Source: Eubacteriales bacterium (GTDB taxonomy: Bacteria > Bacillota > Clostridia > Oscillospirales > Butyricicoccaceae). From it: DNA of 64,000 nucleotides. The position numbers and the translations under genes were made by a program. The notes beneath the pieces were generated by a model that was not told where the DNA came from, made no database searches, and was given only the letters and a program-made list of their open reading frames with translations. Positions 1 to 64,000 of this stretch are shown piece after piece; positions within the stretch are counted from its first letter, which is position 1, and each line of letters starts with the position of its first letter. Where the stretch lies: the NCBI GenBank assembly GCA_030524285.1, contig JAUNGQ010000001.1, positions 124,001 through 188,000 of the forward strand, given 5' to 3'.

Positions 1-1494
1 GATAAAGCAAAGGGTCAGGGCCATAACATGTTCCCAGAACAGAAACATGGCAGACAGATATACAAATACAAGCAGGAAGGGGATACCGATACTCAACAGA
101 ATGATTTTCCTGCGGAGTGGTGTCTTGCGCAACTGGCGATACAGCCAGAGAAAGCGGTTCCAGACACGCTTGCTGCCGGGGATAATATACTTTTGGAATA
201 GGTTTCGCATCAGTCTCCAGCAGATCCAGCTGTTTAACCACTGCTTTGCTTTGATTCGGCGCACCCGGGACAGAAGGAGTAGCAGGCTGGAGGCTGCGAA
301 TAGTACAGTTGTACCACAAATCAACGCGTATTTCACAGAATCGATCATGTAAATCCACGTGTTATCTGTGCCGACAATTGCAGCACACCATGCGCCGAGT
401 ACACAGAAGAACAGGATATACAGAATTTCTGCCCAGATACGGTCATACCAGACAAGATATACTTTGTCATCATCCTGGCGTCTGCCAGCACCGAAGCAAA
501 GGATAGTCATGCAGAGCAGGAAGATGATTCCGGCAGTGCATTCGATGGCTAACAGCATGATCAACGGGTGACGGTTCTCCGTCCATTCTGTCTGCATATT
601 TTGCAGTATTTGCGGTTTCATTGCGATGTACACGCTATCAGAACTACTCCTGTTAATATATCCGGATCTGGAAAAATAGTCAGTATATTCATTGCCCAAG
701 GATGACAGAACCGTTGAGTCGATGGTATTACCAAGAAATTTGACCTGATTATCCGAAATGGAGCAGACCATCTGATAATTGGAACTTTTACCGAGTAATG
801 TATCTACAGCCGTTTCAGCATCCGTCATATTGCAAAGGGTTGTATTGGATTCCTTGCAGGAAACATAATAATCGAACGTATTGTAGGAATTCCCATCTTC
901 GGTAAACTCTTTGAACAGGTTTAATTCTTCCTGAATCAGTTGCTGACGGAAATACTGGTATACGCCGCGGTTATAACCGAGCCAGCTGCGGAAGTTGGCA
1001 GAGTCGCCGGAATCCTGTATAAGATTGTCACGTTGTGCTTGTGTGACCAACTCGTCCAGCAGATCATCGGTCAGATAATTGGTACTGTCCTCTTTAGCAG
1101 GATATCTGGTACGGTAATTTTGTGCCTCTTCATTGCTGATTGCTGTTTCCTCGGTTATAGAATCATAGAAAACATTAAAATATTCTTCATAGATGCTGAT
1201 AAGCAGCTCATTCTCGTCGATCGTATCACCATTTTTGATAGCTTCCTCGTTCCCATAGCTTGCACGGTATAATAAATCTACAGCGGGATAGTACAGCTCT
1301 CCGGCAAGATAGGTTTCTGTCATTTCTTTGTGGAACAGCATATCTTCGTCGATCATTGAAATATCGTTTTCAGTTACATAAATCGCAAATGTAACCGCCT
1401 GCCATGCGGCCAGTCCCGCCATCAGCAGGGCGAGCAGCCATGCAGCAGCCTTAACCCAGCTGCTTCGGGTGAAGTTTTTCCACTTTGTAGCCAA
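1..1494 (-). CDS. sensor histidine kinase, membrane part only (truncated by window edge)
   Basis: About 498 codons are visible before the left edge cuts the gene. A first hydrophobic helix at residues ~15-37 is followed by a hydrophilic, probably extracytoplasmic segment of ~220 residues. At least four further membrane helices follow, with basic cytoplasmic linkers. The HisKA and ATPase domains expected of a kinase are not in view, so the kinase call rests on the position directly after the response regulator. The start chosen is a TTG that overlaps the end of the regulator, since the open frame runs through that overlap with GGGGAA just upstream. The long sensor segment resembles no ligand domain I can name. 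Confidence 0.7.
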   Translation of the reverse strand, partial: MATKWKNFTRSSWVKAAAWLLALLMAGLAAWQAVTFAIYVTENDISMIDEDMLFHKEMTETYLAGELYYPAVDLLYRASYGNEEAIKNGDTIDENELLISIYEEYFNVFYDSITEETAISNEEAQNYRTRYPAKEDSTNYLTDDLLDELVTQAQRDNLIQDSGDSANFRSWLGYNRGVYQYFRQQLIQEELNLFKEFTEDGNSYNTFDYYVSCKESNTTLCNMTDAETAVDTLLGKSSNYQMVCSISDNQVKFLGNTIDSTVLSSLGNEYTDYFSRSGYINRSSSDSVYIAMKPQILQNMQTEWTENRHPLIMLLAIECTAGIIFLLCMTILCFGAGRRQDDDKVYLVWYDRIWAEILYILFFCVLGAWCAAIVGTDNTWIYMIDSVKYALICGTTVLFAASSLLLLLSRVRRIKAKQWLNSWICWRLMRNLFQKYIIPGSKRVWNRFLWLYRQLRKTPLRRKIILLSIGIPFLLVFVYLSAMFLFWEHVMALTLCFI

Positions 1495-2170
1495 TTCCCC
1501 ACACCACCTTTACATATTTTGGTTCCTTCGGGTTGATTTCAATTTTCTCCCGAATCCGTCGGATATGGACAGCAACCGTATTTTCCGGATTGTAGGCAGG
1601 TTCATTCCACACTGCTTCATAAATCTGGGAAATGGAGAACACCTGGCCGGCATGTTGGGTCAGAAAGCACAGGATACCATATTCCCGCGGCGTCAGATTA
1701 ACCGCCTCACCGTCAACGGTGACAGTTTTGGAGGCATTGTCAATGACCAATTCACCGGTGCGGTAAATTTTTGCGGTGTTTTCTGTCTGGCTCATGCCGC
1801 CGAGCGCGGTATACCGCCGTAGCTGGGATTTCACACGTGCCATCAGCTCTGCCGGATTAAACGGTTTGGTAACATAATCATCTGCGCCAACTGTCAGACC
1901 ATCAATTTTATCCACGTCTTCACTTTTTGCCGAAAGCATGATAACGGGAATGTTCTGGGTCTGCCGGAGAATCTCTGTAGCACGCATACCGTCCAGACCC
2001 GGCATCATAATATCCATGATAACCAGATGGATGGTTTGCTGCTGGCAGATATCCAGCGCTTCCAGTCCGTCATGCGCTTCAATAGCTTCATAGCCTGCGG
2101 AACGAAGGTAAATGCCGATTGCCCGGGAAATCGCTGGGTCATCGTCGCAGACAAGTACGCGGTAATTCAT
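1451..2170 (-). CDS. OmpR/PhoB-family response regulator
   Basis: This is a 239-residue two-component regulator. An N-terminal receiver domain (~1-120) has the acidic pocket D9-D10-D11, phosphoacceptor D53 in the MDIMMPG motif, and K102 in VTKPF. A C-terminal winged-helix DNA-binding domain (~140-235) ends with the VWGIGYK turn typical of the family. The start was set at the ATG preceded by AAGGAGG; an in-frame extension 21 codons upstream lacks a ribosome binding site. The kinase gene overlaps its 3' end, so the two are probably translated together. The signal and targets cannot be read from the sequence. Confidence 0.93.
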   Translation of the reverse strand: MNYRVLVCDDDPAISRAIGIYLRSAGYEAIEAHDGLEALDICQQQTIHLVIMDIMMPGLDGMRATEILRQTQNIPVIMLSAKSEDVDKIDGLTVGADDYVTKPFNPAELMARVKSQLRRYTALGGMSQTENTAKIYRTGELVIDNASKTVTVDGEAVNLTPREYGILCFLTQHAGQVFSISQIYEAVWNEPAYNPENTVAVHIRRIREKIEINPKEPKYVKVVWGIGYKVEKLHPKQLG

Positions 2171-2212
2171 CAGGTGGTCCTCCTTGCTGTCTATGGGTAT
2201 AGGATACGCAAT

Positions 2213-2259
2213 GTTCTTTAAAAAGCATATCACAAATTTCTTAAGATTTTATAAAGAAC
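2213..2259. promoter_or_regulatory. inverted repeat upstream of the response regulator
   Basis: GTTCTTTA and TAAAGAAC form an exact 8-bp inverted repeat with arms 31 bp apart, starting 43 bp upstream of the regulator start codon. It could be a pair of half-sites for autoregulation. It could also be chance in AT-rich DNA. Confidence 0.3.
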
Positions 2260-2271
2260 CGGAAAAAAATA

Positions 2272-2316
2272 AAAAAGCATCCCCACAGTGGTATAAACTG
2301 CGGGGATGCTTTTTAC
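2272..2316 (-). terminator. rho-independent terminator after the 68-residue gene
   Basis: AGCATCCCC pairs with GGGGATGCT around an 18-nt loop that adds a few extra pairs. On the minus strand the stem is followed by a T-rich tract, so it terminates the small gene ending at 2368. Confidence 0.8.
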
Positions 2317-2367
2317 AAAGAAAAGAGATAGGAAAAATAGGTATGAAAAAATAGGTGAAAGCAAAAG

Positions 2368-2574
2368 TTAACGATGAGAAGCGATGGAGATTTCCATATT
2401 GTGGCGAACCGAGCGTCTGTAGGCGCCGGCAACGCGAGGATCATTTATGCCGATATATGCTGCGATATGGCTTTTCGGTTCATGATTCGGAGTAAGCTCA
2501 TCGTTCAGATAATCTTGGAGCTGATCTACCTGACCTGCTTTTGCCATCTGGTTTAACTCGCCGAGGATTCCCAT
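2368..2574 (-). CDS. small protein of unknown function, 68 residues
   Basis: I do not recognise this protein. It has no membrane helix or signal peptide, begins MGILGELNQMAKAG, and has a mixed charged composition with a central NHEPKSHIAAYIG stretch. It is well supported as a gene: AAAGGAAG lies upstream of the ATG, a sigma-A type promoter lies ~90 bp upstream, and a strong terminator follows 50 bp after the stop. It is a monocistronic unit between the two-component system and the HAD/TetR pair. Confidence 0.6.
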   Translation of the reverse strand: MGILGELNQMAKAGQVDQLQDYLNDELTPNHEPKSHIAAYIGINDPRVAGAYRRSVRHNMEISIASHR

Positions 2575-2663
2575 TTCAAATCGCTTCCTTTCTGAATCCT
2601 TCGATTCTGATGATAGAGAACAGAATGTTTGTGAGCCATGCTCATTTGTTCTCTTCGAGTAGT

Positions 2664-2692
2664 ATCATAGTCTTTTTTGTAACGTTTGTCAC
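2664..2692 (-). promoter_or_regulatory. sigma-A promoter for the 68-residue gene
   Basis: On the minus strand GTGACA, a 17-bp spacer and TATGAT lie ~90 bp upstream of the start codon. Matches are 4 or 5 of 6 in each box with ideal spacing. Confidence 0.6.
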
Positions 2693-3180
2693 GATGCAAA
2701 TTTACCGAAATCTACAGGTTTTGCAGAGATTTATTTTGCAGGATTAACAGAAATAAAGTGCAATTTTGTTCCCAAAAGGAATTGTGCATAAAAAACGTAA
2801 AAAATAAGCAAAGGTCTTGCAAAGTTTGAATGTTTATTCAAACTTGGTTCTGCAGATTTGGTTTGGAAAGTTGGAGAAACCGGTGTGAAGCCTGAAAATC
2901 ACATAAAAACCGGTTGAAAATATGTATCGGATTTTAAAATGTTAAAACGTTAAAATTTGAACTTTTTTTGTGTGTCAGTGACTTCTCATGCGGACAGTTT
3001 GTGTATAAAGATAGAATGCAGGAACAAAAAATGTAGCGGTTTTGAGGTGAAAAAACCAGAAGGCCGCTCGGAAATATCTGAATGATATATGGGTTCTGTT
3101 CGGCGGTGAAGTGGAGAAATAAGTTCAAGATATTATCTGTTATAATGATAGACAAATAACTATATATTTAAACAAATGTT
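2693..3180. other. gene-free AT-rich interval with one perfect palindrome
   Basis: No convincing coding frame is present; the one 73-codon frame on the minus strand has no ribosome binding site or coding character. The only structure is a 10-bp perfect inverted repeat with a 4-nt loop at 2822-2845 (AAGTTTGAAT/ATTCAAACTT). A TATAAT at 3142-3147 on the plus strand has no good -35 partner. Confidence 0.5.
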
Positions 3181-3221
3181 AACCCGGAATGCTTCAAAAA
3201 ACAATTCCGGGTTTGGTTTTT
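3181..3221. terminator. terminator at the end of the TetR-HAD operon
   Basis: AACCCGGAAT pairs perfectly with ATTCCGGGTT over 10 bp. A T-run follows on the plus strand and a weaker T-rich stretch on the minus strand, so it may work in both directions. It sits directly after the HAD stop codon. Confidence 0.7.
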
Positions 3222-3881
3222 TCAGTATATCTTTTTCAGAAATTCCTGAAAGGCAGTCAGGCTTGGGAAGATTTCCCGGCACAGATGAGACATTTCTTCT
3301 GTCGGCGGGAGAAGATCCGGAATCATGACTGGCATCATGCCGGCTGCGTGAGATGACCGGATGCCGTTGTAAGAATCCTCGATGGCATAGGCTTCGAAAG
3401 GGGCGATCTGCATTTCCCGGCAGGCAGTTTCATAAATATCGGGAAAGGGCTTACTGCGGGCAATGCGGTCACCGCCGAGGATGTAGTCAAAATACTGGAT
3501 CAGATTTTCTCGTTCTAATTCGCGTTCCACAATGGGCTGACGGGTAGAAGAGGCAAGACCGATGTGGTAGCCGGTTTCACGTGCCCATTGCAGCAGCGCA
3601 CGTGCACCGGGTTTCACGGGGATTCCCTCCACAGCTTCAATCTCATGATAGATTGTACTGACAGCTGCATTGAAATCCTCGGCCGGAAAATCGACGCCAT
3701 AGTGTTCCAGCAGAATTTCACCGGTATGCTTGCGGGTTGTACCAACGGTTGTCAAAAATACCGAATCGCTGTCCTGTGCGCCAAATTCTACTGCCGCCAG
3801 ATTCCAGCAGCGGCGGACGAGCTGTTCGGTATCCAGAATTACGCCGTCCATATCAAAAATCAGTGCAGGTTTGTGGGTCAT
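3222..3881 (-). CDS. HAD-superfamily phosphatase/phosphoglucomutase-like hydrolase
   Basis: This 219-residue cytosolic protein has the haloacid dehalogenase signature FDMDGV, with nucleophile D10 and acid/base D12. It also has a helical cap region (~15-80), the motif II serine/threonine region in GLASSTR, the motif III lysine in SKPFPD, and the ED pair of motif IV in IEDSYNG. It belongs to the beta-phosphoglucomutase-like subfamily; the substrate cannot be assigned. Its ATG overlaps the stop of the upstream tetR-type gene by 4 bp, so translation is probably coupled. Confidence 0.88.
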   Translation of the reverse strand: MTHKPALIFDMDGVILDTEQLVRRCWNLAAVEFGAQDSDSVFLTTVGTTRKHTGEILLEHYGVDFPAEDFNAAVSTIYHEIEAVEGIPVKPGARALLQWARETGYHIGLASSTRQPIVERELERENLIQYFDYILGGDRIARSKPFPDIYETACREMQIAPFEAYAIEDSYNGIRSSHAAGMMPVMIPDLLPPTEEMSHLCREIFPSLTAFQEFLKKIY

Positions 3882-4474
3882 TGCAGAATCCTCCGGATGA
3901 TGTCATACAGCAACGGTTTCATATTGTCGATGGTATCTGGGCGTTGTTCAATGATGCTGGTATAACAGACATTTCCGCACAGCTCGACAATCATATATAT
4001 AATGTTGAACAGCTCCTGTGAGGTGTGTATATCCTTCAAAGGGGCGTCATGCAGGCGCATCGTGATTGCTTTCCACAGCGGATCATCAGCATGATCTGTC
4101 GAAAGGCTATGCTCCAGCATCGGCCAGGAGAAATTACGACGCATCAGGCGCAGGACATCTGTATGCTCTGTAAAATAACTGATAATCCAGTCGGCAAAGA
4201 TGATAACGTTTTCCGAAAAGCTCTCGGTACGGTGTTCTTCCGTGTAGTCATATGCCTGCTGGATGATGGTGTAGCTGATTTCGTACAGAAGATGCTCCAA
4301 AAGTGCATCTTTATCCTTAAAATACAGATAAAACGTACCTTTTGCGACTTTGGCGTGGTTCGCAATTTCACTGATACTGGTCTTGGAAATCCCCTTTTCC
4401 AAAAATAGGATACGGGCCGCCTGCAATAAGCTTTTCTTTTTCGCTTCTTTTTTTAAGTCCATATTTTGACTCAT
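3878..4474 (-). CDS. TetR-family transcriptional regulator
   Basis: The protein is 198 residues, normal for the family. The N-terminal helix-turn-helix (~12-60) includes TSISEIANHAKVAKGTFYLYF, the family core; the C-terminal helical ligand-binding part is variable. The start was chosen at the ATG with GGAAAGGAAAA upstream; a longer frame starting 16 codons earlier lacks one. It is divergent from the MMPL exporter gene, and three TGAC-N5-GTCA sites lie in the shared region, so it probably represses that exporter. It may also regulate itself. Confidence 0.9.
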   Translation of the reverse strand: MSQNMDLKKEAKKKSLLQAARILFLEKGISKTSISEIANHAKVAKGTFYLYFKDKDALLEHLLYEISYTIIQQAYDYTEEHRTESFSENVIIFADWIISYFTEHTDVLRLMRRNFSWPMLEHSLSTDHADDPLWKAITMRLHDAPLKDIHTSQELFNIIYMIVELCGNVCYTSIIEQRPDTIDNMKPLLYDIIRRILQ

Positions 4475-4553
4475 TACGATTTTCCTTTCCAAGTTCGCGG
4501 TGTCAATCGTGATTATACCCAAGTCGGTATGAAACTACTGTAGCAGACATAGA

Positions 4554-4692
4554 TAAAGCCTCCCTCGGATGACGGAGGGAGTGAAAAAGAAAGTATGTTG
4601 GTCAATGGAATCCTTGTCCAATTGATTGTACAACTCCCTCAGTCCGCACGATGTGGTGCGGACAGCTCCCTCGAAGGAGGGAGACTTTTCAA
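4554..4692. repeat. hairpin-rich intergenic repeat (CTCCCTC family)
   Basis: The element contains three stems: CTCCCTC/GAGGGAG near 4560-4583, GTCCGCAC/GTGCGGAC near 4642-4663, and CTCCCTC/GAGGGAG near 4666-4682. There is no coding capacity. A related stem occurs at 25897-25916. It sits in the untranslated leader of the TetR gene. A ~22-bp imperfect repeat of ATCGTGATNATACCC flanks it on both sides (4500-4521 and 4697-4719), which may record an insertion. Similar short repeats are common between genes of gut Clostridia as far as I recall. Confidence 0.6.
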
Positions 4693-4717
4693 GGAATGTC
4701 CTATCGTGATCATACCC

Positions 4718-4746
4718 AGTATAGCCTACAGAAAAATATTTGGCAA
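4718..4746 (-). promoter_or_regulatory. sigma-A promoter for the TetR-HAD operon
   Basis: On the minus strand TTGCCA, 17 bp and TATACT lie ~240 bp upstream of the TetR start codon. The transcript would read through the hairpin repeat at 4554-4692. Confidence 0.55.
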
Positions 4747-4776
4747 GAATTGTCGCCCGAAAAAGTAGTTTTTGTG

Positions 4777-4890
4777 AAAATGACCAATCGTCAATTTTGT
4801 TTGGAGCAAAATGTTAGCAAAGTGCATATTGACCATTGGTCATTTTTGTTCTATACTGAGTACGCTTAAAAATGACGAGTGGTCATTTTT
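4777..4890 (+). promoter_or_regulatory. exporter promoter with three TetR-type operators
   Basis: The promoter is TTGACC (4829-4834), a 17-bp spacer and TATACT (4852-4857). Three inverted repeats share TGAC-N5-GTCA: site 1 at 4781-4793, site 2 at 4830-4842 overlapping the -35 box, and site 3 at 4873-4885 just downstream of the start point. Site 3 is extended to a perfect AAAAATGAC/GTCATTTTT. Site spacing is 49 and 43 bp. The layout fits steric repression by the adjacent TetR protein. Confidence 0.75.
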
Positions 4891-4945
4891 GTAATAATCC
4901 GGCGGAAACTGCCGGAAATCTCACAGAGAGAGGAGTTCATGCGTT

Positions 4946-7024
4946 ATGGAGCGTGCAGCCCGGTTTGTTGTCAAACGCCGCGGATTTGTGCTCGCAGTGG
5001 CAATCGTGTTGTTGATTGTATCCGTTTTTGGTTATCTTGGCACACGGATCAATTATGATATCCTGAGCTATCTGCCGTCTGATCTGGAATCCATGGAGGG
5101 CGAACAGCTGTTGGAGCATGACTTCAACATTGCGTCCACAGCGATCATTACCGTTGAGGGGATGAACAGCTCGGATGTGTCTGATATGGAGAAAGAATTC
5201 AGGAACATTGAAGGCGTGAATACTGTTGTTGGTATCTATGATGCGCTGGATGCCACGATACCAAAGGAAATCCTGCCGGATGGGGCGCAGGATATGCTTT
5301 ATGGCAAAAATGATTCCACAATGCTGATTGTCCGCTTTGACGAATCGAGTGCATCGGATGCGACAATGGAAGCCATTGCCCAAATCAAGCAGGAGCTGCG
5401 TAAGGATTGTTTCCTCGGCGGCATGTCTGCCATTCTGGAGGACACCAGGGAGCTGGTCAATCAGGAGCTTCCAAAATATGTACTCTGTGCGGTTGCTTTC
5501 AGCCTGATTGTATTGTTCCTGTTTCTGGAGAATACCGCTGTACCGTTGATCTTCATGCTGGGCATCCTGTTCCCGGTGGTGTATAACTTCGGCAGCAATA
5601 TCTTTATGGGTGAGATATCCTATATTACACAGGCGCTGGCCGCGGTATTGCAGCTTGGCGTAACGATGGACTTCAGCATCTTTCTGCTGCATCGCTATCA
5701 GGAAGAAAAGGTGGATAAGCCCAACGATGAAGCGATGGTCTGCGCAATCTGTAAAACCAGCACCTCAATCCTGTCGTCCTCTTTGACAACAATTGCCGGC
5801 TTCCTTGCCATGTGTACCATGTCCCTGACACTGGGAGCAGATATCGGTATTGTTATGGCAAAGGGTGTTGCGTTGGGCGTACTTAGTACATTGACCATTC
5901 TGCCGGCGCTCATTATGTATTTTGATAAGATCATTGAAAAGAGCAGGCATCGGGTTTTGATTCCGCATATGGGGGGCGTGGCAAAGGCTGTCACGAGTCA
6001 TCCGAAATCGATTCTTGCGGTTTTTGTTGTGATTGCATTGATATTCTTCCGTGCACAGGGCCTGACCAATGTATATTATACGTTGACCGATAGTCTGCCG
6101 CAGGATTTGACTGGTATTGCCGGTACAAACCGTCTGGGTGATGACTTCGGTATGCCGAGCTATCATTTTGTTATTGTCAGCGATGAGCTGGACAGCAATA
6201 AGATGAAAAGCCTGGCGGATGAACTGGAGAATGTAGACGGCATCAAAGCATCGCTTTGCTATGAAAAATTCGTTGGCGCGGGCATCCCGCAGAGTGCAAT
6301 TCCGGAAAGTGTCAGCGAGTTATTCCATGCAGGTGACCACAGAATGATGATGATTACCACCGAGTATAAGCCGGGAACCGATGAAATGAATGCACAGGTA
6401 GAAGAGATGACGCAGATCATCAAGCGGTATGATGCGGACGGACTCCTCACTGGTGAAGGCTCGATGACCAGAGACTTGATTACAACCTCAGCACGTGACT
6501 TCCAAATGACCTCGGTTGCATCTATCCTTGCGGTATTCATTATTATTCTCATTACCTTCCGTTCGATTTCTATTCCGGCATTGCTGGTTCTGGCGATTGA
6601 AGGCGCAATTATGGTAAATCTCGGTATCCCGTATTTTACCGGTTCGACAATTGCCTTTATTTCCAGCATAGTGTTGGGTACGATTCAGCTGGGCGCAACG
6701 GTTGACTATGCAATTCTGATGACAACCCGTTTCCGTGAAGAGCGTAACAATGGATTAATGCCAAAGGAGGCGGCAGCAGTTTGCATTGAAACATGCGCAC
6801 CGAGTATTATCACCAGCGGTCTGAGCTTCTTTGCTGCAACAGTTGGCTTATTCTTCGTATCAAGGATTGACCTGATTCGCGGACTGTGTCTGTTGATCAG
6901 CCGCGGTGCGATTATCTCCATGCTGGTTATCCTGTTTGTCCTTCCGGCAATGCTGATTCTGTTTACCCCACTGATTGAAAAAACAACCTATCACTGGATT
7001 GATCATTCCAAGGAGCGTGTTTGA
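4946..7024 (+). CDS. MMPL/RND-family transporter
   Basis: This 692-residue polytopic membrane protein is built as two repeated halves. Each half has one leading helix, an extracytoplasmic domain (~35-165 and ~375-495) and a cluster of about five helices. The paired motifs GVTMDFSIFLLHRYQEE and GATVDYAILMTTRFREE carry the acidic residue expected in the membrane core of MMPL/YdfJ-type proteins. Such proteins export lipids or drugs using ion gradients. GAGAGAGGAG lies upstream of the start. A TTG-started gene for a secreted partner follows 1 bp after the stop codon. The adjacent divergent TetR gene and operators suggest inducible efflux; the substrate is unknown. Confidence 0.88.
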   Translation: MERAARFVVKRRGFVLAVAIVLLIVSVFGYLGTRINYDILSYLPSDLESMEGEQLLEHDFNIASTAIITVEGMNSSDVSDMEKEFRNIEGVNTVVGIYDALDATIPKEILPDGAQDMLYGKNDSTMLIVRFDESSASDATMEAIAQIKQELRKDCFLGGMSAILEDTRELVNQELPKYVLCAVAFSLIVLFLFLENTAVPLIFMLGILFPVVYNFGSNIFMGEISYITQALAAVLQLGVTMDFSIFLLHRYQEEKVDKPNDEAMVCAICKTSTSILSSSLTTIAGFLAMCTMSLTLGADIGIVMAKGVALGVLSTLTILPALIMYFDKIIEKSRHRVLIPHMGGVAKAVTSHPKSILAVFVVIALIFFRAQGLTNVYYTLTDSLPQDLTGIAGTNRLGDDFGMPSYHFVIVSDELDSNKMKSLADELENVDGIKASLCYEKFVGAGIPQSAIPESVSELFHAGDHRMMMITTEYKPGTDEMNAQVEEMTQIIKRYDADGLLTGEGSMTRDLITTSARDFQMTSVASILAVFIIILITFRSISIPALLVLAIEGAIMVNLGIPYFTGSTIAFISSIVLGTIQLGATVDYAILMTTRFREERNNGLMPKEAAAVCIETCAPSIITSGLSFFAATVGLFFVSRIDLIRGLCLLISRGAIISMLVILFVLPAMLILFTPLIEKTTYHWIDHSKERV

Positions 7025-7025
7025 A

Positions 7026-9371
7026 TTGAAGAAAAGTTATAGAATTACAGCTGGCGTATTGAGCGCTCTGGTGGCATGTGGCGCGCTGACACCGGCAATG
7101 GCAGCTTCGATTACAAAAAATGAAACTGTATATGCAACCTTACAGCCGGACGGCACGGTAGAGCATCAGACCGTCAGTGACTGGTTGCATTCCGATAAGG
7201 GACTGAACAACTTTGCAGATGTCAGTGATCTGGAGGATATCACCAATGTCAAGGGCGATGAAACCCCAAGCCGGAATGGTTCCAAGCTGACATGGAATAT
7301 CAATGGCAACGATGTATATTATCAGGGTACATCCACCGGAACCATGCCAATAGAGGCGGCAATCACGTATACACTGGATGGCAAGGAAGTCGATGCTTCC
7401 GAGCTGGAAGGTGCAAGCGGACATCTGGTCATCAAGACGGTATTGAAAAATAATGAAACCCGACAGGTTATAGTTGACGGCAAAGAGTACACCATCTGCA
7501 AGCCGTATTTCACCGTAATCGGCACCAACCTGTCCACTGATCATTTCTCCAATGTCAAAGCAAAGGACGGCAAAGTTGAAACGGACAGCAACAATCAGAT
7601 TGTCGGCTTTCTTGCCATGCCGGGGATGAAGGAAATCTATGGCGATCTGTTGGGCGATGAATTTACTGCTCTGACGGATATGATGCTGGACGAAGTTACC
7701 ATTGAATGTGACATGAAGGACGGCGAAATGCCGACACTGTATTTTGCCTGCGCAGGCAATCTGAATGATCTGGATGCGGATGATCTGGAAATGGACGATG
7801 CGCTGGATAGTCTGGATGAATTAAAGGATGCAACCCAGCAGCTGATTGATGGCTCAGAGGAGCTGGCTGAAGGCTGTGCAACACTGGATGAAAAGCTCGG
7901 TGAGTTGTCCTCCAGCTATGTCGCCTTCCATGACGGTATTATTGATGCAACTTCTGGCGCAGGTATGCTGGATGACGGCGCTGCACAGCTGGCATCCGGT
8001 ATGAATACGTTATCGCTCGGCTCAACGGCGCTGGCAGATGGCGTTAGCAAGCTGGATGACGGTGCAAAATCCGTGGCGGCCGGCGCAAAGCAGGTAGATG
8101 ATGGGGCAAGTAATCTGTCCGGCGGCCTGAATACATTGAAAAAGAACTCCGCGAGCCTGTCCGAAGGTTCCCAGCAGCTGGTATCCGGTCTGAATAAGCT
8201 GGCGGCGTCTATGGGTACAGATGATATGCAGAAGCTGCTGTCCGGTCCTTCCAACATCAGCGCAGGTCTGGATGAGCTGTCCGCAGGCGTAGCACAGTTT
8301 AAGGAGCAGCTGGGAGCGCTGGATCTTAGCGGAGCAAGCAATGCATTGGATGGAGTCAGCAGCAATGCATCCAGCCTTGCAAGCGGCATCCGGGCACAGG
8401 CGAACAGCATTACAACCTCCGGTGGGTTGACCGCAGAGGAGAGTGCAGCATTGGATCAGCTTGCGGAAACCAATCCGGGAGCAGCAGAAAGCATTCGTGC
8501 CAAGGTTTCGGATGCGTCTGGCAATGCAGCTGCCAAGCAGCAGCTGCTTGCGCTGGCAGATGGGGTGGAACAGCTCGGCGGTGCTGCAGCTACTGTAAAA
8601 TCGGAACTGAATGCTACCGTCAGCACCGCAATGGGCAATGCAAATGCCGGGCTGACAAAAATGCAGAGCGGTATTTCCGATCTAAAGGATGGAACTTCTC
8701 AGTTGAATGGCGGCATGAAGAATCTGGTTGCTAATTTGGCTGATGCAACCAAGCAGCTTCAGGATGGTGCAACCAGACTGGATAAGGGTATTTCCTCGTA
8801 TACCGCTGGCGTTAGCACCGCAGCTTCCGGAGCAGCGACTCTCGCAGCAGGCACCAGCTCTCTGGCAACCGGTGCAAATTCGTTAGCGGCTGGTGTGGAT
8901 ACGCTGAACGGACAGGTGCCGGGGCTGACCAGCGGTGTTAATCAGCTCAATGAAGGCGCAAGCTCTTTAAAGGGCGGTGCAGATGATCTTTCGGCAGGTA
9001 TGAAAACCTTGCAGTCTGCAAGTGCACAGGTTCTGGATGCCATTCACCAGTTTGATGAAGCAGGCACCCAGCTGGCAGATGGCGCTGGTGAGCTGAGCGA
9101 CGGTATTATTCAATATAATGAAGAAGGAATCAGCAAGATTACAGAAAATGAAAATCTGACCAACCTGCGCACGGCAGCAAAGCTGCTCGATAAGCAGCGT
9201 GCGTTGGCAAAAGAGAATACCTGCTATTCTGGTGCACCGGAATCCGCAACAGAAACCAGTACCAAGTTTATCATGCGTACAGCTGTTGTAGAGGAGGAAG
9301 AGCCGGAAGAGGTTGAAACAGAAGAGGTAAAGGAAGAAACCCTGTGGGATCGCATCAAGGGCCTGTTCTGA
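7026..9371 (+). CDS. secreted heptad-repeat (LxxG) protein, likely partner of the MMPL transporter
   Basis: The start is TTG with AAGGAG 10 bp upstream, giving 781 residues. A signal peptide (~1-27, ending PAMA-AS) is followed by a beta-rich N-terminal part (~30-250). A very long helical region (~255-690) then repeats Leu-x-x-Gly with 7-residue periodicity (LxDGAxxLxxG). This is the pattern seen in YhgE/Pip-like proteins. The C-terminus is acidic and has no clear membrane anchor. The gene lies 1 bp after the exporter stop, so coupled expression is near certain. I infer an extracytoplasmic, coiled-coil-like adaptor. Confidence 0.82.
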   Translation: MKKSYRITAGVLSALVACGALTPAMAASITKNETVYATLQPDGTVEHQTVSDWLHSDKGLNNFADVSDLEDITNVKGDETPSRNGSKLTWNINGNDVYYQGTSTGTMPIEAAITYTLDGKEVDASELEGASGHLVIKTVLKNNETRQVIVDGKEYTICKPYFTVIGTNLSTDHFSNVKAKDGKVETDSNNQIVGFLAMPGMKEIYGDLLGDEFTALTDMMLDEVTIECDMKDGEMPTLYFACAGNLNDLDADDLEMDDALDSLDELKDATQQLIDGSEELAEGCATLDEKLGELSSSYVAFHDGIIDATSGAGMLDDGAAQLASGMNTLSLGSTALADGVSKLDDGAKSVAAGAKQVDDGASNLSGGLNTLKKNSASLSEGSQQLVSGLNKLAASMGTDDMQKLLSGPSNISAGLDELSAGVAQFKEQLGALDLSGASNALDGVSSNASSLASGIRAQANSITTSGGLTAEESAALDQLAETNPGAAESIRAKVSDASGNAAAKQQLLALADGVEQLGGAAATVKSELNATVSTAMGNANAGLTKMQSGISDLKDGTSQLNGGMKNLVANLADATKQLQDGATRLDKGISSYTAGVSTAASGAATLAAGTSSLATGANSLAAGVDTLNGQVPGLTSGVNQLNEGASSLKGGADDLSAGMKTLQSASAQVLDAIHQFDEAGTQLADGAGELSDGIIQYNEEGISKITENENLTNLRTAAKLLDKQRALAKENTCYSGAPESATETSTKFIMRTAVVEEEEPEEVETEEVKEETLWDRIKGLF

Positions 9372-9384
9372 TAAAGAGATAACA

Positions 9385-9414
9385 GAGAGGACGCTTTCAG
9401 GCGTCCTCTTTTTG
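9385..9414 (+). terminator. terminator after the exporter operon
   Basis: AGAGGACGC/GCGTCCTCT forms a 9-bp stem with a 6-nt loop, followed by TTTTT. Confidence 0.85.
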
Positions 9415-9510
9415 CATAGATTGAAGCACATTTTATCACTATAATGTATAATTTCATACTTACTGTGGCATGCTTTTCATGTCCAAAGAGCGAACCAAGG
9501 AGGGATTTTG

Positions 9511-9831
9511 ATGAAGGAAGTGACTGCTGTTACAACAGATAGCTTCAAAGAAGCTGTTTTACAGGAAACAAAACCAGTTCTGGTCGATTTCTGGGCAGAA
9601 TGGTGCGGCCCATGCCGTCGGATGTCTCCGATTGTGGATGAAATTGCAGAAGAAACCGAAGCGATTAAGGTCTGCAAGGTCAATGTAGATGAAAATCCAC
9701 AGCTGGCAGGTCTGTATCATATTCAGTCCGTGCCGACACTGATGGTATTCCGCAATGGCCAGCCGACAGTCAGTAAGGCTGGATTGCGCAGCAAGCAGAG
9801 TATTTTACAGATGATTGGAATCAATAGCTGA
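9511..9831 (+). CDS. trxA: thioredoxin
   Basis: This 106-residue cytosolic protein has the canonical active site W31-C32-G33-P34-C35 after VLVDFWAE. The cis-proline region SVPTLMVFRNG and the usual thioredoxin length are also present. It reduces protein disulfides, normally recharged by thioredoxin reductase, which is not in this window. AAGGAGG precedes the ATG; a TTG one codon earlier is possible. A ferredoxin gene follows 14 bp later. Confidence 0.92.
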   Translation: MKEVTAVTTDSFKEAVLQETKPVLVDFWAEWCGPCRRMSPIVDEIAEETEAIKVCKVNVDENPQLAGLYHIQSVPTLMVFRNGQPTVSKAGLRSKQSILQMIGINS

Positions 9832-9845
9832 AAGGGGAATGTCAT

Positions 9846-10034
9846 ATGAAAGTATGGATTGACCGAGAGGGATGTATCAGCTGCGGACAATGCGCAGAAA
9901 CCTGCCCGCAGGTATTTGCTATAGCCGATGATGGTCTGGCAGAGGTTACGCAGCAGCCGGATGAGTCATGCGAGGATCTGGCGCAGACAGCGGCAGATGG
10001 CTGTCCGGTGTCTGTCATTCACACAGACGAATAA
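9846..10034 (+). CDS. small single-cluster [4Fe-4S] ferredoxin
   Basis: This 62-residue acidic protein has cysteines at 10, 13, 16, 20, 42 and 53. C10-x2-C13-x2-C16 with C53 (CPVS) can ligate one [4Fe-4S] cluster, as in monocluster ferredoxins. C20 and C42 are spare and could form a disulfide. It is a soluble electron carrier. It is cotranscribed with thioredoxin, and a terminator follows immediately. Confidence 0.88.
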   Translation: MKVWIDREGCISCGQCAETCPQVFAIADDGLAEVTQQPDESCEDLAQTAADGCPVSVIHTDE

Positions 10035-10042
10035 CAGCAAAG

Positions 10043-10071
10043 GCTCTCTGTGTCGTGCAGAGAGCTTTTTT
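10043..10071 (+). terminator. terminator after the thioredoxin-ferredoxin pair
   Basis: GCTCTCTG/CAGAGAGC stem with a 7-nt loop, followed by a T-run. Confidence 0.85.
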
Positions 10072-10200
10072 ATGATAGAATGAAATTTATGGCAGAGAAA
10101 AAAAGGAAATCTATTGCGTTTGGGACACCTCCTGTATTACAATGGTATTATCAAATATGAGAGAATTTGATTTAAGACATTTGACGATGAGGTGACTGAC

Positions 10201-10890
10201 ATGAATGAGAAACAGATGGCAGGCTATGAAGCTGCAAAATATGTAAAGGACGGCATGCTGGTTGGTATCGGCACCGGCTCTACTGCATATTACCTGATTG
10301 AGAAGCTGGGTCAGCGTGTAAAGGAAGAGGGTCTGAAGATTCAGTGCGTATCGACTTCTGATGCTTCTACCGAACAGGCGAAGGGCCTGGGTATTCCGCT
10401 GCTGGATACCAATGATGCGCCGGTTCTGGATATCTGCATCGACGGTGTTGACGAGGTTGACCCGCAGTTCAATGGTATCAAGGGCGGCGGCGGCGCGCTG
10501 TTCCGTGAGAAGATTGTTGCTTCCAGCGCAAAGTACAACATCTGGGTATGCCACAGCGCGAAGCTGGTAGAAGAGATCGGTGATTTTGGTCTGCCGGTAG
10601 AGGTTCTGCCGTTTGGCTATAAGCATGTTGTCAAAAAGATGGAAGAGGCTGGCTTTGAGCCGGTGCTCCGTATGAATAAGGATGGCTCCATCTACGAGAC
10701 AAACAACCATAACTACATTCTGGATACCAAGTACACCAACTCCAAGTTCGGCAAGGATTATGCTGCTATGGAAGCATTCCTGAAGGGCACACTGGGCGTT
10801 CTGGAAACCGGTTTCTTCCTCAATAGAACCGATATCATCATTTCCGCAGGTCCGGATGGCGTACAGACCATCAAGAACCCGAACAAGTAA
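10201..10890 (+). CDS. rpiA: ribose-5-phosphate isomerase A
   Basis: The 229-residue enzyme interconverts ribose 5-phosphate and ribulose 5-phosphate in the pentose phosphate pathway. Family motifs are in order: VGIGTGSTAYYLIE (phosphate loop), CIDGVDEVDPQ (catalytic acid region) and KGGGGALFREK. The ATG with GAGGTGA six bases upstream was chosen over a GTG three codons earlier. It is a single gene, closed by a hairpin at 10908. Confidence 0.95.
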   Translation: MNEKQMAGYEAAKYVKDGMLVGIGTGSTAYYLIEKLGQRVKEEGLKIQCVSTSDASTEQAKGLGIPLLDTNDAPVLDICIDGVDEVDPQFNGIKGGGGALFREKIVASSAKYNIWVCHSAKLVEEIGDFGLPVEVLPFGYKHVVKKMEEAGFEPVLRMNKDGSIYETNNHNYILDTKYTNSKFGKDYAAMEAFLKGTLGVLETGFFLNRTDIIISAGPDGVQTIKNPNK

Positions 10891-10907
10891 TTCCATATTG
10901 TTTTTTG

Positions 10908-10945
10908 CAGCCGGCGGTATCTACTGCCGGCTGTTTGTTTCTTTT
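10908..10945 (+). terminator. terminator after rpiA
   Basis: CAGCCGGC/GCCGGCTG 8-bp stem with a 10-nt loop and T-rich tail. Confidence 0.8.
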
Positions 10946-11021
10946 CATACAGTTTAACTTTTTTCATAGGGATTTTGGGAAATGACTTGACTGTAAACCG
11001 ACGTAAACGTGTAAAGATGTG

Positions 11022-11112
11022 CAAATCCTGCGGAAGATTATCCTGCGGCGGCTGGACATGTCTATTGAGGATATTCAGGCGGTACTCAGCGGGGAGCTGA
11101 TGAGCAGTTCGC
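11022..11112 (+). pseudogene. possible remnant of a MerR-family regulator gene
   Basis: One short frame reads VQILRKIILRRLDMSIEDI followed by QAVLSGEL. This matches the conserved helix of MerR proteins (L-x2-I-x2-L-R-x-LD-x-S-x-E-I-x2-L). The DNA-binding start and the rest of the protein are missing, and a stop codon lies just upstream in frame. A TTGACT-like element directly precedes it. I read this as a deletion scar between rpiA and pyrE; chance similarity is possible. Confidence 0.4.
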
Positions 11113-11113
11113 C

Positions 11114-11142
11114 TTGTCCTGTCGGGGGATTTCTGGTATACT
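11114..11142 (+). promoter_or_regulatory. pyrE promoter
   Basis: TTGTCC, 17-bp spacer and TATACT lie 33 bp upstream of the pyrE start codon. Confidence 0.6.
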
Positions 11143-11174
11143 GGACATATTAAAAATCAGAAAGGATGATTTCC

Positions 11175-11837
11175 ATGCTGACACCGGCAAAGAAGGAATT
11201 TATTGAATTTATGATGAGCGCAGATGTACTGCGCTTTGGTGATTTTGTAACCAAGAGCGGACGCAATACACCGTATTTTGTGAACACAGGCAATTATAAG
11301 ACCGGCTTGCAGACCTCGAAGCTGGGTGAGTTCTATGCAGCGATGGTAAAGGAAACCATCGGAGATAATTTTGATGCGATGTTTGGTCCGGCATACAAGG
11401 GTATTCCGCTGGCAACCTCGGTTGCAGGCGCACTGGCACGCGATTATGGCATTGACAAGCCGTTTTTCTTTAACCGCAAGGAAGCGAAGGATCACGGCGA
11501 GGGCGGCAATCTGGTAGGCTATAAGCCGCAGGATGGTGACCGTATCATTATTATTGAGGATGTTATCACCGCAGGCACTGCGATCCGCGAGACACTTCCT
11601 GTACTGTACAACGCAGCTGATGTCAAGGTAACCGACATGTTTATTTCAGTCAACCGCTGTGAGGTAGGACAGAATGCGGGCAAGACTGCTGTCATGGAGG
11701 TTGGCGAGGAGTTCGGCATCAACGTGCATGCGCTGATTGATGTGCGTGATGTACATGAATACCTGCAAAGCCAGAAGAAGTATGCGGATATTCTCCCGCT
11801 GATGGAATCCTATATGGAAAAGTATTGTGTATTCTGA
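11175..11837 (+). CDS. pyrE: orotate phosphoribosyltransferase
   Basis: The 220-residue cytosolic enzyme makes orotidine 5'-monophosphate from orotate and PRPP in pyrimidine synthesis. The PRPP-binding loop IIIIEDVITAGTA is unmistakable. The N-terminal GRNTPYFVNTG and FGPAYKGIPLA segments match the family. The ATG at 11175 was chosen because AGAAAGGATG sits at correct distance; an ATG three codons upstream overlaps that site. It is a single gene away from other pyr genes, with its own promoter and terminator. Confidence 0.95.
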   Translation: MLTPAKKEFIEFMMSADVLRFGDFVTKSGRNTPYFVNTGNYKTGLQTSKLGEFYAAMVKETIGDNFDAMFGPAYKGIPLATSVAGALARDYGIDKPFFFNRKEAKDHGEGGNLVGYKPQDGDRIIIIEDVITAGTAIRETLPVLYNAADVKVTDMFISVNRCEVGQNAGKTAVMEVGEEFGINVHALIDVRDVHEYLQSQKKYADILPLMESYMEKYCVF

Positions 11838-11858
11838 TCGATTTCAGACGATTACCAG

Positions 11859-11895
11859 ACGCCGTGTCCTGTAAGACAGGATACGGCGTTTTTTA
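11859..11895 (+). terminator. terminator after pyrE
   Basis: ACGCCGTGTCCTGT pairs with ACAGGATACGGCGT around a 3-nt loop, with one mismatch, followed by a T-run. Confidence 0.88.
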
Positions 11896-12076
11896 GCGCG
11901 CTAACAACGGTCGTCTCTATATTCTGCGTGCGCCTGCACACAAAAATGCAAGATTTTTATTCATTTTTTGGATGAAATTATGCGATTATAGAATACTTTT
12001 TGTAAAATTTTGGTGGAAAATTCTGCAAAAAGTGTGTATGAGTGAACCATAACGTGTTAAAATATACAAAAGATGG

Positions 12077-12105
12077 TTGCAGTTTTGATAACGAATTGTT
12101 ATAAT
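12077..12105 (+). promoter_or_regulatory. likely promoter of the ATP synthase operon
   Basis: TTGCAG, a 17-bp spacer and perfect TATAAT lie ~60 bp upstream of the first gene. The remaining 11.9-12.16 kb interval is AT-rich and holds nothing else I can identify. Confidence 0.5.
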
Positions 12106-12163
12106 GAAAGAAACCTGAAAAAGTGTGAATTTTGTGTGCATTTCAGAAAGGATGGAGGACAGG

Positions 12164-12406
12164 ATGGACAAGCATCAAATCCTGAAAGAATGCATAGAGA
12201 ATCTTACGCTGCTGACGCAGCTCGGACTTTCCATAGCTATTCCGCCGCTTGTATGTTTATATGCTGCGGGGTGGCTGCGGAATCGGCTGGAGCTCGGATT
12301 GTGGATTATGGCGCTTGCTCTAATTTTTGGATTGGGTGGTTCCGTGTCTAATATCTGGAAATTCTGGAAGATAATTCAAAAACGTGGAAGGAAATCCGGC
12401 AAGTAA
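12164..12406 (+). CDS. AtpZ/AtpI-like small membrane protein of the ATP synthase operon
   Basis: This 80-residue protein has two predicted helices (~18-38 and ~43-66) and a basic C-terminus. Position as first gene of the atp operon and the two-helix plan fit the ATPase_gene1/AtpZ family, implicated in rotor assembly or Mg2+/Ca2+ movement. The ATG with GGATGGAGG upstream was chosen. Sequence similarity to the family is only moderate. Confidence 0.65.
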   Translation: MDKHQILKECIENLTLLTQLGLSIAIPPLVCLYAAGWLRNRLELGLWIMALALIFGLGGSVSNIWKFWKIIQKRGRKSGK

Positions 12407-12414
12407 CGGGTGCG

Positions 12415-12846
12415 TTGCAGGTGAATTTTACTCGATTGGTGGTGAGGAATATCAAGATTGAACCGGCAGTCAAGTCGGAGAGCAAGCGGATAGCGATCGG
12501 CGTGTTGGCGATGAGCGTCATCATGGAGATCGTTTTTGTTGTGCTCGGTAAGTTTGACTACACAGTTTTACTTGGCAACCTTCTCGGAGGCGGCTGGGCT
12601 ATCCTGAATTTTTTCATTATGGCGCTGGCTGTTCAGAAATCTGTGAAGAAGGAACTGCCGCAGGAGGCCAAGCTGGTACTACAGAATTCATATACCAAGC
12701 GGCTGCTCTGTCTGGTTGGTATACTGCTCATCGGTATCAAGGTGGAATATTTTAACTGGATTGCAGTTATTGTTCCGCTGTTTTTCCCGAGAATCACCAT
12801 TGCAATCGTAAAATTGCCTATCTTTCAACGAAAGGAGGAAGAATGA
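12415..12846 (+). CDS. atpI: ATP synthase subunit I
   Basis: A 143-residue protein with four predicted helices (~25-47, 49-70, 95-110, 112-128) lies directly before atpB, the classic place of atpI. It probably helps assemble the c-ring. The start is uncertain: TTG at 12415 or GTG at 12421, both poorly served by ribosome binding sites. Translation may depend on coupling with the preceding gene, 8 bp away. Confidence 0.7.
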   Translation: MQVNFTRLVVRNIKIEPAVKSESKRIAIGVLAMSVIMEIVFVVLGKFDYTVLLGNLLGGGWAILNFFIMALAVQKSVKKELPQEAKLVLQNSYTKRLLCLVGILLIGIKVEYFNWIAVIVPLFFPRITIAIVKLPIFQRKEEE

Positions 12847-12849
12847 TTC

Positions 12850-13584
12850 ATGGAGGTATCCATCACTGGCGCCAAGGTGTACTATACCATTCCCGGTATT
12901 AACTTTCCGATTACGCAGACCGTTGTGAATGCGTGGATCGCAATGATTATTATTGTGGGTATCTGTATCTGGCTGACCCGCGACATGCAGGTTCATGCAA
13001 GGACCAAGCGGCAGGTTGTCGCAGAAATGGCTGTCCAGATGGCGCATAAGCTTGTCAAGGGCAACATGGGCGCTGGATGGGAAGAATTTGTCCCGTTTAT
13101 TGCAGCAATTCTGAGTATGTCTGTTGTCAGCTCCCTTATGGGTCTGACAGGCGCTTATTCGCCAACCAATGATCTGAACACGTTCCTGGCGTGGGGTATT
13201 GTGGTATTTGTCCTCATCACGTACTTCAAGATCAAAACAAAAGGCTTTGGAGGCTATTTGAAGAGCTTCACAGAACCAATCGTTGTTATGACACCGATGA
13301 ATCTCATCAGTGAAATTGCAACACCGGTATCGATGTCTCTGCGTCACTTTGCAAACATCGTCTCCGGCTATGTTATCGGCCTGCTGTTGTATGCAGCGCT
13401 TGGCGCCATCAGCCAGCTGGTATTTTTCTGGCTGCCAGGCACTCTGAGCACAATCCCGATCCTTCAGGTCGGTATCCCTGCTGTGCTCAATGTTTATTTC
13501 AGCTGCTTTTCCGGCTGTGTCCAGCCATACATTTTCTGTATGCTGACCATGCAGTTTGTAGCCGGAGCTGCTGCAACGGATTAA
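12850..13584 (+). CDS. atpB: ATP synthase subunit a
   Basis: The 244-residue membrane stator subunit forms the ion channel with the c-ring. It has five to six helices; the key one reads SLRHFANIVSGYVIG and carries the conserved arginine needed for ion transfer. AAAGGAGG precedes the ATG. The order a-c-b-delta-alpha-gamma-beta-epsilon that follows is standard. Confidence 0.95.
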   Translation: MEVSITGAKVYYTIPGINFPITQTVVNAWIAMIIIVGICIWLTRDMQVHARTKRQVVAEMAVQMAHKLVKGNMGAGWEEFVPFIAAILSMSVVSSLMGLTGAYSPTNDLNTFLAWGIVVFVLITYFKIKTKGFGGYLKSFTEPIVVMTPMNLISEIATPVSMSLRHFANIVSGYVIGLLLYAALGAISQLVFFWLPGTLSTIPILQVGIPAVLNVYFSCFSGCVQPYIFCMLTMQFVAGAAATD

Positions 13585-13651
13585 GCAATCCATTTCGTCG
13601 CAATGCTTTTGCGGTGTGCGGCAAAGGAGAGGACGAGACGCCGCATAATAG

Positions 13652-13960
<309 letters not shown>

Positions 13961-14022
13961 GAAAAGCCGTGCTTCCTGTCTGACAGGAAGATGCATTCTA
14001 TGAAAGGAGAACGAATCCGGGT

Positions 14023-14523
14023 ATGACATTAGATCTAGTTTCCATTGTCCCGTGGGAAATCGTGACACAGCTGATTAACCTGCTGTTATTGTTCCTGCTG
14101 CTCAAACACTTTCTTTTCAAGCCCGTACAGAACGTTCTGAACGCACGACAGGCAGAGATCGATAAGAACTATGCCGATGCGGAAGCAGCGCAGACCAGAG
14201 CGGAAGAGCTGCGTGATGAATATGAGAAGCGCATTGCCGATGCAAAGGCAGAGGCCGCTGACATTACCAAGGCTGCAAATCAGAAGGCACAGGCGCACTA
14301 CGACGAGGTTGTAGGCGAGGCTAAGGCTGATGCTGCACGCCTGAAGCAGAAGGCAGAAGCGCAGATCGAGCAGGAAAAGAAGAAGGCCATGAACGAACTG
14401 AAGGACGAAATTTCCGGCATTGCTGTGGATATCGCAGCAAAGGTTGTCGAGCGTGAGATTGATGAAAAGGATCATGAAGCGCTGATTTCGGAATTTATCA
14501 AGGGTGTAGGTGAGGCTTCATGA
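14023..14523 (+). CDS. atpF: ATP synthase subunit b
   Basis: The 166-residue protein has one N-terminal membrane helix (~12-32) and a long charged, alanine-rich coiled coil (~40-150) that forms the peripheral stalk. GAAAGGAG precedes the ATG. It overlaps atpH by 4 bp. Confidence 0.93.
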   Translation: MTLDLVSIVPWEIVTQLINLLLLFLLLKHFLFKPVQNVLNARQAEIDKNYADAEAAQTRAEELRDEYEKRIADAKAEAADITKAANQKAQAHYDEVVGEAKADAARLKQKAEAQIEQEKKKAMNELKDEISGIAVDIAAKVVEREIDEKDHEALISEFIKGVGEAS

Positions 14524-15059
14524 CAGAGATTGCAAAAGCATACGGCAAAACGCTGTACGATTTGGCAGTCGAATGTGAAGGCGTAGAGCAGATGCTCGAT
14601 GAAATCACAACCCTTCGACGGGCTTTCGAGGAAAATCCGCAGTTTTTGACATTGATGGGCACGCCAAACCTCAAAAAAGAGGAGCGCATTGCCATCGTGG
14701 ATGAAACCTTTGGCGGAAAAATCCATATTTACCTGCTCAACTTCCTAAAGGTACTCGTGGAAAACGGCGCGTCCCATGAATTTATGGACGCTGCAAAACA
14801 GTTCCGCAGAGAATACAACTGGGAAAACGGGATTGAAACCGTGACGGTGGTTTCCGCCGTTGCACTCGATGCCGCACAGGAGTCCGAATTGATCGAAAAG
14901 CTGGGCAAGATGACCGGCAAGACCATCCAGCTGGAAAAGAAGGTTGATCCGTCCGTTATGGGCGGCATCCGGCTGCAGATGGACGGGCTTCAGATGGACG
15001 GCACCGTAAAGAATAAACTGGATGCAATCCGCAGCCGCCTGCTGCACACGATTGCATAA
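14520..15059 (+). CDS. atpH: ATP synthase subunit delta
   Basis: This 179-residue stator protein joins the b stalk to the alpha subunits. It has an N-terminal helical domain (MTEIAKAYGKTLYDLA) and the C-terminal KKVDPSVMGGIRLQMDG motif typical of delta/OSCP. Its start overlaps the atpF stop (ATGA). Confidence 0.93.
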   Translation: MTEIAKAYGKTLYDLAVECEGVEQMLDEITTLRRAFEENPQFLTLMGTPNLKKEERIAIVDETFGGKIHIYLLNFLKVLVENGASHEFMDAAKQFRREYNWENGIETVTVVSAVALDAAQESELIEKLGKMTGKTIQLEKKVDPSVMGGIRLQMDGLQMDGTVKNKLDAIRSRLLHTIA

Positions 15060-15064
15060 AGTAG

Positions 15065-16591
<1,527 letters not shown>

Positions 16592-16603
16592 GGAGGCTGA
16601 GAC

Positions 16604-17461
16604 ATGGGAGCCTCTATGAAGGAAATTAAGCTCCGCATCAAAAGTGTGCAGAGCACCCGGCAGATCACCAAGGCAATGGAGCTGGTGGCGTCCTCCAAGG
16701 TACGCCGCGCTAGAGAACGCATTGAGCGCACAGAGCCGTATTTCAACAGCCTGTACGAGACAATGACCAAAATTGCCTATGGCAAGCGTGATTTCACCTC
16801 TCCGTTTGTAGAGCCGAGGAGCGAAATCAAGAAGGTCTGCTATGTTATCATCGCGGGCGACAGAGGCCTTGCCGGCGGTTATAACAGCAATATCATGAAG
16901 CTGGTTGAAAGCCATATCAAAGGGCATGGACATCCCGCTTGTGCGGTGCCGGTAGGCAAGAAAGCTGCCGAGTATTGCCAGCGTAAGGACATGGAGGTGC
17001 TGACAGATCAATATAAGCTCGTGGAAAATGTCACCATCGGCAATTGCATGGAGGCTGCGTATTTCCTGACAGATGAGTTCCGCAAGGGCGCGTTTGACGA
17101 GCTGTATGTTGTGTACACCAACTTTGTTTCCATGCTGACACAGCGCCCGGTTGCGATGCAGGTTCTTCCTGTTACGTATACCAAGGAAGCAGCCAAGGAC
17201 GATCTGACAGATATGGTATTGTATGAACCCAGCCCGGAAGCTGTTTTCAATGCAGTTGTTCCGGAATATGTATCCGGTATTTTCTATGGAGCGCTGTGCC
17301 AGTCGTATGCATCCGAGCAGGCTGCACGCCGCACCGCAATGGATTCGGCGAGCAAGAATGCGGATGAAATGATTGAAGATCTGAGCCTGAAGTATAACCG
17401 TGCACGTCAGGGCGCGATTACACAGGAAATTACCGAAATTGTAGCCGGCGCGGAACAGTAA
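16604..17461 (+). CDS. atpG: ATP synthase subunit gamma
   Basis: The 285-residue central shaft has the N-terminal helix IKLRIKSVQSTRQITKAMELV-like sequence (STRQITKAMELVASSKVRRA) and the C-terminal helix ending RQGAITQEITEIVAGAEQ. AAGGAGG lies 8 bases before the ATG. Confidence 0.96.
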   Translation: MGASMKEIKLRIKSVQSTRQITKAMELVASSKVRRARERIERTEPYFNSLYETMTKIAYGKRDFTSPFVEPRSEIKKVCYVIIAGDRGLAGGYNSNIMKLVESHIKGHGHPACAVPVGKKAAEYCQRKDMEVLTDQYKLVENVTIGNCMEAAYFLTDEFRKGAFDELYVVYTNFVSMLTQRPVAMQVLPVTYTKEAAKDDLTDMVLYEPSPEAVFNAVVPEYVSGIFYGALCQSYASEQAARRTAMDSASKNADEMIEDLSLKYNRARQGAITQEITEIVAGAEQ

Positions 17462-17483
17462 TCCCCGGCTGCATGATTGATAA

Positions 17484-18899
<1,416 letters not shown>

Positions 18900-18902
18900 C
18901 GC

Positions 18903-19301
18903 ATGAGTGTATTCCATCTGAAGATCGTCACGGCTGATGGCAAATTCTTCGACGGTGAGGCGGAGCGCGTGCTGGTGCGCACGATTGACGGCGATGTCTG
19001 CATTCTGGCAAGACATATCCCGTATCTGACTGCACTGGGCATGGGCGAATGCCGTGTGACAGGCAGCAATGGCGAGACACGCCGTGCAGCCTGCATGGGC
19101 GGTATGCTGTCCGTTATGGACAATGAAGTCAATCTGATCGCAACCACGTTTGAATGGGCAGAGGATATCGATATCTCCCGTGCAGAGCGTGCGAGAAGAA
19201 GGGCGGAAGAGCTGCTGCAAAAGCGTCTGGACGCACGTGATCTGGAGCTGGCACAGGCCAGACTCAAGCGTGCATTGACCAGAATCCAAGTCGGAAAATA
19301 A
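18903..19301 (+). CDS. atpC: ATP synthase subunit epsilon
   Basis: The 132-residue protein has an N-terminal beta sandwich (~1-85) and a C-terminal helical hairpin rich in Arg/Ala (~88-130), the regulatory element of F1. It begins 3 bp after atpD and ends the operon. Confidence 0.95.
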   Translation: MSVFHLKIVTADGKFFDGEAERVLVRTIDGDVCILARHIPYLTALGMGECRVTGSNGETRRAACMGGMLSVMDNEVNLIATTFEWAEDIDISRAERARRRAEELLQKRLDARDLELAQARLKRALTRIQVGK

Positions 19302-19319
19302 AATAATGATGCTGCAAAG

Positions 19320-19356
19320 ACCGGCTGATATGGAAGCATATCAGTCGGTTTTTTCT
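19320..19356 (+). terminator. terminator of the atp operon
   Basis: ACCGGCTGATAT/ATATCAGTCGGT 12-bp stem with one G-U pair, 6-nt loop and T6. Confidence 0.9.
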
Positions 19357-19415
19357 TCTATGGGATAGTTTTTTTGTCTTTTCATATAAAAAATGCGGGA
19401 AAAAGCAGGAAAAAC

Positions 19416-19444
19416 GTGACATGCCCAGTTCACCGTGCTATAAT
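19416..19444 (+). promoter_or_regulatory. promoter of the envelope cluster
   Basis: GTGACA, exactly 17 bp, and TATAAT lie 40 bp upstream of the zinc-ribbon gene. Confidence 0.65.
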
Positions 19445-19483
19445 AAAATCGATTATATAAAACATGCACAGGAGGGGGCACAT

Positions 19484-20206
19484 ATGTATTGTAATCGATG
19501 CAACGCATACATACCGGACGATGCAGAATTTTGTCCGCAGTGTGGAGCAAGACAGAATATAGCACCCCGGGGTACATCCGGCAGTAAAAATGGTATTATT
19601 ATCGGTGCAATTGCCGCGGTAGCAGTTGTCCTTGTGGTATGCATTGTGTGCTTTACCGTTGTTCTCAAGGGGAATCAGGATGCGCAGCTGGCAGCGCAGC
19701 AGAATGCGGCTGCTACGGAAGCACAGCAGGCTGCACAGGCGCAGAATACGCAATCCAATTCCGGCAATACGGCGTCGACAAGCAGTGACAGTGATGCAAA
19801 CAGTAATGCCGGGACACCGGATACAGAAGATCAATCGGATTCGGAAAGCACGACGACAGTTACCAATAACTATTATTATTACGGCACGGGTGCGGTCCGT
19901 GATAATAACTATTATACGAAATCGGTCAGCTCCGGATACCTGTGGCCGACAGACACGCAGTATATTTCGTCTTCTGACTTGCGTGGCTTGAGTGAGGATA
20001 CGGTTGCGGCAATCCGTAATGAGATTTATGCGCGGCATGGCTATGCCTTTACAACCGCGCACTGGCAGGATTATTTTGCGGCAAAAACATGGTATCGTCG
20101 GGATAATAGCTGTACAGAATCGACGATCAACAGGCGCCTGTCTTCTCTGGAGCGTGCCAATATTGATACGATTGTAGCGTATGAGGAGAGTCAGGGATGG
20201 CGTTAA
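19484..20206 (+). CDS. membrane-anchored zinc-ribbon and YARHG-domain protein
   Basis: The 240-residue protein starts with a zinc ribbon, MYCNRCNAYIPDDAEFCPQCG, with two CxxC pairs. A helix (~40-63) follows, then a Gln/Ala/Ser/Thr-rich low-complexity linker (~65-130) and a C-terminal YARHG domain (~165-235) containing IRNEIYARHGYAF. YARHG is an extracellular domain found in many Firmicute surface proteins; its ligand is unknown. AGGAGGGGG precedes the chosen ATG. The next gene, an amidase, overlaps it by 10 bp. Confidence 0.8.
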   Translation: MYCNRCNAYIPDDAEFCPQCGARQNIAPRGTSGSKNGIIIGAIAAVAVVLVVCIVCFTVVLKGNQDAQLAAQQNAAATEAQQAAQAQNTQSNSGNTASTSSDSDANSNAGTPDTEDQSDSESTTTVTNNYYYYGTGAVRDNNYYTKSVSSGYLWPTDTQYISSSDLRGLSEDTVAAIRNEIYARHGYAFTTAHWQDYFAAKTWYRRDNSCTESTINRRLSSLERANIDTIVAYEESQGWR

Positions 20207-21045
20207 AGCAACTGATTGCAGGCAGCCTTGTACTTGTTTGTATTTTGTGTGGCTGTGGAAGTGAAAATAGCTCGGTAAAAGGCTATGACGGTGGTAGTAC
20301 ATCGAACGTAGCTGGTTCCGCGGATATCGGAAGTGCAGCAGGGGAGCAGATTGATCCGCCGCTGGACGAAAGTATTACCGATGCGGATCAGCAGGCTGCG
20401 ACAGAACAGCCGCTATCCGGTCTGGTTATCTGTTTGGATCCGGGGCATGGTGTGACCAGTGCGAACAGACAGGAGCAGGTTTCTCCGCTTTCGTCGGAAA
20501 CCAAGCCCGCGTATGTCAGCGGTGCTGCTGGAAACAGTCAGACAGAGGAAGAACTGAATCTTGCAGTAGCGCAGCTGACCCGCACGGAATTGGAATCGCT
20601 GGGGGCGCAGGTAGTCCTGACGCGCGAGACGCAAGAAGCAACCGTCAGCAACATAGAACGTGCACAGATTGCTAACAATGCACAGGCAGATTTGTGTATC
20701 CGTATTCATGCGGACGGTGCAGATGATCCCTCTGTGTCTGGTATGTCCATGCAGGTGCCGGCAGGGAGCTTGCTGGGGACACCGGAAATTGAGGTGCCAA
20801 GTGCACAGGCTGCGGAAATCATTTTGCGGGCGTTGACGGAACAGACAGGTGCACGCAGCCGCGGGCTGGTACAGCGCAGTGACTTGACCGGCTTTAACTG
20901 GTCAGAGGTTCCGTGTATTCTGCTGGAAATGGGTTTTTTAAGTAATGCAGAGGAGGATGCCAAACTGGCGGAGCAGGAATACCGTCAGCAGATTGCGTCC
21001 GGCATTGTAGAGGGTGTCTGCCGCTGGGCAGAGCTTGTACGATAA
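20197..21045 (+). CDS. N-acetylmuramoyl-L-alanine amidase, lipoprotein
   Basis: The 282-residue protein has a lipoprotein-type signal (LVLVCILCGC, modified Cys ~19), a low-complexity linker, then an Amidase_3 domain (~73-280). Zinc ligands are visible as H in CLDPGHG, E in TEEELNLAV and H in CIRIHADG. The catalytic glutamate lies in CILLEMGFLSN. It cleaves the amide bond between muramic acid and the peptide stem. Its start lies within the end of the YARHG gene. Confidence 0.88.
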   Translation: MALKQLIAGSLVLVCILCGCGSENSSVKGYDGGSTSNVAGSADIGSAAGEQIDPPLDESITDADQQAATEQPLSGLVICLDPGHGVTSANRQEQVSPLSSETKPAYVSGAAGNSQTEEELNLAVAQLTRTELESLGAQVVLTRETQEATVSNIERAQIANNAQADLCIRIHADGADDPSVSGMSMQVPAGSLLGTPEIEVPSAQAAEIILRALTEQTGARSRGLVQRSDLTGFNWSEVPCILLEMGFLSNAEEDAKLAEQEYRQQIASGIVEGVCRWAELVR

Positions 21046-21067
21046 CAATAAAGAAGGTTGATACAAA

Positions 21068-22585
21068 ATGAGTTTTACGATGGATAATGCATTCGGTATT
21101 GTGAGGGAAACGATTTCTACTTTATATGCCGGAATGCCCGCGCAAATTCTTCTGCTGATTCTTGGGCTGCTGCTTTGCTTTACAGGCTGTAAGCTTATCA
21201 AATGGGCAAGCGCGTTGTATGGCGTGATAGCTGGTTTGATGATTGGTATCTGCGCGACAAATGCCTTGTTGTATTTTGACGTGGTACCACAGGACAAGGG
21301 CATGCTGCTGAATATAGCTGCTATGCTGGTCTGTGGTATCGTGCTGGGATTGCTTTCTTTCCGTTTTCCACGGCTGGGTATTTTTCTGGTATATGGCGCG
21401 ATTGGCGGTATGATCGGCTATATCCCGGCAACGTTTGTTGCGGAAATATCCAATAAGGGCTTTTGGGGTATGCTTATCGTATTCGGTCTGGTGTTCGCTG
21501 TAACGGGCGCTGTCTTTATGCGGGCGGCATATCTCATCGTTACCAGCGCTGCTGGCGTGATAGCGGGCTTTGCACTGGCGGGCCTGCTGGATATTGGCTT
21601 TGGTTTTCAGGCGCTCGGCATGGGCTGTGGCCTTACTGTAGTTGGATTTTTAGTACAGCTGTTCTTGCTTCACCGCATGGATGCAAAGACGGATACGGCG
21701 GATGCAATGGAAGAAGAGCATGCAGAAGAAGAACAGGCTATGGAAGAAGAATGTCCTGTGGAGGACGCAGCGCTGGAGAATACCAGCGCGGTACAGATGC
21801 CAATTGCCGCTGAGACGTCAGAGGCAGAGTCGGGAGAAATGGCGGAGCCGGATGATATTGACACGATTTCCGATACCGTTGCGGCACGCATTGGTATGAC
21901 CGGGGTTTTACATACAGAAAGATTCCAGATTTCGGATGAACCGGAAACGGCGGAAGACAGTACTATGGTCATTCCAAAGGCAGAGCTGTCCCAGACACCA
22001 CAAGAGGAACCTGCAGAAGAAGCTTCTGAAGAGCCGGAAATGGAACGTTTTGTTTCTACTGTGGAGCAGAAGCAGATGGAGGAATTGCTTGGGAATTTTG
22101 AAAAACAGCCGGAAGAAGAGCTGAAGACCGAGCGGTTGGATACGGCATCTGACAGTTGGACGATGACTGCCAAGATGGTTGCTCCGGAGGAAGAAGAGCA
22201 GACAGACTTTCTGCCGGAGCAGGAGCCGGAAGCTGTTGGAGAGCCGGAGAAAAAGAAGAAAAAGAAACACTCCGGCGGTGTGATCCTGCCGATTATCCTG
22301 ATTGTAGCATCGCTGGTGTTTGCCGCTGTAGGATTCCAGTATGTTGAGCTGATGCTGTTGCTTTGCTTCCTTGGCTATGTGCGGAAGCATTACCGTTCTC
22401 TGGCATTTGCCTGCGCAATTCTGTGCGCACGGCGTGAAGCCGATATGATACCGCTGATTTTGCAGAAAGAAAATCCGCTGCAAATTGTACCGGGTGTGAT
22501 ATCCGGCGTCATTTTCCTGATCCTGACATTTTTTGCGCTGTGGAAGTCGTCCCGCGCACGGCGTCAGGCTGCCGAAGAGGAGTAA
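21068..22585 (+). CDS. polytopic membrane protein with long acidic cytoplasmic insert
   Basis: This 505-residue protein has about seven N-terminal helices (~22-205) resembling the TMEM198/DUF4203 fold. A strongly acidic, Glu-rich segment follows (~210-400), then a lysine-rich stretch (EKKKKKKH) and three or four C-terminal helices (~405-495). I cannot assign a function. It is the third gene of the YARHG-amidase cluster and is followed by a strong terminator. The insert has several T/S-rich MTGVLHTERF/TERLDT motifs that look like possible phosphothreonine sites. Confidence 0.65.
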   Translation: MSFTMDNAFGIVRETISTLYAGMPAQILLLILGLLLCFTGCKLIKWASALYGVIAGLMIGICATNALLYFDVVPQDKGMLLNIAAMLVCGIVLGLLSFRFPRLGIFLVYGAIGGMIGYIPATFVAEISNKGFWGMLIVFGLVFAVTGAVFMRAAYLIVTSAAGVIAGFALAGLLDIGFGFQALGMGCGLTVVGFLVQLFLLHRMDAKTDTADAMEEEHAEEEQAMEEECPVEDAALENTSAVQMPIAAETSEAESGEMAEPDDIDTISDTVAARIGMTGVLHTERFQISDEPETAEDSTMVIPKAELSQTPQEEPAEEASEEPEMERFVSTVEQKQMEELLGNFEKQPEEELKTERLDTASDSWTMTAKMVAPEEEEQTDFLPEQEPEAVGEPEKKKKKKHSGGVILPIILIVASLVFAAVGFQYVELMLLLCFLGYVRKHYRSLAFACAILCARREADMIPLILQKENPLQIVPGVISGVIFLILTFFALWKSSRARRQAAEEE

Positions 22586-22593
22586 TCAAAAAA

Positions 22594-22623
22594 GCTGTTC
22601 TGGATTGCAGAACAGCTTTTTTT
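22594..22623 (+). terminator. terminator of the envelope cluster
   Basis: GCTGTTCTG/CAGAACAGC 9-bp stem, 5-nt loop, T7. Confidence 0.9.
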
Positions 22624-22651
22624 CATGGAAATCGTAAAACGGCAGAAAACT

Positions 22652-22733
22652 GAAATGAGACAGTTCACCCAACCGTCTCATTTCGTCTCTCTTCTCTGTA
22701 TGGCATTTTATATCCGCTTTCTGTATAAAGCGG
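22652..22733. other. two tandem hairpins in a gene-free interval
   Basis: Hairpin 1 is GAAATGAGAC/GTCTCATTTC plus GTT/AAC with a 5-nt loop. Hairpin 2 is CCGCTTT/AAAGCGG with a 6-nt loop. Neither is followed by a T-run. The rest of 22624-23038 is AT-rich and has no coding frame; a third weak stem sits near 22941-22976. A small RNA or a leader structure is possible. Confidence 0.35.
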
Positions 22734-23038
22734 TACCCAAGTACTCCTGCTAAAAAGTACATTTAATAATATATCATAATGAAACAGTAAAAAGTAGTGG
22801 CAAAACTTCCAAAATAAGCATGATTTTTTTGTATAAAAAGCTTATAGTATTGCAGTGCAGCATTGAGATGGTACAGTATAATCCTGAGAGTTTAGAAAAT
22901 AGCGCAGATAAGCCAAAAATTCGTTGTCGGATTACTCAAAAAATCTGTATTTTTTTCAAAAGAAAAACAGAATACGATGAAAAATTATGATATACTGAAC
23001 AAGTATGTAAATTTGTACGGAAGAATGGAGGAATCCAA

Positions 23039-23938
23039 ATGAAGGTGGAGACACGTTCTGCATGGATGGTTGCAGGCGCAGGCGCATTGTGGGGGCTGAT
23101 TTCCCTGTTTGTACGTGTGTTACAGGCACAGGGGCTATCCTCTCTGCAAATTGTATTTTTTCGCAATCTGCTTGCTGCAGCGGTATTGGGACTTGTGATT
23201 TTGATCAGGGATAGAAAGGCGTTGCGGTTCCGGCTGCGGGATACATGGATGTTTGTCGGAACCGGTATGATTAGCATTGCTTTATTTAACTACTGCTATT
23301 TTGTTACGTTATCCCGCAGTAGTGTTGCGGTGGCATCGCTGCTGCTGTATACCTCTCCGATTTTTATTATGGCGCTGTCCGTCATCCTGTTTCATGAAAA
23401 AATGACAAAGCAGAAACTGGTGGCGCTGGTTATCACGATTGTGGGCTGTGCCTGCATCACGGGCGTGTTTTCTCAAGCACAGGCAGTTGCGCCGCTGACC
23501 GTATTGCTGGGACTTGGTTCCGGTTTGTTTTATGGACTGTACAGTATTTTTGGAAAGTTTGCCTTGCAGAAATACCATGCCATGACGGTTTCCTTTTATA
23601 CCTTTGTGTTTGCTGCACTTGCAACGGCGCCGTTTTGTGCGGCAGACTGTGCAGCATTTACTGTGGCGCATCCCGAGGGATTGCTTGCCGGACTTGGATT
23701 GGCGGTGATCAGCACAGTGGCGCCGTTCCTGCTCTATACCGGCGGTCTGAAAGGCATACAGGCATCGCGGGCAGCGGTGCTGGCAACGGTAGAACCGCTT
23801 GTGGGAAGCTTGCTCGGTGTATTGGTTTTTCATGACCCATTTACAGTGTGGACATTGCTCGGTATGGTTCTGATTTTCAGTTCGATTGCTGTGCTGCAGA
23901 CACCGCGGCGTACAAAGCTGGAGGCAATGCATGGATAG
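23039..23938 (+). CDS. EamA/DMT-family transporter
   Basis: The 299-residue protein has ten predicted helices arranged as two EamA repeats (~8-140 and ~152-288). The family hallmark is visible: the AALYTSPIF-type LLLYTSPIFIM in repeat 1 and the matching ATVEPLVGSLLGVLVF in repeat 2. It is a drug/metabolite exporter or permease of unknown substrate. GGAGG precedes the ATG. The following transporter overlaps its end. Confidence 0.9.
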   Translation: MKVETRSAWMVAGAGALWGLISLFVRVLQAQGLSSLQIVFFRNLLAAAVLGLVILIRDRKALRFRLRDTWMFVGTGMISIALFNYCYFVTLSRSSVAVASLLLYTSPIFIMALSVILFHEKMTKQKLVALVITIVGCACITGVFSQAQAVAPLTVLLGLGSGLFYGLYSIFGKFALQKYHAMTVSFYTFVFAALATAPFCAADCAAFTVAHPEGLLAGLGLAVISTVAPFLLYTGGLKGIQASRAAVLATVEPLVGSLLGVLVFHDPFTVWTLLGMVLIFSSIAVLQTPRRTKLEAMHG

Positions 23939-24875
23939 TTTCCTGTTCAGCCTGCATGCCACCATGCCGGTTTTTCTGGTCATGGTGCTCGGCTATATCC
24001 TGAAACAGATCGGGATGTTCACGGAAGAATTTTGCTCGGTTGCCAACCGATATGTGTTCAAGGTTGCGCTGCCGGTTCTGCTGTTCCGGGATATTGCACA
24101 AACAGATTTATATGCAGATTTTGACCTTACCTTTGTGTTGTACTGTGCTGGCATCACTACGGTCATGTTTCTCGGCATCTGGTTTTTGACGGCGAAGTTG
24201 ATGAAGGACCAGTCCATGGTGGGCGCATTTTCACAGGCCGCGGCTCGCGGCAGTGCAGCGGTACTGGGGATTGCTTTTGTAGAAAATATTTATGGCAATG
24301 CAGGGCTGACACCGCTGATGATTGTGGCAGCAGTACCGCTGTTCAATATTTATTCTGTCATCATTCTGACCTTTTCTGCAAACGGCGGACAGCATGGTAC
24401 TGGAGCAATCAAAAAAGCATGTGTCAATGTACTGAAAAACCCGATTATTTTGGGCATCCTTGCCGGATTGCCGTTTTCCCTGCTGCAAATTACCATTCCG
24501 ACAATCCCGCTCAAGGCAATCAACAGTGTTGCGGCAACGGCGACACCGCTCGCGCTGCTGGTAGTTGGCGCAGGCTTTGAAGGGGGAAAGGCATTGGCAA
24601 AGATCAAACCCACGATTGTGGCATCTGTGATTAAGCTGGTTATCCTTCCCGCGGCATTTCTGCCTCTGGCGGTTTTTCTTGGATTTCATGGGGCGGAAAT
24701 GGTGGCAATTCTGATTATGCTGGGTTCGCCAACCACGGTAACCTGTTATATCATGGCAAGGAATATGGATAATGACGGCGAACTGTCTACTAGTATTATC
24801 GTACTGACAACGCTGCTGTCTTCTGTAACATTGACCGGATGGATTTTCCTTTTGCGCCTGTTTGGGTTGATTTAG
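23931..24875 (+). CDS. auxin-efflux-carrier (AEC) family permease
   Basis: The 314-residue protein has ten helices with the Mem_trans pattern: two five-helix halves separated by a short hydrophilic loop (~150-170), with GSPTTVTCYIMA near the end. Bacterial members carry organic acids such as malate. The start overlaps the EamA stop by 8 bp, with GGAGG upstream, so both permeases are coexpressed. Confidence 0.88.
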   Translation: MDSFLFSLHATMPVFLVMVLGYILKQIGMFTEEFCSVANRYVFKVALPVLLFRDIAQTDLYADFDLTFVLYCAGITTVMFLGIWFLTAKLMKDQSMVGAFSQAAARGSAAVLGIAFVENIYGNAGLTPLMIVAAVPLFNIYSVIILTFSANGGQHGTGAIKKACVNVLKNPIILGILAGLPFSLLQITIPTIPLKAINSVAATATPLALLVVGAGFEGGKALAKIKPTIVASVIKLVILPAAFLPLAVFLGFHGAEMVAILIMLGSPTTVTCYIMARNMDNDGELSTSIIVLTTLLSSVTLTGWIFLLRLFGLI

Positions 24876-24909
24876 TTGTATTGTTTGTGCAAAGATGGGG
24901 AAACTTGTC

Positions 24910-24938
24910 TTGACATTGCACGGTATGAATGAGATAAT
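24910..24938 (+). promoter_or_regulatory. rfbA promoter
   Basis: Perfect TTGACA, 17-bp spacer and GATAAT, 78 bp upstream of rfbA. Confidence 0.75.
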
Positions 24939-25015
24939 AGACAATAAGACTGCGTCTGTATATATAAATATACGACGAAAAAGATAAAATAGGTAAGGAA
25001 AAGGAGTTTGGGGCT

Positions 25016-25876
25016 ATGAAGGGACTCATTCTGGCAGCGGGTAAAGGGACTCGTCTGTACCCGATGACAAAAATGATCTGCAAGCCATTGCTGCCGGTGT
25101 ATGATAAGCCGCTGATTTATTATCCGCTCAGCATACTGCTGCAGGTAGGTATTGAGGATATTATGGTTATTATCCCAGATGGCGAGGAAGAGACATTTAC
25201 AAAGCTGTTGGGCGACGGAAGTACGTGGGGAGTACATATTTCCTATGCCGTACAGAAGGTGCCGCGCGGCATTGCAGATGCATTCCTTGTTGCGGAGGAT
25301 TTTATCCGGGGTGATTCTGTATGCTTGGTGCTCGGTGACAACATTTTCTATGATGAAAGCCGCGATTATATCTTTATGCAGCAGGCAAAGGAACAGAAGG
25401 AAGGCGCTACCGTATTCGGTTATTATGTAGATGACCCACGCCCGTTTGGCGTTGTGGAATTTGATGAAAACGGCAATGCGCTCAGCATTGAAGAAAAACC
25501 GCGCTATCCAAAATCGAATTATATCATTCCGGGACTGTATTTCTATGACAGCGATATTTTGGAAATTGCAAAGAGTCTGAAGCCATCTGCACGTGGTGAG
25601 CTGGAAATTACAGATGTCAATCTGGAATATCTGCGGCGCGGTAAGCTCAAGGTGATTCCGCTGAACGATCAGTTTGTATGGCTGGATGCAGGTACAGCGG
25701 ACAGCCTGCTACAGGCAGCAGACCGTATCCGTGAAGTGCAGGAGCGCACAGGACGTTATGTTGCATGCCCGGAGGAAGTTGCCTGCAAAAAAGGGTTAAT
25801 TACTGTAGAACAGGCGCATGCAATCGGTGATCAGCTGAAGCAGACGCTGTATGGTCAGTATTTACAGTGTATGTAA
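25016..25876 (+). CDS. rfbA: glucose-1-phosphate thymidylyltransferase
   Basis: The 286-residue enzyme makes dTDP-glucose from glucose 1-phosphate and dTTP, the first step to dTDP-rhamnose. The N-terminal nucleotide loop LAAGKGTRLYPMT, the metal site in LGDNIFYD and the IEEKPRYPKSNY segment are all present. The usual rfbB, rfbC and rfbD neighbours are absent, so it stands alone with its own promoter and terminator. AAAAGGAG precedes the ATG. Confidence 0.93.
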   Translation: MKGLILAAGKGTRLYPMTKMICKPLLPVYDKPLIYYPLSILLQVGIEDIMVIIPDGEEETFTKLLGDGSTWGVHISYAVQKVPRGIADAFLVAEDFIRGDSVCLVLGDNIFYDESRDYIFMQQAKEQKEGATVFGYYVDDPRPFGVVEFDENGNALSIEEKPRYPKSNYIIPGLYFYDSDILEIAKSLKPSARGELEITDVNLEYLRRGKLKVIPLNDQFVWLDAGTADSLLQAADRIREVQERTGRYVACPEEVACKKGLITVEQAHAIGDQLKQTLYGQYLQCM

Positions 25877-25896
25877 CATGGAAATGGACGAATCCA

Positions 25897-25925
25897 CCTC
25901 CCTCATCTGAGGGAGGCTTTCGTTT
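25897..25925 (+). terminator. terminator-like CTCCCTC hairpin after rfbA
   Basis: CCTCCCTC/GAGGGAGG with a 4-nt loop and a T-rich tail interrupted by CG. It shares its core with the repeat at 4554-4692. Confidence 0.65.
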
Positions 25926-25983
25926 GTACGAATTTTTTTGTGTTCTATTAAAGTGTTCTCTTTGATTTATTTGGGAGGAAGTT

Positions 25984-26655
25984 ATGAAAACCACAGTTTA
26001 CTTTATCCGTCACGGAACAACGGAAAATAATATCGGTGGACGCTTTCAAGGAAAGTCAGACATCCCACTGGGTGAGGTTGGAAAGAAACAGGCGGCATGT
26101 TTGGGAGAACGGTTTGCGTCTGTTCTGCTGGATGCAGTTTATACCAGCCCCTTGAAGCGGGCCTATCAGACGGCCGAAGGTGTGTGTGCAAAGCTGGACT
26201 TGCAGCCGATTTTATGTGACGATCTGCGCGAAATTGACGGCGGACTGTTGGAAGGGCGTACCAATGAGGAAAACAATCGGGATTATCCGGAGGCTATGTA
26301 TGCATTTCGCAATAATCCGCCGGACTTTTGTCCGCCGGAGGGGGAATCTGCACGGCAGGTGTATGAGCGTGTGACGGCTGCCATCAGACAGATTGTACAG
26401 GACAATCCGGGGAAAAGCATTGCGATCGTATCTCATGGATATGCACTGTTATGCAGTGTAGGCTGTCTTGGCATTCCGTTTGAACAGCTCAAGACAGGGA
26501 TTTTGGCAAATGCATCTGTGAGCTGTGTCCAGTTTGATACGGATGGCAGCTTTGAGATTATTTTTTACAACGATCAAAGCCATCTGCCGGAGGACTGCCA
26601 ATACCATTCTCCGTTTTGGAAGGAACCGGAGACAAATCGCACGGCAATTCGGTAA
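25984..26655 (+). CDS. histidine phosphatase (phosphoglycerate mutase-like)
   Basis: The 223-residue protein begins with the catalytic motif FIRHGTTENN (His ~10), then R in TSPLKRAYQTA, the acidic EIDGGLLEG and the second histidine in IAIVSHGYAL. These are the four catalytic positions of the branch-1 histidine phosphatases. The substrate is unknown; cofactor-dependent mutase is less likely given the length. GGGAGG precedes the ATG. Confidence 0.88.
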   Translation: MKTTVYFIRHGTTENNIGGRFQGKSDIPLGEVGKKQAACLGERFASVLLDAVYTSPLKRAYQTAEGVCAKLDLQPILCDDLREIDGGLLEGRTNEENNRDYPEAMYAFRNNPPDFCPPEGESARQVYERVTAAIRQIVQDNPGKSIAIVSHGYALLCSVGCLGIPFEQLKTGILANASVSCVQFDTDGSFEIIFYNDQSHLPEDCQYHSPFWKEPETNRTAIR

Positions 26656-26796
26656 ATAGAAATGACCGCAAAAAATGAGCCGCTTTGCCACTTTTTTTGT
26701 GAGAAGAGCAGCTAGAATGGACAGAATCAATAAAACAAAAAGCCGCTCTCTCCGAAAATCTGGAGGAAGCGACAGGTATACAAAAGGGTGCTCATC

Positions 26797-26825
26797 TTGA
26801 CAAAATGGCACAATTATGATATTAT
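26797..26825 (+). promoter_or_regulatory. strong rpoBC promoter
   Basis: TTGACA, 17-bp spacer and TATTAT, with a ~140-nt untranslated leader before rpoB. Upstream, a CGCTctCTCC/GGAGgaAGCG hairpin near 26745-26771 may end the phosphatase transcript. The interval holds no gene. Confidence 0.75.
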
Positions 26826-26968
26826 GAATTAGTTTCCATATGAGACAATAGAAACCTTAACCACTTATATTCTAGCATTTTTTCAGTCAAGATGCAAGAA
26901 AACGGAAAGTAATAATCACTACGCAGCCAGGCGTATCGAATACTTGAGAAACGGAGTGATGGGAAATA

Positions 26969-29900
26969 ATGGCAAATGAAGCAACCATCAATGGCGTACA
27001 TGTTCATGACGTACAGTATGGACGTACCACCAGAAAGAGCTTTGCCAGAATACCGGATGTTCTGGAAATGCCGAACCTCATCGAGGTGCAGAAAAAATCA
27101 TATCAGTGGTTCCTGACAGACGGTCTGCGCGAGGTCTTTGATGATGTCGCATGTATCACCGACTATACCGGCAATCTGGAGCTGTCCTTTATCGATTACA
27201 AGCTGGATGATGAGCCGAAGTACAGTGTAGAGGAGTGCAAGGCACGCGATGCAACATATGCATGCCCGCTGCGCGTTCGTATGCGTCTGCGCTACAAGGA
27301 AACCGGTGAGATTAAGGAACAGGAGCTGTTCATGGGCGATTTCCCGCGCATGACCGATTCCGGCACCTTCATTATCAACGGTGCAGAACGTGTTATTGTA
27401 TCCCAGATCGTCCGTTCTCCGGGCGTTTACTATGGCATGACGCTGGACAAGACCGACAAGCCGCTGCTGTCTGCCACCGTGATCCCGTACCGCGGTGCAT
27501 GGCTGGAATATGAGACAGACAGCAATGATGTTTTCTATGTCCGCATCGATAAAAACAGAAAAATCCCGATTACCTCCTTCATCCGTGCCATCGGCGTGGA
27601 AACCGATGCTGAGATTATTGAGATGTTCGGTGAAGACGAGCGCATTCTGGCAACCCTCGACAAGGACCCGTCCAAGACTGTTGAGGAAGCGCTCATTGAA
27701 ATTTACAAAAAGCTCCGCCCGGGCGAACCGCCTACGGTGGATTCCGCACGCAGCCTGCTCAATGCACTGTTCTTCGATACCCGTCGATATGACATTTCCG
27801 CAGTAGGCCGCTATAAGTACAACAAGAAGCTGAATATTGCACGCCGTCTGGTAGGCCATAAGATTTGCGAGACCATTACCGATCCGATGACCGGCGAGGT
27901 GCTGGCAGAGGAAGGCGATGTATGCACGCGCGAGCAGGCAAACAGGATTGCAAGCCGCGGCGTACACGGCACCGTCATTGAGGCAAATGACGGCACCCAT
28001 GTCAAGGTGTTCGGCAATGGCATGGTTGACATGAAGGATTTCGTTTCCTTTAACCCGCAGAAAACGTGCGGTATCAAGGAAAAGGTTCGTTTCGTTGTTC
28101 TGCGTGATCTGCTGGAAAAGGCAGAGGAAGAGGGCAAGACGGAGGACGAGCTGATTGACGACATCAAGGCTGCAAAGGACGATCTGGTCCCGAAGCATAT
28201 TATCGTGGATGATATGCTGGCATCCATCTGCTACCTGCTGGGTCTGGGCCATGATATCGGTACCACCGATGACATTGACCATCTGGGCAACCGCCGCCTG
28301 CGTTGTGTTGGCGAGCTGCTGCAAAACCAGTTCCGCATCGGCTTCTCCCGTATGGAGCGTGTCATCCGCGAGCGTATGACGATTCAGGATCTGGATATCG
28401 TTACCCCGCAGTCCCTGATTAACATCCGTCCGGTAACCGCAGCGATCAAGGAATTCTTTGGTTCTTCTCCGCTGTCCCAGTTCATGGACCAGAACAACCC
28501 ACTGTCTGAACTGACGCATAAGCGCCGTATGTCTGCGCTGGGTCCTGGCGGTCTGTCCCGTGACCGTGCATCCTTTGAAGTGCGAGACGTACACTACAGC
28601 CATTACGGACGTATGTGCCCGATTGAGACACCAGAAGGTCCGAACATCGGCCTGATCTCCTATCTGGCAACCTATGCGCGTATCAATGATTTCGGCTTTG
28701 TTGAAGCGCCGTACCGTTTTATCGACAAGAAAACTGGACGTGTGCTGGATGAAGTGCATTATATGACCGCAGATGTCGAGGATGAATATACCATTTGTCA
28801 GGCATATGAGCCGCTGGATGAAAACGGCTGTCTGGCAAATCAGCGTATTACCTGCCGTTGCCGTGAAGAAATCGTCGAGGTTGACCGTCAGGATGTTGAC
28901 CTGATGGACGTATCCCCGCGTATGATGGTATCGGTTGCAACGGCAATGATTCCGTTCCTGGAGCACGATGACGCAAACCGTGCGCTGATGGGCGCGAACA
29001 TGCAGCGTCAGGCAGTGCCGCTGCTCAAGACCGAATCCCCGGCTGTCGGCACCGGTATGGAATACAAGGCATGTGTTGACTCCGGCATTGTTCCGCTGGC
29101 TGAGGGCGACGGTACCGTTACCCGTGTTACGGCACGTGAGGTTGTTGTCAACTATGATACGATGGGTGAAAAGACCTATCACCTGACCAAGTTCCTGCGT
29201 TCCAACCAGTCTACCTGTATCAACCAGCGTCCGATTGTCAATCTGGGCGAGCGCGTGAAGAAGGGCGATGTACTGGCTGACGGCCCGGCTACCTGCAATG
29301 GCGAGGTTGCATTGGGTAAAAATGCCCTCATTGGCTTCATGACCTGGGAAGGCTATAACTACGAGGATGCTGTACTGCTGAACGAGCGTCTGGTTCGTGA
29401 TGACGTATACACCTCTATCCACATTGAAGAATATGAATCCGAATCCCGCGATACCAAGCTGGGACCGGAGGAAATTACCCGCGATATTCCGAACGTCGGC
29501 GAGGACGCACTGCGTGATTTGGACGAGCGCGGCATCATCCGTATTGGCGCTGAGGTTCATTCCGGTGATATTCTGGTTGGTAAGGTTACCCCGAAGGGTG
29601 AGACGGAACTGACCGCAGAAGAACGCCTGCTGCGTGCGATCTTCGGCGAGAAGGCGCGTGAAGTGCGTGATACCTCCCTGCGTGCACCGCACGGCGAGGC
29701 TGGTATCGTTGTGGACGTCAAGGTATTTACCCGTGAGGCTGGCGACGACATGTCTCCTGGTGTCAACATGACGGTCCGTGTTTATATTGCACAGAAGAGA
29801 AAGATTTCCGTAGGTGACAAGATGGCAGGCCGTCACGGCAACAAGGGTGTCGTTTCCCGCATCCTGCCGCAGGAGGATATGCCGTTCCTGGAGGATGGCA

Positions 29901-30727
29901 CACCGCTGGATATCGTTTTGAACCCGCTGGGCGTACCGTCCCGAATGAATATCGGACAGGTGCTGGAGGTGCATCTGGGCTATGCTGCTATGAGCATGGG
30001 CTGGAAGATTGCAACACCGGTATTTGACGGCGCAGACGAACAGGACATCGCTGATGCACTGAAGGCTGCCGGCAAGAACCCGAACGGTAAGTCTGTACTG
30101 TATGATGGACGTACCGGCGAGAAATTTGACAACGAAGTAACCGTTGGCTATATGTACTACCTCAAGCTGCATCATCTGGTTGATGATAAGATCCATGCAC
30201 GTTCCACCGGCCCGTACTCCCTGGTTACCCAGCAGCCTCTGGGCGGTAAGGCACAGTTCGGCGGTCAGCGTTTCGGTGAGATGGAAGTTTGGGCGCTGGA
30301 GGCATATGGCGCAGCCTATACGCTGCAGGAAATCCTGACTGTCAAGTCTGACGATATCGTAGGCCGTGTCAAGACCTATGAAGCAATTGTCAAGGGCCAT
30401 AACATTCCGGCAGCAGGCATTCCGGAATCCTTTAAGGTTCTGATTAAGGAATTACAGTCCCTGTGTCTGGATATTCGTGTGCTGGATGAAGCCGGTGAGG
30501 AAATCATCCTGTCCGATGACGATGATGAAACTACCAACTTCAATCAGGTAGAGCGTGAGAACCGCTCCAACGCAACAGAGGCTGAATTTGAAGCCGCTGG
30601 CTTTGGCGTTTCCGATGTAGAAGACGGTGACCATCCGCTGATGGAGGATGAATCCATGGAAGCTGACGATCTGTTTGATGACAGCGATGATATTGATGAT
30701 TTCTATGACGGCGAGATGGAGGAGTAA
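26969..30727 (+). CDS. rpoB: RNA polymerase subunit beta
   Basis: The 1252-residue core enzyme subunit. The rifampicin-binding cluster [18 protein letters not shown] with downstream SALGPGG has no resistance-type substitution at the D516, H526 or S531 positions. The active-site region [10 protein letters not shown] and the [21 protein letters not shown] motif are intact. The C-terminus has an acidic extension rich in Asp/Glu. GGAGTGATGGGA lies before the ATG. rplKAJL does not precede it here. Confidence 0.98.
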
Positions 30728-30729
30728 GC

Positions 30730-34266
<3,537 letters not shown>

Positions 34267-34275
34267 TAAAGTATG

Positions 34276-34311
34276 GAGAGAGATCATGTTGCGGCATGGT
34301 CTCTCTTTTTT
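34276..34311 (+). terminator. terminator of rpoBC
   Basis: GAGAGATCATG/CATGGTCTCTC stem with one G-U pair, 6-nt loop and T6. Confidence 0.88.
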
Positions 34312-34427
34312 CTGATAGGGAAAAAGATTGGTTTTTCTGCATTTTTCGTACAATCTAACAAATGCAAATGTAGCCGGCTTGTGTTATACTGTGACACGGA
34401 AGCCCTTAGAATACGAGGAATAAAATC

Positions 34428-34826
34428 ATGCGGAACGACAGATACTGGAAATACGGCTGTTTTGGTATTGCGGTGATATTATTGCTGTACAGCGTACATA
34501 TTGCACGGCTTGATGCACTGCTGCGCAGATGCTGCAAGAAGACACTTTTTTACAGCTTTTTCGGACAGTATGGACTTTATCTGCTGTTTCTGGTTATGGC
34601 AGCATTCCTGCTGTTTGCTATATGGCAGTGGATTGCCGTGAAGCCGTCCCGCAAGCGGATGCTGCAAACCGGTATTGCAGCAGTCTGTATTTATGCGGCG
34701 CTGGCGCACGGATATCTGCGTTATCATCATAATGTATATATTCATGCGAGCCAATCAGAGCAGAAGCGCTACAACAAGGCTTATGACAAAGGTCTTCTGT
34801 ATGATTTGAAGGGTCTGGTAAAATAA
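34428..34826 (+). CDS. small membrane protein of unknown function
   Basis: The 132-residue protein has three predicted helices (~10-27, ~45-70, ~82-98) and a basic C-terminal tail ending DKGLLYDLKGLVK. I do not recognise a family. ACGAGGAA lies before the ATG. It sits alone between the rpoC terminator and the str cluster, and its codon use resembles its neighbours. Confidence 0.55.
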   Translation: MRNDRYWKYGCFGIAVILLLYSVHIARLDALLRRCCKKTLFYSFFGQYGLYLLFLVMAAFLLFAIWQWIAVKPSRKRMLQTGIAAVCIYAALAHGYLRYHHNVYIHASQSEQKRYNKAYDKGLLYDLKGLVK

Positions 34827-34948
34827 CCATGTGCAGGACCGGAAGCTGCCGCCTGCAAACGGCTGAGAAGAAAAAACGTATGTAACACAGAGATTTTTTT
34901 CCTGTTTGTACAAAATTATGTATAAAACCCGTGAAAACGGATATCCTG

Positions 34949-35038
34949 TATAATGCTTTGTAAAAACGAAGAAAAAAAGATTGACAGGAGGAAGTTTATC
35001 ATGTAAAATAAACGGGTATGCAATAAGGAGGTATTTCT
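34949..35038 (+). promoter_or_regulatory. leader of the str cluster with an AUG-UAA start-stop frame
   Basis: TATAAT at 34949-34954 (no clear -35) is followed by AGGAGG (34986-34991) and, 9 bp later, ATG immediately followed by TAA (35001-35006). A second minimal frame, ATG-CAA-TAA, lies at 35018-35026; its stop overlaps the AGGAGG of the next gene. A ribosome would be expected to bind and stop at once. Confidence 0.45.
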
Positions 35039-35281
35039 ATGCTCTCACAGCTGGCTTCGTCGGCAAAGGTTGTCGGCGTAAAGCAGTCCAAAAAAGTCAT
35101 CCGTGAAGGCGGTGCAAAATCAGTATTCATTGCTGCGGACGCAGAGCGTCGGATTACCGGACCGATTTACGAATTGTGTGAACAACACAATATTGAGGTG
35201 ACAGAGGTTCCTTCGATGAAGGAGCTTGGCGGCGCAGTCGGCATCGCAGTCGGCGCGGCTGTTGTCACAATCCTCGCTTGA
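35039..35281 (+). CDS. L7Ae-family ribosome-associated protein
   Basis: The 80-residue protein matches the bacterial YbxF/L7Ae-like proteins that bind kink-turn RNA, with GAKSVFIAADAERR and the ligand helix VPSMKELGGAVG. Its place between rpoC and rpsL is conserved in Firmicutes. AAGGAGG lies 7 bases before the ATG. Confidence 0.88.
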   Translation: MLSQLASSAKVVGVKQSKKVIREGGAKSVFIAADAERRITGPIYELCEQHNIEVTEVPSMKELGGAVGIAVGAAVVTILA

Positions 35282-35305
35282 TTTTAACGGGACAAGCATT
35301 TCCCG

Positions 35306-35878
35306 CTGAAATAAATCTATTCAATCTTTTGAAGGAGGTGCAAGTTAAATGCCAACCTTTAACCAGCTTGTACGCAAGGGCAGAAAGGAAACAGAATATA
35401 AGTCCACTGCTCCGGCTCTGCAGGTAGGCCTGAACTCTCTGAAGAAGAAGGCAACCAGCCAGCCGTCCCCGCAGAAGAGAGGCGTCTGCACAACTGTCAA
35501 GACCATGACACCGAAGAAGCCGAACTCTGCACTGCGTAAGGTCGCTCGTGTTAAGCTGACCAATGGTATGGAAGTATCCGCTTATATTCCGGGCATCGGC
35601 CATAACCTGCAGGAGCACTCTGTAGTAATGGTACGTGGCGGTCGTGTAAAGGATCTTCCAGGTGTTCGTTACCACATCATCCGCGGCTCTCTGGATACTC
35701 AGGGTGTTGCAAACCGTCATCAGGCTCGTTCCAAGTACGGCGCAAAGCGTCCGAAGCCGGGCAAGTAAGTCTGTATTTTTCAACCCACATCAACCCGTGC
35801 GTTTGACTTGAACACAGAAACTCAAGCAAAGCAGAAAAAAAGCTTTGTCCTGAGCGCGTTTGAATAGATTTATTTCAG
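35306..35878. repeat. perfect 19-bp inverted repeat enclosing rpsL
   Basis: The left arm at 35306-35324 is CTGAAATAAATCTATTCAA and the right arm at 35860-35878 is its exact reverse complement. Flanking bases do not pair, so the match is exactly 19 bp. The arms lie in the untranslated regions on either side of rpsL, which is wholly enclosed (span 573 bp). A small CGGGA/TCCCG hairpin (35288-35305) abuts the left arm. In RNA the arms could form a long-range duplex. Confidence 0.85.
35349..35768 (+). CDS. rpsL: 30S ribosomal protein S12
   Basis: The 139-residue decoding-site protein has wild-type-looking [14 protein letters not shown] and [25 protein letters not shown] segments, with no obvious streptomycin-resistance change. 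AAGGAGGTG lies 8-9 bases before the ATG, seven bases after the left arm of the inverted repeat. Confidence 0.98.
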
Positions 35879-35962
35879 ACACCTCGGACAGGCGATGACA
35901 AAAGTCAGGGGTGGCTTTTGAAGTACCTATGAAATCATTTTTTTGTGAAGGAGGGAAGTATC
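35769..35962 (+). promoter_or_regulatory. rpsL-rpsG intergenic region with several small stems
   Basis: The 194-bp gap is long for this operon. It holds weak stems CTTGA/TCAAG (35807-35826), CAAAGC/GCTTTG (35827-35847), the right arm of the 19-bp repeat, and CAAAAG/CTTTTG (35899-35920). None is a convincing terminator. S7-dependent regulation or RNA processing is possible. Confidence 0.35.
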
Positions 35963-36433
35963 GTGCCAAGAAGAGGTTTTGTTCCCAAGAGAGAGGTTCT
36001 TGCAGATCCGCTCTATGGTTCCCAGCTTGTTACCAAGCTGATTAACTCGATCATGCTCGATGGTAAAAAGGGCGTAGCTCAGAAGGTTGTTTACGGTGCT
36101 TTTGACATCGTGAAGGAGAAGACTGGCCGCGATCCGTTAGAAGTATTTACCGAGGCTATGGACAACATCATGCCGTCTCTGGAGGTTAAGGCTCGCCGTG
36201 TAGGCGGCGCTACCTACCAGGTTCCGATGGAAGTTCGTCCGGAGAGACGTCAGACTCTGGGTCTGCGTTGGATCACCAAGTATTCCCGCGCTCGTTCCGA
36301 GAGAACGATGGCTGAGAGACTGGCTGGCGAAATCATGGATGCTGTGAACAATCTGGGCGGCGCTGTTAAGAAGCGTGAAGATACCCATAAGATGGCAGAG
36401 GCTAACAAGGCATTTGCTCATTACAGATACTAA
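35963..36433 (+). CDS. rpsG: 30S ribosomal protein S7
   Basis: The 156-residue 16S rRNA-binding assembly protein begins [20 protein letters not shown]. The start is GTG, preceded by GAAGGAGGG; an in-frame ATG six codons upstream overlaps that site and would add non-family residues. Length matches the family. Confidence 0.97.
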
Positions 36434-36466
36434 TTTCTGAGGGTAACTTTACGAAAGGAGATTAAC

Positions 36467-38551
36467 ATGCCAAGAGAGTTTACACTGGAAAAAACAAGAA
36501 ATATTGGTATTATGGCGCACATCGACGCTGGTAAGACGACCACCACAGAGCGTATTCTGTATTACACCGGACGTACGCACAAGATTGGTGAGACGCACGA
36601 AGGCGCATCCGTCATGGACTGGATGGCGCAGGAAAAAGAGCGCGGTATTACCATTACTTCTGCTGCTACCACCTGTAAGTGGAAGGAGCATAGAATCAAT
36701 ATCATCGACACCCCGGGCCACGTTGACTTTACCGTAGAAGTACAGCGTTCCCTGCGTGTCCTTGACGGCTCCGTTTGCGTATTCTGCGCAAAGGGCGGCG
36801 TTGAACCGCAGTCTGAAACGGTATGGCATCAGGCAGACGATTATAAGGTTCCGCGTATGGCATTCGTCAACAAGATGGATATCATGGGCGCTAACTTCTA
36901 TAACGTTGTCCAGATGATGAAGGATCGCCTGAAGTGCGTTCCGGTTCCGATTCAGTTGCCGATCGGCGCTGAAAGCGAATTCGTTGGTATCATCGACCTG
37001 ATGACCATGCGCGCAGAGGTTTATTATGATGACCTCGGCAAGGATATCCGCGATGAGGATATTCCGGCTGACATGCTGGAGAAGGCGCAGCAGTACCATG
37101 ATGAAATGGTAGAGCTGATCTGCGATACCGATGAAGAGCTGATGATGATGTACCTGGAGGGCGAAGAGATTCCGGTAGAGGATCTGAAAAAAGCGCTGCG
37201 TCAGGCTACCATCGACAACAAGCTGGTTCCGGTACTGTGTGGTACCGCTTACCGCAATAAGGGCGTTCAGATGCTGCTGGATGCTATTATTGATTACATG
37301 CCGGCTCCGGTTGACATCCCGCCGATTAAGGGTGTTAACCCGGATACCGATGAAGAGGATGAGCGTCCGTCTGACGATAACGCACCGTTCTCTGCACTGG
37401 CATTTAAGATTGCTACCGATCCGTTCGTTGGCCGTCTGTCCTTCTTCCGCGTATATTCCGGTACGTTGGATGCCGGTACTTCCGTACTCAATGCAACCAA
37501 GGATAAGCGCGAGAGAATGGGCCGTATCCTGCTGATGCATGCAAACCATCGAGAAGATATCACCAAGGTATACTCCGGCGATATTGCTGCTGCAGTAGGC
37601 TTTAAGAACACGACCACCGGCGATACGCTGTGTGACGAGAAGTATCCGATCATTCTGGAATCCATGAACTTCCCGGATCCGGTTATCCGCGTTGCCATCG
37701 AGCCGAAGACCAAGGCAGGTCAGGAAAAGATGGGTATCGCGCTGGCTAAGCTGGCAGAAGAAGACCCGACCTTTAAGACTTATACCGATGACGAAACCGG
37801 TCAGACCATTATCGCCGGCATGGGCGAGCTGCATCTGGAAATCATCGTTGACCGTCTGCTGCGTGAGTTCAAGGTAGAGGCTAACGTAGGTAAGCCGCAG
37901 GTAGCTTATAAGGAAACCATTCGCCGTAAGGCTGATGTGGAGACCAAGTACGCTCGTCAGTCTGGTGGTAAGGGCCAGTATGGTCATGTTAAGATCATTC
38001 TGGAGCCGAACGAGCCGGGCAAGGGCTACGAGTTTGTCAACGCTGTTGTCGGCGGCGCTATTCCGAAGGAATACATCGAGCCGGTTAATCAGGGTATTCA
38101 GGGTGCAATGCAGAATGGCGTTATGGCTGGCTACCCGGTAGTTGACTGCAAGGTTACTCTGTATGATGGATCCTATCATGAAGTCGACTCCTCTGAAATG
38201 GCATTTAAGATTGCCGGTTCTATGGCATTCAAGGAGGCTATGAAGAAGGCTGATCCGGTTCTGACCGAGCCGATCATGCAGGTTGACGTTATGGTTCCGG
38301 AGGAGTATATGGGCGACGTTATCGGCGACCTGAACTCCCGTCGTGGCCAGATTCAGGGTATGGAGCCGCGTGGCGCTGTACAGGCAATTTCCGCAGCAGT
38401 TCCGCTGTCTGAAATGTTTGGTTACGCTACCGACCTGCGTTCCCGTTCTCAGGGCCGTGGCCAGTACGTTATGCAGCCGAGCCACTATGCTGAAATCCCG
38501 AAGAGCATTGCCGATAAGATTATTGCAACCCGCAATAAGACACAGGGCTAA
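36467..38551 (+). CDS. fusA: elongation factor G
   Basis: The 694-residue translocase GTPase has G1 [16 protein letters not shown]2/switch [12 protein letters not shown]3 DTPGHVDF and G4 NKMD, then the usual domains II-V. AAAGGAG precedes the ATG, 33 bp after rpsG. Confidence 0.98.
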
Positions 38552-38576
38552 TCTGCAAATTATAAATGAAATACGA

Positions 38577-38608
38577 CAGGCTCCCTTCTGGATACGGGAG
38601 GGAGCCTG
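38577..38608 (+). terminator. fusA-tuf intergenic hairpin
   Basis: CAGGCTCCCT/AGGGAGCCTG 10-bp stem with a 12-nt loop. No T-run follows, so it may only partly terminate or may stabilise the fusA mRNA end. Confidence 0.5.
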
Positions 38609-38655
38609 CTGAAAAAATTCCGTTGTATTTCCCGGCGGAATCTATCAGGTTATGC

Positions 38656-38684
38656 TTGCAATTTTGTATGCATTATTATAAAAT
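38656..38684 (+). promoter_or_regulatory. probable tuf promoter
   Basis: TTGCAA, 17 bp and TAAAAT, 50 bp upstream of the tuf start codon. It suggests tuf can be transcribed apart from fusA. Confidence 0.5.
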
Positions 38685-38733
38685 AAAGTCTGTAAATGAC
38701 TGTGTTGTTATTATATGAAGGAGGATACCAACA

Positions 38734-39936
38734 ATGGCAAAGGAAAAGTACGTAAGAGACCTGCCTCATGTTAACATTGGTACGATCGGCCACGTTGACC
38801 ATGGCAAGACCACCCTTACCGCTGCAATCACCAAGGTACTGGCTATGCAGGGCCAGGCTGAGGTTCAGAAGTATGATGAAATCGACAAGGCTCCGGAAGA
38901 GAAGGAGCGCGGCATCACTATCAACACCGCACACGTAGAGTACAAGACCAAGAACCGTCACTACGCACACGTTGACTGCCCGGGCCATGCTGACTATGTA
39001 AAGAACATGATCACCGGCGCTGCTCAGATGGACGGCGCAATCCTGGTAGTATCTTCTGCTGACGGCCCGATGCCGCAGACTCGTGAGCATATCCTGCTGG
39101 CTCGTCAGGTAGGCGTACCGTACATCGTTGTTTTCATGAACAAGGTTGATCAGGTAGATGACGAGGAGCTGCTGGATCTGGTAGAGATGGAAATCCGTGA
39201 GCTGCTGTCTGACTACGAGTTCCCGGGCGATGACATCCCGATTATCCGTGGTACCGCTCTGGGCGTTCTGGAGTGCGATTCCGAAGATCCGTCTGCACCG
39301 GAATACGAGTGCATCCGTGAACTGATGGACGCTGTTGACGAATACATTCCGACTCCGGAGCGTAAGGCTGACCAGCCGTTCCTGATGCCGGTCGAGGACG
39401 TATTCTCTATCACCGGTCGTGGTACCGTAGCTACCGGTCGTGTAGAGCGTGGCCAGGTTAAGATGGGCGAGGAAGTTGAAATCGTTGGTCTGATGGATGC
39501 TCCGCGCAAGACCGTTGTAACCGGTATCGAAATGTTCCGCAAGCTGCTGGATTACGCTGAAGCTGGCGACAACATCGGCACCCTGCTGCGTGGTATTCAG
39601 AAGAACGAGGTAGAGCGTGGCCAGGTTATCGCTAAGCCGGGCTCCATCCATCCGCATACCAAGTTCAAGGGTCAGGTATACGTTCTGAAGAAGGAAGAAG
39701 GCGGCCGCCATACTCCGTTCTTCAACAACTACCGTCCGCAGTTCTACTTCCGTACCACCGACGTTACTGGTGTTATCTCCCTGCCGGAAGGCACTGAGAT
39801 GTGCATGCCGGGCGATAACGTTGATATGGACGTAGCTCTGATCACCCCGATCGCTATCGAGAAGGGCCTGCGTTTCGCTATCCGTGAGGGTGGCCGTACC
39901 GTTGGTTCTGGCGTTGTTACCGAGATCTACGAATAA
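38734..39936 (+). CDS. tuf: elongation factor Tu
   Basis: The 400-residue GTPase delivers aminoacyl-tRNA. It has [31 protein letters not shown] and NKVD. The C-terminal [17 protein letters not shown] keeps the residues known to matter for kirromycin sensitivity. AAGGAGG precedes the ATG. Confidence 0.98.
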
Positions 39937-39973
39937 TTCTGGTTTCAATTGACACTTGATACGTGCATTTTGT

Positions 39974-40005
39974 CCCGTCCGGAAACTCCGGACGGGGCTT
40001 TTTGT
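39974..40005 (+). terminator. terminator of tuf
   Basis: CCCGTCCGGA/TCCGGACGGG 10-bp stem, 3-nt loop, T-run. Confidence 0.9.
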
Positions 40006-40113
40006 TTATCATGGCTTGTCATAACCTGACTTTGGACGGAAACTTTTTCCGTCTTCTTTTTTTGTCCTGCGTCTGGTATACTGGACAAAGAAAAGGAATG
40101 GTGGTGAAGTGAT

Positions 40114-43100
40114 TTGAAGCTGATGATGGGACGTGCAGGTACAGGTAAGACCACGGAAATCCTGCGAAGGATTGCAGCGCAGGCAGACAGTGGCAAACGT
40201 CAGATTTTAATTGTGCCGGAGCTGGCATCACATGAATATGAACGCTTGTTGGCGCGGGCAACCCAAAACAAAGGTGCGCGTTATGCAGAGGTATTGACCT
40301 TCCGGCGTATTGCCAACCGTGTTTTTTCTGAGGCTGGCGGGCTGGCAGAAACGATTCTGACACCGGCGGGACGCCTGCTCGTATTATACGAATCTGTGCG
40401 GCGTTCTTCGGATGCCCTGGAGTTATATGGAGACGCTGTGCGTAAGCCGGAGGTTTTGCGTGATTTGATGCGGGTACTCGATGAGATGAAATCCAGCAGG
40501 ATTGCGCCGGAGGATATGCTGCGGGTATCTGTAGAGGCAGAAGGACATCTGGCGGCAAAACTCAGTGATTTGGGACAAATCAGTGCAGTGTATGAAACAC
40601 TGACGGAGGAAGATCTGCCAGATCCGCGCGATCAATTGACAAAAATTGCGCAACGCTTACCAGATAGTACCGTATTTGATCATGCAGAGGTATATTTGGA
40701 CCGTTTTGATAGCTTTAGTAAACAGGAACTGGAGATTTTAGCTGTCCTGTTAAAAAAACACGTACCGATTACCATTGCGCTGACGGGAGACAGCAGACAG
40801 CCGGAATTGTTTCCGGAGGCTGCAAGAGCAGAAGCACGGCTGCGTGCGCTGGCAGGCCGCTGTGGAGAGAATTTTGAACGCGAATATTTTGATGAAATGC
40901 AGATGTCTCGTCCGCATGATCTGGAATTGCTGGAACAGTATGCATTGGAAACCGCAACAGAGCATTTTACCAGTGAGAAAGACAGTGTACATCTGCATGC
41001 TGCCGGAGATCTCTTTTCCGAATGTGAATTTGCAGCGGCTTATATCCGGCGTTTGCTGCGCACAACAGATGCCCGAAGGCGGGATATCGTTGTCACTGCG
41101 CGAAATTTTGAACGGTATGCACCAATTTTGGAGCTGGTGTTTGAACGGTACGATATACCGATCTTTTTGAGTGAAAAGCATGATATTTTACAGAAGCCGG
41201 TGCTGGCGTTGGCTGGCGCTGCATTGCATACCGTTACTGGCGGCTGGCGGTATGAGGATATGTTTGCTTATTTGAAAACCGGATTTGCCGGGCTTACTGC
41301 CGAGGAATGTGATGAACTGGAGAATTATGCGTTGTTCTGGCGCATCCGCGGTACGATGTGGAAGAAGCCGTTCACCAAGCGTCCCGACAGCTTCAGCGGT
41401 GAGATGGATGAACAGGCACAGCAGCTGCTGATACATCTGAATACACTTCGGGAAAAAGCTGTACAGCCGCTGTGCATGTTACAGGATGGTTTGGAACAGG
41501 CAAATACAGCGACACAATATGTTCAGGCATTGTATGATTTTCTGGAGGTGATTGGCGCACCGGAGGCGATTGCCGCGCGGGCAGAACTGCATGAAGCGGC
41601 AGGACGCTTGCAGGCTGCGGAGGAATACCGCCAGCTGTGGGAAATCTTTATGCAGGCGATGGAGCAGTTTGCATGGGTGCAGGGGGATGCGCTGATGGAA
41701 ACCGATACGTTTGTTACACTGCTGGGGCTGGTATTGACCGAATATGATGTGGGTACGATTCCGGTATCACTGGATCGAGTGACCTGCGGTTCGATTGACC
41801 GTGTGTGCAAAACCGGTATCCCACATTTGATTGTACTCGGTGTGAATGACGGCATTTTGCCGTCGGCAGGTGATAACAGCGGCATTCTGACCGACAATGA
41901 CCGCGATCTGCTGCTGGGACTGGAAATAGAACTGGAAACCAGTGAGGATCGTATGGCGCGGGAACAGGCGGCGTTGTACCGTGTTGTGGCATCTGCGGCA
42001 AAATCTCTGCTGCTGTCATGGAGTACGGTAGGTTCGGACGGCGAAATGCGTCCATCCTTCCTGATTGGCACAGTTCGGCATTTGCTGGAAGGCGTACCCG
42101 AAACCAGTGAAGGAGAATTGGAGCAGCGGTATCGGCTGGAAGCCGAACGTCCGCGCTTTGACCTTGCCTGCCGTGGCGCGGCAAGGGACAGTTCACCAGC
42201 AGCACAGGCGGCGCTGGAGGCAGAAAATATTCCGATTATTCCGATGGAAAAGGCAGTGCGCGGGCCTTTGCACAATACAAAGGTTGTGCATGAGCTATAC
42301 GGTGAAAAGCTGCGTGTGACAGCATCCCGCGTAGATGCATTTTACCGCTGCCAGTATGCATATTTCCTGCGGTATGGGCTGAAGGCAAAGGAACGCCGTA
42401 GGGCTGCCTTTGATGCGCCGGAAACCGGTACATTTTTACATTTCGTACTGGAACATACCTTACAAGATATGCGTGAACAATTTGGCGATGCTATCCCGGC
42501 ACATGAAGAGGTGCATAAGCTGGCAAAACGTTGGACAGCAATTTATGTGGAAACACAGTTGGGTGGTATGGAGCAGCATTCTGCACGGTTCCGGCATTTG
42601 TTCCACCGTCTGGTGGATATGCTGGACGGTCTGCTGGATAATTTGCTCGATGAGATGGAGTGCTCGGATTTTACACCCGTAGATTTTGAGCTGGATTTCT
42701 CCTATGGGGGAGATTTGCCGCCGGTTATAATCGAAAGTCCGGAGGGCGTTTTGGAAATGAACGGCAAGGTAGATCGCGTGGATGGTTATGTGCAGGATGG
42801 CACATTATATATTCGTGTTCTGGACTATAAGAGCGGGCAAAAAAAATTTGAGCTGTCCGATTTGTGGTACGGCTTGAATGTCCAGCTCTTGCTGTATCTG
42901 TTTGCAATTGAAAAGCATGGCTTAAATCGGTATCGTGAACGGTTGGCGGAGGAGATTGACCAGATCGTTCCCGCAGGTGCGCTGTATGTTCCGGCGCATG
43001 ATGCCGTTGTCCATGCAAAGCGGGACACCACCGATGAGGAGCTGGACAAGCTGCGGAAAAAGCAGCTGCGGCGTTCCGGGCTGCTGCTGGATGAGCGTGC

Positions 43101-43476
43101 AGTGATTGATGCCATGGAGCATGATATTGAAAAAGATGGCACTTATTTACCGGTTGGATTCCTGGCAAAGACGGGCGAGCCAAGCAAGGCAAGCCTGTCC
43201 AGCCTTGCCGATATGGAAAAAATGGGCAAGCTCAGCGAGCATATCCGCAACATATTGCAGGAAATGGGCAAGGAGCTGTTGCATGGCAGCATGGAAGCAA
43301 AGCCGGTGCGCAGGGGGCCGATGGAGGACACCTGTATGTGGTGCCCGTATCGCGCGGTATGCCGGTTTGACACGACATTGGGCGATCAGCCGCACAATAT
43401 TGCAAAAATTAAGCCGGAGGAATTCTGGCAGAGCATTGACGCGGAATTGGAGGGAGGCGGAAAGCATGGGCGTTAA
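40114..43476 (+). CDS. addB: ATP-dependent helicase/nuclease subunit B
   Basis: The 1120-residue partner of AddA in the AddAB double-strand-break resection enzyme starts at TTG. It has the P-loop GRAGTGKTT near residue 10, a helicase-like but degenerate middle, and a C-terminal RecB-type nuclease with LDYKSGQKKFEL. Four cysteines for the iron-sulfur cluster are visible: one in FYRCQYAYFLRYG and three in CMWCPYRAVC. It overlaps addA by 11 bp. Confidence 0.95.
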   Translation: MKLMMGRAGTGKTTEILRRIAAQADSGKRQILIVPELASHEYERLLARATQNKGARYAEVLTFRRIANRVFSEAGGLAETILTPAGRLLVLYESVRRSSDALELYGDAVRKPEVLRDLMRVLDEMKSSRIAPEDMLRVSVEAEGHLAAKLSDLGQISAVYETLTEEDLPDPRDQLTKIAQRLPDSTVFDHAEVYLDRFDSFSKQELEILAVLLKKHVPITIALTGDSRQPELFPEAARAEARLRALAGRCGENFEREYFDEMQMSRPHDLELLEQYALETATEHFTSEKDSVHLHAAGDLFSECEFAAAYIRRLLRTTDARRRDIVVTARNFERYAPILELVFERYDIPIFLSEKHDILQKPVLALAGAALHTVTGGWRYEDMFAYLKTGFAGLTAEECDELENYALFWRIRGTMWKKPFTKRPDSFSGEMDEQAQQLLIHLNTLREKAVQPLCMLQDGLEQANTATQYVQALYDFLEVIGAPEAIAARAELHEAAGRLQAAEEYRQLWEIFMQAMEQFAWVQGDALMETDTFVTLLGLVLTEYDVGTIPVSLDRVTCGSIDRVCKTGIPHLIVLGVNDGILPSAGDNSGILTDNDRDLLLGLEIELETSEDRMAREQAALYRVVASAAKSLLLSWSTVGSDGEMRPSFLIGTVRHLLEGVPETSEGELEQRYRLEAERPRFDLACRGAARDSSPAAQAALEAENIPIIPMEKAVRGPLHNTKVVHELYGEKLRVTASRVDAFYRCQYAYFLRYGLKAKERRRAAFDAPETGTFLHFVLEHTLQDMREQFGDAIPAHEEVHKLAKRWTAIYVETQLGGMEQHSARFRHLFHRLVDMLDGLLDNLLDEMECSDFTPVDFELDFSYGGDLPPVIIESPEGVLEMNGKVDRVDGYVQDGTLYIRVLDYKSGQKKFELSDLWYGLNVQLLLYLFAIEKHGLNRYRERLAEEIDQIVPAGALYVPAHDAVVHAKRDTTDEELDKLRKKQLRRSGLLLDERAVIDAMEHDIEKDGTYLPVGFLAKTGEPSKASLSSLADMEKMGKLSEHIRNILQEMGKELLHGSMEAKPVRRGPMEDTCMWCPYRAVCRFDTTLGDQPHNIAKIKPEEFWQSIDAELEGGGKHGR

Positions 43477-46400
43477 CTGGACATCAGAGCAGAAAGCAGC
43501 AATTGATAACCGCGGCGGTACGCTGCTGGTCTCTGCAGCGGCAGGTTCCGGTAAGACTGCCGTACTTGTGCAGCGCGTACTGGAGCGTGTAACAGATCCG
43601 GAAAATCCCTGTGATATTGATTCTTTTTTGATTGTGACGTTTACCAAAGCAGCAGCAAGTGAAATGCGTGGAAAAATTGCGGATGCTTTAACCGAGCTGG
43701 CTGCAAAAAATCCGCAGAATCTACGCCTGCGCCGGCAGCTGATGCTCGTACACCGCGCCAAAATCACGACAGTACATGCCTTTTGTATGGGCTTGCTCCG
43801 GGAGCATTTTCATGCATTGGGGTTACCGCCGGAGTTTCGCACGGCAGAGGAAAGCGAACAGGCGGCAATGCAGGCAGAAGTATTGGAAGATGTGCTGGAG
43901 GCCCAGTATGCGCGGGGCGATGCCGGATTTGCGTCGCTGGTAGATGCTCTGAGCGGCGGCAGAGATGACCGTCAATTGTCCAAGGTTATTCTGGAAACCT
44001 TTGGGAATTTGCAGGCTTCCCCCAAACCGAAACAGGTATTGGAAAGCTACAAACAGCAGTTTATCAAGCCGTTTGACCGTCTGGCGGATACCGATTGGGG
44101 CAGGGAACTGCTGGATACGGCAAAGGACCGCATTGCGTATGCCATTGCTGCTTTGCACGATGCGCTGGACGAAATGCAGGGGGCCGATGGTGTACAGGAA
44201 AAATATGAGCCGGTTTTTCTGGATGACCTCGGTCAGGCACAAAATATATTGACGCTGGCAGAGGATGGATGCTGGGATGAAGCAGTACAGCAATGCCTTG
44301 CCGTGCGCACCAATCGGAAACGGTTACCGGCTGTCCGAAACTATGAGGATAAGGATTTTTTGAAGCGGTTACAGAATGCACGTGCGGTGTGGAAAACAAT
44401 TTCCGATGACCTGACAGACAGTGTGTTGTGTGCCAGTGAAGCGGAGGTATGTGCGGACATGCAGCTGATGGCGCCGGCTGTCTGTGCGTTGTGTGATACC
44501 GTGCAGGCATTTATGGATGCATATCAGGCGGAGAAACTGCGGCGCGGTGTCGTGGATTTCAATGATTTGGAGCATTTTGCCGTTGAGCTGCTCACCGATG
44601 CGGATGGACAGCCCACGCCGCTGGCAGAGGAAATGCATTTTTCGGAAATCATGGTGGATGAATATCAGGATACCAATGCCGTACAGGATGCGATTTTCCG
44701 CGCTGTGAGCGATAATGAAAGCAATATTTTCATGGTTGGCGACGTGAAGCAGAGTATTTATCGTTTTCGGCTTGCCAATCCGGATATCTTTTTGCACAAA
44801 TATCTGTCCTATGCCGATGCAGAAGCGGTGATGGATGACAGTCCGAGACGCATTGTATTATCCAAAAATTTCCGTTCCCGGACAGAGGTGTTGGACAGCG
44901 TCAATTACCTGTTTTCGGCATTGATGAGCGAACGGCTGGGTGATCTGGATTATACAGATCGCGAAGCGTTGCACGCGGGAACCGATTTTCCGAAAGGGCG
45001 TGATGATTACCGCACGGAATTTTGTATACTGGAAACCAAATCGGAGGATGAGGACGCACCGGAGTCCATTCGGCAGGAGGCGGAATACTGTGCCGGAAAG
45101 ATACGAAATATGCTGGATGACGGCTTTCAGGTAACGGATAAGCAGACCGGAAGCCTGCGCCCGTGCCGCCCGGAGGATTTTGTGGTGCTGCTGCGGTCTG
45201 TCAAAAACAAAGCGCAGGTATTTCAACGTGAGTTGATGGCGCTGGGGATTCCGGCGGGCGCAGAATCACCGGATAATATGCTGGATACACCGGAGCTTTT
45301 GACACTGGTTTCGTGGCTGGAAATGGTGGACAATCCGCGACAGGATGTCCCGCTGTTGGCGGCATTAAATTCTCCGATTGGCGGCTTCAACGAGGAAGAA
45401 CTGGCGGAAATCCGCTTATATGACCGCGAACATGATTATTATTGTGCCCTGAAAGCGGCAGCGGCAGAAATGCCAAAGGCGGCGGATTTTTTGGAGCGGC
45501 TGCAGGAGCTGCGCCTGCTGGCAGTTGATCTTCCGGTACGGCAGCTGCTATGGCATATTGTTACGATAACCGGAGCCATGGGCATTTTCGGCGCTATGCC
45601 GAACGGGCGTATCCGGCAACAGCATATTACGACGTTCATTGAGCTGGCAGGTGGATTTGAACGCAGCGGAAGCCGCGGATTATTTGCCTTTGTACAGTAT
45701 CTGCGTGAGCTGCGGGAATCCGGCGCTGCTGTGACAGCGGCGGATCATGAGGACACCGGCGGCATGGTGCGCATTATGACGATTCATAAATCCAAGGGAC
45801 TGGAATTTCCGATTGTCATTGTGGCGAACTGCACCAAGCGGTTTAATGAACAGGATCTTACCAGAGCTGTGCTGCTGCATGAACGGATGGGGATCAGTAT
45901 GCGCTGCCGCGACAGCGAACGCGGCTTACAGTATGATGGGCTGGACCGGCGTGCGATGGCAGTCGCATTGCGCCATGAAATGGTCAGCGAGGAGCTGCGT
46001 ATTTTATATGTAGCCCTGACACGTGCAAAGGAAAAGCTGATCTGTATTGCGGCTTTGAAGGACGTGGAAAAGCAGGTGGAGAAATGGGCGGCAATTGCTG
46101 TGCTCAACCCGATTCCGCCCTATGCGCTGTCCGGTGCAAACCAGTATGCCCTGTGGCTGGGCGTTCCGCTGCTGCGGCATCCAAATGCTGTCGAGCTGCG
46201 AAAGCGATGCGCCAGACCACCGGAGCTTGACCTCTGCGCACCCGATTGCTTTACCGTTCAGATGGTACCGTATCAGCGGGCAGAGGAAAGAGAGCTGCAG
46301 CTGGAACGCGGGCATGTTGAGCAGAGGGAAAGATTGACGGCTCCAGCCCTGAAGCCCTATACTGCTGATGTTCTGCGTGACCTGCCCTCCAAGCTGACAG

Positions 46401-47032
46401 CAACAGCGATTGCCGAGTCGTTCCGCGCTGCCGAAGCACAGGAGGATACCAAGCCGCCAAAGCAGGAAACCAGCCTGCGCAGGCCGTTTTTTGATAAGCA
46501 AGCAAGAGGGCTGACTCCGTCAGAGGCCGGTACGGCACATCATCTGTTTTTGCAGTTTTGCGATTTTACGTTGTGTGAATCGCCAGAAGGGCAAAGGGCA
46601 GAGCTGGAACGTCTGCGGGACAAGCATATTTTGAGCGATATGCAGGCAGATGCCATCCAGCTGGACAATATTGCGGCATTTTTTTCATCCGATTTGTATC
46701 GCAGGATGAAAGCAGCCAAGCAGGTGCATCGGGAATTTAAATTCTCTGTTTTGGTTCCCGCAAAGGATTATTACCCCGAAGCGGTGGATTTTGCAGATGA
46801 AGAGGTATTGATGCAGGGTGTCATTGACTGTCTCATGGAAACAGAGGATGGCATGATAATTGTGGATTTTAAGACAGACCGCGTACAAAAACAGTGGGCG
46901 GCCAAACGGGCGGAGCAATACCGCGGACAGCTTTCTGCCTACCGCCGCGCAGCACAAACCGTATTTGGAAAGCCGGTTGTAGGATGTGCACTGTTTTTCC
47001 TGCATTGCAGCGTTGCAATCTGGCTGGACTGA
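43466..47032 (+). CDS. addA: ATP-dependent helicase/nuclease subunit A
   Basis: The 1188-residue UvrD-type helicase with nuclease resects DNA ends for recombination. Motifs in order: Walker A AAAGSGKTAVLVQR (K30), VDEYQDTN, VGDVKQSIYRFR, MTIHKSKGLEFPIV, VALTRAKEKL, and the nuclease motif IIVDFKTDRV near the C-terminus. The ATG at 43466 with GGAGGCGG upstream is chosen; the frame stays open for 120 codons into addB but those residues are not AddA-like. Confidence 0.95.
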   Translation: MGVNWTSEQKAAIDNRGGTLLVSAAAGSGKTAVLVQRVLERVTDPENPCDIDSFLIVTFTKAAASEMRGKIADALTELAAKNPQNLRLRRQLMLVHRAKITTVHAFCMGLLREHFHALGLPPEFRTAEESEQAAMQAEVLEDVLEAQYARGDAGFASLVDALSGGRDDRQLSKVILETFGNLQASPKPKQVLESYKQQFIKPFDRLADTDWGRELLDTAKDRIAYAIAALHDALDEMQGADGVQEKYEPVFLDDLGQAQNILTLAEDGCWDEAVQQCLAVRTNRKRLPAVRNYEDKDFLKRLQNARAVWKTISDDLTDSVLCASEAEVCADMQLMAPAVCALCDTVQAFMDAYQAEKLRRGVVDFNDLEHFAVELLTDADGQPTPLAEEMHFSEIMVDEYQDTNAVQDAIFRAVSDNESNIFMVGDVKQSIYRFRLANPDIFLHKYLSYADAEAVMDDSPRRIVLSKNFRSRTEVLDSVNYLFSALMSERLGDLDYTDREALHAGTDFPKGRDDYRTEFCILETKSEDEDAPESIRQEAEYCAGKIRNMLDDGFQVTDKQTGSLRPCRPEDFVVLLRSVKNKAQVFQRELMALGIPAGAESPDNMLDTPELLTLVSWLEMVDNPRQDVPLLAALNSPIGGFNEEELAEIRLYDREHDYYCALKAAAAEMPKAADFLERLQELRLLAVDLPVRQLLWHIVTITGAMGIFGAMPNGRIRQQHITTFIELAGGFERSGSRGLFAFVQYLRELRESGAAVTAADHEDTGGMVRIMTIHKSKGLEFPIVIVANCTKRFNEQDLTRAVLLHERMGISMRCRDSERGLQYDGLDRRAMAVALRHEMVSEELRILYVALTRAKEKLICIAALKDVEKQVEKWAAIAVLNPIPPYALSGANQYALWLGVPLLRHPNAVELRKRCARPPELDLCAPDCFTVQMVPYQRAEERELQLERGHVEQRERLTAPALKPYTADVLRDLPSKLTATAIAESFRAAEAQEDTKPPKQETSLRRPFFDKQARGLTPSEAGTAHHLFLQFCDFTLCESPEGQRAELERLRDKHILSDMQADAIQLDNIAAFFSSDLYRRMKAAKQVHREFKFSVLVPAKDYYPEAVDFADEEVLMQGVIDCLMETEDGMIIVDFKTDRVQKQWAAKRAEQYRGQLSAYRRAAQTVFGKPVVGCALFFLHCSVAIWLD

Positions 47033-47221
47033 TACAGAAAAGCCTTGCAGAGCTTCTGTATTTTGTGGTATACTGTGTGATGGAAATACGGTTGGAATCG
47101 TATTTTAGCGTAATTTTTAGAAAAACGACGCGAAATAAAAAATAATTCTTGCATTTGACCTTTCGGTGTGATAGTATATCTCTATGACTGTAAGGCTTAT
47201 GCGGAAAGAGGTGAAACGAAA

Positions 47222-47425
47222 ATGAAGGAAGGAATCCATCCGAATTACAAGCCGACTACCATCCGTTGCGCTTGTGGTGCTGTTTATGAGACCGCTTCTA
47301 CCAAGGAGAACATTTCTGTAGAAATCTGCTCCAAGTGCCACCCGTTCTTTACCGGTAAGCAGAAGCTGGTTGATACCGGCGGACGTGTTGACCGCTTCAA
47401 GAGAAGATTCAATCTGGACAAGTAA
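47222..47425 (+). CDS. rpmE: 50S ribosomal protein L31, zinc-binding type
   Basis: The 67-residue protein has [12 protein letters not shown] and four cysteines C16, C18, C36, C39 for zinc, so it is the Zn-containing paralogue. AGAGGTGAA precedes the ATG. Likely promoter boxes TTGCAT/TAGTAT (17-bp spacer) lie ~50 bp upstream. Confidence 0.95.
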
Positions 47426-47462
47426 TTTCCGGAAAACGAGAGTCTTTGGAACATGAAACAAA

Positions 47463-47512
47463 AATGCCGCTCTTTTCAAACGTTTGTGTTGGAAAAGCGG
47501 CATTCTTACATT
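47463..47512 (+). terminator. terminator of rpmE
   Basis: AATGCCGCT/AGCGGCATT stem extended by TTTTC/GAAAA with a small bulge, followed by a weak T-rich tail. Confidence 0.7.
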
Positions 47513-47556
47513 TTAGGACAACAAAAAATAGTTACAAATTGTGGAGGAAAGGGAAT

Positions 47557-47946
47557 ATGCTGAAGGAACGTGCGACAGAATATTATAATAAGAACTACAA
47601 TTGTGCAGAAACCATTGTCCGCGCAGCAAACGATGAATACAACCTTGGACTGACAGAGGATGCAATGCGGATGTGCGGTGGCTTTGGCGGCGGTATGGGC
47701 TGTGGTAAGGCGTGCGGTGCGCTGTGCGGCGGCATCTGTGCCATCAGTTCCAAGCTGATTGAAACCAGTGCACATGAGACACCGGAGCTGCGCAGAAAAT
47801 GTCAGCTGTTGGTTTCTGCATTCAACCGCATTTTGGGTGATACCGAATGTAAAAATCTAATGATGAAATATAAAAAGCCGGATACCCGCTGTCTGGATAC
47901 AGTCCTGTTGGGCTGCGAGGCGTTGGAAAGTGTGATGGGAGAATAA
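47557..47946 (+). CDS. C_GCAxxG_C_C family protein
   Basis: This 129-residue cysteine-rich protein has the family pattern: C in NYNCAETI, then MCGGFGGGMGCGKACGALCGG and three later cysteines. The family is often annotated as a putative redox-active protein; its function is not established. GGAGGAAAGGG precedes the ATG. hflX follows 43 bp later. Confidence 0.85.
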   Translation: MLKERATEYYNKNYNCAETIVRAANDEYNLGLTEDAMRMCGGFGGGMGCGKACGALCGGICAISSKLIETSAHETPELRRKCQLLVSAFNRILGDTECKNLMMKYKKPDTRCLDTVLLGCEALESVMGE

Positions 47947-47989
47947 AACGCTCACGGTTGTTTTAAAATGATGGAAGGAGGGATATGCT

Positions 47990-49267
47990 GTGGAAGAATG
48001 GATGATGGAAGAGACAGAGCAAGAGCGTGCCGTACTGGTAGGTCTGCATGCTTCTGTTTTTACAGCAGAAGAGAATGCAACATGGGAAACGCTGGACGAG
48101 TTGGAGGCCCTGCTGGAAACAGCAGGCGGTGAATGCGTTGCCAAAATGCTGCAAACAAGAAATGCACCGGATGCACATACCTTTATCGGGGAAGGTAAAA
48201 CACAGGAGCTTGTGGAGCTGGCACGCAACAACGATGCCACATTGATTGTATTCGACAATGAGCTTTCCCCGTCTCAGATGCGTGTGTTGGAGGAGGCAAC
48301 CGGTAGGACGGTACTCGATCGCAGCGCATTGATTTTGGATATTTTTGCACAGCGTGCCCGGACAGGAGAAGGTAAGCTGCAGGTTGAGCTGGCGCAGTAC
48401 CAGTATATCCTGCCGCGCCTGACCGGTATGGGCAAGAGCATGTCCCGTCTGGGTGGCGGCATCGGAACCCGAGGTCCGGGTGAAACCAAGCTGGAAACCG
48501 ACAGACGGCATATTCGTAACCGGATTGACCGCCTGCGCCGCGATCTGGAGGATGTGCGCAGGGTACGCGCTGTGCAGCGCAGGCAGCGCAAAAAGGCAGA
48601 ACTTCCGCTGGTTGCGATTGTCGGCTATACCAATGCCGGTAAATCTACCCTGCTCAATACGCTGACCGATGCAGGAATTCAGGCAAATGACCGTCTGTTT
48701 GATACGCTTGACCCGACAACCCGCAGGCTGCGTATCTCCGAAACACAGGAGATACTGCTGTCAGATACCGTAGGCTTTATTCGTAAGCTACCGCATCATC
48801 TGGTGTCTGCCTTTAAAGCAACGCTGGAGGAGCTTGCCTATGCGGATCTACTGCTGCATGTTGTAGATATTTCGCGTGAGGACTGGCGGGAGCAGGTGGA
48901 AACCGTCGATAAGGTCATCCGACAGCTCGGTGCGGAACAAATTCCGCAGCTACTGGTATGTAACAAGGCAGATTTGTGTGAAAATCCCGATTTGATTCCG
49001 ACAGGAGAAAATATTGTTGCGATTTCCGCCAAGCACAACCGTGGTATGCAAGAGCTGATGGCCGCAATGGAACAGGCGCTCGGACGCGGCAAGCATCGTG
49101 TCAAGCTGTGTATTCCATATGCAGACGGATATCTGCTGGATGCCATTCATAAGGAAGCGGCTGTATTCTCGACGGATTACAATGAGAAAGGAACCGTGCT
49201 CGAAATCGAATGCGATGACAAGCTGTACGGACAGCTGCGGGAATACGAGGTACCTGCCGATGCATGA
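47990..49267 (+). CDS. hflX: GTPase HflX
   Basis: The 425-residue ribosome-splitting/rescue GTPase starts at GTG with GAAGGAGGG eight bases upstream. The N-terminal HflX domain (~15-195) includes the GIGTRGPGETKLETDRR segment. The G domain has GYTNAGKSTLLN, DTVGFIRKLPHHLV and NKAD. The next gene overlaps by 8 bp. Confidence 0.95.
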   Translation: MEEWMMEETEQERAVLVGLHASVFTAEENATWETLDELEALLETAGGECVAKMLQTRNAPDAHTFIGEGKTQELVELARNNDATLIVFDNELSPSQMRVLEEATGRTVLDRSALILDIFAQRARTGEGKLQVELAQYQYILPRLTGMGKSMSRLGGGIGTRGPGETKLETDRRHIRNRIDRLRRDLEDVRRVRAVQRRQRKKAELPLVAIVGYTNAGKSTLLNTLTDAGIQANDRLFDTLDPTTRRLRISETQEILLSDTVGFIRKLPHHLVSAFKATLEELAYADLLLHVVDISREDWREQVETVDKVIRQLGAEQIPQLLVCNKADLCENPDLIPTGENIVAISAKHNRGMQELMAAMEQALGRGKHRVKLCIPYADGYLLDAIHKEAAVFSTDYNEKGTVLEIECDDKLYGQLREYEVPADA

Positions 49268-49892
49268 CAGCTATCTCGTACCGGCGGACTACGGCGAGGG
49301 ACGTTATGAAGACCGCAAGTCAAAATTTATCGGTGAAATCTTCCCTGTAGAAACACCGGAGGCTGCTATTGAAAAGATCAATGCAGTCAAGGTAAAATAC
49401 CGTGATGCACGGCATCACTGTTATGCGTATATCATCCGTGAGGGGAATTATATGCGCTATTCTGACGACGGAGAGCCACAGGGCACTGCCGGTATGCCGA
49501 TTCTGGATGTGTTGCGCCGGGAGAATATCACCAATGTCTGCTGTGTGGTCACACGGTATTTCGGCGGTGTTTTATTGGGGACAGGCGGTCTGGTCCGTGC
49601 GTATACCAAAAGTGCGCAGCTCGGCTTGGAAGCCGCCGGAATCAATCAGATGAGCAGCTATTCCGTGCTGCTCATTACCTGTCCATATTCCCTGCTGGGT
49701 GTCGTACAGAATATCCTGCCGGAGCATGATTGCATGGTTGAGGAGACCGATTATGCAGCGGATGTCACATTGACGGTTACGCTGCCGGAAGGCGGAGAGG
49801 ATGCACTGGAGCAGGCGTTAAAGGATGCCACGAGTGCAGGCGTGGATGTGGAATGTATGGATACCCGGTTCATGGGACGGCGTATCCGATAA
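49260..49892 (+). CDS. YigZ/IMPACT-family protein
   Basis: The 210-residue protein has an N-terminal UPF0029/IMPACT domain with KSKFIGEIFPVET, ARHHCYAYIIRE, SDDGEPQGTAGMP and VVTRYFGGVLLGTGGLVRAY, all family hallmarks, and a C-terminal DUF1949-like domain. Function is poorly known; the eukaryotic relative IMPACT inhibits GCN2. The start overlaps the end of hflX. Confidence 0.9.
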   Translation: MHDSYLVPADYGEGRYEDRKSKFIGEIFPVETPEAAIEKINAVKVKYRDARHHCYAYIIREGNYMRYSDDGEPQGTAGMPILDVLRRENITNVCCVVTRYFGGVLLGTGGLVRAYTKSAQLGLEAAGINQMSSYSVLLITCPYSLLGVVQNILPEHDCMVEETDYAADVTLTVTLPEGGEDALEQALKDATSAGVDVECMDTRFMGRRIR

Positions 49893-50055
49893 CATAAAAA
49901 TGTGCTCCAATACATAGAATTTCCTCTGCATTGGCAGTACGAAAAAACTGTCGAAAAATTTTTTAAAAAATTTTGTGAAAAAAAGAGGGATTTTTGATAA
50001 TCATCCGGTATTTATTTAATGTACAGTTTTTTCGCGGATATCTGGAGGTGGCGCT

Positions 50056-51057
50056 ATGCGGGAAGATCAGGAAAAGCTGGAGTTACTCACCCTGTCTGAC
50101 TGGGCGACACCTGCTGTGAAAAGCTGCGGAAGGGTGCACGCAATTCTGGAATGCCCGCGGAGAACATGCTTTCAGCGTGATCGTGACCGCATTGTACACT
50201 GCAAGGCATTCCGCAGGCTTGGACATAAAACACAGGTCTTTATTTCACCGGAAGGGGATCATTATCGTGACCGCCTGACGCATACACTGGAGGTGGCGCA
50301 GATTGCCCGCACAATTGCGCGCAGTCTGCGGCTCAATGAAGACCTGACAGAAGCGATTGCGTTGGGGCATGACCTTGGCCACACGCCGTTCGGACATGCC
50401 GGGGAACGAACCCTAAACCAGTTATGCGCAGGCATCGGCGGCTTTCGGCACAACGAACAGAGCCTGCGCGTGGCAGATCATCTGGAGCGCGATGGTGCGG
50501 GCTTAAATCTGACGATGGAAGTGCGCAATGGCATTGTTTGCCATACCGGAAAACAACGTGCTGCGACGCCGGAAGGCAGGATTGTCCATTTTGCAGACCG
50601 GATTGCCTATGTCAATCATGATATTGACGATGCAGTGCGTGCTGGAATTATCATTCCGGAGGATCTGCCAAAGGAAGCGGTCCGCATATTGGGGGAAACC
50701 CATGGTGACCGGATTGATACCATGGTGGCGGATATGGTGTTGTATGGCGAGAAGGAGCATGAAATCGGTATGCATCCCGAAGTGTATGCGGCAATGATGG
50801 AGCTGCGGGCGTATCTGTTTCAGGCTGTTTATGCTGCACGGTCACAGGAGGAAGAACACAAGGTTGACGGGCTGCTGGGGGCGCTGTATGATTATTTTTT
50901 ACAGCATATTGAGCAGCTGCCGGAATTTTATAAAAAGCATGTGGCATATGATGGAGAACAGCGTGCTGTCTGCGATTATATTGCGGGCATGACTGACCGC
51001 TTTGCCATTCAAAAATATACGGAATTATTTATTCCGAAGAGCTGGAATATCAAATAA
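50056..51057 (+). CDS. dgt: deoxyguanosinetriphosphate triphosphohydrolase-like protein
   Basis: The 333-residue HD-superfamily enzyme removes triphosphate from dNTPs. It has H in RLTHTLEVAQ, the HD pair in GHDLGHTPFGHAGE and D in FADRIAYVNHDIDD. A dgt-like gene before dnaG is common in Clostridia. TGGAGGTGG precedes the ATG. The 163-bp upstream gap is AT-rich and likely contains the promoter, which I could not place. Confidence 0.9.
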   Translation: MREDQEKLELLTLSDWATPAVKSCGRVHAILECPRRTCFQRDRDRIVHCKAFRRLGHKTQVFISPEGDHYRDRLTHTLEVAQIARTIARSLRLNEDLTEAIALGHDLGHTPFGHAGERTLNQLCAGIGGFRHNEQSLRVADHLERDGAGLNLTMEVRNGIVCHTGKQRAATPEGRIVHFADRIAYVNHDIDDAVRAGIIIPEDLPKEAVRILGETHGDRIDTMVADMVLYGEKEHEIGMHPEVYAAMMELRAYLFQAVYAARSQEEEHKVDGLLGALYDYFLQHIEQLPEFYKKHVAYDGEQRAVCDYIAGMTDRFAIQKYTELFIPKSWNIK

Positions 51058-51079
51058 TATAGCAGAAAGGCGGCATGGA

Positions 51080-52846
51080 ATGGCGATTAATGAGCGATTT
51101 CTCGATGAATTGAACGCAAGATGTGACATTGTTGATATCGTTTCCCGCTATGTGTCGCTGAAAAAAAGCGGAAGCAATTATTTTGGACTTTGCCCGTTCC
51201 ACAACGAAAAAACCGCATCGTTTTCCGTAGCGCCGGACAAGCAGATTTATTATTGCTTTGGCTGTGGCGCAGGCGGCGGGCCGATTCGGTTTATCATGAA
51301 TGTCGAAGGGCTGGAATTTCAGGATGCAGTGCGGTATCTGGCAAAGGAATATAATATGACTGTACCCGAGTCCGAAGGAAATCCGCAGGTACGGCATCAG
51401 CGGGAACGTACACTGGAATTATTAAAGGAAAGCGCGCGTTTCTTTTATGCACAGCTGCACAGCCCGATTGGGGCGCAGGCGCTGGCATATTTCCAAAGCC
51501 GGAGGCTGAGCAAAAAAACGATGAATAACTTTGGGCTGGGCTTTGCGCCGGATTCTTTTCATGCGCTGCTGGATGCGATGACGGCAAAGGGATATAGCAA
51601 GCAGGAATTGGAACAGGCCGGACTGATTGCAAAAGGCAAAAACGGTACATATTATGATAAGTTCCGAAACCGTGTTATATTTCCGATTATTGATATCCGC
51701 GGCGATGTCATTGGCTTTGGCGGGCGCGTTATGGACGACAGCAAACCCAAGTATTTGAACTCGCCGGAAACGGCAGTATTTAATAAACGCCGAAATTTAT
51801 TTGCGATGAACGTGGCAAAAAAGACAAAAAGTGAGTATTTTCTGTTGGCAGAAGGCTATATGGATGTTATTGCATTACATCAGGCAGGATTTGACTGCGC
51901 CGTCGCTTCACTGGGAACCTCGCTCACAGATGAACAGGCACGCCTGCTGTCACGGCATACCAAAACCGTGATTGTATGCTATGATGCGGATACTGCGGGG
52001 CAGTCGGCATCACAGCGGGCCATTGATATTTTGAAAAAAGCCGGCTTGCGGGTGAAAATCCTCAGGATTCCCGGTGCAAAGGATCCGGATGAATTTATCA
52101 AAGCGAAAGGTCCGGAAGCATTTCGCAAACTGATTGAACGATCCGATAATGATATCCGTTACCGGATTGAGACTGTAAGGGATAAATATGACTTCACAGA
52201 GGATGAGCAGCGGATTTTATTTCTGCGGGAAGCGGCCGATATTATTGCCGCGCTGGAAAGCTCTGTGGAGCAGGATGTCTATACCGTATCGACAGCAAAG
52301 CTGGCAGGCGTAACAGCAGCGGCCTTTGCACAGGAAGTCAAGCAGGCACAAAAACGCCGTACACGTCAGGCGAAACGGCAGCTTCACCGTGAGGTGCGTG
52401 CACCTGCACAGGCTGCTCAACCGAAAACAAGGGCCATACATTATGACAATATGAAATCTGCACGGGCAGAGGAAGGAATTTTATCGTTGCTGTTTGCAGA
52501 TGCCTCTTTGATGGAGGAAATGCGGGAATATCTCAAGCCGCAGGATTTTTCTTCCCCAGAGCTGGGTAAAATTTATGGATATGCATCTGCTTTATATAAC
52601 AGCGGACGAAATATCACCGTTTCCGCGTTGGAAGGCATATTGGAACCGGCGGAGCTGGAATTGCTGGTTTCAGCTGTGCAGACACAAATTCCCGCGGATA
52701 CGCGGCATAAAGCGATGGAAGACTATATCAGGATTATCTCGGAGCAGAAGCTTTCACGGAATAGTTCCGCAGACCCGGAGGAGGATCCACTGCTGCGCAA
52801 GGCGCAGATGCAGCGAAAAAGCAAGGGCTTTGATGCAGGGACATAA
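51080..52846 (+). CDS. dnaG: DNA primase
   Basis: The 588-residue primase has the zinc-binding CHC2 domain (C38, H41, C59, C62), the TOPRIM motif LLAEGYMDVIAL with DADTAGQ, and a C-terminal DnaB-binding helical domain. AGAAAGGCGG precedes the ATG; an earlier in-frame start would overlap dgt by 56 bp and adds unrelated residues. Confidence 0.96.
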   Translation: MAINERFLDELNARCDIVDIVSRYVSLKKSGSNYFGLCPFHNEKTASFSVAPDKQIYYCFGCGAGGGPIRFIMNVEGLEFQDAVRYLAKEYNMTVPESEGNPQVRHQRERTLELLKESARFFYAQLHSPIGAQALAYFQSRRLSKKTMNNFGLGFAPDSFHALLDAMTAKGYSKQELEQAGLIAKGKNGTYYDKFRNRVIFPIIDIRGDVIGFGGRVMDDSKPKYLNSPETAVFNKRRNLFAMNVAKKTKSEYFLLAEGYMDVIALHQAGFDCAVASLGTSLTDEQARLLSRHTKTVIVCYDADTAGQSASQRAIDILKKAGLRVKILRIPGAKDPDEFIKAKGPEAFRKLIERSDNDIRYRIETVRDKYDFTEDEQRILFLREAADIIAALESSVEQDVYTVSTAKLAGVTAAAFAQEVKQAQKRRTRQAKRQLHREVRAPAQAAQPKTRAIHYDNMKSARAEEGILSLLFADASLMEEMREYLKPQDFSSPELGKIYGYASALYNSGRNITVSALEGILEPAELELLVSAVQTQIPADTRHKAMEDYIRIISEQKLSRNSSADPEEDPLLRKAQMQRKSKGFDAGT

Positions 52847-52916
52847 TTGGGCAGCATAACAGCTGCTTTATGAAAATACTTTTTTGATTACACAATTTTT
52901 TTTGGAGGCTTAAAGA

Positions 52917-54140
52917 ATGACACAGGACATGGATGTAAAAAAGCAGACAGCCATTAAGGAGCTTATTGCGCTGGGCAAAAAGAAGGGCAAGCTCACACTC
53001 AAGGAAATGTCTGATGCGCTGGAGTCCATCGACATGGAGTCGGATGAGCTGGATAAACTGTATGAGGATCTGGAAAAGGCTGGTGTCGAGCTGGAAGGGG
53101 CGGAAGTGCTGGCAGCTCCGTCCGAAAGTGAAGAGGAATTCTCCGAGGACGCTGTTGAAGAGGTCACCAAGGAAGAACTGGAGGATACGGAATCTCTGGC
53201 GGAAGGCTTTGCGATTGATGACCCGGTACGCATGTACCTCAAAGAAATCGGCAAGGTTGACCTGTTGACACCGGAGGAAGAGGTTGAACTGGCGCAGAAA
53301 ATGCAGGACGGCAATATTGCCAAGGAAAAAATGGCTGAGCTGGAAGAAAGAGAGCGCAACGGCGAGAAAATCGACGAGGCGGAATATCAGGCGCTGCGCA
53401 AGGCAATTCGTGCGGGCGATAATGCAAAGAAGCGTCTGTCGGAAGCAAATCTGCGTCTGGTTGTGTCGATTGCAAAGCGTTATGTCGGACGCGGCATGCT
53501 GTTCCTTGACCTGATTCAGGAGGGTAATCTGGGTCTGCTGAAGGCAGTGGAGAAGTTTGACTGCACCAAGGGCTTTAAGTTCTCCACCTACGCGACGTGG
53601 TGGATTCGTCAGGCAATTACCCGTGCCATTGCAGACCAGGCTCGCACCATCCGTATTCCGGTGCACATGGTAGAAACCATCAACAAGGTAATCCGTGTTT
53701 CCCGTCAGCTGCTGCAGGAGCTGGGGCATGACCCGCAGCCGGAGGAAATTGCGGAGGAGATGAATATGCCGGTAGAGCGTGTGCGTGAAATCCTCAAGAT
53801 TGCACAGGAGCCAGTGTCTCTGGAAACTCCAATTGGTGAAGAGGAAGACAGCCATCTGGGTGATTTCATTCCGGATGATGATGCATTGGAGCCGGCAGAA
53901 GCAGCATCGTTCACCTTGCTCAAAGAGCAGCTGGTAGAAGTTCTGAAAACACTGACTCCACGAGAAGAAAAGGTTCTGCGCCTGCGCTTCGGTATTGAGG
54001 ATGGCCGTACCCGTACACTGGAGGAGGTTGGCAAGGAGTTCAACGTAACCCGTGAGCGTATCCGCCAGATCGAAGCAAAGGCACTGCGCAAGCTGCGCCA
54101 TCCGAGCCGCTCGAAGAAGCTGAAGGACTTTTTGAATTAA
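52917..54140 (+). CDS. rpoD: primary sigma factor (sigma-A/70)
   Basis: The 407-residue protein has region 1.1 (~10-90, acidic), region 1.2 [17 protein letters not shown], region 2 with [16 protein letters not shown], and region 4 with [20 protein letters not shown]. It directs polymerase to TTGACA/TATAAT promoters, matching those found in this window. TTGGAGG precedes the ATG. Confidence 0.97.
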
Positions 54141-54153
54141 GGAGGCAGGCGTT

Positions 54154-54642
54154 ATGGTTCGGCGCGATAAACAGAATTATTATCTTGATATGGCGCAGGT
54201 TGCACTGGAACGAAGCACCTGTCTGCGCCGCAGCTTTGGCGCTGTCATTGTAAAAAATGATGTCATTATTTCTACCGGATACAATGGCGCACCGCGTGGG
54301 CGTGCAAACTGTATTGACCTGAATTATTGTATCCGTCAGCAGAGAAATATCCCGCGCGGCACGCAATACGAATTGTGCCGTGCCATCCATGCTGAAGCAA
54401 ATGCGATCATTGCAGCATCCCGTGAGGAAATGATTGGTTCGACACTGTATCTGGTTGGACGAGATGCACAGACCGGTGAGATTATGAAGGATGCAGATTC
54501 CTGTCCGATGTGTAAGCGTCAGATTATCAATGCAGGCATCAGCAAGGTAGTCATCCGGCGTGACCACGACAGCTATGATGTCATTGATGTGGAAGATTGG
54601 GTACAGAATGATGAGCTGTTGGGCGGTCAAATTGGTTATTGA
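54154..54642 (+). CDS. dCMP deaminase-type cytidine/deoxycytidylate deaminase
   Basis: The 162-residue zinc enzyme has HAEANAII for the first ligand and catalytic Glu, and CPMCKRQI for the two cysteine ligands. GYNGAPRGRANC is the nucleotide-binding loop of the dCMP deaminase/ComEB family. It supplies dUMP for dTMP synthesis. AAGGAGG precedes the ATG, 13 bp after rpoD, so it ends that operon. Confidence 0.9.
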   Translation: MVRRDKQNYYLDMAQVALERSTCLRRSFGAVIVKNDVIISTGYNGAPRGRANCIDLNYCIRQQRNIPRGTQYELCRAIHAEANAIIAASREEMIGSTLYLVGRDAQTGEIMKDADSCPMCKRQIINAGISKVVIRRDHDSYDVIDVEDWVQNDELLGGQIGY

Positions 54643-54689
54643 TTTTGTTTGTACTTAAGCTGTAGCTAAAAAAGTATATTGTTCGGCAG

Positions 54690-54737
54690 GACGGGTATCC
54701 CGACACATAGGCTGTGGATGGGATACCTGTCTTTTTC
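54690..54737 (+). terminator. terminator of the dgt-dnaG-rpoD operon
   Basis: GACGGGTATCCC/GGGATACCTGTC 12-bp stem with one G-U pair, 18-nt loop, T5. Confidence 0.85.
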
Positions 54738-54773
54738 TGCGTTTACACAACGTACACAAATTGTTAACACATT

Positions 54774-54808
54774 CAATAGTTGACTTACTCAACTATTGGT
54801 GATAGTAT
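54774..54808 (+). promoter_or_regulatory. MarR operator overlapping the efflux promoter
   Basis: CAATAGTTGA/TCAACTATTG is a perfect 10-bp inverted repeat with a 5-bp spacer (54774-54798). The -35 box TTGACT (54780-54785) lies inside it, and TAGTAT (54803-54808) follows at 17 bp. This is the layout of an autorepressed marR operon. Confidence 0.8.
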
Positions 54809-54849
54809 AGTAGCCGTAATGATTTACTGAATATGGAAGGAGGTGCATC

Positions 54850-55362
54850 ATGCGTGCGGAACAGGTTCACAGAGAATATATGCAGACAATGCAGGAGATT
54901 CGGAAGCTCCGAATACTGCATCGACGAAAGCATGAAGCATTTGGACACGAATTTGGATTTTTACGGATGATTGAAGAATTTCAGTATGATCATCCAGATG
55001 TTCCCGGAATATATGTAAGTGATTTGGCTGCATGCACAGGGATTACGAAATCCGGCGTGTCCAAGTCACTGAATAATCTGGAACGACGCGGCATGATTCG
55101 GCGTACGATCGATCCAAATAACCGGCGGAATACCTTTGTATCGTTAACAGAGGAAGGACATTTGTTTTGTATGAAGCAACATAAACACTGGCATACATTG
55201 ATTATGCAGATTTCCGAAGAAATGGGCGAAGAGCATTTTCTGGAGGTTGTAGCCGGCGTTCGTGAAATTGTACAGATCATGGTGCGTGAACTAACTGCTT
55301 TGGATGGGCAGAATAATACAACAAAGGAGACGACGCAATGCGATCTATTTTGCGATACATGA
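54850..55362 (+). CDS. MarR-family transcriptional regulator
   Basis: The 170-residue protein has a winged helix (~55-115): VSDLAACTGITKSGVSKSLNNLERRGMIRRTIDPNNRR, with the usual wing arginines. AAGGAGGTG precedes the ATG. The ABC gene begins 25 bp inside its 3' end, so regulator and exporter are one operon, probably repressed at the palindrome upstream. Confidence 0.9.
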   Translation: MRAEQVHREYMQTMQEIRKLRILHRRKHEAFGHEFGFLRMIEEFQYDHPDVPGIYVSDLAACTGITKSGVSKSLNNLERRGMIRRTIDPNNRRNTFVSLTEEGHLFCMKQHKHWHTLIMQISEEMGEEHFLEVVAGVREIVQIMVRELTALDGQNNTTKETTQCDLFCDT

Positions 55363-57494
55363 AGGATTCATGGAAAGCAGTGTGTGTTGTTGTTTTACTG
55401 CTGATGGTACAGGCGTACTGTGACCTTTCTCTGCCAACTTATATGAGTAATATTGTAGACGTTGGCATTCAGCAGAACGGCATGGATGATGCCGTCATGG
55501 AACAGATTCGTGCCGATTCCCTGGCACAGCTGGAGCTGTTCATGACAGATGAGGAAATTGATATCGCAGAGGCTGCCTATGGGGAAGCGGATGCGGATGG
55601 AATCCGATTTGTAAACAAAGACCTGAGCGATGACGAACAGGAGGCTCTGTCGGATGCACTATGTACACCGATGGTACTGGTATATCAGGTCTCCCAGCAG
55701 TCGGAATATGATATCGGTCAGATGCAGGCAGCGGTAGAAGCCGGAATGATCACACGTGATCAGCTGCTGGAAATGAAAAATCAGGCATTGGAGAAGATGA
55801 GCGATGTATCCGACAGCACCATGCTGCAAATGGCAGTGTTGTACATGGAAGGCGAATATGATTCCATGGGTGTGGATTTGGGCTCTGTGAGAAACCATTA
55901 CCTGTATTCCACTGGTGGAAAAATGCTTGGGCTCACAGCGCTTGGCTTGCTGGTAGCCATTATCATCGGTTTGATTGCCAGCCGCGTCGGCGCAGGTGTC
56001 GGACGTAATCTGCGTGATCAGGTGTTTGCACGCGTACTGAAATTTTCCAGTGCGGAGATGAATCAGTTTTCTACGGCCTCGCTGATTACCCGCTGTACCA
56101 ATGATATCCAGCAGGTACAGATGGTTTGTGTGATGATACTGCGCATGATGCTGTTTGCACCGATTTGTGCAATCGGCGGTATTTTGAAGGTTTATCAGAC
56201 AAAGACCGGTATGGGTTGGATTATTGTGGTTGCCGTATGCGTGATTTTTGCAGTCATCGGCACACTGATGCGTATTACCATGCCGAAATTTAAAATGATG
56301 CAGTCTCTGATTGACCGGCTGAATCTCATCAGCCGTGAAATCCTGACTGGTATTATGCCCATTCGAGCATTCAGCAGGGAAAAGCGAGAGGAAGAACGGT
56401 TTGCAGGTGCCAATACCGATTTAATGCGTACCCAGCTGTTTACCAACCGTGTGATGAGCTTTATGATGCCGGCTATGATGCTGACAATGAACGGTATTAC
56501 TGTTGCGATTGTCTGGTTTGGCAGCAAGGGCATTGATATGGGCAATTTACAGGTAGGCGATATGATGGCATTTATCACCTACACCATGATGATTGTCATG
56601 TCCTTTATGATGATGACGATGATTTCGATTTTCCTGCCGCGTGCAGGCGTGGCAGCAGATCGTATCAATGAAATTTTGCACACCGAGCCGACGATCTCAG
56701 ATCAGCCGGGGCTGGAAGATCCGGAAAAGGAATGGAAAGGAGAAATTTGCTTTGACGATGTGACCTTCTGTTATCCGGGCGCCAGCCATCCAGCAATCGA
56801 GCATATCAGCTTTACGGCAGAACCGGGCAAGACAACGGCTATTATTGGTTCAACTGGCTGCGGCAAGTCGACGCTGTTAAACCTGATTCCTCGTCTGTTT
56901 GACGTAACAGAGGGAAGTGTCAAGCTGGACGGTGTGGATATCCGTCAGATAAAGCAGGAAACGTTGCGCAAGCAGCTGGGCTATGTTCCGCAGAAGGGAG
57001 TCCTGTTCTCAGGCGATATTGCATCCAACCTGAAATTTGCAGACCACAATATTTCCGATGAACAAATGGAGCTGGCAGCAGAAATTGCACAGGCAACCGA
57101 GTTTATCGACAGCAAAATGGACCGTTACCACAGCCATATTGCGCAGGGCGGCAGCAACGTTTCCGGCGGACAGAAGCAGCGTTTGTCGATTGCACGCGCC
57201 ATTGCTGCCGAACCGAAGGTATTCCTGTTTGACGATTCCTTCTCGGCATTGGACTATAAGACAGATGCCGCGCTGCGCCGTGCACTGGGACAGCACGTCG
57301 GCAACGCAACTGTCATTATTGTCGCGCAGCGTATTTCTACCATTCTCCATGCTGATCAGATCATTGTACTCAATGAAGGCAGGGTTGATGGTATTGGTAC
57401 ACATGAAGAGCTGCTGGCAAGCTGCAATACCTATCGTGAAATTGCACAGAGCCAGTTGAGTGAATCTGAGCTGAAAGGAGGCGGCGTACAGTGA
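55338..57494 (+). CDS. ABC exporter half-transporter, subunit with degenerate Walker B
   Basis: The 718-residue protein fuses a six-helix domain to an ATPase domain. A ~145-residue extracytoplasmic insert sits between helices 1 and 2 (~45-190), mostly acidic and helical. The ATPase has Walker A GSTGCGKST, a good signature NVSGGQKQ, and Walker B VFLFDDSF, where Asp replaces the catalytic Glu. That is typical of one subunit of heterodimeric exporters (BmrCD, LmrCD, TM287/288). AAAGGAG precedes the ATG. Confidence 0.92.
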   Translation: MRSILRYMKDSWKAVCVVVLLLMVQAYCDLSLPTYMSNIVDVGIQQNGMDDAVMEQIRADSLAQLELFMTDEEIDIAEAAYGEADADGIRFVNKDLSDDEQEALSDALCTPMVLVYQVSQQSEYDIGQMQAAVEAGMITRDQLLEMKNQALEKMSDVSDSTMLQMAVLYMEGEYDSMGVDLGSVRNHYLYSTGGKMLGLTALGLLVAIIIGLIASRVGAGVGRNLRDQVFARVLKFSSAEMNQFSTASLITRCTNDIQQVQMVCVMILRMMLFAPICAIGGILKVYQTKTGMGWIIVVAVCVIFAVIGTLMRITMPKFKMMQSLIDRLNLISREILTGIMPIRAFSREKREEERFAGANTDLMRTQLFTNRVMSFMMPAMMLTMNGITVAIVWFGSKGIDMGNLQVGDMMAFITYTMMIVMSFMMMTMISIFLPRAGVAADRINEILHTEPTISDQPGLEDPEKEWKGEICFDDVTFCYPGASHPAIEHISFTAEPGKTTAIIGSTGCGKSTLLNLIPRLFDVTEGSVKLDGVDIRQIKQETLRKQLGYVPQKGVLFSGDIASNLKFADHNISDEQMELAAEIAQATEFIDSKMDRYHSHIAQGGSNVSGGQKQRLSIARAIAAEPKVFLFDDSFSALDYKTDAALRRALGQHVGNATVIIVAQRISTILHADQIIVLNEGRVDGIGTHEELLASCNTYREIAQSQLSESELKGGGVQ

Positions 57495-59326
57495 GTGAAG
57501 AGACAAGAAGACCGATGCGCCGCGGGCCGGGCGCAAGAGGTATGACGGGCGAAAAGGCAAAGGATTTCCGCGGCACCGTCCGAAAGCTGCTGAAATATAT
57601 CGGAAGCTATCGATTGGGGGTTATGGCCGTCCTGATCTTTGCCATTGGCAGCACCATATTTAATATTACCGGACCGAAAATTCTGAGTAAGGCCATTACT
57701 GTACTGTATGAAGGTCTTGTGAGCAAGCTTTCCGGCACCGGTGAGATTGCATTTGACAGGGTTGGACAGATTCTGCTGTTCCTGCTGGGGATCTATGTAC
57801 TCAGCGCCTTCCTGAATTTCATTCAGGGCTGGATTATGACTGGAATTACGCAAAAAGTCTGTTTCCGCATGCGCAGGGAAATCAGTGAAAAAATCAACCG
57901 TCTGCCGTTGGGCTATTTTGAAAGCCGTACAGTCGGTGAGGTACTCTCCCGTATCACCAATGATGTTGATACACTGGGACAGAGCTTGAACCAGAGTGTG
58001 ACACAGCTGATTACCTCTGTGGCAACCATTGTCGGCGTTCTCATTATGATGCTGAGCATCAGCCCGCTGATGACGCTGATTGCGCTGGTAATTCTGCCGG
58101 TTTCCATGATCTTTGTAACGGCAGTTGTCAAAATCAGCCAGAAATATTTCCGCGCACAGCAGCGGTATCTGGGCGAAATCAACGGACAGATTGAAGAAAC
58201 CTTCTCTGGGCATACCGTTGTACGTGTCTTCAATCAGGAGGCACGGACGAAAGAAGAATTTGATCGCACCAATGAAAAGCTGTATGAATCCGCATGGAAG
58301 TCACAGTTCCTGTCCGGTTTGATGCAGCCGATTATGAATTTTGTCGGTAATCTGGGCTATGTCGGCGTTGCCGTTGCCGGCTCTGTTCTTGCCATTGCCG
58401 GTATCATCACAGTTGGTGATATTCAGGCGTTTATTCAGTACGTTCGTAATTTTACCCAGCCGATTACGCAGCTGGCACAGGTTTCCAATATGCTGCAATC
58501 CATGGCGGCGGCGGCAGAACGTGTCTTTGAATTTCTTGAGGAAAAGGAAGAAGACCAGCATGTAGAAAATCCAGTTTCCATCGAAAGCGTCAAGGGTTCG
58601 GTACAGTTTGAGCATGTACGCTTTGGCTATGATGCGGCACAGCCGGTTATCCATGACTTTACCTGTGATGTGAAGCCGGGACAGATGGTAGCCATTGTCG
58701 GACCAACCGGTGCAGGCAAAACTACGATGGTAAAGCTGTTGATGCGGTTCTACGATGTGGACAGCGGCGCAATCCGCCTGGATGGGCATGATGTCCGCCG
58801 CTTTAACCGTTCCGAACTGCGCGAGGGCTTCGGGATGGTATTGCAGGATACGTGGCTGTTCAAGGGAACCATTATGGAAAATATCCGGTATGGCAGGCTG
58901 GATGCAACCGATGAAGAGGTCATTGCTGCGGCAAAGGCAGCGAAAGCAGACAGCTTCATCCGCACCCTGCCGGGTGGCTATCAAATGGAGCTGAATGAGG
59001 AAATCAGCAATGTATCGCAGGGTCAAAAGCAGCTGCTCACCATTGCACGTGCGATTCTGGCAGATAATCCGATCCTGATTTTGGATGAGGCAACGTCCTC
59101 GGTTGATACCAGAACCGAAGCGCTGATTCAGTCCGCAATGAACCGCCTGATGGAGGGCAGAACAAGCTTTGTCATTGCACATCGCCTGTCTACGATCCGG
59201 GAGGCTGATTTGATTCTGGTTATGCGCGATGGAGATATCGTGGAGCAGGGCAACCATAAGAGCCTATTGGAGAAAAACGGCTTTTATGCAGAGCTGTATA
59301 ACAGTCAGTTTGACGATGCATCGTAA
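57491..59326 (+). CDS. ABC exporter half-transporter, catalytic subunit
   Basis: The 611-residue partner starts at GTG overlapping the previous stop by 4 bp, with AAAGGAGG upstream. Six helices (~40-330) precede an ATPase domain with Walker A GPTGAGKTT, Walker B ILILDEAT with the intact Glu, and a deviant signature NVSQGQKQ. The weak signature and the partner's Asp would together form the degenerate ATP site. It likely exports drugs or lipids/peptides. Confidence 0.93.
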   Translation: MSEETRRPMRRGPGARGMTGEKAKDFRGTVRKLLKYIGSYRLGVMAVLIFAIGSTIFNITGPKILSKAITVLYEGLVSKLSGTGEIAFDRVGQILLFLLGIYVLSAFLNFIQGWIMTGITQKVCFRMRREISEKINRLPLGYFESRTVGEVLSRITNDVDTLGQSLNQSVTQLITSVATIVGVLIMMLSISPLMTLIALVILPVSMIFVTAVVKISQKYFRAQQRYLGEINGQIEETFSGHTVVRVFNQEARTKEEFDRTNEKLYESAWKSQFLSGLMQPIMNFVGNLGYVGVAVAGSVLAIAGIITVGDIQAFIQYVRNFTQPITQLAQVSNMLQSMAAAAERVFEFLEEKEEDQHVENPVSIESVKGSVQFEHVRFGYDAAQPVIHDFTCDVKPGQMVAIVGPTGAGKTTMVKLLMRFYDVDSGAIRLDGHDVRRFNRSELREGFGMVLQDTWLFKGTIMENIRYGRLDATDEEVIAAAKAAKADSFIRTLPGGYQMELNEEISNVSQGQKQLLTIARAILADNPILILDEATSSVDTRTEALIQSAMNRLMEGRTSFVIAHRLSTIREADLILVMRDGDIVEQGNHKSLLEKNGFYAELYNSQFDDAS

Positions 59327-59380
59327 CCGTGCATTGTCTGTTGTACAAAAATAGTATCCGTAAAAGGTAGAAATCGTATC

Positions 59381-59418
59381 ATCCCCGTCGAACCGATGTG
59401 TTTGTCGGGGATTTCCTT
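59381..59418 (+). terminator. terminator of the MarR-ABC operon
   Basis: ATCCCCG/CGGGGAT 7-bp stem with an 18-nt loop and a short T-rich tail. Confidence 0.6.
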
Positions 59419-59421
59419 TGG

Positions 59422-59450
59422 TTGACAGAACCATACAGGAAGGATACAAT
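59422..59450 (+). promoter_or_regulatory. promoter of the first SLH gene
   Basis: Perfect TTGACA, 17 bp and TACAAT, ~95 bp upstream of the start codon. Confidence 0.75.
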
Positions 59451-59543
59451 ATACATAAAAGCGAGAGCATATCTGAAATACAGAATAGGAAAGATATTCC
59501 TTTGCTTTCAGATATTACGGAAGAAAAGGGAGAAGATACAGCA

Positions 59544-61196
59544 ATGAATTGGAAAAAACGAGTGACAGGGCTTTTGCTCACGGGTGTGCTGGCAGTATCC
59601 ATGGTTCCGGCTTCGATGGCAGCAGATACAGGTCATGCTGAACCGGAAGCATCTTCAGATGTTTTGGAGCAGAAGGATACCGGTGTGATTGAGGAAAATG
59701 ATATCGATCATGAGGAGCCTGTTATACAGGAAGGCGTCAAGTTCCGTACCGATCATGCTGCGTACATGGAGGGCTATGGTGACGGAAGCTTCGGCCCCAA
59801 TGAAAATCTGACATGGGCGCAGGTATGTTCTGTTATTTACAGCCAGCTACAGGATCAGACAATGGGTACACAGCCATATACCTACACGGATGTACATTCC
59901 GGTTCATGGTATTACCGGGCAGTTTGTACACTGGCATCACAGGGCATTTTACAGTGTGACGGCGGTAAGCTGCATCCGAACAACCTGATTACCAGAGGGG
60001 AATTTATCGCACTCGCGGTACGGCTTGTGGGCATAGATGAGAATGCAGAATGCAGCTTTACAGATGTGGACAGGGATAATCCATATTACAGTGCGATTGC
60101 AACTGCGGTTGCAAAAGGCTGGATCAATGGTTTTGCTGACAATACCTTCCGTCCAAATGAAAGTCTGACCCGCGTACAGGCAGTTTCCGTATGCAATAGC
60201 CTGTTGGGACGCAAGATAGATGAAACAGTATTGGAGACAGCGCCGGAAACACTGCGCTCCTACACAGATGTTTCAACAGACGCATGGTATTATAAGCAGG
60301 TTATGGAAGCCTCGATTGACCATGACGGGGAGACAAATGCGGATGGTACAGAAACCTGGCGCAGCTATACCCATGCGTATACTGTCACGTTCCAGTATTC
60401 TGGCATCCGTGAGTCGCAGAATGTATATGAGGGTCACAAGCCGTATCAGGTTCCGACAAAGGACAACGATGGAAAAACCATTACGCACTGGATTGCGGCG
60501 GACGGCAGCATAGCAACTCCGGAAAATACTGCGGTTTATGAACCGGCAGTCTATACGGCATGGTATGCTCCGAGCCTGGTGAAAGACCATATCCAGTATG
60601 TTTACGGTTATGGAGATGGCAGGTTTGGACCCAATGATGCACTGACCCGTGCACAGGCATGTATGCTGGTTTACAGCCTGCTTGCGGACCAGACAGCCGG
60701 GACAGAAGCCTGTTCTTTTACCGATGTTACGCCTGACGCGTGGTATTATCAGCCAATTACCATTCTGGCATCCAAGGGGCTGATTACAGCAGGCGGGAAA
60801 TATCGTCCGAAGGAGGTAATGAGGCGCGGTGAATTTATTGAAATGGTCACCCGTTTGACTGCGTATACATCGGGCAATGTAGCTTTCCCGGATGTGACCA
60901 AGGACAATCCGTATTATAACGCGATTGCAACTGCGGTTGCAAAGGGCTGGATTTATGGCTTTGACGATGGGAATTTTTATCCGTACCAAAGCCTGACCCG
61001 CGCGCAGGCCGTGACGGTGCTGAATAAGGTTGCGGGAAGAATGGGCGATCCGAAAACAGCGCAACAGCTGGACAGCCGTTATATGTTTACAGATGTGAAA
61101 AAGAGCTTCTGGGGCTATCAGGCCATTATGGAAGCTGCAACAACACATACCTACAAGATATCCTATGGTGTGGAGGTATGGCTGGACTATACCTGA
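59544..61196 (+). CDS. SLH-domain surface protein with duplicated SLH block
   Basis: The 550-residue secreted protein has a signal peptide MNWKKRVTGLLLTGVLAVS... cleaved near SMA-AD. SLH motifs at ~65-235 are followed by a linker resembling a Listeria-Bacteroides repeat (~275-345), then a second SLH block (~350-545). The third repeat of each block shares NPYY-x-AIATAVAKGWI. SLH domains bind pyruvylated cell-wall polymers; no catalytic domain is visible. AAAAGGGAG precedes the ATG. Confidence 0.85.
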   Translation: MNWKKRVTGLLLTGVLAVSMVPASMAADTGHAEPEASSDVLEQKDTGVIEENDIDHEEPVIQEGVKFRTDHAAYMEGYGDGSFGPNENLTWAQVCSVIYSQLQDQTMGTQPYTYTDVHSGSWYYRAVCTLASQGILQCDGGKLHPNNLITRGEFIALAVRLVGIDENAECSFTDVDRDNPYYSAIATAVAKGWINGFADNTFRPNESLTRVQAVSVCNSLLGRKIDETVLETAPETLRSYTDVSTDAWYYKQVMEASIDHDGETNADGTETWRSYTHAYTVTFQYSGIRESQNVYEGHKPYQVPTKDNDGKTITHWIAADGSIATPENTAVYEPAVYTAWYAPSLVKDHIQYVYGYGDGRFGPNDALTRAQACMLVYSLLADQTAGTEACSFTDVTPDAWYYQPITILASKGLITAGGKYRPKEVMRRGEFIEMVTRLTAYTSGNVAFPDVTKDNPYYNAIATAVAKGWIYGFDDGNFYPYQSLTRAQAVTVLNKVAGRMGDPKTAQQLDSRYMFTDVKKSFWGYQAIMEAATTHTYKISYGVEVWLDYT

Positions 61197-61205
61197 ACAT
61201 GATAC

Positions 61206-61241
61206 ATCCTCCGGTCTACATAGCGGCCGGAGGATTTTTTG
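61206..61241 (+). terminator. terminator of the first SLH gene
   Basis: ATCCTCCGG/CCGGAGGAT 9-bp stem, 12-nt loop, T6. Confidence 0.88.
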
Positions 61242-61353
61242 TGATATAATATATGAAAAAATATTTGGAAAATGAATGTATATGAATGCAATATATGATG
61301 TTTTGCTGTATAATACCGATATTCAAATAATTGGGAAAGGATGAACATGGTTT

Positions 61354-62646
61354 ATGAACTGGAAGAAAAGAACAGTCTGTCTGTTTTTGACAGCCTGTAT
61401 GTCCTTGGGAGGACTGCCAGCAGCTTTTGCCGTGGAACAGCTTGAAGGGGATATCGTATATACAGAGGAAAATGCCGCTACAGTTGACAGCGGAAGCTGC
61501 GGCGCACAGGCAAAATGGTCGCTGAACAGCAATGGTACGCTGACCATCAGCGGTAACGGTCAAATGGATGATTATACCGAAGCCGCCAGTGCACCGTATG
61601 CGAAATACAGCGATAGAATCAAGTCGGTTGTTGTACAGCCGGGTATCACAAGGATCGGTGATGAAGCATTTTATGGCTGCAATGCATTGAAGTCGGTATC
61701 ATTGGGCTATGGCGTGAAGACAATTGGTTCACTGGCCTTCGGTAGAACTGCAATGCCGAGTATTACGCTGCCAGAAAGCCTGAAAACAATTGAAGAACAG
61801 GCATTCTGGAGATGCTCTTTGGAAAGCATTATCATTCCGGAAAATGTACAGGTCATCGGCAATGGCGCATTTGCACGCTGTGGCATGCTGAAAAAGGTAT
61901 GGATTGGGCGCAGTGTGACCGATGTCGGCAATGCAGCATTTAACTACTGCGTAAATCTGGAAAGCATGTATTTCTATGGCGGCGCACCGGCAATGGGAGA
62001 TGCAGAAGGCAATATCATATTTGACGGTGCCGAACTGACGGTGTATTATCCGGAAGCATCCGGTTGGAATGCTTCGGTGCGTATGCAGTATGGTGGAACC
62101 ATTACATGGAAAACATGGGTTCCAACGTTTGCGGATGTTGCCGAAGGAAAATACTACTATGATGCCGTACAGTGGGCTGTTAAGAAGGGGATTACCAGCG
62201 GAACAACATCCATGACCTTCTCTCCTAATGCAAGCTGCACCCGCGCACAGGCTGTTACATTCCTGTGGAATGCAGCGGGAAAACCGGAGGTATCCGGTGT
62301 GAAAAATCCGTTTCAGGATGTAAAATCCGGTACGTATTATTACAAAGCGGTGCTTTGGGCAAAGGCTAAGGGGATTACCAGCGGTACCTCCGCAACAACG
62401 TTCTCGCCAAGTGCAACCTGTACCCGGGCACAGATTGTCACATTTCTGTGGAATCAGGAAGGAAAAATCGTAACAGCAAACAGCAATGGATTCAAGGATG
62501 TGAAAAGCGGTGCATATTATGAGGACGCAGTCAACTGGGCTGTCAGGAACAGAATTACCAGTGGAACCTCTGCAACAACGTTCTCGCCGAGTGCAACCTG
62601 TATTCGTGGGCAGATCGTGACCTTCCTATATAATTATCTGGCATAA
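61354..62646 (+). CDS. BspA-type leucine-rich repeat protein with C-terminal SLH triplet
   Basis: The 430-residue secreted protein has a signal peptide beginning MNWKKRTVCLFL, like its neighbour. BspA-like leucine-rich repeats (LRR_5, ~65-245) include IGDEAFYGCNALKSVSLG and IGNGAFARCGMLKKVWIG. Three SLH motifs follow (~255-428), each with KGITSGT-x-ATTFSP. It is probably cell-wall attached and displays an adhesion-type repeat domain. AAAGG lies upstream with 14 bases to the ATG. TATAAT at ~61311 may be its -10 box. Confidence 0.88.
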   Translation: MNWKKRTVCLFLTACMSLGGLPAAFAVEQLEGDIVYTEENAATVDSGSCGAQAKWSLNSNGTLTISGNGQMDDYTEAASAPYAKYSDRIKSVVVQPGITRIGDEAFYGCNALKSVSLGYGVKTIGSLAFGRTAMPSITLPESLKTIEEQAFWRCSLESIIIPENVQVIGNGAFARCGMLKKVWIGRSVTDVGNAAFNYCVNLESMYFYGGAPAMGDAEGNIIFDGAELTVYYPEASGWNASVRMQYGGTITWKTWVPTFADVAEGKYYYDAVQWAVKKGITSGTTSMTFSPNASCTRAQAVTFLWNAAGKPEVSGVKNPFQDVKSGTYYYKAVLWAKAKGITSGTSATTFSPSATCTRAQIVTFLWNQEGKIVTANSNGFKDVKSGAYYEDAVNWAVRNRITSGTSATTFSPSATCIRGQIVTFLYNYLA

Positions 62647-62650
62647 GAAA

Positions 62651-62683
62651 AAACCGCAGGCAATCCGCCTGCGGTTTCTTTAT
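62651..62683. terminator. bidirectional terminator between convergent genes
   Basis: AAACCGCAGGC/GCCTGCGGTTT 11-bp stem with 5-nt loop; T-tracts on both strands serve the SLH gene and the convergent nitroreductase. Confidence 0.88.
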
Positions 62684-62695
62684 GCAATTATATAT

Positions 62696-63232
62696 TTATT
62701 CTGCGTAAGACAGCAGAGTTGCAACATCCTTGCGGCGCGGTGCTTTGGGTTCTTCAGCCGGATAGCCAACAGCGATCAGAGCGGCAATTTCCTGATCCTC
62801 CGGTACATTCAGATACTTTTCCAGGGCCAGACGGTCAAAAATACCCATGATAACGGTACCGAGTCCGTGGTCATGTGCGGACAGGCAGAAGGTCTGTGCA
62901 GCAATGCCGCAGTCATACATCTGCCAGCCCTCGCCACGGTCTGTGGTAAACGAACCGTCGCGCTCATAGCCGGAACGATTCTTAATAAAGGTCTGTACAA
63001 TCAACAGTGGCGCTGTGGAAACTGTCTTTGCATTGAACGGTGCGTAATCCCTAGCCAAAGCATCGATGGCTTCCCGGCCTTCTACGGCAATATAGCGGGA
63101 AATCTGGGTGTTCTTCCAGGACGGTGCATAGGCTGCATCGGCAATTACATCTTCCAGAACCTCATGTGGCACTGGCTGTTCCGTAAAATTGCGGATACTG
63201 CGGCGGGAATGGATGCACTCTTTTGTGGTCAT
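62696..63232 (-). CDS. nitroreductase-family flavoprotein
   Basis: This 178-residue protein has the FMN-binding start CIHSRRSIRNFTEQPVP, the APSWKNTQ segment and the C-terminal ALIAVGYPAEEPKAPRRK, all typical of the family. It probably reduces nitro compounds or quinones with NAD(P)H; the substrate is unknown. AAGGAGG precedes the chosen ATG; an earlier in-frame ATG overlaps that site. Monocistronic. Confidence 0.9.
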   Translation of the reverse strand: MTTKECIHSRRSIRNFTEQPVPHEVLEDVIADAAYAPSWKNTQISRYIAVEGREAIDALARDYAPFNAKTVSTAPLLIVQTFIKNRSGYERDGSFTTDRGEGWQMYDCGIAAQTFCLSAHDHGLGTVIMGIFDRLALEKYLNVPEDQEIAALIAVGYPAEEPKAPRRKDVATLLSYAE

Positions 63233-63525
63233 AGGTGTTCCTCCTTGTTGCATCATATGCTATTTTTATATTTGATCTGTAATAACAGAGCTTTCACGGT
63301 ATTTTTCGAAGGGATATTTATGTATCATACATCGTGTTTCCCTCCGTATTTAGTCTGAAAGCTGTAATAATAGTATATCATAGTTTGGAAAGAAAGCAAA
63401 GACGATGCAATCCAGATATTGCTGTACGGGGCTTTGATATTGGAGAAATGGTATTATGATTTGTCATGGAAAAGAAAATATGGTATGCTAAAGAAACAGG
63501 CCACAAAACGACAGGAGAGAACAGG

Positions 63526-64000
63526 ATGCTTGCATTGATTGCCGCATATGCGGAAAACCGGATTATCGGAAAAAACGGGCGGATTCCATGGGATATCCCG
63601 GAGGAAAAGCACCGGTTTCGTGACCTGACAATGGGTCATATCATGGTAATGGGAAGGCGGACCTATGAGGAAATCGGCTTCCCGTTGCCTGGGCGTGAAA
63701 CCATTGTCGTTTCCGGTACAAAAAATTTCGACGGACCGCATTGTAAGACGGTTTTCAGTCTCGGTGAAGCGCTGGAGCAGGCAACTGGACGGGATGTTTT
63801 TATCTGCGGCGGTGCACGGCTGTATCAGGAAGCGCTTCCGTTGGCAGATATCTTATATCTGACAGAAATTCATGAGGTATTCGATGGAGATACACAGTTT
63901 CCTTCATTTGACACTAGCGATTTCATCCAGACAGAACAGACAGAGATTTTGGGGGAAATCTCCTATACCTTCCGCACACTGCGGCGCAAAAACATGGATT
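63526..64000 (+). CDS. folA: dihydrofolate reductase (3' end cut by window edge)
   Basis: The visible 158 residues start MLALIAAYAENRIIGKNGRIP. W22 lies in IPWDIP, E27 at the catalytic acid position, GRRTYEEIG follows, and FICGGARLYQEAL is the NADPH-binding helix. It reduces dihydrofolate to tetrahydrofolate. ACAGGAGAGAACAGG supplies the ribosome binding site. The frame is open at the right edge, where the family normally ends within a few residues. No thyA is adjacent in view. Confidence 0.93.
   Translation, partial: MLALIAAYAENRIIGKNGRIPWDIPEEKHRFRDLTMGHIMVMGRRTYEEIGFPLPGRETIVVSGTKNFDGPHCKTVFSLGEALEQATGRDVFICGGARLYQEALPLADILYLTEIHEVFDGDTQFPSFDTSDFIQTEQTEILGEISYTFRTLRRKNMD

Follow-up and report, generated by a model that had tools for sequence, protein, structure and literature searches.

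In Escherichia coli, ribosomal protein S7 autoregulates the str operon at the intercistronic region between the S12 and S7 cistrons, and rpsL, which encodes S12, is also affected by retroregulation; a 2024 review describes the uS7 structure of the E. coli str operon as not obviously conserved (PMC10931766). Further regulatory RNAs of the same operon have been described in other lineages, including the rpsL-leaders, which are attenuators located upstream of rpsL and without a common structure (PMC2965389), and the Pelagibacter rpsL motif, which likewise lies upstream of rpsL (PMC2704228). In Staphylococcus aureus, pairing between the 5′ and 3′ UTRs of icaR at the Shine-Dalgarno (SD) region and cutting by RNase III have been demonstrated (PMC3868564).

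Here, we describe a Clostridia locus that resembles each of these systems in part. As in E. coli, a structured RNA is found in the rpsL-rpsG gap (PMC10931766), but a linear 16S-like sequence was not detected in the Clostridia leader (none of seven leader segments, compared with one 16S gene, rose above shuffled queries), S7 binding is only putative, and retroregulation in E. coli works by mRNA destabilisation. As in icaR, downstream untranslated RNA would pair with its own gene's leader across the ORF, whereas here the setting is a polycistronic ribosomal operon and the pairing is predicted only (PMC3868564). The rpsL-leaders and the Pelagibacter motif differ from the RNA considered here in that neither lies in the Clostridia rpsL-rpsG gap (PMC2965389, PMC2704228). 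With the leaders of Eckert et al. 2020 the RNA shares covariation, restriction to a lineage and a place immediately before a ribosomal protein gene; unlike them, it has no Rfam family match, and rpsG occurs 0 times in that paper (PMC7247131).

The rpsL region and its inverted repeat

The window (the whole stretch of DNA analysed, 64,000 nucleotides from a Eubacteriales bacterium of the Butyricicoccaceae) contains, on the plus strand, an 80-aa L7Ae-family gene (35039-35281; Pfam PF01248, E 4.7e-12) directly upstream of rpsL (S12; 35349-35768; PF00164), and then rpsG (S7; 35963-36433, GTG start; PF00177). Whereas these three ORFs were identified with Pfam, the names rpoB, rpoC, fusA and tuf come from a reading of the ORFs. 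A 132-aa ORF (34428-34826) without a Pfam match at E 0.001 separates the L7Ae-family gene from the ORF taken to be rpoC. A promoter-like site occurs at 34981-35009, the frequency of such sites being no higher than in shuffles. On the minus strand, very long open frames lie antisense to the presumptive rpoB (27098-30400, 1100 codons) and fusA (36449-38485, 678 codons), perhaps as an effect of codon usage. At the stop of rpsL, a weak stem resembling a terminator (35758-35773) precedes a T-rich stretch and could be relevant to rpsL mRNA ends; the region has three such sites, with 1.9 expected.

As the original prediction had it, rpsL is enclosed by a perfect 19-bp inverted repeat: the left arm, CTGAAATAAATCTATTCAA (35306-35324, +), lies 5′ of the gene, the right arm (35860-35878, +) lies 3′ of it and is the exact reverse complement (19/19 positions, 100% complementary), and the 535-nt spacer holds the whole rpsL ORF. 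The small hairpin that it had placed beside the left arm (CGGG..CCCG) is present too. Its view that the repeat is far beyond chance stands for the window itself, where this is the sole perfect inverted repeat of at least 13 bp with a spacer of 100-1000 nt and where 0/200 dinucleotide shuffles gave one of 19 bp or more at such spacing (the longest, 17 bp, appeared in two), but does not carry over to the search as a whole, since the repeat was drawn from a scan over many windows with a chance rate that is not negligible. We infer that both arms lie in one transcript.

The perfect inverted repeat, and nothing else, speaks for a DNA-level element, that is, an invertible segment or paired protein-binding sites. 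We consider this very improbable, because rpsL has one and the same orientation relative to rpsG in 11/11 congeners and because further copies of the arms are absent from the window's genome (G000; 1.56 Mb, 73% complete). No additional copy was found in the window at up to three mismatches either. DNA inversion, which had been offered earlier as an alternative, was rejected on the constant orientation, and a dispersed repeated element on the lack of another copy in the genome.

A candidate S7 leader before rpsG

The right arm forms the apex of a hairpin in a conserved RNA before rpsG, a point missed in the original prediction. The features of this leader are all on the plus strand. Its 5′ part includes CGUUUGACUUG(AA)CAC (35800-35815), which lies 31 nt past the rpsL stop codon and is the 3′ strand of a possible long-range helix (HB; see below). 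It is followed by the P2 hairpin (35826-35847; GCAAAGC...GCUUUG), read from the sequence and represented by its motif pair in 40/42 loci of six genera, and by the P3 hairpin (35848-35890), recovered by RNAalifold and a motif survey, whose apex is the right arm. The 3′ module (35885-35965) matches our covariance model R1 with 71.2 bits and includes the P4 hairpin (35899-35920) and AGUACCUAUGAAAUCAU (35922-35938); the rpsG SD lies at 35947-35955 and the GTG start at 35963.

This covarying leader is the firmest result of the analysis, firmer than the long-range duplex. R1, which represents the 3′ module with 80 positions and 14 pairs, matches 74/74 sources searched, training sequences included, and alignment A1, which holds 49 of 67 distinct reference stretches (18 were left out to limit size), shows AGUACC and GGAGGG without variation in every row. 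In an alignment fitted to R1, which hence leans towards the structure, all seven P4 pairs show changes on both sides (68 distinct rows), and the whole-structure covariation score is 0.402 compared with a shuffled mean of 0.136, a value reached by 0/500 shuffles; the score falls to 0.05-0.10 when the partners are slid, and 90.9% of cells are paired as against 75.4% in shuffles. R1 matches were found in at least 145/196 Clostridia genomes drawn over the class and in at least 4/149 genomes drawn over the phylum. Of these four, three are members of the class; the match in the remaining one, L112 (E 3.8e-4), has no rpsL or rpsG beside it. Flanks were checked for 29 in-class matches out of the 145 match genomes (9 + 20 picked down the ranking, from the strongest to E 7.8e-4), and in 29/29 the match lies between rpsL and rpsG. 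Weak second matches occur in two genomes, G249 and G279.

Searched against Rfam 15 at E up to 5, positions 34000-39000 of the window gave two matches only, which fell within genes rather than in the leader and did not reach the gathering score, and at gathering score there were 0 matches in 19 loci; a known RNA family was rejected for the leader because none of these matches is relevant to it. No description of a published S7 leader in Clostridia was found in searches of open-licence PMC papers. The leader has two of the properties by which ribosomal-protein leaders are recognised, namely a covarying secondary structure and a place upstream of a ribosomal protein gene, and we regard it as a candidate S7 (rpsG) leader, with S7 as the putative ligand suggested by its position and the E. 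coli precedent.

Outside the genus, the P3 apex motif AUAGAU is present in the leaders of two genera, g10 and g12, whose 5′ leaders by eye do not contain its full complement (L051 is a near miss), so that the right arm is probably older than the inverted repeat. In some other Clostridia (L126 and L127; UGAUA...UAUCA) the hairpin that immediately precedes the rpsG SD seems longer by eye, and such a variable hairpin could mask the SD there. L7Ae-family proteins bind kink-turns, and with an L7Ae-family gene just upstream a kink-turn in the 3′ module was considered by eye: the UGAC...GAGUACC strands of the rpsG leader in other genera bear a loose likeness to one.

Predicted long-range pairing between the two leaders

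The left arm belongs to a different element, the rpsL leader, where it sits between a local hairpin (35281-35312, +; AUUUUAaCGGG...CCCGcUGAAAU) and the rpsL SD (GGAGG; 35334-35338, +). The lower stem of this hairpin, AUUUUA/UGAAAU, was read from the sequence and is shorter in the RNAalifold structure of congener 5′ UTRs; the left arm can supply the 3′ side of the hairpin with its first 7 nt. The sample of the genus comprised 12 genomes, of which 11 have the locus, and nine Butyricicoccus-like species among these can form the long-range helix. RNAalifold of these nine congeners (5′ UTR plus intergenic region, ORF omitted) recovered, unprompted, two nested helices: HA, formed by the inverted repeat, and HB, in which GUGCAAGUUAAAUG (35338-35351, +), consisting of the last SD base, the spacer and the rpsL start codon, pairs with CGUUUGACUUG(AA)CAC. 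HA is paired at 18-19/19 positions in 9/11 congeners and HB at 13-14/14 in the same nine; the duplex energies range from -18.1 to -22.4 kcal/mol for HA and from -8.6 to -15.2 kcal/mol for HB.

Folding the two regions jointly gains -13.8 kcal/mol in the nine, compared with -0.3 in g6, -2.0 in g5, -0.1 in g10, -4.5 in g8, -4.1 in g3 and -1.4 in g4; this comparison covered loci with at least 85 nt of 5′ sequence in genera with at least three loci. Two loci were left out of the analysis (L030, with a partial rpsL, and L066, a stretch without rpsG). Shuffling the columns of the 5′ UTR gave a mean gain of -3.8 and at best -13.9, and 0/300 shuffles came up to the real gain, which was -15.7 in this arrangement. 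Once the coding sequence was added to the folds, the mean pair probability of HA was 0.70-0.98 in 8/9 (0.97 in the window's genome; the exception is L004, 0.24) and 0.00 in the two congeners without the helix. HB, by contrast, is probable in 2/9 of these full-length folds only (L006, 0.91; L011, 0.93); its probability is 0.02-0.07 in the other seven and 0.02 in the window's own genome, where both of its strands, found in comparative folds, are unsupported in the full-length fold. HA is thus the robust part of the prediction, supported at both arms by sequence, comparative and full-length folds. The folds do not in general predict that the start codon is directly occluded, although the complementarity of HB spans the last SD base, the spacer and the AUG in all nine. 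In whole-mRNA folds the long-range part amounts to 6.9-17.5 kcal/mol in the nine and 4.2-5.0 kcal/mol in the two without helices; because it is 3.3-10.8 kcal/mol in eight loci of other genera and so overlaps the range of the nine, folding energies alone do not settle HA.

The original prediction had proposed a duplex looping out rpsL and had looked to covariation of the arms in related genomes to bear it out. The duplex itself is predicted in 9/11 congeners, and in 8/9 with the coding sequence present, but L012 and L013, a well-supported pair, have neither HA nor HB, and in the 11 congeners HA and HB together covary no more than shuffles do (one double-change pair; 175/500 shuffles as high). 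The single compensatory change is in HB, an A-U to C-G change in L011, and none was found in HA among the 11. An A-to-C substitution in the rpsL spacer is shared by L009-L011; only L011 has the matching U-to-G, and HB is broken in the other two. In HA, a C-to-U change is kept as G-U in L006, L007 and L011 and an A-to-G change as U-G in L009 and L010; uncompensated mismatches occur in L004 and L005, and the last pair is lost in L009-L011. L008 has insertions in both arms, which leave one bulge, and L010 has one insertion in the right arm. Drift alone could suffice for this mixture of pair-keeping and pair-breaking changes.

These substitutions bear on the main rival explanation, according to which the rpsL leader and the rpsG leader are local elements, each conserved on its own account, that happen to be complementary in a single group of species, the duplex having no role. 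Besides the mixed changes in HA and the covariation at the level of shuffles, it is favoured by the left-versus-right duplex matrix, in which a congener's own right region is the best partner in 2/11 only, by the AUAGAU apex already present in g10 and g12, whose 5′ leaders do not hold its full complement, by the number of windows scanned, and by the stretch before the rpsL SD, which is also largely conserved within g6, a genus without joint-fold gain. Both arms have local partners, so that their conservation does not require HA. A chance origin is harder to reconcile with a perfect match of 19 bp, with a joint-fold gain that exceeds 300/300 column shuffles and six other genera, and with HA being favoured in 8/9 full-length folds. 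On balance, we rate chance complementarity as slightly more probable than a closure of the mRNA over rpsL, short of an even chance.

A third explanation, the main one of the original prediction, that the duplex is an RNase III processing stem serving mainly to be cut and so to part the S12 message from that of S7 and EF-G, would need HA alone, which is the helix favoured in the full-length folds, and has a precedent in the 5′-3′ UTR pairing of icaR in S. aureus, an RNase III substrate (PMC3868564). The loss of the helix in two congeners and the lack of covariation in HA argue against it, and we regard it as distinctly unlikely.

A possible closure of the str mRNA over rpsL

Our own explanation, to which we give a probability of about 0.38, is that the mRNA closes over rpsL via HA and that rpsL expression is thereby lowered from downstream. 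The arms are strands of two different elements of the str-operon mRNA, the rpsL leader and the rpsG leader, and the sequence preceding the rpsL SD is complementary to the P3 apex in the nine Butyricicoccus-like species, so that there the mRNA could close by the 19-pair HA once the intergenic region has been transcribed. With the loop closed, the rpsG leader would come to lie next to the rpsL ribosome-binding site, and rpsL expression might then be lowered through hindered initiation (directly, wherever HB forms and covers the start codon) or alternatively through a double-stranded target offered to an RNase. The step at the start codon is the weakest part of this explanation, given that HB is favoured in 2/9 full-length folds.

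The closed form would take up the P3 apex and hence compete with the local fold of the rpsG leader. If S7 binds the local fold, the open form would be favoured, and the sign of the effect would be opposite to that of retroregulation in E. coli; because the closed form uses strands of that local fold, an S7 effect could be of either sign. A wider scheme, in which an S7 leader widespread in Clostridia and without an Rfam 15 family controls the str operon and, in one group of Butyricicoccus-like species, has had its apex co-opted by the rpsL leader as a switch closing over the entire upstream gene, so that S12 synthesis would be set from downstream by how the S7 leader folds, appears doubtful to us as a whole. 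A long-range duplex limited to one group of species is plausible, if unproven.

A covarying RNA at the rpsL-rpsG position in many Clostridia makes the question of uS7 control testable there, and the rpsG leader, if confirmed by experiment, would be an addition to the catalogue of ribosomal control RNAs. The long-range closure, if true, would mean that in a ribosomal operon a downstream leader acts on the preceding cistron by base pairing.
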